Source: Pseudomonas sp. LRP2-20 (GTDB lineage Bacteria; Pseudomonadota; Gammaproteobacteria; Pseudomonadales; Pseudomonadaceae). From it: DNA of 64,000 nucleotides. The position numbers were made by a program, and so were the translations under genes. This document shows, one piece after another, positions 1-64,000 of the stretch. The stretch lies in the NCBI RefSeq assembly GCF_024349685.1, contig NZ_AP025944.1, forward strand, positions 5,535,001-5,599,000, read 5' to 3'. The notes under the pieces were generated by a model that was given only the letters and a program-made list of their open reading frames with translations, searched no databases and was not told the DNA's origin. How positions within the stretch are numbered: position 1 is the first letter of the stretch; every line of letters begins with the position of its first letter.

Positions 1-63
1 TGGCCAGCGCCAGATGAACTGGCCGCCGGGCTGACCCAAGGCAAGCCCCCTCCGGGCGATTGA
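1..63 (+). CDS. C-terminal tail of a gene entering from the left (partial)
   Basis: Frame 1 is open from the window edge to a TGA at 61-63 and would encode a short tail rich in Pro, Ala and Gly ending in Gly-Asp. The stop lies 37 bases before coq7, a normal spacing for Pseudomonas neighbours. No domain is visible in 20 codons, so the product cannot be named and the stretch could also be non-coding. Confidence 0.35.
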
Positions 64-100
64 GGTAAACTGTCGGGCATCACTTCAGCGGAGGTGCCCG

Positions 101-748
101 ATGGCCACCGAACGTCACTACTCGCCGCTCGACCGCTTGTTGCTGCAGGCCGATACCGCCATGCGCACCTTGCTGCCCTTCAGCGGCCAACCATCCCGCC
201 CGTCGCCGGCGATCATCCAGCCGGATACCGAACTGGACGACAACCAGACCCGCCACATCGCCGGGCTCATGCGCATCAACCACACCGGCGAAGTCTGCGC
301 GCAGGCGCTGTATCAGGGCCAGGCGTTGACCGCCAAGCTGCCGGAAGTACGCAAGGCCATGGAACAGGCAGCCGAAGAAGAAATCGACCATCTGGCCTGG
401 TGCGAACAACGCATCCGCCAGCTGGGCAGCCACCCAAGCGTGCTCAACCCGCTGTTCTACGGCATGTCGTTCGGCATCGGCGCCCTCGCCGGCCTGGTCA
501 GCGACAAGGTCAGCCTCGGTTTCGTCGCCGCCACCGAGCATCAGGTATGCAAGCACCTGGACGAACACCTGGAGCAGCTCCCCCAGCAGGACGAAAAGTC
601 CCGCGCCATCCTTGAACAGATGCGCGTGGATGAAGAGCAGCATGCCGAGTCCGCACTCGAAGCTGGCGGCTATCGCTTCCCGTTGCCGGTGCGTTTCGGC
701 ATGAGCCTGCTGGCCAAGGTCATGACCAAGAGCACCTACCGCATCTGA
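101..748 (+). CDS. coq7: Coq7-type 3-demethoxyubiquinol hydroxylase
   Basis: This 215-residue protein is a Coq7 di-iron hydroxylase, which carries out the last ring hydroxylation in ubiquinone synthesis at the inner membrane. The four-helix carboxylate-bridged iron site is visible: HTGE near residues 61-64, EEEIDH near 92-97, a mid-protein EHQVCKH, and the C-terminal DEEQHAE. The hydrophobic [11 protein letters not shown] stretch is the membrane-contact helix of the family. A GGAGG ribosome site at 90-94 lies six bases before the ATG and fixes the start. The next gene follows after 11 bases, so the two may be co-transcribed. Length and motifs are normal. Confidence 0.95.
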
Positions 749-759
749 AGGGCGCACCC

Positions 760-1800
760 ATGACGGACCGTATCGACGCCAAGGACCTGGCGCGCGCCGT
801 GCAAGCCGGCATTCTCCAGCCAGGCCAGGACCAGGCCCTGCTGGCGTTTCTGCGCCAGCAACCACCAGCCCGGGGCAGTTTCCAGCTTGCCCATGTCGCT
901 TTCTACTTTGGCGCCCTGCTGATCATGGGGGCGATGGGCTGGCTGCTCACCGAAGCCTGGATGACCATTGGCGACGGGGCTTTGCTGGCCGTCGCCATCC
1001 TTTATATAGTTCTTCTCACTTCTTTCGCCCTGACCCTGCAGCGGCGCAAGCAAGCCGTTGCCGCCGGTGTGCTGGCCGCCGTCGCAGTCAGCATCGTGCC
1101 ATTGGTCGTGTTTGCCATCGAACGCCTGACGGGCTGGTGGCCACTGGATGATGCGCAAGCGGACTTTCACCAGTACTACACCTACGTGCAGGGCGGGTGG
1201 TTGCTGATGGAGGCCGCCACCGTGGTTGCCGGGCTGCTGATGCTGCGCCTGATTCCCTACCCCTTCGTGGTGATGCCGATTGCCGTAGCGCTGTGGTTCA
1301 TGTCGATGGACCTGAGCGAATGGGTGTATGGCTCGCCCTTTTCCTGGGAACAGCGGCGCACGGTGTCACTCTGGTTCGGGCTCGGCTTGCTGCTGGTGTT
1401 CCTGGTCGTCGACGGGCGTACCCGCGAGGACTATGCCCATTGGGGCTACCTGGCCGGCCTGGCGGCGTTCTGGGGCGGGCTGACGATGATGGAGAGCGAC
1501 AGTGAACTGGGCAAGGCGCTGTACTGCCTGATCAACCTGGGGTTGATGGGCATGGCGGTGCTGTTGCGCCGCCCGGTGTTCATGGTCTTCGGGGCGCTGG
1601 GGGTAGCGGCTTATCTGGGCTACCTGTCTTACGAGGTGTTTGCCGAATCACTGCTGTTCCCCGTGGTGCTGACCTTGATCGGGTTGGGGGTGATCGGTTT
1701 GGGGCTGGGGTATCAGAAGCGGCGAGAGCAGTTGAGCCAGGCGGTCAGAAGCAGCTTGCCGGAATGGTTGCTCACTGCCCTTCCGGCCCTGCGCGACTGA
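760..1800 (+). CDS. Polytopic inner-membrane protein, DUF2157-like
   Basis: A 346-residue hypothetical membrane protein. The first 45 or so residues are soluble (TDRIDAKDLARAVQAG), and the rest is a series of about nine or ten hydrophobic segments with short polar loops, ending in a soluble, charged tail. A soluble N-terminal head followed by many helices resembles the DUF2157 family, whose function is unknown. It starts 11 bases after coq7 behind a GAAGGG ribosome site. No transport or catalytic motif was recognised, so no function is assigned. Confidence 0.8.
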   Translation: MTDRIDAKDLARAVQAGILQPGQDQALLAFLRQQPPARGSFQLAHVAFYFGALLIMGAMGWLLTEAWMTIGDGALLAVAILYIVLLTSFALTLQRRKQAVAAGVLAAVAVSIVPLVVFAIERLTGWWPLDDAQADFHQYYTYVQGGWLLMEAATVVAGLLMLRLIPYPFVVMPIAVALWFMSMDLSEWVYGSPFSWEQRRTVSLWFGLGLLLVFLVVDGRTREDYAHWGYLAGLAAFWGGLTMMESDSELGKALYCLINLGLMGMAVLLRRPVFMVFGALGVAAYLGYLSYEVFAESLLFPVVLTLIGLGVIGLGLGYQKRREQLSQAVRSSLPEWLLTALPALRD

Positions 1801-1812
1801 CTGAAGATTGCC

Positions 1813-1831
1813 GGGGCCGCCTTGCGGCCCC
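1813..1831. terminator. GC hairpin between convergent genes (candidate terminator)
   Basis: GGGGCCGC, loop CTT, GCGGCCCC: a perfect 8-bp stem with a 3-base loop just after the stop of the membrane-protein gene and before the stop of the convergent OsmC gene. No T-run follows on either strand, so rho-independent termination is uncertain. The same hairpin design recurs at several gene ends in this window. Confidence 0.5.
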
Positions 1832-1843
1832 AATGTCCGGTAC

Positions 1844-2266
1844 TCAGCCCAGCTCTACGATCTCGTAACCATGGGTGATTTCAACACCAGCACGCTCGAG
1901 CATGATCGACGCCGAGCAGTATTTCTCGGCCGACAATTCCACCGCACGCTTGACCTGGGCCTCTTTCAACCCACGCCCTTTCACCACGAAGTTCATGTGG
2001 ATCTTGGTGAATACCTTCGGGTCTTCACTGGCGCGCTCGGCTTCCAGGAACGCTTCGCAGCTTTCCACCGCCTGGCGCGACTTCTTAAGGATGCTCACCA
2101 CGTCGAAACTGCTGCAGCCACCAAGGCCGAGCAGGAGCATTTCCATCGGGCGCACGCCCAGGTTGCGGCCACCGGCCTCGGGGGGGCCGTCCATCACTAC
2201 TACGTGGCCGCTGCCCGATTCACCGAGGAACATCGCCTCACCGGCCCACTGGATGCGTGCCTTCAT
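1844..2266 (-). CDS. OsmC/Ohr-family peroxiredoxin-like protein
   Basis: A 140-residue OsmC-family protein; members reduce organic hydroperoxides using two cysteines. The first cysteine is in LLGLGGCSSFDVVSIL and the second in SAEKYCSASIML, the canonical spacing. The open frame extends further upstream, but the start MKARIQWAG is chosen because AGGAG (complement of 2276-2280) lies nine bases before it and family members begin at this point. It is divergent from crp, with about 190 bases between the two starts that must hold both promoters. General OsmC members rather than true Ohr are the best match; the substrate is not determined. Confidence 0.9.
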   Translation of the reverse strand: MKARIQWAGEAMFLGESGSGHVVVMDGPPEAGGRNLGVRPMEMLLLGLGGCSSFDVVSILKKSRQAVESCEAFLEAERASEDPKVFTKIHMNFVVKGRGLKEAQVKRAVELSAEKYCSASIMLERAGVEITHGYEIVELG

Positions 2267-2457
2267 CTGTCCGTACTCCTGGATTTCGCAAAAGGGTGTC
2301 AGCTTAAGCCTTGTATGCCTGTCGGAAAAGCTCAATGCGAGTCGCTTTAGTGCCAAAACTTCCAGCGCTGTCTGATAAGCTGGCGCCAATTGACTGGCGC
2401 GTCGCGTCAGACAAGCTCTAACAAGCGCCTATGCCTCGCATCGAACAGGATTTCGTG

Positions 2458-3102
2458 ATGGTTGCCTCAGCCCTACCTGCCAAGATCAAGAATATCGACA
2501 AGCTGTTGGTTCACTGCCAGCGCCGCCGCTACACCGCCAAAAGCAACATCATCTGCGCCGGTGATCGTGCCGAAACGCTGTCGTTCATCATCAAGGGCTC
2601 GGTCACCATCCTGATCGAAGACGACGAAGGTCACGAGATGATCATCGCCTACCTCAACAATGGCGACTTCTTCGGCGAACTGGGGCTGTTCGAACCGGCT
2701 GGCAGCGAGCAGCAGCGGAGCGCCTGGGTGCGCGCCAAGACCGAGTGCGAAGTGGCAGAGATCAGCTACGACAAGTTCCGCGAACTGGCTCGCCAGGACC
2801 CGGAGATTCTCTACGCTCTGGGCAGCCAGATGGCCCAGCGCCTGCGCAACACCACGCGCAAGGTCGGCGACCTGGCCTTCTTCGATGTCACCGGCCGCGT
2901 GGCCCGTTGCCTGCTCGACCTGTGCAAGCAACCGGATGCCATGACCCACCCGGACGGCATGCAGATCAAGATCACCCGCCAGGAAATCGGCCGTATCGTC
3001 GGTTGCTCGCGGGAAATGGTCGGCCGCGTCCTCAAGGACCTCGAGGAACGCAGCCTGGTGCAGGTCAAGGGCAAGACCATGGTGGTCTACGGCACCCGTT
3101 AA
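2458..3102 (+). CDS. crp: cAMP-responsive regulator Crp/Vfr
   Basis: A 214-residue Crp-family activator nearly identical in layout to Pseudomonas aeruginosa Vfr. The N-terminal cyclic-nucleotide domain includes [11 protein letters not shown] and the phosphate-binding [16 protein letters not shown] segment. A long C-helix follows, then the winged helix with [25 protein letters not shown]. The start at 2458 gives the 214-residue length of Vfr and has AGGA seven bases upstream; an in-frame ATG at 2431 would add nine unlikely residues. In P. putida this protein is known not to be the main carbon-catabolite regulator. Its stop overlaps the stop of the convergent downstream gene. Confidence 0.95.
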
Positions 3103-3803
3103 TCCTTCGGCAGGGCTGCCAGCACGTCGCGATAGGCAAGGGACAGGCGCTCTAACCAGGGCGCCTCAGGCGCCACTTCGTGCAAGGCGATATGGCTGTC
3201 GGCACGGCAGCGCTGCTCCAGGTCACAGCATTCATTGAAGCGGTTTACCGCGGCGACCATCGACTCGCGCTCGTTGTCCAGCAGCAGCGCACCGTGCACC
3301 AGCACCACCGGGCGCTTGCCGCCCAGCCCCTGGCGCCAGCGCTGGGCCGTACCGACCAGCTTGCGACCATTGAGGTTGACGTTGTAACGGCCATCGCAGA
3401 AGGCACCGTCGATCTCGCCCACCGAAGCCACACCGCCCCACTCGCGCAGCACCTCACACAATGGCAGGCACAGGCGCTCATAGGCGCTTTCGATGCGGCC
3501 ATGATCACCTTCGCTGCGCGGGGCCACGTAGACCAGCGCAATGTTCACCGTCGCGTGCGACTGTGGCACAGGCTCGCCCCCGGTCTCACGCAACAGCACC
3601 GGCCAGCCGGCAATCGCCAGTTCCGCGCAGGCGGCTTCGAAGTTTTCCAGGCGGCTCATGCGCCGGGGCATGACCAGTGCGTGGTCGGTTGGCCGCCAGA
3701 ACAAAACACCGGCATCGCGCTCGCCGCGGCAGACGGCGGCCAACAGCTCCTGCTCGGCATGCAAACCTTGCTCAACAGTGAGCGCCAGGGGTTGATCGGT
3801 CAT
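3099..3803 (-). CDS. Lipoate/octanoate-protein ligase family protein
   Basis: A 234-residue protein of the biotin/lipoate ligase fold (BPL_LplA_LipB). The signature [21 protein letters not shown] corresponds to the acyl-binding RRxSGGGxVxHxxG region, here modified, and [17 protein letters not shown] carries the invariant lysine of the active site. The C-terminal accessory domain of E. coli LplA is missing, which favours an acyltransferase or a ligase with a separate accessory protein. Lipoate attachment to dehydrogenase E2 or GcvH is a family-level inference. An AAGGTGG ribosome site precedes the ATG. The gene converges on crp with a 4-base overlap. Confidence 0.75.
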
Positions 3804-3828
3804 TGATCCACCTTTGATGTTGGGTTTA

Positions 3829-3923
3829 CCGGCCTCTTCGCGGGCAAGCCCGCTCCCACAGGATTTCTATCGCCCTCGGGCGTACACAGTACCTGTGGGA
3901 GCGGGCTTGCCCGCGAAAAGGCC
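3829..3923. repeat. Inverted REP pair (GCGGGC-AA-GCCCGC variant)
   Basis: Two REP units face each other: GGCCTCTTCGCGGGCAAGCC... ending CTCCCACAGG, and its reverse complement beginning CCTGTGGGAG. Both copies carry the same stem, GCGGGC-AA-GCCCGC. The spacer between them is about 30 bases. It separates the lipoate-ligase gene from the end of trpC. Confidence 0.9.
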
Positions 3924-3936
3924 AGAACAGGCATAC

Positions 3937-3961
3937 AAAAAAGCCGGCATAAAGCCGGCTT
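3937..3961 (-). terminator. Rho-independent terminator of trpGDC
   Basis: Read on the minus strand, AAGCCGGC, a five-base loop TTTAT, then GCCGGCTT running into TTTT. It begins about eight bases after the trpC stop codon and is a textbook intrinsic terminator for the trpGDC transcript. Confidence 0.9.
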
Positions 3962-3969
3962 CGTATCGA

Positions 3970-4803
3970 TCAGTCCAGAGACTGAACAGTCTTCTTAACC
4001 TGATCAGGGAAGAACAACCGCTGCAATTCCAGCCCCGGCTGCGCGGCGCGCATGAATGCTTCACCGACCAGGAACGAGTAGACCTCGTTGATTTCCATCA
4101 ACTCGACATCGGCACGGTTGAGAATACCGCTCTCGGTAACTGCCAGGCGGTCACGTGGAATGCGTGGCAGCAGGTCGAGTGTGGTTTCCAGGCTGAGCTC
4201 GAAGGTATGCAGGTTACGATTGTTCACTCCAACCAACGGCGTATCGAGGATCTTCAGCGCACGCTCCAGCTCATCGCTGTCATGCACTTCTACCAGCACG
4301 TCGAGGCCGAAATCCTTGGCCACCGAACCCAGCTCGGCCAACTTCACGTCATCCAGCGCCGACACGATCAGCAACACGCAGTCAGCGCCCAGGGCACGAG
4401 CTTCGACGATCTGGTACGGGTCGACCATGAAATCCTTGCGGATCACCGGCAGCGAAACAGCGGCGCGGGCCTGTTGCAGGTACTCGTCTGCACCCTGAAA
4501 GTAATCCACATCGGTCAGCACCGACAGGCAAGTCGCCCCACCCTTCTCATAGCTGACGGCAATATCGGCCGGCACGAAGTTCTCGCGGATCACGCCTTTG
4601 CTCGGCGAAGCCTTCTTGATTTCGGCAATCACCGCCGGTTGCTTGCGTTTGGCCTGCTCGATCAGCGCATTGGCAAAGCCGCGCGGGGCATCGGCAGCCT
4701 TGGCCAGGCGCTCCAGTTCAGCGAGGCTTACGCGCGCGCTGCGCTCGGCCACTTCCTGGAACTTGCGGGCGATGATCCTTTCCAGCACCGTCGGCACACT
4801 CAT
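3970..4803 (-). CDS. trpC: Indole-3-glycerol-phosphate synthase
   Basis: A 277-residue single-domain TrpC that closes the indole ring in tryptophan synthesis. Catalytic and phosphate-binding motifs are intact: IKKASPSKG (catalytic Lys), [13 protein letters not shown] in the 100-115 region, [13 protein letters not shown], and [10 protein letters not shown] near the C-terminal phosphate site. It is not fused to TrpF, as is usual in pseudomonads. Its ATG overlaps the trpD stop by four bases, showing translational coupling, and a terminator follows its stop. Confidence 0.97.
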
Positions 4804-5849
4804 GCTTCGTTCTCCACTTTGAATACTGCAGTAAAGGCGCCCAGTTCCTGCAGCTTCTCCCAGGCCAACCCGGTGTGCAGTACGTCGTGGGCCAGTTCCA
4901 CGCCCCCCTTCAAACTCATGGCATGGTCAGCGGCATACAGCGCCGCGCCAGCATTGAGCACGATCATTTCGGCAGCCTTCTGACCGTTTTCGGTCTTGCG
5001 CCGGCCCAGGGCATCGCGGATCAGCTCCAGCGAGGCCTGTGGCGTCTCGACGGCCAGGCCATGCAGGCTCTGGCTCTTCATGCCGAGGTCTTCGGGTTCG
5101 ACCCAATACTCACTGATCTCGCCGTTCTTCAGCTCGGCGACGAAGGTTGGCGCAGCCAGGCTGAACTCGTCCAGGCCATCCTTCGAATGCACCACCAGCA
5201 CATGCTTGCTGCCCAGGCGCTGCAGCACCTCGGCCAGCGGACGGCACAGCGCCTGGGTGAACACGCCGACCACCTGGTGCTTCACTCCGGCCGGATTCGT
5301 AAGCGGGCCGAGCATGTTGAACAGGGTACGCAGCCCCAGATCGCGACGCGGGCCAGCGGCATACTTCATGGCGGTGTGATGGCTTTGCGCGAACATGAAA
5401 CCTATCCCCAAGCTGTCGATGCAGCGGGCGACCTGGGTCGGGGTCAGGTTCAGGTAGATGCCAGCGGCTTCCAGCAGGTCGGCACTGCCGCTCTTGCCAG
5501 ATACCGCACGGTTGCCGTGCTTGGCCACGGTGCAGCCGGCGGCGGCGAGGACGAACGCCGACGCGGTGGAAACATTGAAGATGTTGGCACCATCACCGCC
5601 GGTACCGACGATGTCGACCACGCCATCGAGGCTTTTCAGCTCGACCTTGTCAGCCAGCTCGCGCATCACCGAGACCGCACCGACGATCTCGTCGATGCTC
5701 TCGCTCTTCATGCGCATGCCCATCAGGAAGGCACCGATCTGCGCTTCGCTGCACTGCCCCGTCATGATCTGGCGCATGACATCGCGCATTTCATCGGTGC
5801 TGAGGTCCAGGTGGCCGACGATGCGGCTCAACGCGCTCTTGATATCCAT
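4800..5849 (-). CDS. trpD: Anthranilate phosphoribosyltransferase
   Basis: A 349-residue TrpD joining anthranilate to phosphoribosyl pyrophosphate. The PRPP loop [28 protein letters not shown] is intact, followed by [21 protein letters not shown], and the anthranilate-contacting [27 protein letters not shown]. Size is normal for the free enzyme. It lies nine bases after trpG and overlaps trpC by four bases, the middle gene of a tight three-gene operon. Confidence 0.97.
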
Positions 5850-5858
5850 GATCGATCC

Positions 5859-6452
5859 TTAGCGGCGGCCGCCGGTCTGCTTGAGGAAGTTGGCGAACAG
5901 CTCGTGGCCCTGCTCGGTGAGGATGGACTCGGGGTGGAACTGTACCCCTTCGATGTTCAGGGTCTTGTGGCGCAGGCCCATGATCTCGTCGACCGAACCG
6001 TCTTCATGAGCAGTCCAGGCGGTGACTTCCAGGCAATCCGGCAGGGTTTCGCGCTTGACCACCAGGGAGTGGTAGCGGGTCACCGTGAGCGGGTTGTTGA
6101 GCTCGGCGAACACGCCGAGGTCGCGGTGGTGCACCGGGCTGGTCTTGCCGTGCATGACCTGACGGGCACGCACCACATCACCGCCGAAGGCCTGGCCGAT
6201 GGACTGGTGGCCCAGGCATACGCCGAGGATCGGCAGCTTGCCGGCAAAGTGCAGGATGGCTTCGATGGACACGCCGGCTTCGCTTGGCGTGCACGGCCCG
6301 GGGGAAACGACGATGCGCTCAGGGTTGAGGGCTTCGATCTCGGCGATGGTCATTTCGTCATTGCGAATGACCTTGACCTCGGCACCCAGCTCGCCAAGGT
6401 ACTGAACGACGTTGTAAGTGAATGAGTCGTAATTGTCGATCATCAGTAACAT
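5859..6452 (-). CDS. trpG: Anthranilate synthase glutamine amidotransferase subunit
   Basis: A 197-residue class-I amidotransferase supplying ammonia to TrpE. The triad is visible: the nucleophilic Cys in [16 protein letters not shown] near residue 79 and the His/Glu of [12 protein letters not shown] near the C-terminus. The oxyanion motif [13 protein letters not shown] is also present. In pseudomonads this subunit often also serves p-aminobenzoate synthesis (PabA role); that is family knowledge. An AAGAGG ribosome site precedes the start. A long leader region with a Trp-rich peptide lies upstream, so the operon is probably attenuated. Confidence 0.96.
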
Positions 6453-6479
6453 CGGGCTAAACCTCTTGAATCTACTGAC

Positions 6480-6595
6480 TTTAAAAAACGAACCTTCCTA
6501 CATCAGATACAGACACGGCTTTGCCACGAAGGGCGGTCGCTAAACGAACAGGAAGGCAAACGGGGACGGGCCGGACAGGCCGGCAGGAGATAAAG
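6480..6595 (-). promoter_or_regulatory. trpGDC leader RNA: hairpins and T-run
   Basis: On the minus strand, after the leader-peptide stop, comes CTCCTGCC, then a hairpin GCCGG-CCTGT-CCGGC (6570-6584). Further on, CCTTCCT can pair with AGGAAGG about 48 bases later, which is followed within four bases by TTTTTT (6483-6488). This would be a terminator-like fold placed about 30 bases before the trpG start. The pairing is weak and has a long loop, so the exact attenuator structure is not settled by eye. Confidence 0.5.
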
Positions 6596-6682
6596 TCAGG
6601 CGCGCCAACGCCAACGGGCGTGGGCCTTGATAACGCGCATCAAGAGTTTGCTGACGATCAACACAGGATAAGTCTCGCTCAT
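6596..6682 (-). CDS. Tryptophan leader peptide ahead of trpGDC
   Basis: A 28-codon frame beginning MSETYPV and ending in the 14-residue block MRVIKAHARWRWRA then TGA; an internal ATG at 6638-6640 would give only that block. Two Trp codons separated by one Arg codon sit just before the stop, the classic arrangement for ribosome-mediated attenuation. The C-terminal block matches the last 14 residues of gph upstream of trpE at 12 of 14 positions, which strongly supports it being translated. No strong ribosome site is visible before either ATG. Attenuation of trpE and trpGDC in P. putida has been reported in the literature. Confidence 0.75.
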   Translation of the reverse strand: MSETYPVLIVSKLLMRVIKAHARWRWRA

Positions 6683-6827
6683 ACTTGCACGCACAGTAGC
6701 CTACCGGGGCGGCGGGCGCAATATGCCCGTAAACACGGGGAAACGAATGGACTTGGAAGCGATGCACAGCGATTTGCTAAGGTCGATCGGGTTGCCATCA
6801 TAAAAACAAAGAAAAGGATGTTCTCTG

Positions 6828-8708
6828 ATGCGAAAAGCTCCACTGCTGCGTTTCACCCTCGCCACATTAGCCCTGGCCTGCAGCCAGGCCATCGCTGCGC
6901 CCTCGCCTTACTCCAGCCTGATCGTGTTTGGCGACAGCCTCAGCGACGCTGGGCAGTTTGGCGGGGTGCGTTTCACCAACCGTGATGCCAATGGCAACTA
7001 TGCCCCGGTGTCGCCGATGATCCTCGGCGGGCGGCTGGGTGTAGACCCGGCAGAGCTGGGCCCATCCACCTCTGCGCTCAACCCGGCGCTGGGGCTTCCC
7101 GACGGCAACAACTGGGCGGTTGGCGGCTATACCACACAACAGATCCTGGACTCGATCCTCAGCACGTCCGAAACGGTCATCCCACCCGGGCGACCGGGCG
7201 CTGGGCAAGTGCTGCGTGAAAAGCCAGGCTACCTGGCCAACGGCCTGCGCGCCGACCCAAACGCGCTGTACTACCTGACCGGCGGCGGTAATGACTTCCT
7301 GCAAGGCCTGATAAACAGCCCGGCCGACGCCGTGGCCGCCGGTGCCCGCCTGGCCGCCAGTGCCCAGGCCCTGCAGCAAGGTGGCGCCCGCTACATCGTG
7401 GTCTGGCTGCTGCCCGACCTCGGGCTGACGCCGAACTTCAGCGGCACACCACAGCAAAACCCGCTGTCACTGCTGTCCGGTGCATTCAATCAGTCGCTGC
7501 TCAGCCAGCTGGGGCAGATTGATGCCGAAATCATCCCGCTGAACATCCCGGTGCTGCTGAGCGAGGCTTTGGCCAGCCCCAGTCAGTTCGGCCTGGCCAC
7601 CGGCCAGAATCTGGTGGGTACCTGCTACAGCGGAGAAGGGTGCGTGGAAAACCCGATCCATGGCATCAACGGCCTTTCGCCAGACCCGACCAAACTGCTG
7701 TTCAACGACTCCGTACACCCGACTATCGCCGGCCAGCAACTGATTGCCGATTACGCCTATTCGATCATCTCTGCCCCCTGGGAGCTGACCTTGCTCCCGG
7801 AAATGGCCCACGCCAGCCTGCGCGCGCACCAGGACGAACTGCGCAACCAGTGGCAAGCGCCCTGGCAGGCAGTTGGCCAATGGCAAGCCTTCGTCAGCAC
7901 CGGCGCCCAGGACCTGGACTTCGACAATCAGCGCAGCGTCGCCAGTGCTGACGGTCGCGGCTACAACCTGACCCTCGGTGGCAGTTACCGACTGAACGAC
8001 GCCTGGCGCCTCGGCCTGGCCGGTGGCGTGTACCGGCAGAAGCTGGAAGCCGGTGAACAGGATTCGGACTACAAGCTCGACAGCTACCTGGCCAGCGCCT
8101 TCGCCCAATTCCGTCAGGACCGCTGGTGGGCCGATGCCGCGCTGAGCGCCGGCCATCTTGATTACCACGACCTCAAGCGCACCTTCGCACTTGGCGTCAA
8201 CGACCGCAGCGAGAAGGGCGACACCGATGGCGAGGCCTGGGCCGTGACTGCCCGGCTGGGCTACAACCTGGCGGCCGAGAAAAGCCGCTGGCAACTGGCC
8301 CCCTTCATCAGTGCCGACTACGCGCGGGTGAAGGTCGATGGCTATGACGAGAAGAGCGGGCGTTCGACGGCGCTGAGCTTCGATGATCAGGAACGGACGT
8401 CGCGGCGCCTGGGCGTCGGGCTGCTAGGCAGCGTGCAGGTACTGCCGAGCACCAGGCTGTTCGCCGAGGTGGCGCAGGAACATGAGTTCGAGGATGACCA
8501 GCAGGACGTGACCCTGCACTTGAAGACATTGCCAGCCAATGACTTCACCTTGACCGGGTATACGCCGCACAGTGATTTGACTCGGGCGAGTCTGGGGGTA
8601 AGCCATGAGCTGGTGGCGGGGGTGCATCTGCGCGGGAACTACAACTGGCGCAAGAGTGATGAGCTGACGCAGCAGGGGGTGAGCCTGGGCGTCAGTGTCG
8701 ACTTCTGA
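6828..8708 (+). CDS. estP: Autotransporter GDSL esterase (EstA/EstP)
   Basis: A 626-residue outer-membrane esterase. A signal peptide ([20 protein letters not shown], cleavage probably after AIA) is followed by a GDSL hydrolase domain: [13 protein letters not shown] holds the nucleophilic Ser, GGGNDF is block III, and [11 protein letters not shown] the catalytic Asp/His. From about residue 340 onward the sequence alternates polar and hydrophobic residues as in a 12-strand beta barrel and ends in Phe, the autotransporter signature. An AAAAGGA ribosome site precedes the ATG. Homologues affect rhamnolipid production and motility in P. aeruginosa. It is divergent from trpG. Confidence 0.95.
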
Positions 8709-8714
8709 ATCGCC

Positions 8715-8814
8715 GGGGCCACTTTGTGGCCCTTTCGCGGCTGAAGCCGATCCTACAGGAGCCACACATGCCTGTAGCAGCGGCTTTAGCCGCGAAAGGG
8801 CTGCGCAGCAGCCC
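8715..8814. repeat. REP pair framed by two 3-base-loop hairpins
   Basis: A degenerate REP (GCGGCTGAAGCC) faces an intact one (GCGGCTTTAGCCGC). It is flanked on the estP side by GGGCCAC-TTT-GTGGCCC (8716-8732) and on the trpE side by GGGCTGC-GCA-GCAGCCC (8798-8814). Both hairpins immediately follow the stop of their convergent gene and may act as terminators, though neither has a T-run. Confidence 0.8.
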
Positions 8815-8822
8815 CAATCGGT

Positions 8823-10304
8823 TTACTTGACGGAAGTCTGCTCGGCCAAGGCCACCGCACGGAACATCGCCCGGCGCTTGTTGATGGTCTCTTCCCATTC
8901 CAGCGCCGGCACCGAATCGGCGACAATACCGCCACCGGCCTGCACATGCAGTTCGCCGTTCTTGATCACCGCAGTGCGGATAGCAATTGCGGTATCCATG
9001 TTGCCATTCCAGGCAAAGTAGCCGACCGCACCACCATAGACGCCACGCTTGACCGGCTCCAGCTCGTCGATGATCTCCATCGCACGGATCTTCGGCGCGC
9101 CCGACAAGGTGCCCGCCGGCAGGATCGCCCGCAGCGCATCCATCGCCGTCAGGCCTTCGCGCAGCTGCCCGGTCACGTTGGACACGATATGCATTACGTT
9201 GGAGTAGCGCTCGATCACCATCTTCTCGGTCAGGCGCACACTGCCGGTCGACGACACCCGGCCCACGTCGTTGCGGCCCAGGTCGATCAGCATCAAGTGC
9301 TCGGCGATCTCTTTTTCGTCCGACAGCAGGTCGTCTTCCAGCGCCCGGTCGGCTTCCTCGGTAGCCCCACGCGGGCGGGTACCGGCAATCGGCCGTACGG
9401 TGACCAGGTTGTCTTCCACCCGCACCAGCACTTCCGGCGAACTGCCGACCACATGGAAGTCGCCGAAGTTGAAGAAGTACATGTACGGCGTCGGGTTGAA
9501 GCAGCGCAGCGCGCGATACAGGTCGATCGGAGCAGCCTTGAAGTCGATCGACATGCGCTGCGACGGCACAACCTGCATGCAGTCGCCGGCCAGGATGTAT
9601 TCCTTGATACGACCCACCGCATTCTCGTAATCGTCACGGGTGTAGCTGGAACGGAACTCCGGTTCGGCCGCCATCGGCCCGCTCAGGTCCAGGCCTCGGC
9701 GTGGGGTAATGGGCTGGCGCAGTTTTTCCAGCAGGCCTTGCAGGCGGGCCTGACCTTGCTCGAAAGCCTGCTCATCAGCCGGGTCGACCAACACGATGGC
9801 GTGCATCTTGCCCGCCAGGTTGTCGAACACCACCACCGCATCGGAGACCATCAGCAGGATATCCGGCACGCCCAGCGGATCCGGATTCGGGCTTGCACCC
9901 AGGCGCTTTTCCACATACCGCACGCAGTCGTAGCCGAAGTAACCGACCAGGCCACCGTTGAAACGTGGCAGGCCTGGGATGTCAGCGACCTTGTAACGGT
10001 CCTTGAAACTTTCGACGAAGGCCAGCGGGTCCTCGACGTCGTGGCTTTCCACCTCGACACCATCCTGCAGGATGCTCACGTGGTAGCCATGCACGCGCAT
10101 CACGGTGCGCGACGGCAGGCCGATCATCGAGTAACGGCCCCACTTCTCGCCGCCCTGCACCGATTCGAGCAGGTAGGAGTTGGGCTGATCAGCCAGTTTC
10201 AGGTAGATCGACAGCGGCGTGTCGAAGTCGGCCAGGGTTTCACAGGCCAAAGGGATGCGGTTATAGCCGGTAGCGGCCAGGCGCAGGAATTCTTCGCGGG
10301 TCAT
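8823..10304 (-). CDS. trpE: Anthranilate synthase component I
   Basis: A 493-residue chorismate-binding enzyme forming anthranilate with TrpG. The N-terminal [18 protein letters not shown] carries the Ser of the tryptophan feedback site (family LLES motif). The catalytic half contains [53 protein letters not shown] and [19 protein letters not shown]. The start [10 protein letters not shown] at 10304 is chosen because GAGG lies eight bases upstream and homologues begin there; the frame opens eight codons earlier. It is far from trpGDC, with estP between. It follows gph by only 70 bases, and the end of gph doubles as a Trp leader peptide. Confidence 0.97.
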
Positions 10305-10349
10305 GGGTAGCCTCGTGGCAAGCAGCAATAGGGTCGGGCAAGCGGACGG

Positions 10350-10365
10350 GCCGGCAGGCGCCGGC
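10350..10365 (-). promoter_or_regulatory. Hairpin between leader stop and trpE
   Basis: GCCGGC, loop GCCT on the minus strand, GCCGGC: a perfect six-base stem nine bases after the gph/leader stop codon and about 45 bases before the trpE ATG. CTCCTGCC precedes it and CCCGTCC follows, both also found around the equivalent hairpin of the trpG leader. No T-run follows, so how it would stop transcription is unclear. Confidence 0.55.
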
Positions 10366-10374
10366 GGGCAGGAG

Positions 10375-10419
10375 TCAGGCGCGCCAGCGCCAACGGGCCA
10401 GGGCCTTGATGACTTTCAT
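10375..10419 (-). promoter_or_regulatory. Trp-Arg-Trp leader block ahead of trpE, in frame with the gph 3' end
   Basis: The last 14 codons of gph read [14 protein letters not shown] and stop. This is the same peptide as in the trpG leader except at residues 2 and 7. It can be read either as the tail of gph or as a separate leader starting at the ATG at 10417-10419, which has no clear ribosome site. Two Trp codons are placed three codons before the stop, consistent with sensing of charged tRNA-Trp. Confidence 0.75.
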
Positions 10420-11193
10420 CCAGAATTTGCCAGTGACCGCCACGGTGGACTCTCTGTCTTGGGAGGCTTGAAGGTCCGCCAACGTTATCCCAGTGGCCGG
10501 GTCTGCGCAACCGGGCAGCAGTGCGCGCAGGTCGTCGACCACCAGGCTGGGGGATTCCTCGGTGATTGGCCGGCCATGGTTGTAGCCGTAGGTGAGGCCT
10601 ACACATTGCACCCCGGCCGCCTTGGCCGCCAGCACATCGCTGCGCGAATCACCGACGAACAGCGACTGCTGCGGGCTGACACCGGCCATCTGCATGACGA
10701 ACAGCAGCGCTGCCGGGTCGGGCTTTTTCTGCGGCAAGGTATCGCCGCCGATGATCCAGCGGAAATAGCGGCCGATCTTCATCTGGTCCAGCAACGGCGC
10801 GACGAAACGCTCCGGCTTGTTGGTGATCAGCGCCATTTCCACCCCCTGCTTCTGCAGCCAGCGCAGGGTGTCCTTCACACCGGGGTAGAGCACGGTGAGC
10901 TCATGGCTTTCGGCATAGGCCTCCATGAACAGCGCCAGGCCTTTTTCGGCCAGCGCATCGTCCACGGCATCATGCTCGATGCCACCTGCCAGTGCGCGGC
11001 GCACCAGGACCTGGGCGCCGTTGCCAACCCAGTGGCGCACCGCCTCAAGACCCGCGGGCGGGCGCCCCAGTTCGAGCAGCATGCGGTCGACGGCGGCAGC
11101 CAGGTCGGGGACCGAGTCGATCAGGGTACCGTCCAGATCGAACATCACCAGCCTGGGCAGCGTCCCCGGGAACAGCTGCTCGAAGCCACTCAT
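10375..11193 (-). CDS. gph: Phosphoglycolate phosphatase (HAD superfamily)
   Basis: A 272-residue HAD-type phosphatase that removes phosphate from 2-phosphoglycolate. The nucleophile motif [16 protein letters not shown], the [11 protein letters not shown] motif II with its Thr, the conserved [11 protein letters not shown]ys, and the metal-binding [16 protein letters not shown] are all present. The catalytic fold is complete by about residue 225. The remaining 45 or so residues have no obvious role in the enzyme and end in the Trp-Arg-Trp leader block used by trpE. Its ATG overlaps the rpe stop by four bases, so rpe, gph and trpE form one transcriptional line. Confidence 0.93.
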
Positions 11194-11864
11194 GGGCGGG
11201 CCTGGGCCAGTTCGGCGCGCATCTTGGCGATGACTTCCTGGTAGTCCGGGGCGTTGAAGATCGCGGAACCGGCCACGAAGGTGTCGGCGCCAGCGGCAGC
11301 GATCTCGCGGATGTTGTTGACGTTGACGCCACCGTCGATTTCCAGGCGGATGTCACGACCGCTGGCGTCGATCAGCGCGCGGGCTTCGCGCAGCTTGTCG
11401 AGGGTGCCGGGGATGAACTTCTGCCCGCCGAAGCCTGGGTTGACGCTCATCAGCAGGACCATGTCGACCTTGTCCATCACATACTTCAGTGCATCCAGGC
11501 TGGTGGCCGGGTTGAACACCAGGCCGGCCTTGCAACCGCCGTCCTTGATCAACTGCAGCGAACGGTCGATGTGCTGCGAGGCTTCCGGGTGGAAGGTGAT
11601 GTAGGTGGCGCCGGCCTCGATGAAGTCGCCGATGATGCGGTCAACCGGGCTGACCATCAGGTGCACATCGATCGGCGCGGTCACGCCGTACTTGCGCAGC
11701 GCGGTGCAGACCATCGGGCCGATGGTCAGGTTGGGTACGTAGTGGTTGTCCATGACATCGAAATGGACGATGTCGGCACCCGCGGCCAGAACCTTGTCGA
11801 CGTCCTCGCCCAGACGGGCGAAATCGGCAGAGAGAATGGAGGGGGCAATAGCGTAGGGCTGCAT
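11190..11864 (-). CDS. rpe: Ribulose-phosphate 3-epimerase
   Basis: A 224-residue TIM-barrel epimerase interconverting ribulose- and xylulose-5-phosphate. Metal and substrate motifs are visible: [36 protein letters not shown] (metal His and Asp), [27 protein letters not shown] and [12 protein letters not shown]. The start at [11 protein letters not shown] is preceded by AGGTG and matches the family N-terminus; the upstream open frame runs into a REP and is not coding. It is the first gene of the rpe-gph-trpE line. Confidence 0.96.
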
Positions 11865-11940
11865 GGCGCACCTGTTGGCAGAATCACGGTGGCGCGCATT
11901 GTAACTCAGGGAAGCGGATGAGCGCTGATTAGCATCAACC

Positions 11941-12046
11941 TGTACCGGCCTCTTCGCGGCTAAAGCCGCTCCCACAGGTTCTGTGCACATCTGACGACCT
12001 GCGCAATCCCTGTGGGAGCGGCTTTAGCCGCGAAGAGGCCGGTACA
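11941..12046. repeat. Inverted REP pair (GCGGCT-AA-AGCCGC variant)
   Basis: TGTACCGGCCTCTTCGCGGC... and its mirror image, both with stem GCGGCTAAAGCCGC and the CTCCCACAGG tail, separated by roughly 35 bases. The outer TGTACCGGCC/GGCCGGTACA ends also match. It lies between the rpe start and the end of the permease gene. Confidence 0.92.
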
Positions 12047-12057
12047 GGCAGCCATCA

Positions 12058-12885
12058 TCAGGCGGGTTGTTGCGTCCTGAGCTTCTCGCTACGCCCGCGC
12101 AACCACTCCAGGGTCAGCAACAGCACCACCGAGAAAGCGATCAGCAAGGTCGCCGCCGCCGCGATGGTCGGGCTGAGGTTCTCGCGAATGCCGCTGAACA
12201 TCTGCCGTGGCAGGGTCGCCTGCTCCGGCCCGGCAAGGAACAACGTGACCACCACTTCATCGAACGACGTGGCAAAGGCGAACAGCGCACCCGAGATCAC
12301 CCCAGGGGCAATCAGCGGCAAGGTCACCCGACGGAAGGTCAGCAACGGCGACGCGCCCAGGCTGGCCGCAGCACGTACCAGGTTGTAGTTGAAGCCCTGC
12401 AAGGTCGCCGACACGGTGATGATGACGAACGGCACACCCAGCACCGCGTGCACCAGGATCAGCGAGATGAAGCTGTTGCCCATGCCCAAGGGGGCAAAGA
12501 ACAGGTAGCTGGCCACGCCGATGATCACCACCGGCACCACCATCGGCGAAATCACCAGCGCCATCACCAGCGACTTGCCGGGGAAATCGCCACGGGTCAG
12601 GCCGATCGATGCCAAGGTGCCGAAGACCATCGCCAACACGGTGGCCGCCGGCGCGACGATGATGCTGTTCTTCAGCGCCCGCATCCACTCGGCCGAGGCG
12701 AAGAAGTCGTGGTACCACTGCAGCGAGAAGCCCTGCAGCGGGTACACCAGGAAGCTGCCACTGTTGAAGGACAGCGGCACGATCACCAGCACCGGCAGCA
12801 CCAGGAACAGCAGGATCAGGCCGCAAAGGGTGCGCAGGGTGTAGAACCACACCCGTTCGACGGGCGACATGTAGGGGCTCAGCAT
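12058..12885 (-). CDS. agtD: ABC transporter permease, PotC-like (AgtD-like)
   Basis: A 275-residue inner-membrane permease with six predicted helices. The ABC coupling motif is present as VRAAASLGASPLLTFRRVTLPLIAPGVISG. It closes a four-gene set with order ATPase, binding protein, permease, permease. In P. aeruginosa the genes next to rpe/gph/trpE with this order are agtABCD, which import 5-aminovalerate and 4-aminobutyrate; the name rests on that remembered order and on the adjacent two-component system. A generic polyamine substrate is the alternative. Confidence 0.85.
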   Translation of the reverse strand: MLSPYMSPVERVWFYTLRTLCGLILLFLVLPVLVIVPLSFNSGSFLVYPLQGFSLQWYHDFFASAEWMRALKNSIIVAPAATVLAMVFGTLASIGLTRGDFPGKSLVMALVISPMVVPVVIIGVASYLFFAPLGMGNSFISLILVHAVLGVPFVIITVSATLQGFNYNLVRAAASLGASPLLTFRRVTLPLIAPGVISGALFAFATSFDEVVVTLFLAGPEQATLPRQMFSGIRENLSPTIAAAATLLIAFSVVLLLTLEWLRGRSEKLRTQQPA

Positions 12886-12896
12886 CTCAAGGCTCC

Positions 12897-14144
12897 TCAG
12901 CTCAGGCGCAGGCGGCTGGCGCCGACCAGCCAGCTATAGATCAGGTACAACAACACGGTCGCCAGCAGCAGCAACCCACCCAGGGCGGTGGCCATGCCCC
13001 AGTTGATGCTGGTGTTGGTGTAGAAGGCGACGAAGTAGCTGACCATCTGGTCGTTCGGGCTGCCGAGCAGCGCCGGGGTGATGTAGTAACCGATGGCCAG
13101 GATGAACACCAGCAAGCAACCGGCACCTACCCCGGCGTAGGTCTGCGGGAAGTACACCCGCCAGAAGCTGGCGAACGGGTGGCAGCCCAGCGAAATCGCC
13201 GCGCGCATGTAACTCGGCGAAATCCCCTTCATCACGCTGTACAGCGGCAGGATCATGAACGGCAGCAGAATGTGCACCATCGAGATGTACACGCCGGTGC
13301 GGTTGAACACCAGTTCCAGCGGCTGGTCGATGATGCCCATCGCCATCAGCGCGCTGTTGATCAAACCGCCGGACTGCAGCAGCACGATCCACGCGGCCAC
13401 CCGCACCAGGATCGAAGTCCAGAATGGCAGCAGCACCAGAATCATCAGCAAGTTGCTCTGTCGGGTTGGCAGGTTGGCCAGCAGGTAGGCCAGCGGATAG
13501 GCCAGCACCAGGCAGATGGCGGTGATCACCACACCCATCCACAGGGTGCGGGCAAAGATATCCAGGTAAATGGCCTGGTCGGGCGTGGCCTTGGCCAGCT
13601 CGCCGAGGTCATCGATACGGTGGTCGAGCGAAGCCAGCAGGTAGAACGAGGTCACCGAACTGGTATTGCGGCGGATCGCCTGCCAGTAGGCCGGGTCGCC
13701 CCAACGTTCGTCGAGCGCCTGCAAGGCATCTTTATAAGAAGCAGGCTCGGCCTTGAATGGCAGCGCCCGTGCAGTCTTGGCCAGCAGGCTGCGGTAGCCG
13801 GCCAGCTCCATGTTCAGGCGTTTGGAAAGGTCGCCCAGGGTCTGGTTCTTGCGTGATTCGGCCAGGTCCTGGCTCAGCGCCTTGTAGACGTCTTCACCGG
13901 GCAGGCTCTTGCCGTCCCACTGGCTGATCACTTCAACCGTGCGTGGCAGGCCGCCCACCACTTCCGGGTTGCCGACGCTCTTGTACAGCAGCGCCGCGAT
14001 CGGCACCAGGAACACCAGCAGGAGAAACAGCGCCAGCGGCGCGATCAACGCCTGCGCTTTCCAGCGGTTGACCCGCTCGGCATGCTTGAGGCGCTGCTTG
14101 AGGCTTGGACCTGCGCCTTCGTTGAGGGGCACTGCAATGGCCAT
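12897..14144 (-). CDS. agtC: ABC transporter permease, PotB-like, with large periplasmic insert (AgtC-like)
   Basis: A 415-residue permease. After a first helix near residues 40-60 there is an unusually long soluble segment (about 70-200) before the remaining five helices, and the coupling loop reads MRAAISLGCHPFASFWRVYFPQTYAG. PotB proteins are normally about 285 residues, so the insert accounts for the excess. The start MAIAVPLNEG has GGAG seven bases upstream. It precedes the other permease by 11 bases and is separated from the binding-protein gene by a REP-like block. Confidence 0.85.
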   Translation of the reverse strand: MAIAVPLNEGAGPSLKQRLKHAERVNRWKAQALIAPLALFLLLVFLVPIAALLYKSVGNPEVVGGLPRTVEVISQWDGKSLPGEDVYKALSQDLAESRKNQTLGDLSKRLNMELAGYRSLLAKTARALPFKAEPASYKDALQALDERWGDPAYWQAIRRNTSSVTSFYLLASLDHRIDDLGELAKATPDQAIYLDIFARTLWMGVVITAICLVLAYPLAYLLANLPTRQSNLLMILVLLPFWTSILVRVAAWIVLLQSGGLINSALMAMGIIDQPLELVFNRTGVYISMVHILLPFMILPLYSVMKGISPSYMRAAISLGCHPFASFWRVYFPQTYAGVGAGCLLVFILAIGYYITPALLGSPNDQMVSYFVAFYTNTSINWGMATALGGLLLLATVLLYLIYSWLVGASRLRLS

Positions 14145-14173
14145 GGCGAACTCCGCGATACAGGCTGAAATTG

Positions 14174-14339
14174 GGGCTGCTGCGCAGCCCATCGCCGGCA
14201 AGCCCGGCTCCCACAGGTACTGCACTGGCTTGGAAGCTGCTGATCCCTGTGGAATCTCTCCTCAGTTGCCACACCGACCTCGGAAATGGCGTGGCCCCTG
14301 CAGGAGCTGGCTTGCCAGCGATGGGCCGCACAGCGGCCC
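14174..14339. repeat. Degenerate REP pair with two GC hairpins inside the transporter operon
   Basis: Hairpin GGGCTGC-TGC-GCAGCCC (14174-14190) leads into a REP-like GCCGGCAAGCCCGGCTCCCACAGG; about 90 bases later GGAGCTGGCTTGCCAGC leads into GGGCCGC-ACA-GCGGCCC (14323-14339). It sits between the binding-protein gene and the permease gene of one operon, where hairpins commonly cut mRNA levels of downstream genes. Confidence 0.75.
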
Positions 14340-14353
14340 CGCTTCCCGGTTTC

Positions 14354-15388
14354 TTACTTCTTCGCCGCCCAGGCGTTGAAGCGTTGCTCCAGCTGCTCGC
14401 TGTTGTCGGCCCAGAAGGCCACGTCGATCTGCACCTGGTTGGCAATGTTCTCAGGCGTGGTCGGCATGTCTTTCTTCACCGCATCGGCCAGCAGCGGTAC
14501 GGCCTTGGAGTTGGCCGGCCCGTAGGCGATGTTCTCGGAGTAGGTCTTCTGCTGCTCCGGCTGCACGGTGTAGGCGATGAACTTCTTGGCCTCTTCCACA
14601 TCCTTGGCGCCTTTCGGGATCGCCCAGGCGTCGAAATCGTAGATGCCGCCGTTCCACACCACCTTGAGGTTGCTCTCTTTCTGCACGGCGGCGATACGGC
14701 CGTTGTAGGCCGAGCTCATGACCACGTCACCCGAGGCCAGGTACTGTGGCGGCTGGGCGCCCGCTTCCCACCACTGGATGCTCGGCTTGAGTTCGTCGAG
14801 CTTCTTGAACGCGCGATCCACGCCTTCCTTGGTGCCCAGCACCTGATACACGTCCTTCGGCGCCACGCCGTCGGCCATCAGGGCGAACTCGAGGGTGTAC
14901 TTGGCACCCTTGCGCAGGCCACGCTTGCCCGGGAATTTCTTGGTGTCCCAGAAGTCGGCCCAGCTGGTCGGGGCGGTCTTGAGCTTGTCGGCGTTGTAGG
15001 CCAGCACCGTCGACCAGACGAAGAAGCCCACGCCGCACGGCTGGATGGCGCCCTTCACATAGTCGGACTCGTTGCCGAACAGTGCCGGGTCGAGTTCTTC
15101 GAACATGCCTTCGTCGCAACCACGGGCCAACTCTGGCGACTCAACCTCCACCAGGTTCCACGACACGCTGTTGGTGTCGACCATGGCTTTGACCTTGGCC
15201 ATTTCACCGTTGTACTCGCCTGCGACGATCTTGCCCTTGCCGGCCTTCTCCCATGGCTCGTAGAACGCCTTGACCTGGGCCGCCTTGTTGGCACCGCCGA
15301 AGGAAACCACGGTCAGGTCCGCCGCCATGCTCTGGCCGGCGGCGCACAGGCCGAGGGCCAGGGCGGTCAGTTTCAACTGCTTGCGCAT
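14354..15388 (-). CDS. agtB: Periplasmic substrate-binding protein, PotD/PotF-like (AgtB-like)
   Basis: A 344-residue exported binding protein. The signal peptide is MRKQLKLTALALGLCAAGQ with cleavage after SMA, and the mature start ADLTVVSFGGANKAAQVKAF is typical of family 1 polyamine-type binding proteins. Conserved patches include VEVESPELARGCDEGMFEEL and GPANSKAVPLLAD near the C-terminus. The start is fixed by GGAGAG before the ATG; an upstream in-frame extension is not signal-like. Substrate by context is 5-aminovalerate/GABA, otherwise a polyamine or other small cation. Confidence 0.88.
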   Translation of the reverse strand: MRKQLKLTALALGLCAAGQSMAADLTVVSFGGANKAAQVKAFYEPWEKAGKGKIVAGEYNGEMAKVKAMVDTNSVSWNLVEVESPELARGCDEGMFEELDPALFGNESDYVKGAIQPCGVGFFVWSTVLAYNADKLKTAPTSWADFWDTKKFPGKRGLRKGAKYTLEFALMADGVAPKDVYQVLGTKEGVDRAFKKLDELKPSIQWWEAGAQPPQYLASGDVVMSSAYNGRIAAVQKESNLKVVWNGGIYDFDAWAIPKGAKDVEEAKKFIAYTVQPEQQKTYSENIAYGPANSKAVPLLADAVKKDMPTTPENIANQVQIDVAFWADNSEQLEQRFNAWAAKK

Positions 15389-15428
15389 TATTATTCTCTC
15401 CACAGTACAGGGTTGGTGAAGCAATCCA

Positions 15429-16553
15429 TCAGTGGGCTTCGGCAATCGGATCGAGCGCGCGGGCGTGCTCCACCTCCCAGCCCAGCGGTACCACATCGCC
15501 CACGGCCAGCGCCGGGTCGAGCTCGGCGATCGGCTGCTTCACGAAGAAGTCGGCCTTGCCGCAGACTTCCAGGCGCACCCGTACGTGGTCGCCCAGGTAG
15601 ATGAACTCGGCCACTCGGCCGGAGAAGCGGTTGACGCAGCTTTCGCTGTGGCCGTTGAGGCGCACACGCTCGGGGCGTACCGACAGGGTCACCGGCTCGC
15701 CGGCCTGGCCGACATTCACCGCCAGCGCCTCGACCCGTTCGCCGCGGGCCAACTGCACCTGGCAACGCTTGCCATCGCTGGCCAGCAGGGTGCCGTTGAT
15801 GCGGTTGTTCTCGCCGATGAAGTTGGCGACGAAGGTGTTGCAGGGCTCTTCATAGAGGGTGCGCGGGTCGGCGATCTGCTGGATCTCGCCCTGGTGGAAC
15901 ACTGCCACGCGGTCGGACATGGTCAGCGCCTCGCCCTGGTCGTGGGTCACGTAGACCACGGTCACGCCCAGGCGCTGGTGAATGTGCTTGATCTCCATCT
16001 GCATGTGTTCACGCAGTTGCTTGTCGAGGGCACCCAGCGGTTCGTCCATCAGCACCAGCTGAGGTTCGAACACCAGCGCCCGGGCCAGCGCCACGCGCTG
16101 CTGCTGGCCACCGGACAGCTGCCCGGGGTAGCGCTTGGCGAAGGCATCGAGCTGGACCATGTTCAGCACACGCTTGACCCGCTCGCTGATGTCGGTCTTG
16201 CTCAGGCCGCGCACCGTCAGCGGGAAGGCCAGGTTCTCGGCCACGGTCATGTGCGGGAACAAGGCGTAGTTCTGGAACACCATGCCGATGTCACGCTTGT
16301 GCGGCGGCACGTTGTTGATCGAACGCCCGGCAAGCTGGATCTCACCGGCGGTGGGGGTTTCGAAACCGGCCAGCATCATCAGGCTGGTGGTCTTGCCCGA
16401 ACCCGAGGGGCCGAGCAGGGTAAGGAATTCACCCTTGCGAATGTCCAGGTTGAGGTTTTTGACGATCAGCGATTCGCCGTCGTAGCTCTTCTGCACACCA
16501 CGGAAGCTGACCAGCGTCTCGCCGGTGGCAGCGTTCGAATTCGCCTCGCTCAT
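15429..16553 (-). CDS. agtA: ABC transporter ATPase, PotA-like (AgtA-like)
   Basis: A 374-residue ATPase. Walker A GPSGSGKTTSLMMLAG, Q-loop MVFQNYALFPHMTV, signature LSGGQQQRVALARAL, Walker B LVLMDEPLGALD and the switch VTHDQGEAL are all intact. A C-terminal TOBE domain of about 120 residues follows, as in PotA. The start MSEANSNAATG is behind GAAGGTG. It is the first gene of the operon; an 18-base palindrome lies about 110 bases upstream and may be the regulator site. Confidence 0.92.
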   Translation of the reverse strand: MSEANSNAATGETLVSFRGVQKSYDGESLIVKNLNLDIRKGEFLTLLGPSGSGKTTSLMMLAGFETPTAGEIQLAGRSINNVPPHKRDIGMVFQNYALFPHMTVAENLAFPLTVRGLSKTDISERVKRVLNMVQLDAFAKRYPGQLSGGQQQRVALARALVFEPQLVLMDEPLGALDKQLREHMQMEIKHIHQRLGVTVVYVTHDQGEALTMSDRVAVFHQGEIQQIADPRTLYEEPCNTFVANFIGENNRINGTLLASDGKRCQVQLARGERVEALAVNVGQAGEPVTLSVRPERVRLNGHSESCVNRFSGRVAEFIYLGDHVRVRLEVCGKADFFVKQPIAELDPALAVGDVVPLGWEVEHARALDPIAEAH

Positions 16554-16663
16554 GCCTGCACCTTCTTGTTGGAATGACTGCGTAGGCAAAAGAGTAGAAG
16601 AGCCGCAGGCGCCCGAAAATCGGCGGTGCTGAGAGAATGCGATCATCCGGCTGGAAGTTTTGC

Positions 16664-16681
16664 TGTAGGGATTGCCCTACA
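16664..16681. promoter_or_regulatory. Perfect palindrome upstream of agtA
   Basis: TGTAGGG, ATTG, CCCTACA: two perfect seven-base arms with a four-base centre, in the gap between the transporter operon and the divergently unneeded REP block. Arms and spacing suit a dimeric NarL/FixJ-type regulator, and a regulator of that class is encoded 210 bases away. Binding is an inference. Confidence 0.55.
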
Positions 16682-16710
16682 AGAACGGCGCTTTCAGCAC
16701 AGAGACAACT

Positions 16711-16801
16711 CCCTGTGGGAGCGCACTGGCCCGCGAAGCCGACACCGTGGTGAATGGCACGGGCTTCGCCCGTGTTCGCGGGCAAGCCCGCTCCCACAGG
16801 G
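16711..16801. repeat. REP pair in the opposite (tail-out) order
   Basis: Here the sequence opens with CCCTGTGGGAGCG and closes with GCGGGCAAGCCCGCTCCCACAGG, so the CTCCCACAGG tails point outward instead of inward as in the other pairs. The left copy has a degraded stem. Together with the palindrome above it fills the 341-base gap between the transporter operon and the response-regulator gene. A partial CTCCCACAGGG copy follows near 16841. Confidence 0.75.
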
Positions 16802-16894
16802 ATCTGAGCGCCAGATTCTAGACATTGAGCAAGACAGTTGCTCCCACAGGGTTCGCCACTGTGTCGGATATGGCAGCTGTCGCAATCAGAACAC

Positions 16895-17524
16895 TCAGAC
16901 CAGTTTGTGCTCCATGGCGTACTTCACCAGCTCCGCCAGCGAATTGACCTTGAGCTTCTGCATCAGCCTGGCCTTGTGGGTGCTGATGGTCTTGCTCGAC
17001 AGCGCCAGCTGTTGGGCGATGTCGTTGACGTTGGCACCCTGGGCCAGGCGCTCGAACACCGAAAATTCGCGCTCGGAGAGCAGCGTGTGCAGCGGCCGGG
17101 TTTCGGTCAGCCCCACCTCGAAGACCATGCGGTCAGCCAGCGCCGGGTCGATGTAACGCCCGCCGCTCGCCACCCGGCGAATGGCCGTCAGCAGCAGGGC
17201 CGGGTCGCTGTCCTTGGTCGCATAGCCAGCGGCGCCGGCCTTCAGCGCACGGGCGGCCATCTGCGCCTCATCATGCATCGACAGCATCAGGATTGCCGGG
17301 GCATCGTGCAGCGCACGGATACGCGGGATCGCCTCCAGGCCGCTCACCCCCGGCATGGAAATGTCCAGCAACACCACCTCGCAGGGCGTGTGGCGCAAGG
17401 TCTCGAGCAACTGCTCGCCATTCCCGGCCTCCCCTGCCACCTGCATGTCCTTGGCCAGGCCGATCAACTGTTTGATGCCTTCCCGGACAATGGTGTGGTC
17501 TTCGGCCACCAGCACTCGAATCAC
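16895..17524 (-). CDS. agtR: Response regulator, NarL/FixJ family (AgtR-like)
   Basis: A 209-residue response regulator. The receiver has the acidic pair E8-D9, phospho-acceptor D54 in VVLLDISMPG, and the switch residues Ser (LMLSMHD) and Lys (ATKDSD). The C-terminal LuxR-type helix-turn-helix reads LAQGANVNDIAQQLALSSKTISTHKARLMQKL. It follows the sensor gene by ten bases in the same direction. Its position next to the ABC operon matches the remembered agtSR arrangement of P. aeruginosa, which controls uptake of 5-aminovalerate and GABA. Confidence 0.9.
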   Translation of the reverse strand: MIRVLVAEDHTIVREGIKQLIGLAKDMQVAGEAGNGEQLLETLRHTPCEVVLLDISMPGVSGLEAIPRIRALHDAPAILMLSMHDEAQMAARALKAGAAGYATKDSDPALLLTAIRRVASGGRYIDPALADRMVFEVGLTETRPLHTLLSEREFSVFERLAQGANVNDIAQQLALSSKTISTHKARLMQKLKVNSLAELVKYAMEHKLV

Positions 17525-17534
17525 GCTCGCTCTC

Positions 17535-19922
17535 CTACTCCAAGGGAATGGCCACGCTCAGGCTGGTGCCCTCGCCTGGTTCACTGTCCAATGCCATGCT
17601 GCCACCAAGCATCAGCACCCGTTCACGCACGCCGACCAGGCCGAACGATGTGGGCCTGGGCTGGTCCCGGCAGAACCCGGTGCCATCGTCGCTGACGGTC
17701 ATGCGCAGTTGCCCGTCTTCACGCACCAGCTCGATCTCCACACTGTGCGCCTGGGCGTGTCGCATCACGTTGGTCAGCGCCTCCTGCAGGATACGGAACA
17801 AACCGGTGGCCTTGGCATCGCTCAATGCGGGCAGATTATCCGGTACCTGCACCAGGCAGGGTATCTGCGTGCGCGCTTCGAAGCGCCGCGCCTGCCATTC
17901 GATGGCCGAGGCGATGCCCGCATCGAGAATCGGCGGGCGCAACGCGGTGGCGACGTCGCGCACCAGCTGGAACAGCTGGGCGATCAGGCGCTTCATGCTG
18001 CCCAGGCGCTCATGCAACCCAGGGTCGAGTTCGCCGAAGGCCAGCTCGCACATCGACACTTCCAGCTTGAGCACGGTCAGCATCTGGCCCAGCTCATCAT
18101 GCACTTCACGGGCGATGCGGGCCTTTTCTTCCTCGCGCACGCTTTCCAGATGCGCCGACAGCTCGCGCAACTGCTCCTGTGACTGGGCCAGCGCCAGTTC
18201 GGCACGCTTGCCTTGGGTGATGTCCCAGACAACACCGTCCCAGGCCACCCGGCCATTGGACAAACGGCGGGCACTGGCCTTGATGTCGGCCCAGCGTTGC
18301 TCACCCTGGCGGGTGAGGATGCGCCCTTGCCACGACCAGTCCTTATCGCTGGCGATGGCCAGATCCTGTACCTGGTGATAGTCGGCCCGATCGTCTGGAT
18401 GAACGAGATTGCGCAGCCCCATCAGCGGGTGCTGGATCTGCGCAGGTGTGTAGCCGACCAGTGCCTCGCTGCCCTCGCTGATGTAAGGAAACTCCGGTTC
18501 ACCTTCGGCAGGCGCGGGCTCGAGGCGGAACACCAGGCCTGGAACGTTGCCCGCAATGCCCTTGAGCCGCGCCTCGCTTTCGCGCAATGCCGCCAGGGCG
18601 CGATGGCGCTCGGTGACATCGGCGAGGTACACCACCAGGTATTCAGCATCGCGAAAACGCAGGAAACTGAGCGACAGTTCTACCGGCAGCAAGCTGCCAT
18701 CGGCCCGCCGGCACTGGGTTTCGAACTGCCGGGCACCGCCATCGCCGGCACGGGCCCCCTTCCACAGTTCGAGCCAGCGATCCATGGTCAGGTTGGGCTC
18801 GAAATCGCTCAGCGGGCGTTCCAGCAGTTCGGCCTCGGCATAGCCGAGCATGTCCTCCACTGCATGGTTGGCGTAGCGCACATGGCTGTCCCAGTTGACC
18901 CAGAGAATGCCCACCGTGCTCTGATCGATGGCAAACTGGCTCAGGCGCAGTGCCTCCTCCCGCCCTTGCCGCTCGGTCAGGCTTTCCCGCGTGGCCAGCA
19001 GGCTGCGCTCCAGCTGGCGTTGCTGGCGACGCTGCCACACCAGCGTGGCCAGGGCGCACAGCAGCAACAGGCCGAACAGCAGGGCCAGGTTCTGCCAGAA
19101 GCCAGGCGACTCGCTCAAGCGCGGGTATTTGGGTTGCAACCAACGCTGGTGAAGTTGCTCCAGCTCCTTGGCCGGCATTGCCTGCAACCCGCGCTCGAGC
19201 ACATCGGCAAGCACCGGCCAGTCGCGTCGCGAGCCCACCCGGAGCAATTGCGGCAAGCCGATATCACCCACCACCACCAGCTCGGCGAACTCGCTTTCCC
19301 GTGATAGCCGACTCAGCTGTGCCTCATCGAGCACGGCATAACTGGCCTGGCCACCGACCACCAGTTGCAAAGCCTCGCGTTCGCTGGGCACGCCCTGCAG
19401 GTTGAGGCCGCTGTAATTGCCGCGCAGGTAGTCGGCCAGGACGCTGGGCATGCGCACCGCGACGCGGGTTTGTGCATCGAGCTTTTCCAGCTCCACGGCC
19501 ATCGCCCCGGTGCGTTGCCCTACCACCAGCTGCGGTACCCGCATGTAAGGGTCGCTGAACAGCCACAGGCGCAGGCTGGCCGGCGTTTGCGTCAGACCGG
19601 GGGCAAAATCGATCTCACCCGCCTGCAGGGCATGTTCAAGGCTGGCCTGGTCGGCGAAATTGCGCCAGGTCAGGTCAAGGCCCAATGCCTGCCCCAAGCT
19701 GTTCACCAACTCGACGTTGGCGCCGTAAAGCTGCTGCAGACGGCGGTCGAACTGCGCGTAGGGCGCTTGCAGCACCAGGCCGACCCGCAGGCTGCGATGG
19801 CTATCGAGCCATTGCTGCTGGGCAGGCTCCAGCACCACCGTCGGCGGCACGTCCGGCCGTGCCAAGGCGATCAAGGGCAGGCATAAACCGCCGATAACCA
19901 ACAGGCGACGCAATCGCTTCAT
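17535..19922 (-). CDS. agtS: Hybrid-input sensor kinase with binding-protein and PAS domains (AgtS-like)
   Basis: A 795-residue sensor. A signal peptide is followed by a family-3 solute-binding domain (about residues 35-270: LRVGLVLQAPYAQFDRR, DFAPGLTQTPASLRLWLFSDPY), one membrane helix (about 277-299), two PAS segments (VGILWVNWDSHVRYANHAVEDMLGYAEAELL and the one around SEALVGYTPAQI), then a HisKA_3 dimerisation region with KARIAREVHDELGQ and a C-terminal ATPase with DDGTGF. The phospho-His is near residue 600. The periplasmic domain implies direct sensing of an amino-acid-like ligand, which fits an uptake-control role. Confidence 0.9.
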   Translation of the reverse strand: MKRLRRLLVIGGLCLPLIALARPDVPPTVVLEPAQQQWLDSHRSLRVGLVLQAPYAQFDRRLQQLYGANVELVNSLGQALGLDLTWRNFADQASLEHALQAGEIDFAPGLTQTPASLRLWLFSDPYMRVPQLVVGQRTGAMAVELEKLDAQTRVAVRMPSVLADYLRGNYSGLNLQGVPSEREALQLVVGGQASYAVLDEAQLSRLSRESEFAELVVVGDIGLPQLLRVGSRRDWPVLADVLERGLQAMPAKELEQLHQRWLQPKYPRLSESPGFWQNLALLFGLLLLCALATLVWQRRQQRQLERSLLATRESLTERQGREEALRLSQFAIDQSTVGILWVNWDSHVRYANHAVEDMLGYAEAELLERPLSDFEPNLTMDRWLELWKGARAGDGGARQFETQCRRADGSLLPVELSLSFLRFRDAEYLVVYLADVTERHRALAALRESEARLKGIAGNVPGLVFRLEPAPAEGEPEFPYISEGSEALVGYTPAQIQHPLMGLRNLVHPDDRADYHQVQDLAIASDKDWSWQGRILTRQGEQRWADIKASARRLSNGRVAWDGVVWDITQGKRAELALAQSQEQLRELSAHLESVREEEKARIAREVHDELGQMLTVLKLEVSMCELAFGELDPGLHERLGSMKRLIAQLFQLVRDVATALRPPILDAGIASAIEWQARRFEARTQIPCLVQVPDNLPALSDAKATGLFRILQEALTNVMRHAQAHSVEIELVREDGQLRMTVSDDGTGFCRDQPRPTSFGLVGVRERVLMLGGSMALDSEPGEGTSLSVAIPLE

Positions 19923-19943
19923 CTACACGCTCGTCTTGGCAAG

Positions 19944-19966
19944 GGCGGCCATGCAGCATGGCCGCC
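19944..19966. promoter_or_regulatory. Ten-base-pair hairpin in the agtS 5' region
   Basis: GGCGGCCATG, CAG, CATGGCCGCC: a perfect ten-pair stem with a three-base loop, about 20 bases upstream of the agtS start and 50 bases upstream of the divergent DUF3530 gene. It could be an operator or a structured mRNA leader. Confidence 0.45.
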
Positions 19967-20017
19967 GCGGGCAAATACTATTAGGCTGCCGGTATCATTC
20001 TGGCCTTGGGTTGATTC

Positions 20018-21016
20018 ATGTCCACACTTTATCGCACGACGCTGGCAATGTGCTGCCTGGCCTCGCTCCTACCACTCGGCGCCCTGGCCGCTGATGCCAC
20101 AAAGCCGGAGGCTGCAGCCGAGGCCCCCGCCGCCCCGGCGCCACGCCCGCCCCTGCTGGAACGCAGCCAGGAGGATGCACAAGCCCTGGAGCGCCTGGTG
20201 CCGAAGGCCGAACAGCAGACCCTGCAGGCTGGAGCGGACAGCTTCCTGGCCCTGTGGAAGCCGGCCAACGACAGCGATCCGCAGGGTGCCGTGATCATCG
20301 TCCCTGGCGCTGGCGAAAATGCCGACTGGCCCAACGTGGTCGGCCCGCTGCGGCGCAAGTTCCCGGACATCGGCTGGCACAGCCTGAGCGTGAGCCTGCC
20401 CGACCTGCTCGCCGACGCCCCGCAGGCACGGGTCGAGGCCAAACCAGCGGCAGAGCCTGAGAAAAAAGCGGGCGAAAGCGCCCCGGCCAAGGACACACCC
20501 GCCGACGCCAACGCCAACGTCGCCCAGGCCACCGCCGCCGACGCCGATACCGCAGAAAGCACCGACGCCGAGCAAGCTGGCGAGCAGAACGACGCGGCCG
20601 ACGCCGAACGCATCTTCGCCCGCCTGGACGCCGCCGTGGCCTACGCTCAGCAGCACAACTCGCGCAGCATCGTACTGATCGGCCACGGCAGCGGCGCCTA
20701 TTGGGCCGCACGCTACCTGAGCGAGCAGCAACCGCCGCAGGTGCAGAAGCTGGTGATGGTTGCTGCGCAGACACCGGCGCGGGTCGAGCATGGCCTGGAA
20801 AGCCTGACGCCCACCCTCAAGGTGCCGACGGCCGATCTCTATTTCGCCACCCGCACTGGCGAGCGCAATGCTGCAGCGCAGCGCTTGCAGGCCAGCAAGC
20901 GGCAGAAGGACAGCCAGTATAAACAGCTGTCGCTGATCGCCATGCCAGCCAACAAGGACGGTGAGCAGGAGCAGCTGTTCCGCAGGGTTCGGGGCTGGAT
21001 GAGCCCGCAACAATAG
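20018..21016 (+). CDS. DUF3530 alpha/beta-hydrolase-fold exported protein
   Basis: A 332-residue protein with a signal peptide (cleavage probably after ALA). ALWKPANDSDPQGAVIIVPGAGENADW and VLIGHGSGAYWAARYL (a GxSxG-like elbow) are typical of the DUF3530 group of alpha/beta hydrolase-fold proteins of unknown substrate. Residues about 140-197 are a low-complexity insert of Ala, Asp, Glu and Lys between the fold halves. It is divergent from the sensor gene and convergent with djlA. No substrate is proposed. Confidence 0.82.
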   Translation: MSTLYRTTLAMCCLASLLPLGALAADATKPEAAAEAPAAPAPRPPLLERSQEDAQALERLVPKAEQQTLQAGADSFLALWKPANDSDPQGAVIIVPGAGENADWPNVVGPLRRKFPDIGWHSLSVSLPDLLADAPQARVEAKPAAEPEKKAGESAPAKDTPADANANVAQATAADADTAESTDAEQAGEQNDAADAERIFARLDAAVAYAQQHNSRSIVLIGHGSGAYWAARYLSEQQPPQVQKLVMVAAQTPARVEHGLESLTPTLKVPTADLYFATRTGERNAAAQRLQASKRQKDSQYKQLSLIAMPANKDGEQEQLFRRVRGWMSPQQ

Positions 21017-21048
21017 CCGGGAATGCCAGGGGCGCAGAGCGCCCCCTT

Positions 21049-21813
21049 CTAGAACCCGCGCCGCTTGCGAACGATGGCGTAGGCTTGGTGCAGTTCGCGG
21101 GTCCGCTCGGTCGCTTCGCGCACTTGTGCCTCGCTCGCTCCGCTGCCCGCCAGCTTGTCCGGATGATGCCTGCTGACCAGGCGCCGGTAAGCCTGCTTGA
21201 CCTGGTCGCCTTCGGTATCGTCCTCGATGCCCAGCAGGCGCAGCGCTGCCGCATAGTTCATCACGCCACCAGACACCGGCGCCTTGCGCGGTTCGTACTC
21301 AAGCGACATTGCCTGCACCTGACGCCGGCTCAGGCCCAGCTTCTGCCCCCAATCCAGTAGCAGTTCGCGCTCGCGCCGCCCGGCCTTGCCGTCGGCCCAG
21401 GCCATGCGCCAGCAAGCGCGCAAGGTGCCTTCGGCAGCATGCGGTTGCAGCCGGATGCGGCGCAGGTGGCCAGTCAGCCTGTCTTTGCCTGCCTTGCCCC
21501 GGTTGAACGCGGCTATCGCCCGCAAACGCGCGGCCTCAGCCATGTCCAGGCGGACCATTTCCTGCCGTGCCTGCTGAATGTGCTGTTCGGCCACACGGCC
21601 ATCGCTCTTGGCCAGGCGCCCGAGCAGCACGAACAGCAACTCATCGTCTTGCAAGGCCGGGCGACCGCCCAGGCGCTCGCGCATGTCTTCCCAGCCCTGC
21701 AAGCGGATGCGCCGGTCCATCGCCTGGCCCAGCAAGGCACCGAGCAACGCACCGGGAATACTGGCGACCGCAAAGCCTGCGCCCAGTCCGATTAGCGTGC
21801 CTGGCCACCACAT
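21049..21813 (-). CDS. djlA: DjlA-like membrane-anchored J-domain co-chaperone
   Basis: A 254-residue protein with one N-terminal membrane segment containing glycines (IGLGAGFAVASIPGALLGALLG), a central TerB-like helical region (DDELLFVLLGRLAKSDGRV) and a C-terminal J domain with the invariant HPD in YRRLVSRHHPDK. This is the DjlA architecture, a DnaK partner at the inner membrane. It lies one base after murU, so it is in the amgK-murU-djlA transcription unit. Confidence 0.92.
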   Translation of the reverse strand: MWWPGTLIGLGAGFAVASIPGALLGALLGQAMDRRIRLQGWEDMRERLGGRPALQDDELLFVLLGRLAKSDGRVAEQHIQQARQEMVRLDMAEAARLRAIAAFNRGKAGKDRLTGHLRRIRLQPHAAEGTLRACWRMAWADGKAGRRERELLLDWGQKLGLSRRQVQAMSLEYEPRKAPVSGGVMNYAAALRLLGIEDDTEGDQVKQAYRRLVSRHHPDKLAGSGASEAQVREATERTRELHQAYAIVRKRRGF

Positions 21814-21814
21814 G

Positions 21815-23502
<1,688 letters not shown>

Positions 23503-23632
23503 TACAAGGGTCTCCGACGGCCCTAGCCGTCAAGCGGGTCATGCTTTATTATCCAGCATCTTTTTCAGACCATCGAGAGGCGTGCGGCCCCACACGCGGG
23601 CAGATGGCACGCAGGAAGCCCGGACTAATAAG

Positions 23633-26437
23633 ATGGCATTGAAATCCCCCGCGTTTCGTAGAAAGTTTCCGTTGCTGGTAACCGGCGGTCTGCTGGCCAT
23701 GCAACCTCTGGCCACCTCTTATGTGGTGGCAGCCGAGCAGTTCGACTGCCAAGTGTCCGCCTCCGGTGGTTGGGACTGCAAGCCCAAGACCCCAGTCAAC
23801 AACCTGCCTCCGCGCCCGGTGCATGAAGGCGCCGCACTCACGTCCGGTACCGGGACGGAGTCGGCCGAGGCCGAGAGCGCCGACAAGCCGATGCTGGTCA
23901 CCGAGGCCAAGGGCCGCGGCCTGAAGTCGCGCAGCGAAGACTACAGCCACCTCGACTGGGTGCCGCGCGAGAAGCTCACTGCCGCCCAGCTGGCCGAGAC
24001 CGGCCCGTATTGCGGTGGCGCCTACATCGAGCCTACCCGCCCAGGCATGGCTGACTCCACGCCAAAGGACGAGTCGCCGACCTACATCAATGCCAAGGTA
24101 TCCAAGTACCAGCAGGAGCAGCAGATCGCTACCCTGGCCGGTGACGTGGTCATGCGCCAGGGCAGCATGCAGGCCGAAGCCGACGAAGCCAACCTGTACC
24201 AGGCCGAGAACCGTGGCGAGCTCAAGGGCAACGTCAAGATTCGCGACAATGGCTCGCTGGTCGTCGGCGACCAGGCGCAGATCCAGCTCGACACCGGCGA
24301 AGCCCAGGTCGACAACGCCGAATACGTGATGCACAAGTCGCACATCCGCGGCAACGCCCTGTACGCCAAGCGTGGCGAAAACGCCATCATCCGCCTCAAG
24401 GACGGTACGTACACCACCTGCGAACCGGGTAGCAATGCCTGGCAGCTGAAGGGCAACAACATCACCCTGAACCCGGCAACCGGTTTCGGTACCGCGACCA
24501 ACGTCACCCTGCGGGTCAAGGATTTCCCGGTGTTCTACACACCGTACATCTACTTCCCGATCGACGACCGTCGCCAGTCCGGCTTCCTGCCACCGTCGTT
24601 CAGCAGCACCAGCGACACCGGCTTCATGCTGGTCACGCCTTACTACTTCAACCTGGCGCCCAACTATGACGCCACGTTGTACCCGCGCTACATGACCAAG
24701 CGCGGCCTGCTGATGGAAGGCGAGTTCCGCTACCTGACCAAGTCCAGCGAAGGCCAGTTCGGCGGCGGCTACCTCAACGACGAGGATGACGATCGCAAGC
24801 TGCAGACGGACTACAAGAAAGAACGCTGGATGATCAACTGGCAGCACAAAGGTGGCCTGGACGAGCGCCTGATGACTGAAGTTGACTACACCGACATCAG
24901 CGACCCGTTCTACTTCCAGGACCTGGAAACCGACCAGATCGGCGTCAAGAGCAATGACGTGGTCAATCAGCAGGGTGCCCTCACCTGGCGTGGCGACAGC
25001 TACACCGCTCGCCTGAACGCGCAAGCCTACGAGATGGCGACCCTGTCGCAGATCACGCCGTACAACAAGCTGCCGCAGCTCACCCTCAACGGTATGTTGC
25101 CATTCCAGCCAGGCGGCTTGAACATTGGCTACGAGACCGAAGCAGTGCGCTTCGACCGCGATCTGAAGAACGACACGGTGTTCGACAAGGATGGCAATCT
25201 GGACACCACCGCTGGCGCCGATGGCCGCCGCCTGGATCAGAACATCAGTGGCATTGCACGGGCCAACGGTACGCGCTTGAATGTTGCGCCGTCGATCAGC
25301 CTGCCGATGCAAGCCAGCTATGGCTACATCACGCCCAAACTGAAGTATGCATACACGCACTATGACCTCGACCTGGACAGCCAAGGCCAGGCGCAAGCGA
25401 TCGCACAGTCGGCCAATCCGGCATACGGCAGCTACAACAGCACGCTGAACCGCGACATTCCGATCGCCTCTGTCGATAGCGGCCTGTACTTCGACCGCAA
25501 CACCTCGCTGTTCGGCACCAATTACCGTCAGACCCTCGAACCGCGCCTGTACTACCTCTACGTCCCGTACAAGGACCAGAAGGACATCCCGCTGTTCGAC
25601 TCGGGCGAAACCCTGTTCAGCTACGACTCGCTGTTCCGTGACAACCGCTTCTCCGGCACCGACCGCATCGGCGACGAGAACAAGCTGTCGCTGGGCGTGA
25701 CCACCCGCTGGATCGAGGACAATGGCTTCGAGCGCCAGAACTTCAGTATCGGCCAGGCGTACTACTTCAAGGATCGTAAAGTCCAGCTGCCGGGTATCGA
25801 CTATCGCACCCGCAAGGACTCGCAGTCCGACGTATCGCCATACGCGCTGGTGTACAACTACTTCTTCAACCGCGACTGGCGCTTCAACTCGGACTTCAAC
25901 TGGGATCCGGACAGCCGCAGCACCCGCTCGGGCAGCGCGATGTTCCACTACCAGCCTGAAGACAACCCGAACAAGATCGTCAACGTCGGTTATCGCTACC
26001 GCAACGACACCATCGCCTTCGACTCCACCACCGGTACCTGGAAGGTGGGTGGTGGCGACTACGGCACCCCGGGTGATCCGAACTACATCAAGGATTACTA
26101 CAAGATCCAGCAACACGACTTCTCGGTCATCTGGCCGGTCGTACCGCAATGGAGCGTAATCGCCCGCTGGCAGCATGACTACAACCGCAACCGCACCCTG
26201 GAAGCCATGGGCGGTTTCGAGTACGACAACTGCTGCTGGAAGCTGCGCCTGATCAACCGTTACTGGGTCGACTACGACGACTTCAGTCAGGCCACGCCAG
26301 CCAACGAAAAAGGCGACCACGGCATCTTCCTGCAAATCGTCCTGAAAGGCCTCGGCGGCGTAGTGGGCAACAAGGTGGAATCGTTCCTCGACCAAGGCAT
26401 TCAAGGTTACCGTACACGTGAAGACCAAGCTTATTGA
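23633..26437 (+). CDS. lptD: LPS-assembly outer-membrane protein LptD
   Basis: A 934-residue protein that inserts lipopolysaccharide into the outer leaflet with LptE. A signal peptide ([19 protein letters not shown]..., cleavage before AEQFDCQ) leads to an N-terminal OstA-like region rich in VV/GD turns (about 140-280), then a barrel to the C-terminus. Cysteines in [16 protein letters not shown] and YDNCCWKLR match the disulfide-forming set of the family. The ATG at 23633 gives the proper signal peptide; a GTG at 23582 is open but adds basic residues. The best ribosome site, AGGA, is about 16 bases upstream, somewhat distant. Confidence 0.95.
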
Positions 26438-27737
26438 TCGACTGCGCCCGGTGTTGCTGGGCGCTGCATTGCTGAGTGGCGCGGTACATGCCGCGGTACA
26501 ACCTCTGGACCGCGTGGTGGCCATCGTCGACAACGACGTGGTCATGCAGAGCCAACTGGACCAGCGCGTCCACGAGGTTCAGCAGACCATTGCCAAGCGT
26601 GGCGGCGGTGTGCCACCGACCGGCGCACTGGAGCAGCAGGTACTGGAACGCCTGATCGTCGAGAACCTGCAGCTGCAGATTGGCGAACGTTCGGGCATCC
26701 GCATCACCGACGAAGAGCTGAACCAGGCCATCGGCACCATTGCCCAGCGCAATGGCATGTCGCTGGAGCAGTTCCGCGCCGCCCTTGCCCATGACGGTCT
26801 GTCGTTCGACGACGCCCGTGAGCAGGTCAAGCGCGAGATGATCATCAGTCGCGTGCGTCAGCGCCGGGTTGCCGAGCGCATCCAGGTTTCCGAGCAGGAA
26901 GTTAAGAACTTCCTCGCCTCAGACATGGGCAAGATGCAGATGTCGGAAGAGTACCGCCTGGCCAACATCCTCATCCCGACCCCGGAAGCCGCCAACTCGG
27001 ACGACATCCAGAAAGCGGCGCGCAAGGTCGGTGACCTGTACCAGCAACTGCGTCAGGGCGCGGACTTCGGCCAGGTGGCGATTGCCAACTCGGCCAGCGA
27101 AAACGCCCTCGAGGGTGGTGAAATGGGCTGGCGTAAAGCTGCCCAGCTGCCACCGGACTTCGCCAAGATGCTCAGCAGCATGGCGGTCGGCGACATCACC
27201 CAGCCAATCCGCATCCCCAACGGTTTCATCCTCCTCAAGCTGGAGGAGAAGCGCGGTGGCGGCGAGAACGTGCTGCGTGACGAAGTGCATGTCCGCCACA
27301 TCCTGATCAAGCCGAGTGAGATTCGCAGCGAGGCGGCCACCAAGCAACTGGCCGAGCGCCTGTACGAGCGCATCCAGAACGGCGAAGACTTCGGCGAGCT
27401 GGCCAAGAGCTTCTCGGAAGACCCAGGCTCCGCACTCAACGGCGGCGACCTCAACTGGGTCGACCCGAACAGCCTGGTACCGGAGTTCCGCGAGCAGATG
27501 GCCAACGCCCAGCAAGGTGTGGTGACCAAACCGTTCAAGACCCAGTACGGCTGGCACGTCCTGGAAGTGCTGGGCCGCCGCGCCACCGACAGCACCGAGC
27601 AGGCGCGTGAGCAACAGGCCATGAACGTGCTGCGCAACCGCAAGTACGACGAAGAGCTGCAGACCTGGCTACGTCAGATCCGCGACGAAGCCTACGTTGA
27701 AATCAAGCTGCCTGGCGCCGACCAGGCCGCACAGTGA
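26418..27737 (+). CDS. surA: Periplasmic chaperone and peptidyl-prolyl isomerase SurA
   Basis: A 439-residue SurA assisting outer-membrane protein folding. A signal peptide is followed by the N-terminal chaperone domain ([19 protein letters not shown]) and two parvulin domains, about 175-280 and 290-390, the second with [11 protein letters not shown] and [17 protein letters not shown]. The start is GTG at 26418, inside the end of lptD (20-base overlap), with AAGG upstream. Coupling to lptD fits, since LptD is a major SurA client. Confidence 0.95.
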
Positions 27738-28723
27738 AGCCCCTGCGCTTCGCCGTCACCCCCGGCGAACCAGCCGGCATAGGCCCCGACCTGTGCCTGC
27801 TGCTCGCCGCCGACGCCCAGCCCCACCCTCTGATTGCCATCACCAGCCGTGACCTGCTCGTCGAGCGGGCCACGCAGCTGGGGCTGGCTGTCAGCCTGCT
27901 GCCGGTAACGCCTGGTCAATGGCCTGACCAGCCTGCACCAGCTGGCAGCCTGTACGTGTGGGACACACCGTTGGCCGCGCCAGTGGTGCCAGGCCAGCTG
28001 GACCAAGCCAACGCAGCATTCGTACTGGAGACGCTGACCCGTGCCGGCCAAGGTTGCCTTGACGGGCAATTCGCCGGGATGATCACCGCGCCCGTGCACA
28101 AGGGCGTGATCAATGAAAGCGGTATCGCCTTCTCCGGCCATACCGAGTTCCTTGCCGACCTGACCCACACCGCCCAGGTGGTGATGATGCTGGCCACCCG
28201 CGGCTTGCGTGTAGCCCTGGTGACCACGCACCTGCCGCTGCGGGATATTGCCGACGCCATCACTGCCGAACGCGTGGAACGGGTCACCCGCATCCTGCAC
28301 GCCGACATGCGCGACAAGTTCGGCATTGCCAACCCGCGCATCCTGGTCTGCGGCCTCAACCCGCACGCCGGAGAAGGCGGCCATCTTGGCCGCGAAGAAA
28401 TCGACATCATCGAGCCGACGCTGGCCCGCCTGCGTACCGAAGGCATGGACCTGCGCGGCCCGCTGCCGGCCGATACCCTGTTTACCCCCAAATATCTGGA
28501 GCACTGCGATGCGGTGCTGGCGATGTACCATGACCAAGGCCTGCCCGTGCTCAAGTACAAGGGCTTCGGCGCTGCCGTCAACGTGACCCTGGGCCTGCCG
28601 ATCATCCGCACATCGGTCGACCACGGTACCGCCCTGGACCTCGCCGGCAGCGGCAAGGTCGACACCGGCAGCCTGCGCGTCGCCCTGGAAACCGCCTACC
28701 AGATGGCCGAGAACCGACCATGA
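27734..28723 (+). CDS. pdxA: 4-hydroxythreonine-4-phosphate dehydrogenase
   Basis: A 329-residue PdxA of the pyridoxal-phosphate pathway. [12 protein letters not shown] opens the protein, metal-binding histidines are in [24 protein letters not shown] and [13 protein letters not shown], and [14 protein letters not shown] is the substrate region. The GTG start shares bases with the surA stop (GTGA), so translation is coupled. Normal length. Confidence 0.96.
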
Positions 28724-29520
28724 ACGAGCAATACCAACACCGGGCGCGCAAGCGCTTCGGCCAGAACTTCCTGCACGATGCGGGCATCATCGACCGCATC
28801 CTGCGCGCCATCAACGCCAAGGCTGGCGAACACCTGCTGGAAATCGGCCCGGGCCAGGGCGCCCTGACCGAAGGCCTGCTGGGCAGTGGTGCCCAGCTGG
28901 ACGTGGTGGAGCTGGACAAAGACCTGGTGCCGATCCTGCAGCACAAGTTTGCCGGCCGCAGCAATTTCCGCCTGCACCAGGGTGACGCCCTGAAGTTCGA
29001 CTTCAACCAGCTGGGCGTGCCGCCACGCAGCCTCAAGGTGGTCGGCAACCTGCCCTACAACATCTCCACTCCGCTGATCTTCCACCTGCTCAGCCACGCC
29101 GGGCTGATCCGTGACATGCACTTCATGTTGCAGAAGGAAGTGGTCGAGCGCATGGCTGCCGGCCCAGGCGGTGGCGATTGGGGCCGCCTGTCGATCATGG
29201 TGCAATACCACTGCCGCGTGGAGCACCTGTTCAACGTTGGCCCTGGCGCGTTCAACCCGCCGCCGAAGGTCGATTCGGCTATCGTGCGCCTGGTGCCGCA
29301 TGAAGTGCTGCCGCATCCGGCCAAGGATGCACGGTTGCTGGAGCAGGTGGTGCGCGAAGCGTTCAACCAGCGTCGCAAGACCCTGCGCAACACGATGAAA
29401 GGTCTGCTCGACAGTGCCGCCATCGAAGCCGCTGGCGTGGATGGCAGCCTGCGCCCTGAACAGCTCGACCTCGCAGCCTTCGTGCGCCTGGCCGACCAGC
29501 TGGCTGCTCAGCAAGCCTGA
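28720..29520 (+). CDS. rsmA: 16S rRNA dimethyladenosine transferase
   Basis: A 266-residue RsmA/KsgA, which dimethylates two adjacent adenosines near the 3' end of 16S r[26 protein letters not shown] (SAM site), [18 protein letters not shown] (catalytic NLPY) and the C-terminal [15 protein letters not shown] are all typical. Overlap with pdxA is four bases (ATGA). Loss of the activity gives kasugamycin resistance in other bacteria. Confidence 0.97.
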
Positions 29521-29526
29521 TTCAGC

Positions 29527-29634
29527 CTGCACCGGCCCCTTCGCGGGTAAAACCGTTCCCACAAGGTCCCCATAGAATTCGAAATCTGTGCTGCCCCTGT
29601 GGGAGCGGGTTTACCCGCGAAAGGGCCGGCACAG
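29527..29634. repeat. Inverted REP pair, left copy eroded (GCGGGT-AA-ACCCGC variant)
   Basis: The right unit carries GCGGGTTTACCCGC; the left reads GCGGGTAAAACCGTTCCCACAAGG, with stem mismatches. Outer CTGCACCGGCCC/GGGCCGGCACAG ends still mirror each other. It lies between rsmA and apaG. Confidence 0.85.
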
Positions 29635-29725
29635 ACAACACAGGCTCAATGCCCCACACCGCTGGCCCTCCCCCCCGCCAATGGCCTAGACTGCATTATT
29701 GCGTCAGTTCGCCCAAGGCCCTTGC

Positions 29726-30106
29726 ATGTCCGACCCTCGCTATCAGATCGACGTCAGCGTCGTGACCCGTTACCTGAAAGAACAATCCGACCCCGAAAGC
29801 AGTCGCTTCGCCTTCGCCTACACCATCACCGTGCAAAACAACGGCTCGGTCAAGGCCAAGCTGCTGTCGCGCCACTGGCTGATCACCAACGGTGACGGCG
29901 AGGTCGAGGAAGTACGCGGCGCCGGCGTTGTCGGCCAGCAGCCGACCATCGAACCCGGCCAGAGCCATACCTACAGCAGTGGCGCGGTGATCAGCACGCG
30001 CGTCGGCACCATGCAGGGCAGTTACGAGATGTTCGCCGAAGACGGCAAGCGCTTCGAAGCCGACATCGCGCCGTTCCGCCTTGCGGTCCCGGGGGCGCTG
30101 CACTGA
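29726..30106 (+). CDS. apaG: ApaG protein
   Basis: A 126-residue beta-sandwich protein of the ApaG/DUF525 family. [44 protein letters not shown] and MQGSYEMF are the family patches. The ATG at 29726 follows AAGG; an in-frame codon nine earlier is less likely. The biochemical role is unsettled; homologues bind pyrophosphate-type ligands and the gene is regularly joined to apaH. Its stop overlaps the apaH ATG by one base. Confidence 0.94.
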
Positions 30107-30945
30107 TGGCCACCTACGCCGTCGGAGACCTGCAAGGCTGCCTGGAACCGCTCAAATGCCTGCTCGCGAGGGTCAACTTCAACCCGGCGGTCGACCGCCT
30201 GTGGCTGGTCGGCGACCTGGTCAACCGTGGCCCCGAGTCACTGGAAACCCTGCGTTATCTCTATTCGATCCGCCAGTCGCTGGTGTGCGTGCTGGGCAAC
30301 CATGACCTGCACCTGCTGGCCGCCTGGCACAACGTCGAGCGTCTGAAAAAAAGCGATACCCTGCGCGAGATCATCGAGGCACCGGATGCCGACCGGCTGT
30401 TCGACTGGCTACGCCAGCAGAAACTGCTGCATTACGACGAGCCCCGCGGCATCGCCCTGGTGCATGCCGGCATCCCACCGCAGTGGACACTCGGCCAGGC
30501 GCTGCAACTGGCAGGAGAAGTCGAGCAAGTGCTGCGCGACGACAACCGCCTGCAGCCATACCTGGACGGCATGTACGGCAACGAGCCGAACAAGTGGAGC
30601 AAGAGCCTCACCGGCGTCGAGCGCCTGCGGGTCATCACCAACTACCTCACGCGCATGCGCTTCTGCACCGCGGCAGGCAAGCTTGACCTCAAGAGCAAGG
30701 AAGGCCTGGACACTGCGCCCAAAGGCTACAAGCCCTGGTTTGCGCACAAGGAGCGCCGCTCGCGCCACGTGAAGATCATCTTCGGCCACTGGGCAGCACT
30801 CCAGGGCCAGGTCGACGTGCCCGGTATCATCGCCCTCGACACCGGCTGCGTGTGGGGCGGCGCCATGACCCTGTACAACGTCGACAGCGGCGAATACCAC
30901 CGCTGTGACTGCGCCGACGACGGTAACTTACGCCTCCCCGCCTGA
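30106..30945 (+). CDS. apaH: Symmetrical bis(5'-nucleosyl)-tetraphosphatase
   Basis: A 279-residue calcineurin-type phosphatase that splits Ap4A to two ADP and can remove Np4 caps from RNA. Metal motifs are [30 protein letters not shown] and, later, FGHWAAL and DTGCVWGG. The start overlaps the apaG stop, and the gene closes the lptD-to-apaH run before glpE. Confidence 0.96.
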
Positions 30946-30986
30946 CCACCTACACTTATCGACCACCCCTGAAGGAAGCCGTACCC

Positions 30987-31316
30987 ATGAGCGAATTCAA
31001 GCGCATCCCTCCCGAGCAGGCCCTGGCCCTGCGCGCGCAAGGTGCGGTAGTCGTCGACATTCGCGACCCGCAAGCCTTTGCCGCCGGCCACATCACTGGC
31101 GCCCGGCACCTGGATAACCATTCGGTCGCCGAGTTCATCCGCAATGCCGACCTGGATGCCCCGACCCTCGTGGTCTGCTACCACGGCAACTCCAGCCAGA
31201 GTGCAGCCGCCTACCTGGTAGGCCAGGGCTTCTCCGACGTGTACAGCGTCGATGGCGGCTTCGAACTGTGGCGCACCACCTACCCGGCCGAGACCGCCCA
31301 AGGCACTGCCGAATAA
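30987..31316 (+). CDS. glpE: Single-domain rhodanese GlpE
   Basis: A 109-residue thiosulfate sulfurtransferase. The catalytic Cys is about residue 64 in [13 protein letters not shown], and [21 protein letters not shown] is the conserved N-terminal part. A GAAGGA ribosome site lies before the ATG. It follows apaH by about 40 bases. The physiological sulfur acceptor is not known; thioredoxin is a candidate from family work. Confidence 0.94.
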
Positions 31317-31598
31317 TTTTTCATTTTTACTGCAGCCCGCGCCCCACGCGGGCTTGCAGCCCACCTGACGAACGGTCGTTCGCAACTTCTCCACCGCTCG
31401 CCCTTGACCTTGCGGATAACCAACTATTCTTAAGCGCAGGCCATCCAAAAAAAGGGGAGAGCCGGTACACCGGCGTGCGGGTCATCGGTAGCGTTTCAGG
31501 GTGTTCTGGGGGGTATACAGCAATCGGCGAACCCGGTTGCATGCCAGCATCAGCTGACTGATCCGGCGTCGTCTCCACGTATCGAGCGAGGTGACGTC
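31317..31598. other. Intergenic region upstream of prkA with hairpin and palindrome
   Basis: 282 bases without a gene. After the glpE stop there is a seven-pair hairpin AGCCCGC...GCGGGCT (31334-31354) without a T-run, then a perfect palindrome CGAACG-GT-CGTTCG (31369-31382). A TTGACC at about 31405 followed some 15 bases later by TATTCT is a poor sigma-70 candidate. No sigma-54 signature was found. Confidence 0.5.
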
Positions 31599-33521
31599 AT
31601 GAGTATTTTTAGCCACTTCCAACAACGCTTCGAGTCTACGCGCCAGGAAGAACTCTCGCTGCAGGAGTACCTCGAGCTGTGCAAAGAGGATCGCAGTGCT
31701 TACGCATCGGCGGCTGAACGGCTGTTGCTGGCCATCGGGGAGCCAGAACTGATCGACACCTCTAGCAACTCCAGGCTGTCGCGAATCTTCTCCAACAAGG
31801 TTATTCGCCGGTATCCGGCCTTTGCCGACTTCCATGGCATGGAAGAGTGCATCGACCAGATCGTTTCGTACTTCCGCCACGCCGCCCAAGGCCTGGAAGA
31901 GAAGAAACAGATCCTCTATCTGCTGGGCCCGGTAGGTGGCGGCAAATCGTCGCTGGCCGAAAAGCTCAAGCAGCTGATGGAGAAGGTGCCCTTCTACGCA
32001 ATCAAGGGCTCGCCAGTATTCGAGTCCCCCCTTGGCCTGTTCAACGCCACCGAAGACGGGGCCATTCTCGAAGAAGAGTACGGCATCTCGCGGCGCTACC
32101 TGAACACCATCATGTCGCCCTGGGCCACCAAGCGCCTGCAGGAATTCGGCGGTGATATCAGCAAGTTCAGGGTGGTGAAGCTGTACCCCTCGATCCTCAA
32201 CCAGATCGCCATCGCCAAGACCGAACCGGGTGACGAAAACAACCAGGACATCTCTGCCCTGGTCGGCAAGGTGGATATCCGCAAACTCGAGGAATTCCCG
32301 CAGAACGACGCCGATGCCTACAGCTACTCGGGCGCACTGTGCCGGGCCAACCAGGGCCTGATGGAATTCGTCGAAATGTTCAAGGCGCCGATCAAGGTCC
32401 TGCACCCCTTGCTCACCGCCACCCAGGAAGGCAACTACAACAGTACCGAAGGCCTTGGGGCCATTCCCTACACCGGTATCCTGCTGGCCCACTCCAACGA
32501 ATCGGAGTGGCACACCTTCCGCAACAACAAGAACAACGAGGCGTTCATCGACCGGATCTACATCGTCAAGGTGCCGTACTGCCTGCGCGTCAGCGACGAG
32601 ATCAAGATCTACGACAAGCTGCTGGTCAACAGCTCGCTGGCCAAGGCCCATTGCGCGCCAGACACGCTGAAGATGCTTGCCCAGTTCACCGTGCTCTCAC
32701 GCCTCAAGGAGCCGGAAAACTCCAACATCTACTCGAAGATGCGCGTCTACGACGGCGAGAACCTCAAGGACACCGACCCGAAAGCCAAGTCGATCCAGGA
32801 GTACCGCGATGCTGCAGGCGTGGACGAAGGCATGAATGGCCTGTCGACCCGCTTCGCCTTCAAGATTCTCTCCAAGGTGTTCAACTTCGACCCGCATGAA
32901 GTGGCGGCCAACCCGGTGCACCTGCTGTATGTGCTGGAACAGCAGATCGAGCAGGAACAGTTCCCGGCTGAAGTACGCGAGCGCTACCTGCGCTACCTGA
33001 AGGAGTACCTGGCACCGCGTTACATCGAGTTCATCGGCAAGGAAATCCAGACCGCCTACCTGGAGTCCTACAGCGAGTACGGTCAGAACATCTTCGACCG
33101 CTACGTGCTGTACGCCGACTTCTGGATCCAGGATCAGGAGTACCGCGATCCGGAAACCGGCGAAATCCTCAACCGCATCGCCCTCAACGAAGAGCTGGAA
33201 AAGATCGAGAAACCGGCAGGCATCAGCAATCCGAAGGATTTCCGCAACGAAATCGTCAACTTCGTGCTGCGTGCCCGGGCCAACAACAACGGCAAGAACC
33301 CGAGCTGGCTCAGCTACGAGAAGCTGCGGGTGGTGATCGAGAAGAAAATGTTCTCCAACACCGAGGACCTGCTGCCGGTCATCAGCTTCAACGCCAAGGC
33401 CAGCAAGGAGGATCAACAGAAGCACAACGACTTCGTCACGCGGATGGTGGAGCGTGGCTATACCGACAAACAGGTACGCCTGCTGTCGGAATGGTACCTG
33501 CGGGTCAGGAAATCGCAATAA
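31599..33521 (+). CDS. prkA: PrkA-type serine/AAA protein kinase
   Basis: A 640-residue PrkA (YeaG) protein. An AAA-type P-loop LLGPVGGGKSSLAEKLK lies about residues 106-122, LLGVRDEHG-type switch regions follow, and the C-terminal half is the PrkA-specific region. GAGGTG precedes the ATG. With yeaH and spoVR it makes a conserved three-gene set linked in enterobacteria to stationary phase and nitrogen stress. The kinase target is not known here. Confidence 0.95.
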   Translation: MSIFSHFQQRFESTRQEELSLQEYLELCKEDRSAYASAAERLLLAIGEPELIDTSSNSRLSRIFSNKVIRRYPAFADFHGMEECIDQIVSYFRHAAQGLEEKKQILYLLGPVGGGKSSLAEKLKQLMEKVPFYAIKGSPVFESPLGLFNATEDGAILEEEYGISRRYLNTIMSPWATKRLQEFGGDISKFRVVKLYPSILNQIAIAKTEPGDENNQDISALVGKVDIRKLEEFPQNDADAYSYSGALCRANQGLMEFVEMFKAPIKVLHPLLTATQEGNYNSTEGLGAIPYTGILLAHSNESEWHTFRNNKNNEAFIDRIYIVKVPYCLRVSDEIKIYDKLLVNSSLAKAHCAPDTLKMLAQFTVLSRLKEPENSNIYSKMRVYDGENLKDTDPKAKSIQEYRDAAGVDEGMNGLSTRFAFKILSKVFNFDPHEVAANPVHLLYVLEQQIEQEQFPAEVRERYLRYLKEYLAPRYIEFIGKEIQTAYLESYSEYGQNIFDRYVLYADFWIQDQEYRDPETGEILNRIALNEELEKIEKPAGISNPKDFRNEIVNFVLRARANNNGKNPSWLSYEKLRVVIEKKMFSNTEDLLPVISFNAKASKEDQQKHNDFVTRMVERGYTDKQVRLLSEWYLRVRKSQ

Positions 33522-33650
33522 AGCGGCAAGCTTCTAGCCGCAAGCTGCAAGCTGCTCGGCGTCAGTGCTCCGGCCTGCGCCGCAGCTTGCAGCAGCGGTG
33601 GCTGCTCTTACTTGCAGCTTGAAGCTTGTGGCTTGCAGCTGCATCCAGTC
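33522..33650. repeat. Cluster of AAGCTTGCAGC-type repeats in the prkA-yeaH gap
   Basis: The gap is built of alternating copies of GCAAGCTGCAAGCTG, CGCAGCTTGCAGCAGCGG and CTTGCAGCTTGAAGCTTGTGG, which can fold on each other. This is a second repeat family, unrelated to the GCGGGTAAACCCGC REPs. It lies inside a likely operon. Confidence 0.7.
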
Positions 33651-33662
33651 ACCGGAGGGACC

Positions 33663-34934
33663 ATGAGCTACGTTATCGACCGACGCCTGAACGGCAAGAA
33701 CAAGAGCACGGTCAACCGCCAGCGCTTCCTGCGGCGTTACCGTGAACACATCAAGAAGGCCGTCGAAGAGGCCGTGAGCCGCCGCTCCATCATGGACATG
33801 GAACACGGCGAACAGATCAGCATTCCGGGGCGAGACATCGATGAACCGGTGCTGCACCATGGTCGTGGCGGCAAGCAGACCATCGTGCACCCAGGCAACA
33901 AGGAATTCACCGCCGGCGAGCATATCCCTCGGCCCCAGGGCGGCGGGGGTGGCAGCGGCCGCGGCAAGGCCGGTAACTCCGGCGAGGGCATGGACGACTT
34001 CGTCTTCCAGATCACCCAGGAAGAGTTCCTCGAATTCATGTTCGAAGACCTCGAACTGCCCAACCTGGTCAAACGCCACCTGACTGGCGCCGACACCTTC
34101 AAGACCGTGCGAGCCGGTATCGCCAACGAAGGCAACCCGTCACGCATCAACATTGTCCGCACCCTGCGTTCGGCCCATGCCCGGCGCATCGCCCTGACCG
34201 GCAGCAGCCGTGCGCTGCTGCGCGAAGCTCAGAAGGAACTGGGCCGGCTGAAAGTCGAGGAACCCGACAACTTCACCGACATCCAGGAAGTCGAACAGGA
34301 AATCGAACGGCTCAAGGCACGCATCAACCGCCTGCCCTTCCTCGACACCTTCGACCTCAAGTACAACCTGTTGGTCAAGCAGCCCAACCCCAGTTCCAAG
34401 GCCGTGATGTTCTGCCTGATGGACGTGTCCGGCTCGATGACCCAGGCCACCAAGGATATCGCCAAACGCTTCTTCATCCTGCTTTACCTGTTCCTCAAGC
34501 GTAACTACGACCGCATCGAGGTGGTGTTCATCCGCCACCACACCAGCGCCCGTGAAGTCGACGAGGAAGAGTTCTTCTACTCCCGGGAAACCGGCGGCAC
34601 CATCGTCTCCAGCGCACTGAAGATGATGCAGGAGATCATGGCCGAACGTTACCCTGCCGCGGACTGGAACATCTATGCCGCCCAGGCCTCCGACGGCGAC
34701 AACTGGAACGACGACTCGCCGATCTGCCGCGAGATCCTGTCCAAGCAGATCATGCCGCATGTGCAGTACTACACTTACGTTGAGATCACCCCGCGTGAGC
34801 ACCAGGCGTTGTGGTACGAGTATGAGCGAATCGGCGAGGCCTTCCCCGACACATTCGCCCAGCAGCAGTTGGTATCGGCCGGCGATATCTACCCGGTCTT
34901 CCGTGAACTCTTCCAGCGCAGGTTAGCCACATGA
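33663..34934 (+). CDS. yeaH: UPF0229/YeaH protein with VWA-like domain
   Basis: A 423-residue DUF444 protein. An N-terminal basic region ([23 protein letters not shown]), a Gly-rich linker ([18 protein letters not shown]) and a von Willebrand A-like domain with metal motif [16 protein letters not shown] are visible. The start follows GGAGGG; an upstream frame opening is within the repeats. It overlaps spoVR by four bases. Function is unknown; the prkA-yeaH-spoVR order is conserved. Confidence 0.93.
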
Positions 34935-36499
34935 CCGCCAGAGCACAGAGACGCCAACCCATTTCCACCGGGTCCGAGTGGACGTTCGAGCTGATCCAGA
35001 CCTACGACCGGGAAATCAGCCGGCTGGCCGAGCGTTACGCCCTGGACACCTACCCCAACCAGATCGAGGTGATCACCGCCGAGCAGATGATGGATGCCTA
35101 CGCCTCCGTCGGCATGCCGTTGGGCTATCACCACTGGTCCTACGGCAAGCAGTTCCTCAGCACCGAGAAGTCCTACAGCCGGGGGCAGATGGGCCTTGCC
35201 TACGAGATCGTGATCAACTCCGACCCGTGCATCGCCTACCTGATGGAAGAGAACACCATGTGCATGCAGGCACTGGTGATCGCCCATGCCTGCTATGGCC
35301 ACAACAGCTTCTTCAAGGGCAACTACCTGTTCCGCACCTGGACCGACGCCACGTCGATCATCGACTACCTGGTTTTCGCCAAGCAGTACATCGCCCAGTG
35401 CGAGGAGCGCCACGGCATCGATGCCGTGGAAGACCTGATCGACTCCTGCCACGCGCTGATGAACTACGGCGTCGATCGCTACAAGCGCCCCTATCCGATC
35501 TCTGCCGAAGAAGAACGGCGGCGCCAGAAGGACCGCGAAGAGCACCTGCAGCGGCAGATCAACGACCTGTGGCGCACCATTCCCAAGAGTGCCGATAAAG
35601 GTGGTGAGCGCGACGATGCGCGCTTCCCTTCCGAGCCGCAGGAAAACATCCTTTACTTCATCGAGAAGAATGCCCCGCTGCTCGAACCCTGGCAGCGCGA
35701 AGTCGTGCGCATCGTGCGCAAGATCGCCCAGTACTTCTACCCACAACGCCAGACCCAGGTGATGAACGAAGGTTGGGCGACCTTCTGGCACTACACCCTG
35801 ATGAACGACCTGTACGACGAAGGCCTGATCACTGAAGGCTTCATGATGGAGTTCCTGCAGTCGCACACCAGCGTGGTATTCCAGCCCGGTTTCGACAGCC
35901 CGTACTACAGCGGCATCAACCCGTACGCGCTGGGCTTTGCCATGTACACCGACATCCGCCGCATGTGCGAAAACCCTACCGAGGAGGATCGCCGCTGGTT
36001 CCCCGACATTGCTGGCAGCGACTGGCTTTCTACCATCAAGTTCGCCATGAGCAGCTTCAAGGACGAGAGTTTCATCCTGCAGTACCTGTCACCCAAGGTG
36101 ATCCGTGACCTGAAGCTGTTCAGCATCCTCGATGACGACCAGCGCGACGACCTGCTGGTACCGGCCATCCATGACGAGGCCGGTTACCGGATCATTCGTG
36201 AACAACTGGCTGCCCAGTACAACCTCGGCAACCGCGAACCCAACGTGCAGATCTGGAGCATCGACCGCCGTGGTGACCGCTCGCTGACCCTGCGTCACCA
36301 GCAGCACAACCGCAAACCGCTGGGCGACTCCACCGAGGAAGTGCTCAAGCACCTGCACCGCCTGTGGGGCTTCGATATCCACCTGGAGACCGTACAGGGC
36401 GACCAGGTGGTCAAGACCCATCACATGCCGCCGCGTGGGGAGCATGCCGAGAGCGGCGACTACGGGCGCATGGACCTCGCCGTCATCCACCACCTCTGA
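34931..36499 (+). CDS. spoVR: SpoVR-family protein (YcgB)
   Basis: A 522-residue SpoVR-like protein. [13 protein letters not shown] at the start, [22 protein letters not shown] with a histidine-rich patch, and [14 protein letters not shown] are typical. It ends the prkA-yeaH-spoVR set. SpoVR is required for spore cortex in Bacillus, but the role in non-sporulating bacteria is not established. Confidence 0.93.
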
Positions 36500-36553
36500 T
36501 GCACCGCCATTACTGCCGACAGGGTATCCTGTGGGCAGTAATGGAGGCTGCAC

Positions 36554-37648
36554 ATGCACATCTACAAAGTCGGCGGCGCGGTACGCGACCGTCTGCTCGG
36601 GCGCCCGGTCAGCGATATCGACTGGCTGGTGGTCGGCGCCACGGTCGAAGACATGCACGCCCAGGGCTATCGCCCGGTCGGCGCTGATTTTCCGGTTTTC
36701 CTGCACCCGAAGACGGGCGAGGAATATGCCCTGGCGCGCACCGAGCGCAAGAGTGGACGCGGTTATGGCGGGTTCACCTTTCACGCAAGCCCCGACGTAA
36801 CGCTGGAACAAGACCTGATCCGCCGCGACCTGACCATCAATGCCATGGCCGAGGACGAACAGGGCACAGTCCATGACCCCTACCACGGCCAGGCCGATCT
36901 TGAACAACGCATCCTGCGCCATGTTTCCCCGGCGTTCGCCGAAGATCCCCTGCGTGTACTGCGCGTTGCCCGTTTTGCTGCGCGCTATGCCCCCCTCGGG
37001 TTCCAGGTTGCCGATGAAACAATGACGCTGATGCGCCAGATCGCCAAATCGGGCGAACTGCAGGCGCTGACCGCCGAGCGCAGTTGGAAGGAGATCGAGC
37101 GGGCGCTGATGGAAAGCCAGCCGCAGGTGTTCATCCAGGTGCTGCGCGAAGCTGACGCCCTGACGGAGCTAATGCCGGAGCTGGAGCATGGCGTGATTAC
37201 GCTGGAGGCACTGCAGCGGGCAGCGGAGCACCAGCAACCACTGGCAGTACGCTGGGCGTGCTTGTTGCGCGGGCTGGAGCCGGCGGCGATCAAAGCGCTC
37301 AATCAGCGCTTCAAGGCACCGCGTGAATGCCAGGAACTGGCCGTGCTGGTGGGTGAATTTGCCGGGCAAGCCGATGACGCTTTGCAACTAACGCCGGGAA
37401 AATTGCTGGAAATGCTGCAGAAATTCGACGTCTATCGGCGACCGCAGCGCTTCGAGGATTTCATTGCGACGTGTGAGATGGCCGCCTGTGAAAGTTATCC
37501 ACAGGGCGATTATCTGCGTGGAGCTGCGGCGGCAGCCCGGGCGGTGGATGTGAAGCCACTGGTGGAAGCGGGTTTGACCGGGCAAGGTCTGGGCGAGGCG
37601 CTCAAGGGTGAGCGACTCAAAGCACTAGAGGCTTACAAGCTGGGCTGA
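36554..37648 (+). CDS. cca: CCA-adding tRNA nucleotidyltransferase
   Basis: A 364-residue class-II tRNA nucleotidyltransferase restoring CCA ends. [20 protein letters not shown] has the two catalytic aspartates (about 21 and 23), and [13 protein letters not shown] and [15 protein letters not shown] are conserved. It is shorter than the 412-residue E. coli enzyme and lacks the C-terminal HD phosphohydrolase domain. An AATGGAGG ribosome site precedes the ATG. Confidence 0.94.
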
Positions 37649-37651
37649 CCA

Positions 37652-37753
37652 CACCGGCCCTTTCGCGGCTAAAGCCGCTCCCACAGGGACCGCATCATGC
37701 CAAACCATATGCGGTCCCTGTGGGAGCGGCTTTAGCCGCGAAAGGGCCGGTAC
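37652..37753. repeat. Long inverted REP pair with mirrored spacer (GCGGCT variant)
   Basis: Both copies carry GCGGCTAAAGCCGC. Unlike the other pairs, the sequence between the REPs is also an inverted repeat (GGGACCGCAT ... ATGCGGTCCC around a short CATGCCAAACCAT), giving one near-continuous stem of about 44 pairs. It lies between cca and folK. Confidence 0.92.
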
Positions 37754-37757
37754 AGGC

Positions 37758-38267
37758 TTACGCCGGAGTCAGCTGCAACCCACGCCATTGGAATGCGACC
37801 GGCGCCAGAACCTGGTCGATCTGCGCCTCCTGCCACAACTGCGCCATGCTTTTCTCCGCCCCTGGGTGGATCAGCTCCGGCGCCAGCAGCGACAACGGCC
37901 ACAGCACGAAGGCATTCTTCAGGATCTCCGCCCGCGGCAGCACCAGCCCATCGAACGTGCCGTGCAGATCGTCATACATGAGTACATCGATATCCAGCGG
38001 CAAGCCCTTGCGATCCGGTGCATAGCGGCCATTGTCGGCCTCGATGAACTTGAGCCGGCGATCCAGCTCCATCAGTGGCAGATCGGTCTTGCCGGTGACC
38101 ACGAAGTTGATGAACGGCCCACTCTTGATCCCCACCGCCTGGCTCTCGAACGCCGGTGAACATTGCATGTCGCTGAGAATGGCCGCCAATGCATCAAGCC
38201 CCGCACACAGGTGCTGGTGGCGATCGATGTTGCTGCCAAGGCCCAGATAAACCGTGCTCAGAGACAT
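37758..38267 (-). CDS. folK: HPPK: dihydropterin pyrophosphokinase
   Basis: A 169-residue folate-pathway kinase. VYLGLGSNIDRHQHL opens the protein, FESQAVGIKSGPFINFV and RKGLPLDIDVLMYDDL (metal aspartates) follow, with VLPRAEILKNAFVLWPL near the end. Converts 6-hydroxymethyl-dihydropterin to its diphosphate. It overlaps folB by ten bases, consistent with an operon for the preceding two steps of folate synthesis. Confidence 0.96.
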   Translation of the reverse strand: MSLSTVYLGLGSNIDRHQHLCAGLDALAAILSDMQCSPAFESQAVGIKSGPFINFVVTGKTDLPLMELDRRLKFIEADNGRYAPDRKGLPLDIDVLMYDDLHGTFDGLVLPRAEILKNAFVLWPLSLLAPELIHPGAEKSMAQLWQEAQIDQVLAPVAFQWRGLQLTPA

Positions 38268-38614
38268 CCGCGCTCGATCTCCACGCCAACACCGCCACGC
38301 GCGGCAGGAACGGCGCCCGGCTTGGTCAGCTTCAGCCGCACCCAGGGAATGTGGAATTCTTCCATCAAGGTCGCCACCAGGCGCTCGGCAAAGGTTTCCA
38401 CCAGTTCGAAGCGCGCCTGCTCGGCAAAGGCCTGGACCCGCGCCGAAACACTGGCATAGTCCAGCGCCAGGTTCAGATCATCGCCGGCCGCCGCCGGGCG
38501 GTTGTCCCAGGCGAAACTCAGGTCCAGGCGCAGGCACTGGCGAATATCCCGTTCCCAGTCATAGGCACCGATGACGGTATCGACTTCCAGGCCTTCGATG
38601 AACACTCTGTCCAA
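38258..38614 (-). CDS. folB: Dihydroneopterin aldolase
   Basis: A 118-residue FolB, cleaving dihydroneopterin ahead of Fol[37 protein letters not shown] and LVETFAERL are family motifs, and the C-terminal LTKPGAV is typical. The start is a TTG codon at 38614, because GGAGAG lies just before it and homologues begin with DRVFIEGL; the nearest upstream ATG adds an unnatural eight-residue head. A GTG three codons downstream is an alternative. Confidence 0.93.
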
Positions 38615-38688
38615 GCACTTCTCTCCACAGCACGACAAGGGCGACGGGCGCCGTTAGAATCAGGGCGTCCTCGCCCGGAATAGTTAGC

Positions 38689-39258
38689 ATGTTTTGGTTA
38701 TTGGCGCTGCTCGCCTACCTGCTCGGCTCGCTGTCCTTCGCCATCGTCCTCAGCCGCCTTTCAGGCAGCCCGGACCCGCGTTCCAGCGGTTCGGGCAATG
38801 CTGGCGCCACCAACATGCTACGCCTGGCGGGCCGTAAACTGGCGATCCTGACCCTGCTGGGCGACCTGTGCAAGGGCCTGTTGCCGGTTTTGCTCGCCCG
38901 TGCTGCCGGCCTTGGTCTGCAGGAGCAGGCCTGGGTCGGCGTGTGCGCAGTGCTCGGTCACCTGTTCCCGCTGTATTTCCGCTTTCGCGGCGGCAAGGGT
39001 GTCGCCACCGCCGCCGGCATGCTCATGGGCCTGTATTTCCCGGCCGCATTGCTGGCCCTCGGCGCCTGGCTACTGACTTTCTACCTCACCCGCACCAGCT
39101 CCCTGGCGGCGCTTGTCGCGACCCCGCTGACCTTGCCATTGCTGGCCTGGCGCGAGCCGGAGGCGCTGCTGCCAATCGCCGTGCTCACGGTGATGATCGT
39201 CTGGCGCCACCGCAACAATCTGCGCGATTTGTTTGCCGGGCGCGAAAGGCATTTCTGA
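38689..39258 (+). CDS. plsY: Acyl-phosphate glycerol-3-phosphate acyltransferase
   Basis: A 189-residue inner-membrane enzyme for the first phospholipid step. [33 protein letters not shown] and the [16 protein letters not shown] motif are diagnostic, with five hydrophobic helices. Divergent from folB with 74 bases between the starts, and convergent with tsaD. Confidence 0.96.
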
Positions 39259-39273
39259 CGCGCCCGCAGGCAT

Positions 39274-40299
39274 TCACACCGGCGGCAACTGCTCCATCGG
39301 CCAGCGTGCCTGCACGCTGATCGCCAGGTCCTGCTGCTGCCCGGCCAACAGGCGCTGGCAACCGGCATAGGCGATCATCGCGCCGTTGTCAGTGCAGAAC
39401 TGCGGACGCGCGTAGTACACGTTACCCTTGAGACCGGCCAGCATGTCTTCCAGCGAGGCACGCAACGCCTTGTTGGCACTCACGCCACCGGCGATGACCA
39501 GGCGCTTGAGGCCGGTCTGCTTGAGGGCCCGCTTGCATTTGATGGTCAGAGTCTCCACCACCGCCTGCTGGAATGCCAGCGACAGGTCGCAACGGGTTTG
39601 CTCGCTGTCGTCGCCAGCATTCTTGCATTGCTGCCAGGTATTCAGGGCGAAGGTCTTGAGGCCGCTGAAGCTGAACTCCAGACCCGGCCGATCAGTCATC
39701 GGCCGCGGGAAGACGAACCGCCCAGGCACACCCTGCTCGGCCAGGCGCGCGATTTCCGGGCCACCTGGGTAATTGAGGCCGATAAGTTTGGCGGTCTTGT
39801 CGAACGCTTCGCCGGCAGCATCGTCGAGGCTCTCGCCCAACAGCTCGTATTGGCCGATGCCATCTACCCGCACCAGCTGGGTATGGCCGCCGGAAACCAA
39901 CAAAGCGACGAACGGGAACTCGGGCGGGTTTTCCTCCAGCATCGGTGCCAGCAGGTGGCCTTCCATATGGTGCACACCGATCGCCGGAATATCCCAGGCG
40001 AAAGCCAGGGCCTGGGCGCACGAGGCACCGACCAAAAGCGCACCGACCAGGCCAGGGCCCGCCGTGTAGGCGATGGCATCGATCTCGGTGGCCACGCAGC
40101 CGGCCTCCTCCAGCACCTGGCGGATGAGCGGCAGCATGCGCTTGACGTGGTCACGCGAGGCGAGCTCGGGCACCACGCCACCGAATACGCGGTGCAGGTC
40201 GATCTGACTGAACAGCGCGTCGGCTAACAAACCGCGTTCGCTGTCGTATAATGCGACGCCGGTTTCGTCGCAGGATGTTTCCAATCCCAGTACTAGCAT
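39274..40299 (-). CDS. tsaD: tRNA N6-threonylcarbamoyladenosine transferase subunit TsaD
   Basis: A 341-residue TsaD needed for the t6A base of ANN-decoding tRNAs. [17 protein letters not shown], the metal histidines in [15 protein letters not shown] (about residues 111-115), [11 protein letters not shown] and [13 protein letters not shown] are typical. It is divergent from rpsU and adjoins the macromolecular synthesis genes, a common location in proteobacteria. Confidence 0.97.
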
Positions 40300-40504
40300 G
40301 GGTTCGTCCCTTGTGGGGGCTGAATTCGAAGCCGCGCATGATAGTCCCCGTGCCGGGTGCCGACCAGCGGTTTTCGATCAGAGGCTTTGCATTCCGGCGT
40401 ACTAAGGGTTAACATCCGCAACCCTTGAAAACCGACGTTCTCCAGCACACCTTTTGTTTTGCCAGGAGCACGTCTACCCCGGTAATGAATTAAGGTAGCC
40501 CTGG

Positions 40505-40720
40505 ATGCCAGCCGTCAAAGTTAAAGAGAACGAACCCTTCGACGTAGCTCTGCGTCGTTTCAAGCGCTCCTGCGAAAAAGCCGGTGTACTGGCTGAAGTT
40601 CGTAGCCGCGAGTTTTACGAGAAGCCGACCGCCGAGCGTAAGCGCAAAGCAGCTGCTGCTGTTAAGCGTCACGCCAAGAAAGTTCAGCGCGAACAGCGCC
40701 GCGCCGTTCGTCTGTACTAA
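40505..40720 (+). CDS. rpsU: 30S ribosomal protein S21
   Basis: A 71-residue basic protein: [21 protein letters not shown] at the N-terminus and the Arg/Lys-rich [14 protein letters not shown] and [10 protein letters not shown] tail. First gene of the rpsU-dnaG-rpoD group. About 205 bases separate it from tsaD, with a weak TTGAAA element and no clear -10. Confidence 0.97.
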
Positions 40721-41006
40721 TACAGACGTTCTTCGCTAGAGCTTCTGCCCTGCCCGGCTCACCGCCGGGCCGATGGCAGCGGTTTGCTTGACCTTGAGCA
40801 GCTAGCCCAAGGAGCCTGTCGCCACGCGCAGCGGGCAAATGGTTGCAAAACGTCAGATCTGGTTTCGGCCAGGCGTGCACGTCCTGACTGACGAGCCCCC
40901 AGTTAAGCTGGAGGCTGGCGACGAGCACACACCCCCTCGCATTTCCCCTAGCACCACTTGCCCCGTAAGCGTTTAGACTTGCCAGTTGCCAGATGACGAG
41001 ACTGCC
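40721..41006 (+). other. rpsU-dnaG spacer with GC hairpin
   Basis: 286 bases without a gene. A seven-pair hairpin GCCCGGC-TCACC-GCCGGGC (40752-40770) comes soon after rpsU but lacks a T-run. A second possible fold uses CCCCCAGTTAAGCTGGAGG near 40900. In E. coli this gap holds a partial terminator and an RNA-processing site that keep dnaG low; the hairpin may serve the same purpose. Confidence 0.5.
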
Positions 41007-42989
41007 ATGGCCGGGCTAATTCCCCAGAGCTTCATCGACGACCTGATCAACCGCCTCGACATTGTCGACGTGGTAAGTTCGCGCGTTCAGCTGAAAAAGA
41101 CCGGCAAGAACTATTCCGCCTGCTGCCCGTTCCACAAGGAAAAGACCCCTTCCTTCACGGTCAGCCCCGACAAGCAGTTCTACTACTGCTTCGGCTGCGG
41201 CGCTGGCGGCAACGCCCTTGGCTTCGTCATGGACCATGACAACCTGGACTTCCCCCAGGCTGTCGAAGAACTGGCCCGCGCTGCCGGCATGGAAGTGCCC
41301 AGGGAGCAAGGCCGTCGCGACAACAAACCGCGCCAGCCGACCGATTCACCGCTGTACCCATTGCTGGACGCCGCCTCGGAGTTCTATCGCCAGGCCCTGC
41401 GCAGCCATCCGACCCGCAAGGCGGCGGTGGACTACCTCAAGGGCCGCGGCTTGTCGGGCGAAATCGCCCGGGACTTCGGCCTGGGCTTCGCACCGCCGGG
41501 CTGGGACAACCTGCTCAAGCACCTGGGCGCCGACACCCTGCAACAGAAGGTGATGATCGACGCCGGCCTGCTGATCGAGAACGCCGAAAGCGGCAAACGC
41601 TATGACCGCTTCCGCGACCGGGTGATGTTCCCGATCCGTGACAGCCGCGGGCGTATCATCGCCTTCGGCGGCCGGGTCCTGGGCGATGACAAGCCCAAGT
41701 ACCTCAACTCCCCGGAAACCCCGGTATTCCACAAGGGCCAGGAACTCTACGGGCTGTACGAGGCACGCAAGCACAACCGCAACCTCGACGAGATCATCGT
41801 CGTCGAGGGCTACATGGACGTGATCGCCCTGGCCCAGCAGGGCCTGCGCAATGCCGTGGCCACCCTCGGCACCGCCACCAGCGAGGAGCACCTCAAGCGC
41901 CTGTTCCGCGTGGTGCCCAGCGTGCTGTTCTGCTTCGATGGCGACCAGGCCGGGCGCAAGGCCGCCTGGCGCGCACTGGAGTCGACCCTCTCGGCGCTGC
42001 AGGACGGCCGCCGGGCGCGCTTCCTGTTCCTGCCCGAGGGCGAAGACCCGGACAGCCTGGTTCGCGCCGAAGGCACCGACGCCTTCATGGCCCGCATCAA
42101 CCAGCACGCACAACCGCTGGCCGATTACTTCTTCGAGCAGTTGAGCAACGAAGCCGACCCGCGTTCGCTGGAAGGCAAGGCACACATGGCGACCCTGGCC
42201 GCACCGTTGATCGAAAAGATCCCCGGTGCCAACCTGCGCCAGTTGATGCGCAACCGCCTGAAGGAAATCACCGGCCTCGATCCGCAGCAGGTCGAGCAAC
42301 TGGCACAGCAGGCGCCAGCGGCCAGCAATGTGCCGGACTACGACCCTGGCTACGACTACGATGCCATGGCCAGCTACACCCCCGACTACGGCGACATGCC
42401 GCAGCACGACTACGCGCCCGTTCATCAGGAACAGGAGTGGAAGCCGCACAAGGGCGGGGGCAAAAAGCAGTGGAGCGACAAGCCCTGGGACAAGAACCGC
42501 AAGGGCGGCAAGCCATGGCAGCAACGCGACGAAGCGCCGCCACGCGTGCCGGCACCAGTCGAACCACCAACCCTGGCCGCTCTGCGCACCTTGCTGCACC
42601 ACCCGCTGCTGGCCGGCAAGGTCGAGGATGCCAGCCACTTCGCCGACGAAGAGCACCTGTACAGCCAGCTGCTGGTGGCGCTGATCGAAGCGGCGCAGAA
42701 GAATCCTGGGCTAAGCTCTATGCAGCTGATCGCACGTTGGCACGGCACTGAACAAGGCCGCCTGCTGCGGGCCCTGGCAGAAAAGGAATGGTTGATCGTG
42801 GCCGACAACCTTGAACAACAGTTTTTCGACACTATAACTAGCTTGTCCGCCCGCCAACGCGAGCGCAGCCTGGAACAACTGCTCAGGAAATCACGTCAAA
42901 GCGAATTGACCAGCGAGGAAAAATCACAGCTCCTCGCCCTGCTGAGCCGGAATGTTCCCGCACAAACGCCGACCTCATCTGGCGCGTGA
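41007..42989 (+). CDS. dnaG: DNA primase
   Basis: A 660-residue primase. N-terminal zinc-binding module (CCPFHKEKTPSFTVS and YYCFGCGAGG), catalytic core with TOPRIM motifs VVEGYMDVIAL and CFDGDQAGRKAA, and a C-terminal helicase-binding domain. Between about residues 434 and 518 lies a long low-complexity linker rich in Asp-Tyr repeats and then Lys, Trp and Gly. The start MAGLIPQSF is the family N-terminus; an ATG seven codons earlier is less likely. Confidence 0.97.
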   Translation: MAGLIPQSFIDDLINRLDIVDVVSSRVQLKKTGKNYSACCPFHKEKTPSFTVSPDKQFYYCFGCGAGGNALGFVMDHDNLDFPQAVEELARAAGMEVPREQGRRDNKPRQPTDSPLYPLLDAASEFYRQALRSHPTRKAAVDYLKGRGLSGEIARDFGLGFAPPGWDNLLKHLGADTLQQKVMIDAGLLIENAESGKRYDRFRDRVMFPIRDSRGRIIAFGGRVLGDDKPKYLNSPETPVFHKGQELYGLYEARKHNRNLDEIIVVEGYMDVIALAQQGLRNAVATLGTATSEEHLKRLFRVVPSVLFCFDGDQAGRKAAWRALESTLSALQDGRRARFLFLPEGEDPDSLVRAEGTDAFMARINQHAQPLADYFFEQLSNEADPRSLEGKAHMATLAAPLIEKIPGANLRQLMRNRLKEITGLDPQQVEQLAQQAPAASNVPDYDPGYDYDAMASYTPDYGDMPQHDYAPVHQEQEWKPHKGGGKKQWSDKPWDKNRKGGKPWQQRDEAPPRVPAPVEPPTLAALRTLLHHPLLAGKVEDASHFADEEHLYSQLLVALIEAAQKNPGLSSMQLIARWHGTEQGRLLRALAEKEWLIVADNLEQQFFDTITSLSARQRERSLEQLLRKSRQSELTSEEKSQLLALLSRNVPAQTPTSSGA

Positions 42990-43003
42990 GGCCCATGCTC
43001 GGG

Positions 43004-43009
43004 TATAAT
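43004..43009 (+). promoter_or_regulatory. Candidate -10 box of an rpoD promoter
   Basis: A perfect TATAAT lies 48 bases before the rpoD ATG in the 67-base gap after dnaG. No good -35 is present (GGCGCG at the expected distance), so this may be an extended or weak promoter giving rpoD an extra start, or chance. Confidence 0.45.
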
Positions 43010-43056
43010 CCTCGGCTTGTTTTTTGCCCGCCAAGACCTTCAGTGGATAGGGTGTT

Positions 43057-44907
<1,851 letters not shown>

Positions 44908-44911
44908 TGAC

Positions 44912-44938
44912 AAACCCCGGCCCAGGCCGGGGTTTTTC
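44912..44938 (+). terminator. Rho-independent terminator of rpoD
   Basis: AAACCCCGGC, loop CCAG, GCCGGGGTTT then TTCTT: a ten-pair stem and T-run beginning a few bases after the rpoD TGA at 44905-44907. Confidence 0.93.
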
Positions 44939-45025
44939 TTATCCGACAAATAGTTGTGTCCAGCTGGCCGGCTGGCTGAATGCCCGTCTACACTCGACTT
45001 CAGACCAACTGAATGCGAGGCCGCT

Positions 45026-48000
45026 ATGCTGCCGATGCCGGCCATTCTGTTGCTGCTCCTGATCCTTTGGAACACAACGGCCGGCGCCCTGACCCTGACA
45101 GACGAGGAAAAAACCTGGCTCACTGCCCACCCGCAGCTGAGGCTGGGCGTCGACGCCTCCTGGCCACCATTCGAATTTCGTGACCAAGAGGGCCGGTACC
45201 AGGGATTGGCCGCCGATTACATCGCCTTGCTCCAGGATCGCCTGGAGGTAGCACTGAAACCGGTCGAGCCCAGCAGCTGGACCGAAGTGCTGCAGCAGGC
45301 GCGCGAAGGCCGCATCGATTTGCTGCCCGGCATCATGTCGACGCCGGAACGCCAGGGCTACCTGGCATTCACCCGCCCCTACCTCGATTTCCCCATCGTC
45401 ATCCTGGCCCATGAAGGCGGTCCGCAACCGCGCACGCTCAAGGACTTGTATGGGCTGAAGGTGGCCGTGGTGGAGAACTACGCCCCCCATGAACTGCTAC
45501 GCACCCACCACCCGGACCTCAACCTGGTGGCAATGCCCAATGTCAGCTCGACCCTGCAGGCACTGGCCACCGATGCGGTGGATGCCGTGGTCGGTGACCT
45601 CGCCTCGAGCATCTGGAGCCTGCGCCAACTCAAGCTCGAAGGCCTGTATGTCAGCGGCGACACCCCCTATCGCTATCAACTGGCAATGGCCGCGCCCCGT
45701 GACCAGCAGGTACTGATCGGTATCCTCGACAAGGTGATGGCTGACATGTCCAGCGATGAAATCAGCCATATCCAGCAACGCTGGGTCGGCAATGTGGTCG
45801 ACCAGCGCAGCTTCTGGCATGACACACTCATCTATGGCCTGCCCGCCGTCCTGCTGCTGATCGCCATTCTCGCCGTGGTCATCCGCATCAATCGCCGGCT
45901 CAGTTCGGAAATCTCCCGGCGCATCGCCCTGGAGCAGGAACTGCGCAGCAGCGAATACCACTACCGCGGCCTGATCGAAAGCCTGTCGGCAATCGCCTGG
46001 GAGGCCGACGCCAACGACTTCACCTACAGCTACGTCTCGCCGCACGCCGAAGACCTGCTGGGCTACCCGCTGCACGACTGGCTCAAACCCGGCTTCTGGC
46101 GCAGCATTCTGCACCCCGACGATGCGCTCTGGGCCCAGGCATTCTGCGAAAGTGAAACCGCCGCCGGGCGTGATCACAGCCTCGATTACCGGGTGATGCG
46201 CGCCGATGGCCAGCCTCTGTGGGTGCGCAACATCGTCAGCATGATCGAACACGGCCACCGGCCCTTGATGCGCGGCCTGATGATCGACATCAGCGAGACC
46301 AAGCGTACCGAAGACGCCCTGCGCCTTTCGGAACAGAAATTCGCCTCGGTGTTCGAGCAGTGCCCGGACATTCTGCTGATTGCACGGCACAGCGATGGCG
46401 TGCTGCTCGAAGTCAACGAAGCCTTCGAAGAACAGATCGGCCTGACACCCGGCGAGGTGATCGGCCGCACCGCCACCGAGCTCAACTTGTGGGGCATCGA
46501 AGGCATGGGCCCGAAGCTGCTCGAACGCCTGCACCAAGGCGGCATCCGCAACCTGGAAATGACCTTCCGCCGCAGCAACGGCCAGATGTTCACCGGCCTG
46601 ACCTCAGCCGAAAGCTTCGAGCTCGACGGCACCCCGGCGCTGGTGGTGGCAGTTCGCGACATCAGCCAGCTCAAGCAAACCCAGCAGCAGTTGCAAACCT
46701 CCGAGGAAAAGTTCGCCAAGGCCTTTCACGCCTCGCCTGACGGCCTGCTGCTGTCACGCCAGAGCGATGGCCTGCTGCTGGAGGTCAACGAGGGCTTCTG
46801 CCGCCTGACGGGCTACGAGTTCAACCCGCCTATCGATCAGACCTCCTTCGACCTGGGGATCTGGGTCGATCTCAACGAGCGCAAGCGCTTGATCGACCAG
46901 CTCGGCCGCGATGGCTTCGTGCGAGACTTCAGCTGCCACCTGCGCCGCAGTGACGGGCAGATTCGCCTCTGCGAGCTGTCGGCACGGCCGTTGCCGATCG
47001 GCGGGGTCGACTGCATGCTGACCATCGCCCGCGACATCACCGAACGCCACCTGATGCAGGAAAAACTGCAACTGGCTGCCACCGTGTTCGAAAATACCGC
47101 CGAAGGCGTATTGATCACCGACACCGACCAACGCATCAGTGCGGTCAACCGCGCCTTCAGCGAGATCACCGGCTACAGCGAAATCGAAGCCCTGGGCCAG
47201 ACCCCGCGCCTGCTCGCCTCCGGTCAGCATGACAGCGCCTTCTATGCCGCCATGTGGCACCAGCTCACCGCTGAAGGCCACTGGCAGGGCGAGATCTACA
47301 ACAAGCGCAAGAACGGCGAGCTGTATCCCGGCTGGCTGACCATCAGCGCCGTACGCAACAGCGAGCGCGATATTACGCACTTCGTCGCCGTATTCGCCGA
47401 CATCTCCAGCCTCAAGCACGCCCAGGCCAAACTCGACTACCAGGCCCACCACGACCCGCTGACCGGCCTGCCCAACCGCGCCCTCTTCGAAAACCGGCTG
47501 CAGGCCGTGCTGACCTGCGCGCAGGTGTCCAACCGCCAGGGCGCCGTGCTGTTCCTCGACCTGGACCGCTTCAAGCACATCAACGACAGCCTCGGCCACC
47601 CGGTCGGCGACCTGCTGCTCAAGGGCATCGCCCAGCGCCTCAAGGAGCAAGTGCGCGACGTCGACACCGTGGCCCGCCTGGGTGGCGACGAGTTCATCAT
47701 CCTGCTGCCCGGCCTGCACAAGCCCAGCGATGCCCATGCCATCGCCAACAAATTGCTGGCCTGCTTCGCCGCACCGTTCCAGGCCGGCGAGCACGAGTTC
47801 TTCACCAGCGCCAGCATCGGCATCAGCCTCTACCCGCAGGATGGCACCGACGTCGCCACGCTGATTCGCAACGCCGACGCCGCCATGTACCGTTCCAAGG
47901 CCAAAGGTCGCAACCGCGTGGAAGCCTACACCCGTGACCTGACCGTGCAGGCCAGCGAACGCATCGCCATGGAGCATGAACTGCGGCGCGCCATCGAACG

Positions 48001-48769
48001 TAACGAGATGAGCCTGAGCTTCCAGCCGAAACTGAGCCTCAAGACCCAAACCCTGGTCGGCGCCGAAGCGCTGATTCGCTGGAGCCACCCGACGTTCGGC
48101 GAGGTACCGCCCGAGCATTTCATTCACCTGGCCGAAGAGAACGGCACCATTCTGCAGCTGGGCGACTGGGTGCTGGAGCAGGCTTGCCAGCAGATGCATC
48201 GCTGGAAGAAGGCCTACCAGGCCTTTGGCCCCCTGTCGATCAACCTGGCGGGCGCGCAGCTACGCCATCCCAACCTCGCCAAGCGCATCGAGCATCTGTT
48301 GAAGGTCTACCAGCTCAAAGCAGGCGACCTGCAGCTGGAGATCACCGAAAACTTCATCATGAGCCAGGCCGAAGAGGCCCTGACCGTGCTGCACCAGCTC
48401 AAGAAACTGGGTGTGCAGCTGGCAATCGATGACTTTGGCACCGGCTATTCGTCGTTGAGTTACCTCAAGCGCCTGCCGCTGGACATTCTCAAGATCGACA
48501 AGTCGTTCATCCGTGGCCTGCCGGACGACCCCCACGACGCCGCCATCGCCCGCGCCATCATTGCGCTGGGGCGCAGCATGCAGTTGACGATCATTGCCGA
48601 GGGCGTGGAGAACCAGGCGCAGCAACGCTTCCTGGCGGCTGAAGGGTGCGAGCAGATTCAGGGTTACATCGTCAGCCTGCCGTTGCCACCGGATGAATTC
48701 GCGGCGTCGTTTCTTCGTATAGCACTGTCTGATCTTTCGGATGGCACGCTTTCAAAACCCTCGTTATAA
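45026..48769 (+). CDS. Membrane GGDEF-EAL protein with binding-protein and PAS sensor domains
   Basis: A 1247-residue cyclic-di-GMP enzyme. Order: signal peptide, family-3 solute-binding domain (about 25-260), one membrane helix, four PAS/PAC segments (HPDDALWAQAF, EVNEAFEEQIGL, EVNEGFCRLTGYEF, AVNRAFSEITGYSEI), GGDEF domain with RLGGDEFIILLPG (active site intact) and EAL domain with GAEALIRW, ITENFIM and DDFGTGYSSLSYLKRLPLDILKID. Both catalytic sites look intact, so it may synthesise and break down c-di-GMP. The periplasmic domain suggests an amino-acid-like signal. The start uses the ATG behind GAGG at 45026. Confidence 0.93.
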   Translation: MLPMPAILLLLLILWNTTAGALTLTDEEKTWLTAHPQLRLGVDASWPPFEFRDQEGRYQGLAADYIALLQDRLEVALKPVEPSSWTEVLQQAREGRIDLLPGIMSTPERQGYLAFTRPYLDFPIVILAHEGGPQPRTLKDLYGLKVAVVENYAPHELLRTHHPDLNLVAMPNVSSTLQALATDAVDAVVGDLASSIWSLRQLKLEGLYVSGDTPYRYQLAMAAPRDQQVLIGILDKVMADMSSDEISHIQQRWVGNVVDQRSFWHDTLIYGLPAVLLLIAILAVVIRINRRLSSEISRRIALEQELRSSEYHYRGLIESLSAIAWEADANDFTYSYVSPHAEDLLGYPLHDWLKPGFWRSILHPDDALWAQAFCESETAAGRDHSLDYRVMRADGQPLWVRNIVSMIEHGHRPLMRGLMIDISETKRTEDALRLSEQKFASVFEQCPDILLIARHSDGVLLEVNEAFEEQIGLTPGEVIGRTATELNLWGIEGMGPKLLERLHQGGIRNLEMTFRRSNGQMFTGLTSAESFELDGTPALVVAVRDISQLKQTQQQLQTSEEKFAKAFHASPDGLLLSRQSDGLLLEVNEGFCRLTGYEFNPPIDQTSFDLGIWVDLNERKRLIDQLGRDGFVRDFSCHLRRSDGQIRLCELSARPLPIGGVDCMLTIARDITERHLMQEKLQLAATVFENTAEGVLITDTDQRISAVNRAFSEITGYSEIEALGQTPRLLASGQHDSAFYAAMWHQLTAEGHWQGEIYNKRKNGELYPGWLTISAVRNSERDITHFVAVFADISSLKHAQAKLDYQAHHDPLTGLPNRALFENRLQAVLTCAQVSNRQGAVLFLDLDRFKHINDSLGHPVGDLLLKGIAQRLKEQVRDVDTVARLGGDEFIILLPGLHKPSDAHAIANKLLACFAAPFQAGEHEFFTSASIGISLYPQDGTDVATLIRNADAAMYRSKAKGRNRVEAYTRDLTVQASERIAMEHELRRAIERNEMSLSFQPKLSLKTQTLVGAEALIRWSHPTFGEVPPEHFIHLAEENGTILQLGDWVLEQACQQMHRWKKAYQAFGPLSINLAGAQLRHPNLAKRIEHLLKVYQLKAGDLQLEITENFIMSQAEEALTVLHQLKKLGVQLAIDDFGTGYSSLSYLKRLPLDILKIDKSFIRGLPDDPHDAAIARAIIALGRSMQLTIIAEGVENQAQQRFLAAEGCEQIQGYIVSLPLPPDEFAASFLRIALSDLSDGTLSKPSL

Positions 48770-48770
48770 T
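48765..48770 (+). promoter_or_regulatory. tRNA promoter -10 overlapping the upstream stop codon
   Basis: TATAAT sits 15 bases before the tRNA 5' end, and its TAA is the stop codon of the GGDEF-EAL gene. A -35 is not clear. The position suggests the tRNA has its own promoter inside the end of the preceding gene. Confidence 0.55.
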
Positions 48771-48785
48771 CCGGGCACTTACTGA

Positions 48786-48862
48786 GGGCCTATAGCTCAG
48801 TCGGTTAGAGCAGAGGACTCATAATCCTTTGGTCCACGGTTCGAGTCCGTGTGGGCCCACCA
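48786..48862 (+). tRNA. tRNA with CAT anticodon, most like tRNA-Ile2 (lysidine-modified)
   Basis: 77 bases folding into a full cloverleaf with encoded CCA. Acceptor GGGCCTA/TGGGCCC, anticodon loop CTCATAA. The acceptor C4-G69 and C5-G68 pairs, the G27.U43 anticodon-stem pair and the TGGTC variable-loop run match E. coli tRNA-Ile2, whose C34 is changed to lysidine to read AUA; elongator Met tRNA lacks the C4/C5 pairs. Elongator tRNA-Met cannot be fully excluded by eye. Confidence 0.9.
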
Positions 48863-48871
48863 GACATGAAG

Positions 48872-48897
48872 AAGCCGCGCATCAGCGCGGCTTTTTT
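48872..48897 (+). terminator. Rho-independent terminator of the tRNA
   Basis: AAGCCGCGC, ATCA, GCGCGGCTT followed by TTTT, nine bases after the tRNA 3' end. Confidence 0.93.
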
Positions 48898-48981
48898 GTG
48901 CCCGCTGGGTGCCAACGATTAGGGGCTTGCCCTGCTCATCTTCGGCTGGCTAGGCTAGCGGACCCACCGTAGAGACTCACA

Positions 48982-49443
48982 ATGTCGGACGCCCGCCCCA
49001 TCACCCTCGATGAAATCGACCGCCAGCTGCTCGCCCTGCTGCAGATCAACGCCCGCGAAAGCGTCGCTACCCTCGCCCGCCAGCTGGGTATCGCCCGTAC
49101 CACGGTCAACTCGCGCCTGGAGCGGCTGGAGAAGAACAAGGTCATCACCGGCTATGGCGTACGCCTCGGCCAGCGCCTGATTGGTGGTGGGCTGCAGGCT
49201 TATGTCGGGATCAAGGTGCAGCCACGCTCCGGCAAGGAAGTGGTACGGCGCCTGAGTGCCATGGGGCAGGTACAACAGCTGTGCGCGGTGAGTGGCGAGT
49301 TCGATTACGTGGCCTGGCTGCGCAGCGATTCGCCGGAGCAACTCGACCAGTTGCTGGACCAGATTGGCAGTGTCGAAGGGGTGGAGAAGACCACCACGTC
49401 GATCATCCTCAGCAGCAAGGTCGATCGCGGGCAGCCGCTCTAA
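48982..49443 (+). CDS. Lrp/AsnC-family regulator
   Basis: A 153-residue Lrp-type protein. N-terminal helix-turn-helix DRQLLALLQINARESVATLARQLGIARTTVNSRLERLEKN, then a RAM ligand domain (GYGVRLGQRLIGGGLQAYVGIKVQP...). It sits 193 bases before davB and in the same direction, and palindromic GACCA sites lie in that gap, so it is a candidate regulator of lysine breakdown by davBA. The ligand is not shown by the sequence. Confidence 0.9.
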   Translation: MSDARPITLDEIDRQLLALLQINARESVATLARQLGIARTTVNSRLERLEKNKVITGYGVRLGQRLIGGGLQAYVGIKVQPRSGKEVVRRLSAMGQVQQLCAVSGEFDYVAWLRSDSPEQLDQLLDQIGSVEGVEKTTTSIILSSKVDRGQPL

Positions 49444-49484
49444 AACCGCGCCCACAGCAATGCGCTGCCTGTTTATCATCAGAA

Positions 49485-49513
49485 TGACCAGATGGTCGGT
49501 CGATATGACCATC
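49485..49513. promoter_or_regulatory. Clustered GACCAT inverted repeats before davB
   Basis: GACCA-GA-TGGTC followed by a second GACCATC that pairs with the preceding GATGGTC across GGTCGATAT. Three half-sites within 30 bases, about 130 bases upstream of davB. The layout suits an Lrp-type dimer or multimer; inference only. Confidence 0.45.
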
Positions 49514-49636
49514 CAACGCACATTACGACATCATTCTGCATCTTAATTACGAACACCCCGCTTCATAAAATGACTCACAGCCATCTCCTATACTCAGGCT
49601 CCGCCCCCCGCGCAGCCGCTCTGGCAAGGTCACTTC

Positions 49637-51319
49637 ATGAACAAGAAAAACCGCCACCCCGCCGACGGCAAACAACCCATCACCATCTTCGGCCCGGATT
49701 TCCCCTTCGCCTTCGACGACTGGCTGGAACACCCGGCCGGCCTGGGCAGCATCCCGGCCGAGCGCCATGGTGAGGAGGTCGCCATCGTTGGCGCCGGCAT
49801 CGCCGGACTGGTCGCGGCCTACGAATTGATGAAGCTGGGCCTCAAACCTGTGGTGTACGAGGCCTCGAAACTCGGCGGACGCTTGCGTTCGCAAGCCTTC
49901 AACGGCACCGACGGCATCATCGCCGAACTCGGCGGCATGCGCTTCCCGGTGTCCTCCACCGCCTTCTACCATTACGTCGACAAGCTGGGCCTGGAAACCA
50001 AGCCTTTCCCCAACCCGCTGACCTGTGCCTCGGGCAGCACGGTGATCGACCTCGAAGGCCAGACCTACTACGCCGAAAAGGCCAGCGACCTGCCCCAGCT
50101 GTTCCATGAAGTGGCCGACGCCTGGGCCGATGCGCTGGAAAGCGGTGCACAGTTCGCCGACATCCAGCAGGCGATCCGTGACCGAGACGTACCTCGGCTG
50201 AAAGCACTGTGGAACAAGCTGGTGCCCCTGTGGGACGACCGCACCTTCTATGATTTCGTCGCCACCTCGCGCTCGTTCGCCCAGCTGAGCTTCCAGCACC
50301 GCGAAGTGTTCGGCCAGGTCGGTTTCGGCACCGGTGGCTGGGACTCGGACTTCCCCAACTCGATGCTGGAAATCTTCCGCGTGGTGATGACCAACTGCGA
50401 CGACCACCAGCACCTGATCGTCGGAGGCGTGGAGCAAGTCCCCCAAGGCATCTGGCGCCATGTGCCGGAACGCTGTGCCCACTGGCCGGAAGGCACCAGC
50501 CTCAGTTCGCTGCATGGCGGCGCCCCTCGCACCGGGGTCAAACGCATTGCGCGCGCCGCCGACGGGCGCCTGGCAGTCACCGACAACTGGGGCGACACCC
50601 GCTACTACGGCGCGGTGCTCGCCACCTGCCAGAGCTGGCTGCTGACCACCCAGATCGACTGCGAAGAGTCGCTGTTCTCGCAAAAGATGTGGATGGCCCT
50701 GGACCGCACCCGCTACATGCAGTCGTCGAAAACCTTCGTCATGGTCGACCGGCCGTTCTGGAAGGACAAGGACCCACAGACTGGCCGCGACTTGATGAGC
50801 ATGACCCTCACCGATCGCCTTACCCGCGGTACCTACCTGTTCGACAACGGCGACGATAAACCAGGGGTGATCTGCCTGTCCTACGCCTGGATGAGCGACG
50901 CCCTGAAGATGCTGCCGCACCCGGTGGAAAAGCGCGTGCAGCTCGCCTTGGATGCGCTGAAGAAGATCTACCCCAAGACCGACATCGCCGGCCATATCAT
51001 CGGCGACCCGATCACCATTTCCTGGGAGGCCGACCCGCACTTCCTCGGTGCCTTCAAGGGCGCGCTGCCGGGCCACTACCGCTACAACCAGCGCATGTAT
51101 GCGCACTTCATGCAGCAGGACATGCCTGCCGAGCAACGCGGCATGTTCATCGCCGGCGACGACGTGTCGTGGACCCCTGCCTGGGTCGAAGGCGCGGTGC
51201 AGACGTCGCTCAATGCAGTGTGGGGTATCATGAACCACTTCGGTGGCCGTACTCACGCGGACAACCCAGGCCCAGGCGACGTGTTCGACGAGATCGGCCC
51301 CATCGCCCTGGCTGACTGA
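49637..51319 (+). CDS. davB: L-lysine 2-monooxygenase (FAD)
   Basis: A 560-residue flavin amine-oxidase-family enzyme converting L-lysine to 5-aminovaleramide. The FAD Rossmann motif VAIVGAGIAGLVAAYELMKLGLKPVVYEA lies near residue 48, followed by GGRLRSQAF and ELGGMRFP, with C-terminal GMFIAGDDVSW contacting FAD. Length equals P. putida DavB. The partner amidase follows 15 bases later. Tryptophan 2-monooxygenase is the closest alternative but the davA neighbour favours lysine. Confidence 0.92.
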   Translation: MNKKNRHPADGKQPITIFGPDFPFAFDDWLEHPAGLGSIPAERHGEEVAIVGAGIAGLVAAYELMKLGLKPVVYEASKLGGRLRSQAFNGTDGIIAELGGMRFPVSSTAFYHYVDKLGLETKPFPNPLTCASGSTVIDLEGQTYYAEKASDLPQLFHEVADAWADALESGAQFADIQQAIRDRDVPRLKALWNKLVPLWDDRTFYDFVATSRSFAQLSFQHREVFGQVGFGTGGWDSDFPNSMLEIFRVVMTNCDDHQHLIVGGVEQVPQGIWRHVPERCAHWPEGTSLSSLHGGAPRTGVKRIARAADGRLAVTDNWGDTRYYGAVLATCQSWLLTTQIDCEESLFSQKMWMALDRTRYMQSSKTFVMVDRPFWKDKDPQTGRDLMSMTLTDRLTRGTYLFDNGDDKPGVICLSYAWMSDALKMLPHPVEKRVQLALDALKKIYPKTDIAGHIIGDPITISWEADPHFLGAFKGALPGHYRYNQRMYAHFMQQDMPAEQRGMFIAGDDVSWTPAWVEGAVQTSLNAVWGIMNHFGGRTHADNPGPGDVFDEIGPIALAD

Positions 51320-51334
51320 AACCAAGGAGGCAGC

Positions 51335-52129
51335 ATGCGCATCGCTCTGTTCCAGGGCGCACCCAACCCGCTGGACGTGCCCGGCAACCTGCAACGGCTG
51401 CGCCACCAGGCGCAACGGGCGGCCGAGCGTGGCGCGCAGCTGCTGGTGTGCCCGGAGATGTTCCTGAGCGGCTACAACATCGGCCTGGACCAGGTCGAAC
51501 GGTTGGCCGAAGCCGACGATGGCCCCTCGGCCATGGAGGTGGTGGAGATCGCCCAGGCGCACCGAATCGCCATCGTCTACGGCTACCCGGAGCGCGCCGA
51601 TGACGGGGCGATCTACAACAGCGTGCAATTGATCGACGCCCACGGCCGCAGCCTGTGCAATTACCGCAAGACTCACCTGTTCGGCGAGCTGGACCGGGCG
51701 ATGTTCAGCCCGGGTGCCGACCATTTCCCGGTAGTCGAGCTGGAGGGCTGGAAGGTCGGCATGCTGATCTGCTACGACATCGAGTTCCCGGAGAACGCCC
51801 GGCGCCTGGCGCTGGCCGGTGCCGAGCTGATCCTGGTGCCGACGGCGAACATGACACCTTACGATTTCGTCTGCCAGGTGACCGTGCGCTCGCGGGCGCA
51901 GGAGAACCAGTGCTACCTGGTGTATGCCAACTACTGTGGCGCCGAGGACGAGATCCAGTACTGCGGGCAGAGCAGCATCATCGGCCCCGACGGCAGCCTG
52001 CTGGCCATGGCTGGGCGCGAAGAGTGCCTGCTGCTGGCGGAGCTTGAGCATGAGCGGGTGATACAGGGGCGTGAGTCGTTCCCTTATCTGACCGATCTGC
52101 GTCAGGAATTGCATCTGCGCCAAGGCTAA
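51335..52129 (+). CDS. davA: 5-aminovaleramide amidase (nitrilase superfamily)
   Basis: A 264-residue carbon-nitrogen hydrolase. The catalytic triad is Glu41 (CPEMFLSGYN), Lys112 (YRKTHLFG) and Cys146 (LICYDIEFPE). Makes 5-aminovalerate from the DavB product. An AAGGAGG ribosome site precedes the ATG. A hairpin and REP pair follow the stop. Confidence 0.94.
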   Translation: MRIALFQGAPNPLDVPGNLQRLRHQAQRAAERGAQLLVCPEMFLSGYNIGLDQVERLAEADDGPSAMEVVEIAQAHRIAIVYGYPERADDGAIYNSVQLIDAHGRSLCNYRKTHLFGELDRAMFSPGADHFPVVELEGWKVGMLICYDIEFPENARRLALAGAELILVPTANMTPYDFVCQVTVRSRAQENQCYLVYANYCGAEDEIQYCGQSSIIGPDGSLLAMAGREECLLLAELEHERVIQGRESFPYLTDLRQELHLRQG

Positions 52130-52132
52130 CAG

Positions 52133-52237
52133 GGGCCGCTTCGCGGCCCATTCGCGGGTAAACCCGCTGCCACACGAATAGCCTCGACCGCCCACTCACA
52201 CGGTCCCTGTGGGAGCGGGTTTACCCGCGAATGGGCC
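52133..52237. repeat. GC hairpin fused to inverted REP pair (GCGGGT variant)
   Basis: Hairpin GGGCCGC-TTC-GCGGCCC (52133-52149) runs directly into a REP with GCGGGTAAACCCGC; the mirrored partner ends at about 52237. Lies between davA and pqqF. Confidence 0.88.
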
Positions 52238-52286
52238 AGAGCTGCGTTGCAAATGGGTTAGCATGAACACCTGCCCCGGAGTTCCC

Positions 52287-54566
52287 ATGCCTGACGCCAC
52301 CCGCCACCTCACACTCGCCAACGGCCTACAGCTGACCCTGCGCCACGCCCCGCGCCTGAAGCGCTCGGCTGCAGCCCTGCGCGTACACGCGGGCAGCCAC
52401 GATGCACCGCGTCAGTGGCCGGGCCTGGCCCACTTCCTTGAACACCTGTTCTTCCTCGGCACCGCGCGCTTCCCACTGCAAGACGGCCTGATGCGCTACG
52501 TCCAGGCCTTGGGCGGCCAGGTCAACGCCAGCACACGCGAGCGCACCACCGATTTTTTCTTCGAAGTGCCACCCGCGGCATTGGCCGGAGGCCTGGAGCG
52601 CCTGTGCCAGATGCTTGCCGAACCGGACCTGGGCATCGAACGCCAGCACCGTGAGCGGGAAGTCATCCATGCCGAGTTCATCGCCTGGTCGCGTAACCCG
52701 CAGGCGCAGCAGCAGTTCGCCTTGTTGCAATCTGTGGCTGGCGATCATCCGCTAATCGGTTTTCATGCAGGCAACCGCTATTCCCTCGTTTTGCGCAATA
52801 TTGCCTTCCAGCAAGCGCTCACGGGCTTTCACCAGCGCTTCTACCAAGGAGGCCAGATCACCCTGAGCCTCTGCGGCCCGCAGCCGTTGGATGAACTGGA
52901 ACAACTTGGCAGGCAATACGCCGGCATCTTCGAAGCGGGTGCCCTTGTGCCACAGACCTTGCCTCCCGCCCTGGCCGCCAACAGGCCGTTGCTGTTCGCC
53001 CACCAGGGGCTGCCCGCAGGTGCAGAACAGGCGCTGGAGCTGCTGATGGCCAACCTCGCTGACAACGGCCCCGGCAGTTGGCTGGATGCATTGGAGCGAC
53101 GCGGCTGGCTCAAAGGGTTCAAGGTCGAGAAGTTGTATGCCTTCGCCGGGCAACTGCTCTGGCACATCGACCTGAAGCTTGCCCCGGATGCCGACAGCGA
53201 TGAGGCACTGAAGCTGCTGCACGGTTGGTTCGACTTCGTCCTCCAGGCCGCCTGCGCGCCACTCAACAACGCGTTCGACCTGTTGCAACAACGTCGCGAA
53301 CGTAGTGCCAGCGCGCTGGAACTGGCCCGTCGCGACAGCGCCGGGCAGCCGTTTGCCGCGCTGGATTCACACGCGCGGGCCGCGCTCGAAGCATTGCTTG
53401 AACAGCTGCCGCGTTGCGCATACGGGGCATGGCAGCTGCCTGCGGCCGAGCCGTTGTTGCTCGATGAGCTGCCCACTCTTCCAGCTGCAGAACTGCCACC
53501 TGCGCTGGGCCTCTGCGACCTGCTTCCGCCAGCCAGGCAATACGCCGCACTCTATCTACGCTGGCACGTGCCATCGGCATTGCGCCAGCGCCTGCATGGC
53601 CTGCTCGTGCGCGCTTTGCAGCCCCTGCAAGCACGTTGCGAGCGTGCCTCGGTGCAATTGCAGTTCAGTGCGTCAGGCGAATACTGGCAGTTGCGCTGCG
53701 CTGGCCACCCTGCAGCCGTGATACGCGCCACAGGCCAAGCCCTGGCGCTTCTGCAGGCGCCTTCCATCTGGCAACCAACGCCACCTGAAGCGCTCGCCCT
53801 GATTCCGATCAGGGCGCTGATCAATCAACTACCGGACAGCGTGCTCGGCACTTGGCCCGAAACACCTGGGTCTTGCACCCTCGACCAGGCACTGCTCGAT
53901 GGCGCCTGGCAACAGAGCCTCTGGCATGGCTTGGCTGTAGGCTTTGATACCCGCGCCGCGCAGGCGCTGGGCGCGATACTGCGGGGCTGCCCAGGGCAAG
54001 GCGCTACGCCCACGCCAGCCCCCCTCTGGGCGGGCCGTCGCTGGCAGCATGCCAAGGTGGCGGGCAGTGAGAATGCCCTGCTGCTGTTCTGCCCAGTGCC
54101 TACCGGGCAACAAGCCTGTGGTCGCCTGCTGGCGCAGCTGCTGCAAGGCCCCGTGTATCAACGCCTGCGGGTCGAACTGCAACTCGGCTACGCGGTGTTC
54201 AGTACCTTCCGTCAGGTCGAAGGCATCGGTGGCTTGCTGTTCGGCGTGCAGTCGCCGCATGTCAGTCAGGCCGAGATCCTCGAGCACCTGCGCGCGCTTC
54301 TGAGCCAAGGCGTCACACTCGACACCGGCGCCCGACAAGCACTGGCCGAACAGTTCGACGAGGCAGCCATGGCCAACGCCGATGTCGCCGAATGGGCATG
54401 GCAGACACACCTGGCCACACAACCCGGCGACCTGCTTGCGCTGCAGCGGTCTATTCTGATGACGCAACAAGCGGATCTGGATGGCCTGTTACGCGACCTG
54501 CTCGGCACCGATTGCGCCTGGCTATGCCTGGCCAACAGCGCCGCGCCAGATGCGTCCTGGCACTGA
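52287..54566 (+). CDS. pqqF: PqqF, M16-family zinc protease-like
   Basis: A 759-residue insulinase-like protein. Inverted zinc motif HFLEHLFF (HxxEH) near residue 52 with the downstream Glu in REREVIHAEF. M16 proteins have two halves; the second is less conserved here. PqqF with PqqG cuts the PqqA peptide in Methylobacterium. The start MPDATRHLTL follows GGAG; an ATG eight codons earlier is also possible. It is upstream of and in the same direction as pqqA, 169 bases away. Confidence 0.92.
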   Translation: MPDATRHLTLANGLQLTLRHAPRLKRSAAALRVHAGSHDAPRQWPGLAHFLEHLFFLGTARFPLQDGLMRYVQALGGQVNASTRERTTDFFFEVPPAALAGGLERLCQMLAEPDLGIERQHREREVIHAEFIAWSRNPQAQQQFALLQSVAGDHPLIGFHAGNRYSLVLRNIAFQQALTGFHQRFYQGGQITLSLCGPQPLDELEQLGRQYAGIFEAGALVPQTLPPALAANRPLLFAHQGLPAGAEQALELLMANLADNGPGSWLDALERRGWLKGFKVEKLYAFAGQLLWHIDLKLAPDADSDEALKLLHGWFDFVLQAACAPLNNAFDLLQQRRERSASALELARRDSAGQPFAALDSHARAALEALLEQLPRCAYGAWQLPAAEPLLLDELPTLPAAELPPALGLCDLLPPARQYAALYLRWHVPSALRQRLHGLLVRALQPLQARCERASVQLQFSASGEYWQLRCAGHPAAVIRATGQALALLQAPSIWQPTPPEALALIPIRALINQLPDSVLGTWPETPGSCTLDQALLDGAWQQSLWHGLAVGFDTRAAQALGAILRGCPGQGATPTPAPLWAGRRWQHAKVAGSENALLLFCPVPTGQQACGRLLAQLLQGPVYQRLRVELQLGYAVFSTFRQVEGIGGLLFGVQSPHVSQAEILEHLRALLSQGVTLDTGARQALAEQFDEAAMANADVAEWAWQTHLATQPGDLLALQRSILMTQQADLDGLLRDLLGTDCAWLCLANSAAPDASWH

Positions 54567-54735
54567 TCCTGCGGGGATTGTTACGTTTGCTGCAAGGGCG
54601 CTTATCAAAGAATTAACCTTTCGGTACAAAGTTTTCTTGTAAGATAACGCTATCTCAGCCAACGGAACCTCCTGCTCGAGGCGGAACCCAACTAGTAGCT
54701 GAAGTACCCCAACCCCATCCGGAAGGAGAACGCCC

Positions 54736-54807
54736 ATGTGGACCAAACCTGCATACACTGACCTGCGTATCGGCTTCGAAGTGACCATGTACTTCGCCAA
54801 CCGCTAA
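54736..54807 (+). CDS. pqqA: PQQ precursor peptide PqqA
   Basis: A 23-residue peptide starting [13 protein letters not shown] and ending [10 protein letters not shown]. Glu15 and Tyr19 in the EVTMY motif are the residues joined to build pyrroloquinoline quinone. AAGGAG ends eight bases before the ATG. A strong hairpin with T-run follows it, so pqqA is probably transcribed more than pqqB. Upstream (54567-54735) there is no gene; a TAAGAT box near 54640 is a weak promoter candidate. Confidence 0.96.
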
Positions 54808-54824
54808 GCCCTGCTTTGCGGCAT

Positions 54825-54857
54825 GACGCCTCGGCCTGCCGGGGCGTCGTCGTTTTT
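54825..54857 (+). terminator. Partial terminator between pqqA and pqqB
   Basis: GACGCCTCGGC, CT, GCCGGGGCGTC (11 pairs with one wobble), then GTCG and TTTTT. Lies about 20 bases after pqqA and 30 before pqqB. Confidence 0.8.
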
Positions 54858-54887
54858 CCGATACGGCTTTTCGCAGAAGGAGTGGCC

Positions 54888-55799
54888 ATGTACATCCAGA
54901 TTCTCGGTTCCGCCGCCGGTGGTGGTTTCCCGCAGTGGAACTGCAACTGCGTCAACTGCAAGGGCTATCGCGACGGCAGCCTGCGCGCCACGGCACGCAC
55001 CCAGTCGTCGATCGCCCTGTCCGACGACGGTGAGCACTGGATCCTGTGCAATGCCTCGCCCGACATCCGCGCCCAGCTCCAGGCCTTCGCGCCAATGCAG
55101 CCGGCGCGTGCCCTGCGCGACACCGGCATCAACGCCATCGTCCTGCTCGACAGCCAGATCGACCACACCACCGGCCTGCTCAGCCTGCGCGAGGGCTGCC
55201 CGCACCAGGTCTGGTGCACCGACATGGTCCACCAGGACCTGACCACCGGCTTCCCGCTGTTCAACATGCTCAGCCACTGGAACGGTGGCCTGCAGTGGAA
55301 CCGCATCGAACTCGAAGGCAGTTTCGTCATCGAAGCCTGCCCTGACCTCAGGTTCACGCCTTTCCCGCTGCGCAGCGCCGCGCCGCCCTACTCACCGCAC
55401 CGCTTCGACCCGCACCCCGGCGACAACCTCGGCCTGCTGGTCGAGGACACCCGCACCGGCGGCAAGCTGTTCTACGCCCCTGGCCTCGGCCAGGTCGACG
55501 ACCAGTTGCTGCAGATGATGCACGGCGCTGACTGCCTGCTGGTCGACGGCACGCTGTGGGAGGATGATGAAATGCAGCGCCGTGGTGTCGGCACCCGTAC
55601 CGGCCGCGAGATGGGCCACCTGGCACAGAACGGCCCCGGCGGCATGCTCGAAGTGCTCGACGGTTTCCCGCGCCAGCGCAAGGTGCTCATCCACATCAAC
55701 AACACCAACCCGATCCTCGATGAAGACTCCCCCGAGCGCGCCGAAGTCCAGCGCCGTGGCGTCGAAGTCGCCTTCGACGGCATGAGCATCGAGTTGTAA
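54888..55799 (+). CDS. pqqB: PQQ biosynthesis protein PqqB
   Basis: A 303-residue metallo-beta-lactamase-fold protein. [54 protein letters not shown] and IHINNTNPI with metal-binding residues are typical. It acts as an iron-dependent hydroxylase on the PQQ intermediate. AAGGAG before MYIQIL fixes the start. Confidence 0.96.
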
Positions 55800-55808
55800 G
55801 GAGGCCCC

Positions 55809-56564
55809 GTGAGCGACGCACTGCCAATGACCCCTGCCGAATTCGAGCAGGCCTTGCGCGCCAAGGGCGCCTACTACCACATCCACCACCCTTATCACGT
55901 GGCGATGTACGAAGGCCGCGCCAGCCGCGAACAGATCCAGGGCTGGGTGGCCAACCGTTTCTACTACCAGGTCAACATCCCGATGAAGGATGCCGCGATC
56001 TTGGCCAACTGCCCGGACCGCGAAGTGCGCCGTGAGTGGATCCAGCGCCTGCTCGACCATGACGGCGCGCCCGGCGAGGACGGCGGCATCGAGGCCTGGT
56101 TGCGCCTGGGCCAGGCGGTCGGCCTCGACCCCGACCAGCTGCGCTCCCAGGAGCTGGTACTGCCCGGCGTGCGCTTTGCCGTGGACGCCTACGTCAACTT
56201 CGCCCGCCGTGCCAGCTGGCAGGAAGCGGCCAGCAGCTCGCTGACCGAGCTGTTCGCCCCGCAGATCCACCAGTCGCGCCTGGACAGCTGGCCGCAGCAC
56301 TACCCGTGGATCGACCCTGCCGGCTACGAATACTTCCGCACCCGCCTGGGCCAGGCCCGGCGCGACGTCGAGCATGGCCTGGCGATCACCTTGCAGCACT
56401 ACACCACCCGCGCGGGCCAGGAGCGTATGCTGGAAATCCTGCAATTCAAGCTGGATATCCTCTGGAGCATGCTCGACGCCATGAGCATGGCCTACGAGCT
56501 GAACCGCCCGCCTTACCACACCGTCACCCAGCAACGGGTATGGCACAAGGGGATCGCCCTATGA
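55809..56564 (+). CDS. pqqC: Pyrroloquinoline-quinone synthase PqqC
   Basis: A 251-residue TenA/haem-oxygenase-fold oxidase that closes the last ring and oxidises the intermediate. [44 protein letters not shown] and the C-terminal [13 protein letters not shown] are conserved. It starts with GTG behind AAGGAGG, and its stop overlaps pqqD. Confidence 0.97.
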
Positions 56565-56836
56565 GTTTCGACCGCAAGCAAACGCCGAACTGGCGCCCCG
56601 GCTACCGCTTCCAGTACGAGCCAGCGCAGAAGGGCCATGTGCTGCTGTACCCTGAGGGCATGATCAAGCTCAACGACAGCGCCGGCCTGATCGGCGGGCT
56701 GATCGATGGCAAGCGCGATGTGGCGGCGATCATCGCCGAACTTGAACAGCAATTCCCTGGTGTGCCTGAAGTCGCCGATGACATCGAGCAATTCATGGAG
56801 GTGGCCCGTGCCGAACACTGGATCACCCTCGCCTGA
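56561..56836 (+). CDS. pqqD: PqqA-binding chaperone PqqD
   Basis: A 91-residue protein that delivers PqqA to Pqq[40 protein letters not shown] is the PqqD core. Overlaps pqqC by four bases and contains the pqqE start. Confidence 0.96.
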
Positions 56837-57956
56837 GGTGCCGGTCGGCCTGCCGCTGTGGCTGCTGGCCGAGCTGACCTACCGCTGCCCGCTGCAGTGC
56901 CCGTACTGCTCCAACCCGCTGGACTTTGCCGCCCAGGGCCAGGAACTGAGCACTGCGCAGTGGTTCAAGGTGATGGCCGAAGCCCGCGAGATGGGCGCCG
57001 CACAGATCGGCTTTTCCGGTGGTGAGCCGCTGGTGCGCCAGGACCTTGCCGAGCTGATCGGCGAGGCCCGCCGGCTGGGCTACTACACCAACCTGATCAC
57101 CTCCGGCATCGGCCTGACCGAAGCACGCATCGCCGCCTTCAAGGAGGCCGGGCTGGACCACATCCAGATCAGCTTCCAGGCCAGTGACGAGCAGGTCAAC
57201 AACCTGCTGGCCGGCTCCAAGAAGGCCTTCGCGCAGAAGCTGGAGATGGCCCGCGCGGTGAAGGCCCACGGCTACCCGATGGTGCTCAACTTCGTCACCC
57301 ATCGGCACAACATCGACAAGATCGACCGCATCATCGAGCTGTGCATTGCCCTCGAGGCGGACTTCGTCGAGCTTGCCACCTGCCAGTTCTACGGCTGGGC
57401 GCACCTCAACCGCCTGGGCCTGCTGCCGACCCGCGCACAACTCGAACGCGCCGAGCGCATCACCAACGAGTACCGGGAAAAGCTCAAGGCCCAGGGCAGC
57501 CCATGCAAGCTGATCTTCGTCACCCCGGACTACTACGAGGAGCGCCCCAAGGCTTGCATGAACGGCTGGGGCAGCCTGTTCCTGACCATCACCCCGGACG
57601 GCACCGCCCTGCCCTGCCACGGCGCACGGCAACTGCCGGTGCAGTTCCCCAACGTACGCGACCATGACCTGCACCACATCTGGTACGACTCGTTCGGCTT
57701 CAACCGCTTCCGTGGCTACGACTGGATGCCCGAGCCATGCCGTTCGTGCGACGAGAAGGAGAAAGACTTCGGCGGCTGCCGTTGCCAGGCCTTCATGCTG
57801 ACCGGCGATGCCAGCAAGGCCGACCCGGTGTGCGCCAAGTCGGCCGACCACGGCATCATCCTCAAGGCCCGCGAGGAGGCAGAAACCGCCCAACTCGCCA
57901 TCGAAGAGCTGACCTTCCGCAATGAGCGCAACTCCCGTGTCATCGTCCGCGGCTGA
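56808..57956 (+). CDS. pqqE: Radical SAM enzyme PqqE
   Basis: A 382-residue enzyme that joins Glu and Tyr of PqqA. Radical SAM motif [10 protein letters not shown] near residue 25 and a C-terminal SPASM region ([42 protein letters not shown]) bind iron-sulfur clusters. The start is a GTG inside pqqD with GGAGG five bases upstream, giving a 29-base overlap. The frame is open further upstream but is in shadow of pqqD. Confidence 0.96.
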
Positions 57957-59745
57957 CTTCAGCGCCGCCCAGGCCGTCGCCGCCGGCACCGACTTCGCCG
58001 AACTCAAGGTCAGTGCCGAGGGGCTGTTCTGGAACGAGTTCCGCCCGGCCGATGGCGCCTGCCGCATCTGGCATTGGCGTGACCACCAGGCGCGTTGCCT
58101 CACGCCCGATGGTTTCAGCGTGCGCAGCCGGGTATACGAGTATGGTGGCGGCAGCTTTTGCCTGGGTGGTGACGGGCTGCTGTTCGTCAACGAAACGGAC
58201 CAGCAGGTCTACACCCAGAGCCTCACAGGCGCTGCACCACGAGCCCTGACCGCCGAAACCGAGTGCCGCTACGGCGATGTGCAGTGGCATGCCGGCAAGG
58301 TGCTGGCCGTCGAAGAGCGCCATGGCGAAAGCGTCGAGCATCGCCTGGTGGCCCTGGATGAAACCACCCGCGAAGTGCTCGCCGAGGGTGCCGACTTCTA
58401 TGCCTCGCCAACGGTCAGCGCTGACGGCCAACGCCTGGCCTGGGTCGAGTGGGACCGGCCGGCACAACCCTGGACCGTTACCCGGCTGATCTGCCGAACC
58501 CGCGCTGCCAACGGTGACTGGGGGCCTGCGCGCTGCATCGCCGCCGAGGACGAGTCGCTGCAACAGCCGCGCTTCGATGCCGAAGGCCGCTTGTACTGCC
58601 TTTCTGACCGTAATGGCTTCTGGCAGCCGTGGGGCGAGGTCGACGGCCATTGGCAAGCGCTACCGGCTGAGCCGGCCGACCATGCCGCCGCCCCCTGGCA
58701 ACTGGGCAGCAGCACGTGGCTGCCAATAAGTCCGCAGCACTATCTGGCCACCTGGTTCGAAGGCGGTATCGGGCAACTGGGCCTGCGCGATGAGAATGGC
58801 CGTATGGAACGCTTTGCCAGCGCCTACACCCGGTTCCGCAACCTGGCCATGGACGCCGAACACCTCTATGCCGTCGCAGCCTCGCCGATCAGCCCGCCGG
58901 CGGTGATCGCCATTGCCCGCGCCAGCCATGAGGTCAGCGTACTGGCCGGCGGCGCCGAAGTGTTGCCTGCAGCGCAAATCAGCCTGCCGCAGTCGATCCA
59001 TTACGGCAGCGGCGGCACGTCTGCCCATGGCTTTTTCTATCCGGCAACCGGCACCAGTGGCCCCGCGCCCCTGCTGGTATTTATCCACGGCGGCCCGACT
59101 TCGGCCTGCTACCCGGTGCTCGACCCACGCATCCAGTACTGGACCCAGCGCGGGTTCGCCGTGGCCGACCTGAACTACCGGGGCAGCACCGGCTATGGCC
59201 GGGCGTACCGACAGGCGCTGCACCTGCGCTGGGGCGAAAGCGATGTGCAGGATGCCTGCGCCGCCGTCGAACATCTGGCCGGGCTAGGGTTGATCGACCC
59301 CGGCAAGGCCTTTGTTCGCGGTGGCAGTGCCGGTGGCTACACCACGCTGTGCGCCCTGGCTTTCCACAACGTGTTCCGCGCCGGTGCCAGCCTTTACGGG
59401 GTCAGTGACCCGGTCGCCCTGGGCCGGGCCACGCACAAGTTCGAAGGCGATTACCTGGACTGGCTGATCGGCGACCCGCAACAGGATGCCGAGCGCTACC
59501 GCCAGCGCACCCCGCTGCTGAATGCCTCACGGATCAAGGTGCCGGTGATCTTCTTCCAGGGCGAGCTGGATGCGGTGGTGGTTCCGGAACAGACGCGCTC
59601 GATGTTGGCGGCGTTGCAGGCCAACGGCATCGCCGCCGAAGGCCATTTCTATGCCGGGGAACGGCATGGTTTGCGTAAGGCCGAGAACCAGGCCCATGCA
59701 CTCGAAGAAGAATGGAAGTTCTATTGCCGGGTGCTGGCCGGATAA
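57922..59745 (+). CDS. S9 prolyl-oligopeptidase-family peptidase linked to PQQ genes
   Basis: A 607-residue protein with an N-terminal beta-propeller-like half and a C-terminal alpha/beta hydrolase with [18 protein letters not shown] (nucleophile Ser in GGSAGG), [10 protein letters not shown] (Asp) and GERHGLRK (His). It overlaps pqqE by 35 bases and so is almost certainly in the pqq operon; P. aeruginosa has a similar gene, pqqH, in this place. The real substrate, perhaps a PqqA fragment, is inference. Confidence 0.9.
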
Positions 59746-59751
59746 CACCCT

Positions 59752-59770
59752 GGGGCCGCTCTGCGGCCCC
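59752..59770 (+). terminator. GC hairpin after the pqq operon (candidate terminator)
   Basis: GGGGCCGC-TCT-GCGGCCCC starting six bases after the stop at 59743-59745. No T-run. Same type as at 1813-1831. Confidence 0.5.
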
Positions 59771-59777
59771 GGCATCC

Positions 59778-59936
59778 TCAGCGCTTGGCGATGATGTACA
59801 CCGCGTGCACGATCCCCGGGATGTAGCCCAGCAGGGTCAGCAGAATGTTGAGCCAGAACGCCCCGCCAAACCCGACCTGCAGAAACACGCCCAGCGGCGG
59901 CAGGATGATGGCGATGATGATGCGAATGAAGTCCAT
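59778..59936 (-). CDS. Pmp3/YqaE-family small membrane protein
   Basis: A 52-residue peptide with two hydrophobic helices: MDFIRIIIAIILPPLGVFLQ and WLNILLTLLGYIPGIVHAVY, ending IIAKR. The PPLGVFL and GYIPGIVHA motifs define the Pmp3/UPF0057 family, linked with membrane-potential and salt stress. AGGAGAG precedes the ATG. The longer open frame upstream lies in the terminator of the next gene and is not coding. Confidence 0.92.
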   Translation of the reverse strand: MDFIRIIIAIILPPLGVFLQVGFGGAFWLNILLTLLGYIPGIVHAVYIIAKR

Positions 59937-59998
59937 GCGGGTCTCTCCTGAAGGGGTTACATCAGAGACTAGCCGCGCATCGCAGAGGTTCCACAGGC

Positions 59999-60038
59999 AA
60001 AAAAAACGCCCCGGGCCAAATGAAACAGGCACGGGGCG
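59999..60038 (-). terminator. Rho-independent terminator of the aminotransferase gene
   Basis: Minus strand CGCCCCG, an 18-base loop, CGGGGCG then eight T. It lies about 40 bases after the stop of the gene at 60076. Confidence 0.85.
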
Positions 60039-60075
60039 ATGCGCAGAAACGCTAGACGGTTCGTTGAATTCGTGA

Positions 60076-61356
60076 TCAGGCCGGCATCTCGCGGCGGGCC
60101 TGTTGTTGCGCATGCAGGCGGGCAAAGGCCCGGGCCAGGCGCAGCAGCATTTCATCGATGTTGCCCTTGCTCACGGTCAGTGCCGGCGAGAAGCGCACCA
60201 CATCGGGCTGCGGGGCATTCAGCAGCAAGCCTTCGTGCAGGGCGGCGTCGACCAAGCCCTTTGCCAGGTTTTCCTGCAACTGCAAGGCCCACAACAGCCC
60301 CTGGCCACGCACTTCGCCCTGGCCATAACGGCCTGCCAGGCGGCTCAGGCCATCGCGCAGATGACGACCACTGTCCTGCACCTGCTCGAAAAAGCCCGGC
60401 TCCAGCACGGTATCCAGCACGGCCAGGCCAGCGGCGCTCATCAGCGCATTGCCGTGATGGCTGCCCTCCAGTTCGCCCGGTTCGGCACAGCATGCGGTCC
60501 CGCGAGCCAGCAGGGCGGCCAGAGGCACACCACCGCCCAGGCCCTTGCCGAGGGTGATGATGTCGGCGCGCACGCCGTAGGTCTGTTCCGCCAGCAATGC
60601 CCCACAGCGACCAATGCCGGTCTGCACTTCGTCGAGAATCAGCAGGATGCCCAGTTCCCGGCAGAGCTTTTCCACGCCTTGCAGATACTCGCGTGTAGCC
60701 GGGATCACCCCCGCCTCGCCCTGTACCGGTTCGAGCATGATCGCCACGGTGCGCGAATCGACCTCGGCATGCAGCGCCGCCAGGTCGTTGAACGGCACCT
60801 TGCTGAACCCCGGCAGGCCCGGCTCGCAACGGTTGCACGGCAGCGGGTCGGAGGCCGACAGCGCGCCCAGGCTGCGGCCATGGCAGGCCTGGCTGGCAGT
60901 GATGATGTGGTAGGCGCCGTTGCGGTGCAGCTGGCCCCACTTGCGCGCCAGCTTGATCGCCCCTTCACAGGCCTCGGCACCGCTGTTGAGTAGATAGGCC
61001 TGGTCGCTGCCGGTGCTCTGGCACAGGCGGTTGACCAGCGCCAGCAGGCCACGGCTGTGGTAACCCGCCCCTGGGTTGATCAGCGCCTGGGCCTGGTTGC
61101 CCAGCGCCTTGACCAGCGCCGTCGGGCTGTGCCCGAGGCTGTTGACCGCGCCGCCTTGGGTGAAGTCCAGGTAGGCATGCCCTTCGTTGTCCCACAGCCA
61201 GGAGCCCTGACCACGCACGAACACTTGCGCCGCACGCTCGGTACTCGGCATCAGGCGCTCGCGGGACAACTGCGGCGCATCCGCCACGATCACCGGCGCA
61301 CGCTTGGGCTCGGCAACCGCGGCAGGGGCCGAACGGCGCAGGTTGAACAGGTTCAT
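60076..61356 (-). CDS. Class-III PLP aminotransferase (acetylornithine-type)
   Basis: A 426-residue fold-I aminotransferase. LDFTQGGAVNSLGHSPTALVKAL, LLNSGAEACEGAIKLAR, LILDEVQTGIGRCG and the PLP-binding lysine in ITLGKGLGGGVPLAALL are intact. Acetylornithine or related omega-amino acids are likely substrates; 5-aminovalerate or GABA cannot be excluded. The start MNLFNLRR follows GGAG. It is divergent from the LysR gene. Confidence 0.88.
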   Translation of the reverse strand: MNLFNLRRSAPAAVAEPKRAPVIVADAPQLSRERLMPSTERAAQVFVRGQGSWLWDNEGHAYLDFTQGGAVNSLGHSPTALVKALGNQAQALINPGAGYHSRGLLALVNRLCQSTGSDQAYLLNSGAEACEGAIKLARKWGQLHRNGAYHIITASQACHGRSLGALSASDPLPCNRCEPGLPGFSKVPFNDLAALHAEVDSRTVAIMLEPVQGEAGVIPATREYLQGVEKLCRELGILLILDEVQTGIGRCGALLAEQTYGVRADIITLGKGLGGGVPLAALLARGTACCAEPGELEGSHHGNALMSAAGLAVLDTVLEPGFFEQVQDSGRHLRDGLSRLAGRYGQGEVRGQGLLWALQLQENLAKGLVDAALHEGLLLNAPQPDVVRFSPALTVSKGNIDEMLLRLARAFARLHAQQQARREMPA

Positions 61357-61567
61357 CGGGGCTCCAACCAATCACGGTAAAGGGCGGCCAGGGTCCGGTC
61401 TTGCTGCCGGCACAGAATAATTTTGCCTTGCCTATCAAAAGTGTTTTTCAACTGCGGTAACAATGAGCTGCTGGATCGCTGTAACCCGTTGGAATACGGC
61501 GATAGACTAGGCTTCGGCAGCGTTTGCGGCCATTTCGTTTTCCCAGCTTTTTCGATAAGTGTTACTT

Positions 61568-62491
61568 ATGGATTTTCGCCAACTGCGTTATTTCGTCGCG
61601 GTGTATGAAGAAGGCCATGTCGGCCGCGCCGCCGAACGCCTGTCGCTGTCGCAACCGGCACTGTCACAGCAGATTCGCCAGCTTGAGCACAGCCTCGACC
61701 TGAGCCTGTTCGAGCGCAGCAACAAGCGCCTGCTGCCGACCCTGGCTGCGCACACCCTGTACAACCATGCCGTGCCGCTGCTGGATGGCCTGCAACGGGC
61801 CCATGAAGCCATGCGCAACTTCAAGGGCCAGTCGCTGCGCACGCTGGCCATCGGCGTGCTGCAGACCGTGCGGCCAAGCCTGGTGCCGCAGTTGCTGGAG
61901 CGTGTGCGCAAGGCCCAGCCGCACCTGGTGGTGCAGATCTACGAACTGTCGGGGCTGGAGATCGAACGGCGGCTGCTCAATGGCAACCTGGACATCGGCA
62001 TCAGCTACCTGCCACCGCGCCAGCCTGGGCTACACGGCTCGCTGCTGTACGAAGACGAGTTGCAGGTGGTGATCCCGGCCACCCACCCTCTGAAGGACTT
62101 CAAGAAAGTCTCCATCAAGCAGGCCGCCGAATTACCGATGCTGATGCTCGGTGAGGAATTCCAGATCCGCCAGATCTGGAAGGAACAGCTCGCTGCCCAG
62201 GGCCGCAGGCCACAGGTACAAGCAGAGATGAACAACATGGCGGGGATTCTCGACAGCCTGGCGCACACGGCGCTGGCGACCATACTGCCGGGGCGGGCCA
62301 AGGATGCCGCAGAGGATGACCAGGGGTTGCTGTGGAAGCCGCTGAGTGAGCCGCGCGTGCCGCTCAAGGTTGGCCTGGTGTTCCGTGATGCCCAACGCCA
62401 GCAGGCGTCGGTGGAGCTGCTGCGCACGTTGCTGGAGGAAGAGACCGATTCGCGGCAACTGGGCGCCCCGCCGCTGGATGTGCTTGGCTGA
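61568..62491 (+). CDS. LysR-family transcriptional regulator
   Basis: A 307-residue LysR protein. N-terminal winged helix FRQLRYFVAVYEEGHVGRAAERLSLSQPALSQQIRQLEHSL and a co-inducer domain of about 200 residues. Divergent from the aminotransferase gene, the usual arrangement for a regulator and target. No strong ribosome site was found. In P. putida the next feature downstream is rsmY. Confidence 0.9.
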   Translation: MDFRQLRYFVAVYEEGHVGRAAERLSLSQPALSQQIRQLEHSLDLSLFERSNKRLLPTLAAHTLYNHAVPLLDGLQRAHEAMRNFKGQSLRTLAIGVLQTVRPSLVPQLLERVRKAQPHLVVQIYELSGLEIERRLLNGNLDIGISYLPPRQPGLHGSLLYEDELQVVIPATHPLKDFKKVSIKQAAELPMLMLGEEFQIRQIWKEQLAAQGRRPQVQAEMNNMAGILDSLAHTALATILPGRAKDAAEDDQGLLWKPLSEPRVPLKVGLVFRDAQRQQASVELLRTLLEEETDSRQLGAPPLDVLG

Positions 62492-62504
62492 AAAACACCC
62501 AGAC

Positions 62505-62632
62505 GAAGAAAACCCCGCCGAAGCGGGGTTCTCTAGACTGTTTCCCTGTGACATCCCTATCGCCCCGCCATCCTGGCAGGTAATCCTTCGTTGTCCCTGT
62601 TCTGTCCTTTGCGCTTCCTGCGCAACGTCCAT
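62505..62632 (-). ncRNA. rsmY: RsmY-like small RNA that binds RsmA/CsrA
   Basis: The minus strand holds about 128 bases with eight GGA motifs (such as GCAGGAAGC, AAGGAC, CAGGGAC, AAGGAT, CAGGATGG, TAGGGATG), the target sequence of RsmA/CsrA proteins. It ends in an intrinsic terminator GAACCCCGC-TTCG-GCGGGGTT then TTCTTC (from 62530 down). The 5' end is set by a TAATCT -10 (62639-62644) with the start about 62630-62632. The 5' stretch GTTGCGCAGGAAGCGCAAAG is close to known RsmY. The GacA box lies 46 bases upstream of the -10. The position between a LysR gene and an acyl-CoA dehydrogenase is the recalled rsmY locus of P. putida. Confidence 0.88.
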
Positions 62633-62689
62633 GTGGAAAGATTAACCGTGGATCCAATCTGATGCCAGTGGCGAAAAGTCACCGCGTAA

Positions 62690-62707
62690 TGTAGGAAAAG
62701 GCTTACA
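62690..62707 (-). promoter_or_regulatory. GacA upstream activating site of rsmY
   Basis: TGTAAGCCTTTTCCTACA on the minus strand, matching the published TGTAAGNNATNNCTTACA consensus except in the right arm and centre. It is at a suitable distance upstream of the -10. Links rsmY to the GacS/GacA system. Confidence 0.8.
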
Positions 62708-62736
62708 AGAAGTAGTCATTCCCAGATAGATCGGCT

Positions 62737-62829
62737 TGGGCCCATTCGCGGGTAAACCCGCTCCCACAGGTATTGCGCCGCCCTCATAGCGGTGATATCC
62801 CTGTGGGAGCGGGTTTACCCGCGAAGAGC
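62737..62829. repeat. Inverted REP pair (GCGGGT-AA-ACCCGC variant)
   Basis: Both copies carry GCGGGTAAACCCGC with inward CTCCCACAGG tails and a roughly 30-base spacer. It separates the rsmY promoter region from the end of the acyl-CoA dehydrogenase gene. Confidence 0.9.
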
Positions 62830-62842
62830 CTTACGCGATCGT

Positions 62843-64000
62843 TCAGAACTGCTCGGCATCCAGCAGGTACAACGACTCGCTGCCCGCCTTCACCGAGGCC
62901 ACCAGCGAATTCACCCGCGGCAGCAACCGGGCGAAGTAGAACCGTGCGGTGCCCAGCTTGGCCGAATAGAACGCCTCGTCGCCTTCAGCCGCCTGGGCTG
63001 CACGCGCCATCAATGCCCACATGTAGGCATAGGCCACATAGCCAAAGGCATGCAGGTACTCGACCGACGCGGCACCGATTTCATTCGGGTTACCCTTGGC
63101 CTGCTCCAGCACCCACTCGGTCAGCCCATCGAGCTGATCGAGACAGGCGCCAAGCGGCTTGGCAAACTCCTCCAGCTCGCTGCCCGCGCTGGCAATGAAC
63201 TGGCGAATCTCGGCAGAGAACAGTTTGTAGTACGCCCCACCACTGGCCACCACCTTGCGCCCCATGAGATCCAGCGCCTGGATGCCATTGGTGCCTTCGT
63301 AGATCTGGGTGATACGCACATCGCGCACCAGTTGCTCCTGGCCCCACTCGCGAATGTAGCCATGACCACCGAATACCTGCTGGCCATGCACCGTGCACTC
63401 GAGGCCAAGGTCGGTGAGGAACGCCTTGGCCACCGGGGTCAGCAGCGCCACCAGCTCTTCGCTGCGTTTGCGCGTAGCCGGGTCTTCGCTGTACTTGGCG
63501 CTGTCGAGTTGCATCGCCACGTAGGTGGAGAAGGCACGACCGCCCTCGATCAGCGCCTTCATGGTCAGCAGCATGCGCCGAACATCAGGGTGAACGATGA
63601 TCGGGTCAGCGGCCTTGTCCTTGGCCTGCGGCCCAGTCGGCGCGCGGCTCTGCAGGCGATCACGGGCGTATTCCACAGCGTTCTGGTAGGAACGCTCGGC
63701 CGACGCCAGGCCCTGGATACCTACGCCCAGGCGTTCGTAGTTCATCATGGTGAACATGGCCGCCAGGCCCTTGTTCGGCTCGCCGACGATGTAGCCGACC
63801 GCCTCGTCGAAGTTCATCACGCAGGTAGCCGAAGCCTGGATGCCCATCTTGTGTTCGATCGAGCCGCAGGTGGCCGGGTTGCGCGCACCGAGGCTGCCGT
63901 CGGCATTGACCAGGAATTTCGGCACCAGGAACAGCGAGATGCCCTTGGGGCCCGCCGGCGCGTCCGGCAGCTTGGCCAGCACCAGGTGGATGATGTTCTC
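62843..64000 (-). CDS. Acyl-CoA dehydrogenase, C-terminal part (runs off the right edge)
   Basis: 385 residues of a larger protein, open to the window edge (ENIIHLVLAKLPDAPAGPKGIS...). KMGIQASATCVMNFDEAVGYIVGEPNKGLAAMFTMMNYERLGVG is the conserved middle domain, and RDVRITQIYEGTNGIQALDL carries the catalytic Glu of the family. It ends with the extra C-terminal region of large (about 600-residue) FadE-like enzymes. The substrate chain length is not visible. Confidence 0.9.
   Translation of the reverse strand, partial: ENIIHLVLAKLPDAPAGPKGISLFLVPKFLVNADGSLGARNPATCGSIEHKMGIQASATCVMNFDEAVGYIVGEPNKGLAAMFTMMNYERLGVGIQGLASAERSYQNAVEYARDRLQSRAPTGPQAKDKAADPIIVHPDVRRMLLTMKALIEGGRAFSTYVAMQLDSAKYSEDPATRKRSEELVALLTPVAKAFLTDLGLECTVHGQQVFGGHGYIREWGQEQLVRDVRITQIYEGTNGIQALDLMGRKVVASGGAYYKLFSAEIRQFIASAGSELEEFAKPLGACLDQLDGLTEWVLEQAKGNPNEIGAASVEYLHAFGYVAYAYMWALMARAAQAAEGDEAFYSAKLGTARFYFARLLPRVNSLVASVKAGSESLYLLDAEQF

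Follow-up and report, generated by a model that had tools for sequence, protein, structure and literature searches.

The window analysed here is a stretch of 64,000 nucleotides from Pseudomonas sp. LRP2-20, and all coordinates refer to it. The gene for phosphoglycolate phosphatase, gph, lies on the minus strand (10375..11193) and encodes a protein of 272 amino acids. In a profile search, Gph matches the curated model NF009698 over profile positions 1-272 of 272 with 560.6 bits (cut-off 466), and it is 99% identical to the Gph of a genome named P. putida. The protein is comprised of a HAD domain (approximately residues 11-226), a linker (227-250) and a tail (251-272), which corresponds to a leader peptide and is included within the 272-position model. 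None of the solved Gph relatives listed (60 of 61) aligned beyond residue 228. Codons 259-272 form a block of 14 residues, and the TGA stop (10377-10375, minus strand) follows directly. A hairpin, GCCGGC-GCCT-GCCGGC (10350..10365, minus strand), starts 9 nt past this stop. The next gene is trpE, encoding anthranilate synthase component I (8823..10304, minus strand; 493 aa; TIGR00564, 575.7 bits). Its ATG (10304) is 70 nt from the gph stop, and its ribosome-binding site, GAGG (10311..10314, minus strand), stands in a recurrent CACGAGGC context. The succession of gph tail, stop, GCCGGC hairpin and trpE that was described in the initial annotation agrees with these coordinates, the frame and the spacing.

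The frame of the trpE leader peptide, leader 1, occupies 10375..10443 on the minus strand. It is 22 amino acids long, begins with GTG (V read as M) and is in frame with gph codons 251-272. A nearly identical 14-residue block had been noticed ahead of trpGDC, and it is indeed there: the frame before trpG ends in MRVIKAHARWRWRA, with two residues differing. The 21-base WRW pattern CGNTGGCGNTGGCGNGCNTGA has two exact matches in the genome from which the window was taken (6.03 Mb), one in the gph tail and the other in the trpG leader. An exact match was found in 35 of the 57 genomes searched, this one included, and all 35 are among the 36 that belong to the genus of the window. The recurrence of the tail block is beyond chance.

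Gph occurs with and without the tail in the family of the window, the Pseudomonadaceae. In a survey of 148 evenly drawn genomes searched with NF009698, 145 loci were read; G094, G159 and G173, with weak gph matches only, were left out. Gph is tail-less (225-261 aa) at 95 of the 145 loci and tail-bearing, or fused (272-280 aa, ARWRWRA end), at 50, of which 13 belong to genus group g1, 2 to g23, 17 to g30 and 18 to g33. There is a trpE at 143 of the loci. A leader was recognised by its pattern at 137 loci, 50 fused and 87 unfused; L116, L129, L144, L162, L173, L174, L178 and L181 are outside the leader counts, having diverged frames, no frame or a contig end. At unfused loci the leader is a separate small frame, which occurs in all three phases relative to gph and mostly 64-82 nt before trpE. 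The interval from leader to trpE is 116-213 nt, against the usual 70 or so, in some g30 genomes (L053, L055, L056, L061, L064 and L068). Loci L144, L162 and L174, all of g28, have diverged W-bearing frames before trpE, such as ..VWHRWRCCA, and the two g28 genomes searched (G062 and G103) gave no good match to trpG. W-rich frames in other phases (SWWSPANSG and similar) were discarded as leaders, being the same DNA in another reading frame.

Outside the family, the order-level set consists of the 26 best loci, by TrpE likeness, of 111 genomes. All 14 gph genes found there are unfused (225-241 aa), and a WRW-bearing small frame precedes trpE at 14 of the 26 loci, counted without a chance control. 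On these counts within and outside the family, the stand-alone leader is likely the older state. A tree of TrpE and the Gph core was computed from 104 rows, 100 loci with a limited number per genus and 4 outgroups, as a quick tree without bootstrap. All 40 fused rows fall in one clade of 41 (SH-aLRT 97), and the 41st row, G150, is unfused. The distribution of the fusion on the tree takes a minimum of two changes, which with the outgroup are read as one gain and one loss. The program warned of long branches joined outside the fused clade.

These data uphold the view that the trpE leader peptide, Trp codons included, forms the tail of gph; in unfused relatives it is a stand-alone frame. Conservation of the tail in gph of related species was also borne out, since the tail is kept in all of the 80 named loci, although these are the best 80 of 546 matches to a tail-bearing query and the list favours fused genes. 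The direction of the loan has to be turned around. Gph had been thought to lend its tail to trpE, whereas most of the relatives read have the leader by itself and, according to the tree, gph was extended into it once.

All 137 family loci, all 80 named loci and all 14 of the second leaders, those before trpG, have an in-frame GTG 18-36 codons ahead of the leader stop. It is preceded by a purine-rich, Shine-Dalgarno-like tract in 117 of the 137, in the 80 and in the 14, respectively; in the window the tract is GAGAG (10450..10454, minus strand). The initial annotation had placed initiation at an internal ATG. This ATG occurs in 122 family loci, 80 named loci and 9 second leaders and has a Shine-Dalgarno-like tract in none (0/122, 0/80 and 0/9), whereas the in-frame GTG has one, in a comparison that is slightly uneven because GTG was allowed over a range of codons and ATG at one position only. 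In every one of the 80 named loci, the outermost GTG lies 22 codons ahead of the leader stop. Its counterpart in the window is gph codon 251 (10443), and all 88 fused genes have GTG at codon 251. Judging by these features, the leader most likely starts at this GTG rather than at the ATG. TGG stands at codons 258, 268 and 270 in 88 of 88 fused gph genes.

A -35-like hexamer, TTGCGC (10505..10510, minus strand), is separated by a 17-base spacer from a -10-like hexamer, TAACGT (10482..10487, minus strand). The TGC of the former is gph codon 229 and is the counterpart of the gph TGA stop (TTGATT) in several unfused relatives. A degenerate and permissive pattern of this kind (mostly TTGATT or TTGCNN, 17 bases, TANNNT), counted without a chance control, matched all 50 fused and 85 of 87 unfused loci, and the pair of promoter-like hexamers is present in 80 of 80 named loci. 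A scan with the strict consensus found no promoter at leader 1, the hexamers matching the sigma-70 consensus poorly, so the case for the putative leader promoter is one of conservation. GGTTGC (gph codons 228-229) is free of inferred substitutions among 89 fused sequences; the -10 region has few, and the count at some nearby linker sites reaches 23. In fused genomes the leader is nested inside gph, and its putative promoter probably is too.

The hairpin after the leader stop is above chance. It was examined in 190 leader-to-trpE sequences, 179 of them distinct, which comprise the family loci with 60-82 nt to trpE and the 79 named loci with a located trpE start. Of the 179 distinct sequences, 173 have a stem at the hairpin site; in 20 rounds of mononucleotide shuffling the count averaged 11.6 and never exceeded 20. 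The stem starts 9-10 nt past the stop in 144. There are 46 different arm pairs, paired by construction because the finder reports fully paired stems only. When 180 aligned sequences were analysed with alifold and mutual information, the hairpin was not recovered; kinship probably dominates the alignment, and the alifold miss is perhaps a result of the variable length of the hairpin. Folds of single sequences are not unusually stable (z of -0.51 and -0.06).

The position of the gph stop in unfused relatives suggests how the fusion arose. The stop overlaps a promoter-like hexamer in 49 of 85 unfused loci, as TGA (TAA once) in the -35 element of 10 loci and as TAG, TAA or TGA in the -10 element of 39. 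The GGT TGC of fused genomes aligns with GGT TGA in several unfused relatives. With the gph stop overlapping promoter-like elements, one substitution can be enough to fuse gph to the leader; the simplest route would have been such a substitution in a stop codon lying within the -35-like element.

In a few genomes the fusion appears to have been lost again. The Gph of G150 and G402 ends in another frame shortly past the leader GTG, apparently by a frameshift. The Gph of G009 and G385 has 235 residues, ends inside the -10 box and is 84-85% identical to that of the window. All four genomes, of which only G150 is placed on the tree, keep the leader, the promoter-like hexamers and the usual distance to trpE. 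In a scan of 298 genomes of the genus, at least 254 were over the cut-off of the tail-bearing NF009698 among the matches listed. Of the 44 genomes not over it, 26 were read (28 handles, with G308 and G445 over the cut-off after all), and G419, G373 and G533 are below the cut-off yet still fused. In G449 (L369/L372), a one-contig genome, gph is frameshifted near residue 165, and the leader and promoter-like site are intact. G308 (L343 and L370) has two matches to the gph model about 1.5 kb apart, by duplication or as an assembly artefact, in a genome of 8.7 Mb with 9% contamination.

Selection was compared along 88 fused gph genes of 272 codons (1500 pairs), which are mostly named loci, from a list favouring tail-bearing matches. 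The ratio pN/pS, 0.18 in the core, rises to 0.90 in the linker (229-249) and falls to 0.67 in codons 250-257 and 0.06 in codons 258-272. The linker is almost neutral as a protein. The corresponding values of pS are 0.498, 0.277, 0.099 and 0.087, and 15-codon windows of the core range from 0.364 to 0.642. The tail is therefore constrained at silent sites too and behaves like regulatory sequence.

The linker also appears to have kept its reading frame. Its length is 1 mod 3 in 50 of 50 fused loci, and 85 unfused loci are split 32/27/26 over the three classes. On the tree, the 40 fused rows show at least 5 changes of linker length and no change of frame; the 51 unfused rows show at least 28 changes of length and 17 of frame. 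The 370 linker substitutions in the 89 fused sequences would be expected to yield approximately 6.35 stop gains if unconstrained, and none was observed. Fused loci, however, are necessarily in frame, and a length of 272 was the criterion for choosing the 89 sequences, so part of the in-frame and no-stop signal comes from the choice of sequences. When the two lineages that apparently lost the frame by a frameshift are added in a rough count, 5 of 7 changes are in-frame against 11 of 28, and the contrast is no longer striking. In-frame indels and missing stops were given up as proof of frame selection, weakened as they are by the re-separated genomes and the length-based sampling, and selection for an open frame between gph and the leader is only suggested.

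A second leader precedes the trpGDC operon. The frame of leader 2 (6596..6664, minus strand) encodes 22 amino acids from a GTG start (V read as M), VLIVSKLLMRVIKAHARWRWRA. It has the layout of leader 1, with a -35-like TTGCGC (6716..6721), a 17-base spacer, a -10-like TACTGT (6693..6698) and a hairpin after the stop, GCCGG...CCGGC (6570..6584), all on the minus strand. The first gene of the operon, trpG (5859..6452, minus strand), was identified by a profile match. Given its likeness to leader 1 and their common layout, leader 2 would be a copy of it. Farther along, a distal stem followed by a T run (AGGAAGG, then TTCGTTTTTT) after leader 2 was considered as a terminator and set aside: among 31 leader 2 regions the best stems are not alike, and this one is absent from the minimum-energy fold of the window.

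The two trp units of the window are separated by a gene on the plus strand (6828..8708), which by its look is a putative esterase or autotransporter-like gene. Of 21 fused-clade loci tested, the window among them, 8 have a relative of this gene between trpE and trpG, and at other loci of that set trpE adjoins trpG. Inverted repeats with cgcggctaaagccgctcccacagg and its kin, which we take to be REP-like, lie between genes at 11941-12046, 8721-8823 and approximately 3826-3920; the first two gave sub-threshold Rfam matches, probably by chance.

The presence of the second leader follows the arrangement of the operon. Among 128 genomes with readable sequence before trpG, it was found in 31 of the 43 with a separated trpG and in none of the 85 in which trpG is less than 100 nt from trpE. 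The 12 genomes with a separated trpG and no second leader are 9 genomes of g39 together with G182, G080 and G058. These counts suggest the rule that a second leader is found only where trpG and trpE are separated, as would be expected of a Trp sensor if each separate trp transcript needs its own. In a published 3'-end map of P. aeruginosa, premature 3' ends are reported in the trpGDC leader beside a potential uORF with a GTG start, and they were predicted as regulatory in one treated condition only (PMC8297930). These ends fit the model of a Trp leader.

Taken together, it is highly probable that an older, stand-alone, Trp-sensing leader of trpE existed and that gph, having lost its stop in one clade, now reads through the promoter-like site, the linker and the leader. 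Loss of the gph stop in one Pseudomonas clade would have led to in-frame read-through as far as the leader's own stop. When charged tRNA-Trp is scarce, a ribosome that started at the GTG would stall at UGG codons 258, 268 and 270. The stall would lie just upstream of the conserved hairpin and would raise the expression of trpE. Ribosome-mediated attenuation is the mechanism best supported by the sequence features. The consequence for gph is secondary, neither ancestral nor essential.

The last step of the putative switch is less well defined. In a scan of 10250-10650, no intrinsic terminator was found between leader and trpE, nor any with a T run. In place of a mutually exclusive antiterminator/terminator pair there is one conserved hairpin, for which alifold and masked folding gave no alternative partner, and Rfam found no leader family, Trp leader included, in 5800-12100 at E values up to 5. 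The ribosome was masked with assumed footprint sizes and positions. With the mask at the stop, the hairpin drops to 0.27 from 0.61-0.63, mainly through the masking of its own first bases; on these assumptions, the hairpin would be overlapped by a ribosome at the stop and not by one stalled at Trp. As a variant of the attenuation model, the final step may be a Rho-dependent or translational switch, a proposal that we regard as evenly poised. The lack of a T-run terminator in the scanned interval speaks for it, as do the premature 3' ends reported beside the potential trpGDC uORF of P. aeruginosa (PMC8297930), but the accessibility of the trpE Shine-Dalgarno sequence shows no shift in the masked folds (0.40 unmasked, 0.44 in all masked states).

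The place of gph translation in sensing was weighed separately. The initial annotation had tied trpE expression to it, and ribosomes finishing Gph could be the main sensors, trpE being coupled to gph synthesis. In fused species, ribosomes translating gph necessarily traverse the Trp codons, and the frame-keeping lengths of the fused linkers and the lack of stop gains, set against the number expected, point the same way, but part of that signal stems from loci in frame by definition and from sequences chosen by length. The leader, moreover, has its own GTG start with a Shine-Dalgarno-like tract and is the same in unfused relatives, and genomes separated by a frameshift retain both leader and promoter-like site. 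Gph translation is thus not required for sensing, because unfused relatives and re-separated genomes keep the leader; it is not needed for the leader to exist or, as far as the sequence indicates, to start. The tail does not make Gph uniquely sensitive to Trp either, because the core already has three Trp (residues 55, 112 and 146). Gph ribosomes as main sensors are, on this evidence, quite improbable. Wherever a read-through message occurs in a fused species, the ribosomes translating gph on it cannot avoid the Trp codons of the leader, and coupling through such messages may occur. That in-frame continuity is itself selected, with Gph ribosomes acting as second, promoter-independent sensors on read-through messages and one leader serving two ribosome streams, is a tentative idea, which we consider unlikely. 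If it were true, Gph synthesis and trpE expression would be linked under tryptophan starvation.

Less probable still is selection of the tail as protein, as a functional C-terminal addition to Gph whose likeness to the trpG leader is incidental. The tail does lie inside the curated Gph model and is nearly invariant in the 80 named loci. Yet most relatives read have this peptide as a separate frame, it occurs again before trpG, tail-less Gph is the commoner form (95 of 145 loci), the linker ahead of the tail is nearly neutral (pN/pS 0.90), and constraint on silent sites is far stronger in the tail than in the core. A stand-alone Trp leader overrun by gph accounts for the conserved tail of an annotated enzyme, absent from the solved relatives listed, and illustrates how a protein can take in a regulatory micro-peptide. 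It also predicts the positions of the trpE promoter and of the leader start, and the fused, unfused and re-separated genomes form a natural test set for the effect of the fusion on tryptophan control.

Among known systems, a close parallel is the ribosome-mediated attenuator of the E. coli trp operon, trpL. The leader of the window resembles it in being short, in having closely spaced Trp codons with a hairpin just 3' of them and in standing ahead of trpE. Unlike trpL, it has no intrinsic terminator and no Rfam Trp leader match, its Trp codons come right at the end of the frame with a WRW spacing, and the frame is nested, in phase, within an upstream gene. Regulatory signals inside the coding end of a neighbouring gene have a precedent in the ampC promoter, which overlaps the end of the upstream gene frdD; unlike that case, the leader peptide is here also shared, in the same frame. 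For trpL / peTrpL of Sinorhizobium we know of no fusion to an upstream gene. It is, like the leader described here, a Trp leader peptide of a proteobacterium (PMC7298713). No overlap of gph with a leader was found among the titles and abstract openings listed for an open-licence library. The overlap may be new, or it may already be contained in the work of Olekhnovich and Gussin (2001, J Bacteriol 183:3256), which, according to its title, reportedly deals with attenuation of trpE and trpGDC in P. putida. That system concerns the same genes in the same species group, and to it the present analysis adds the distribution of the leader across the family.
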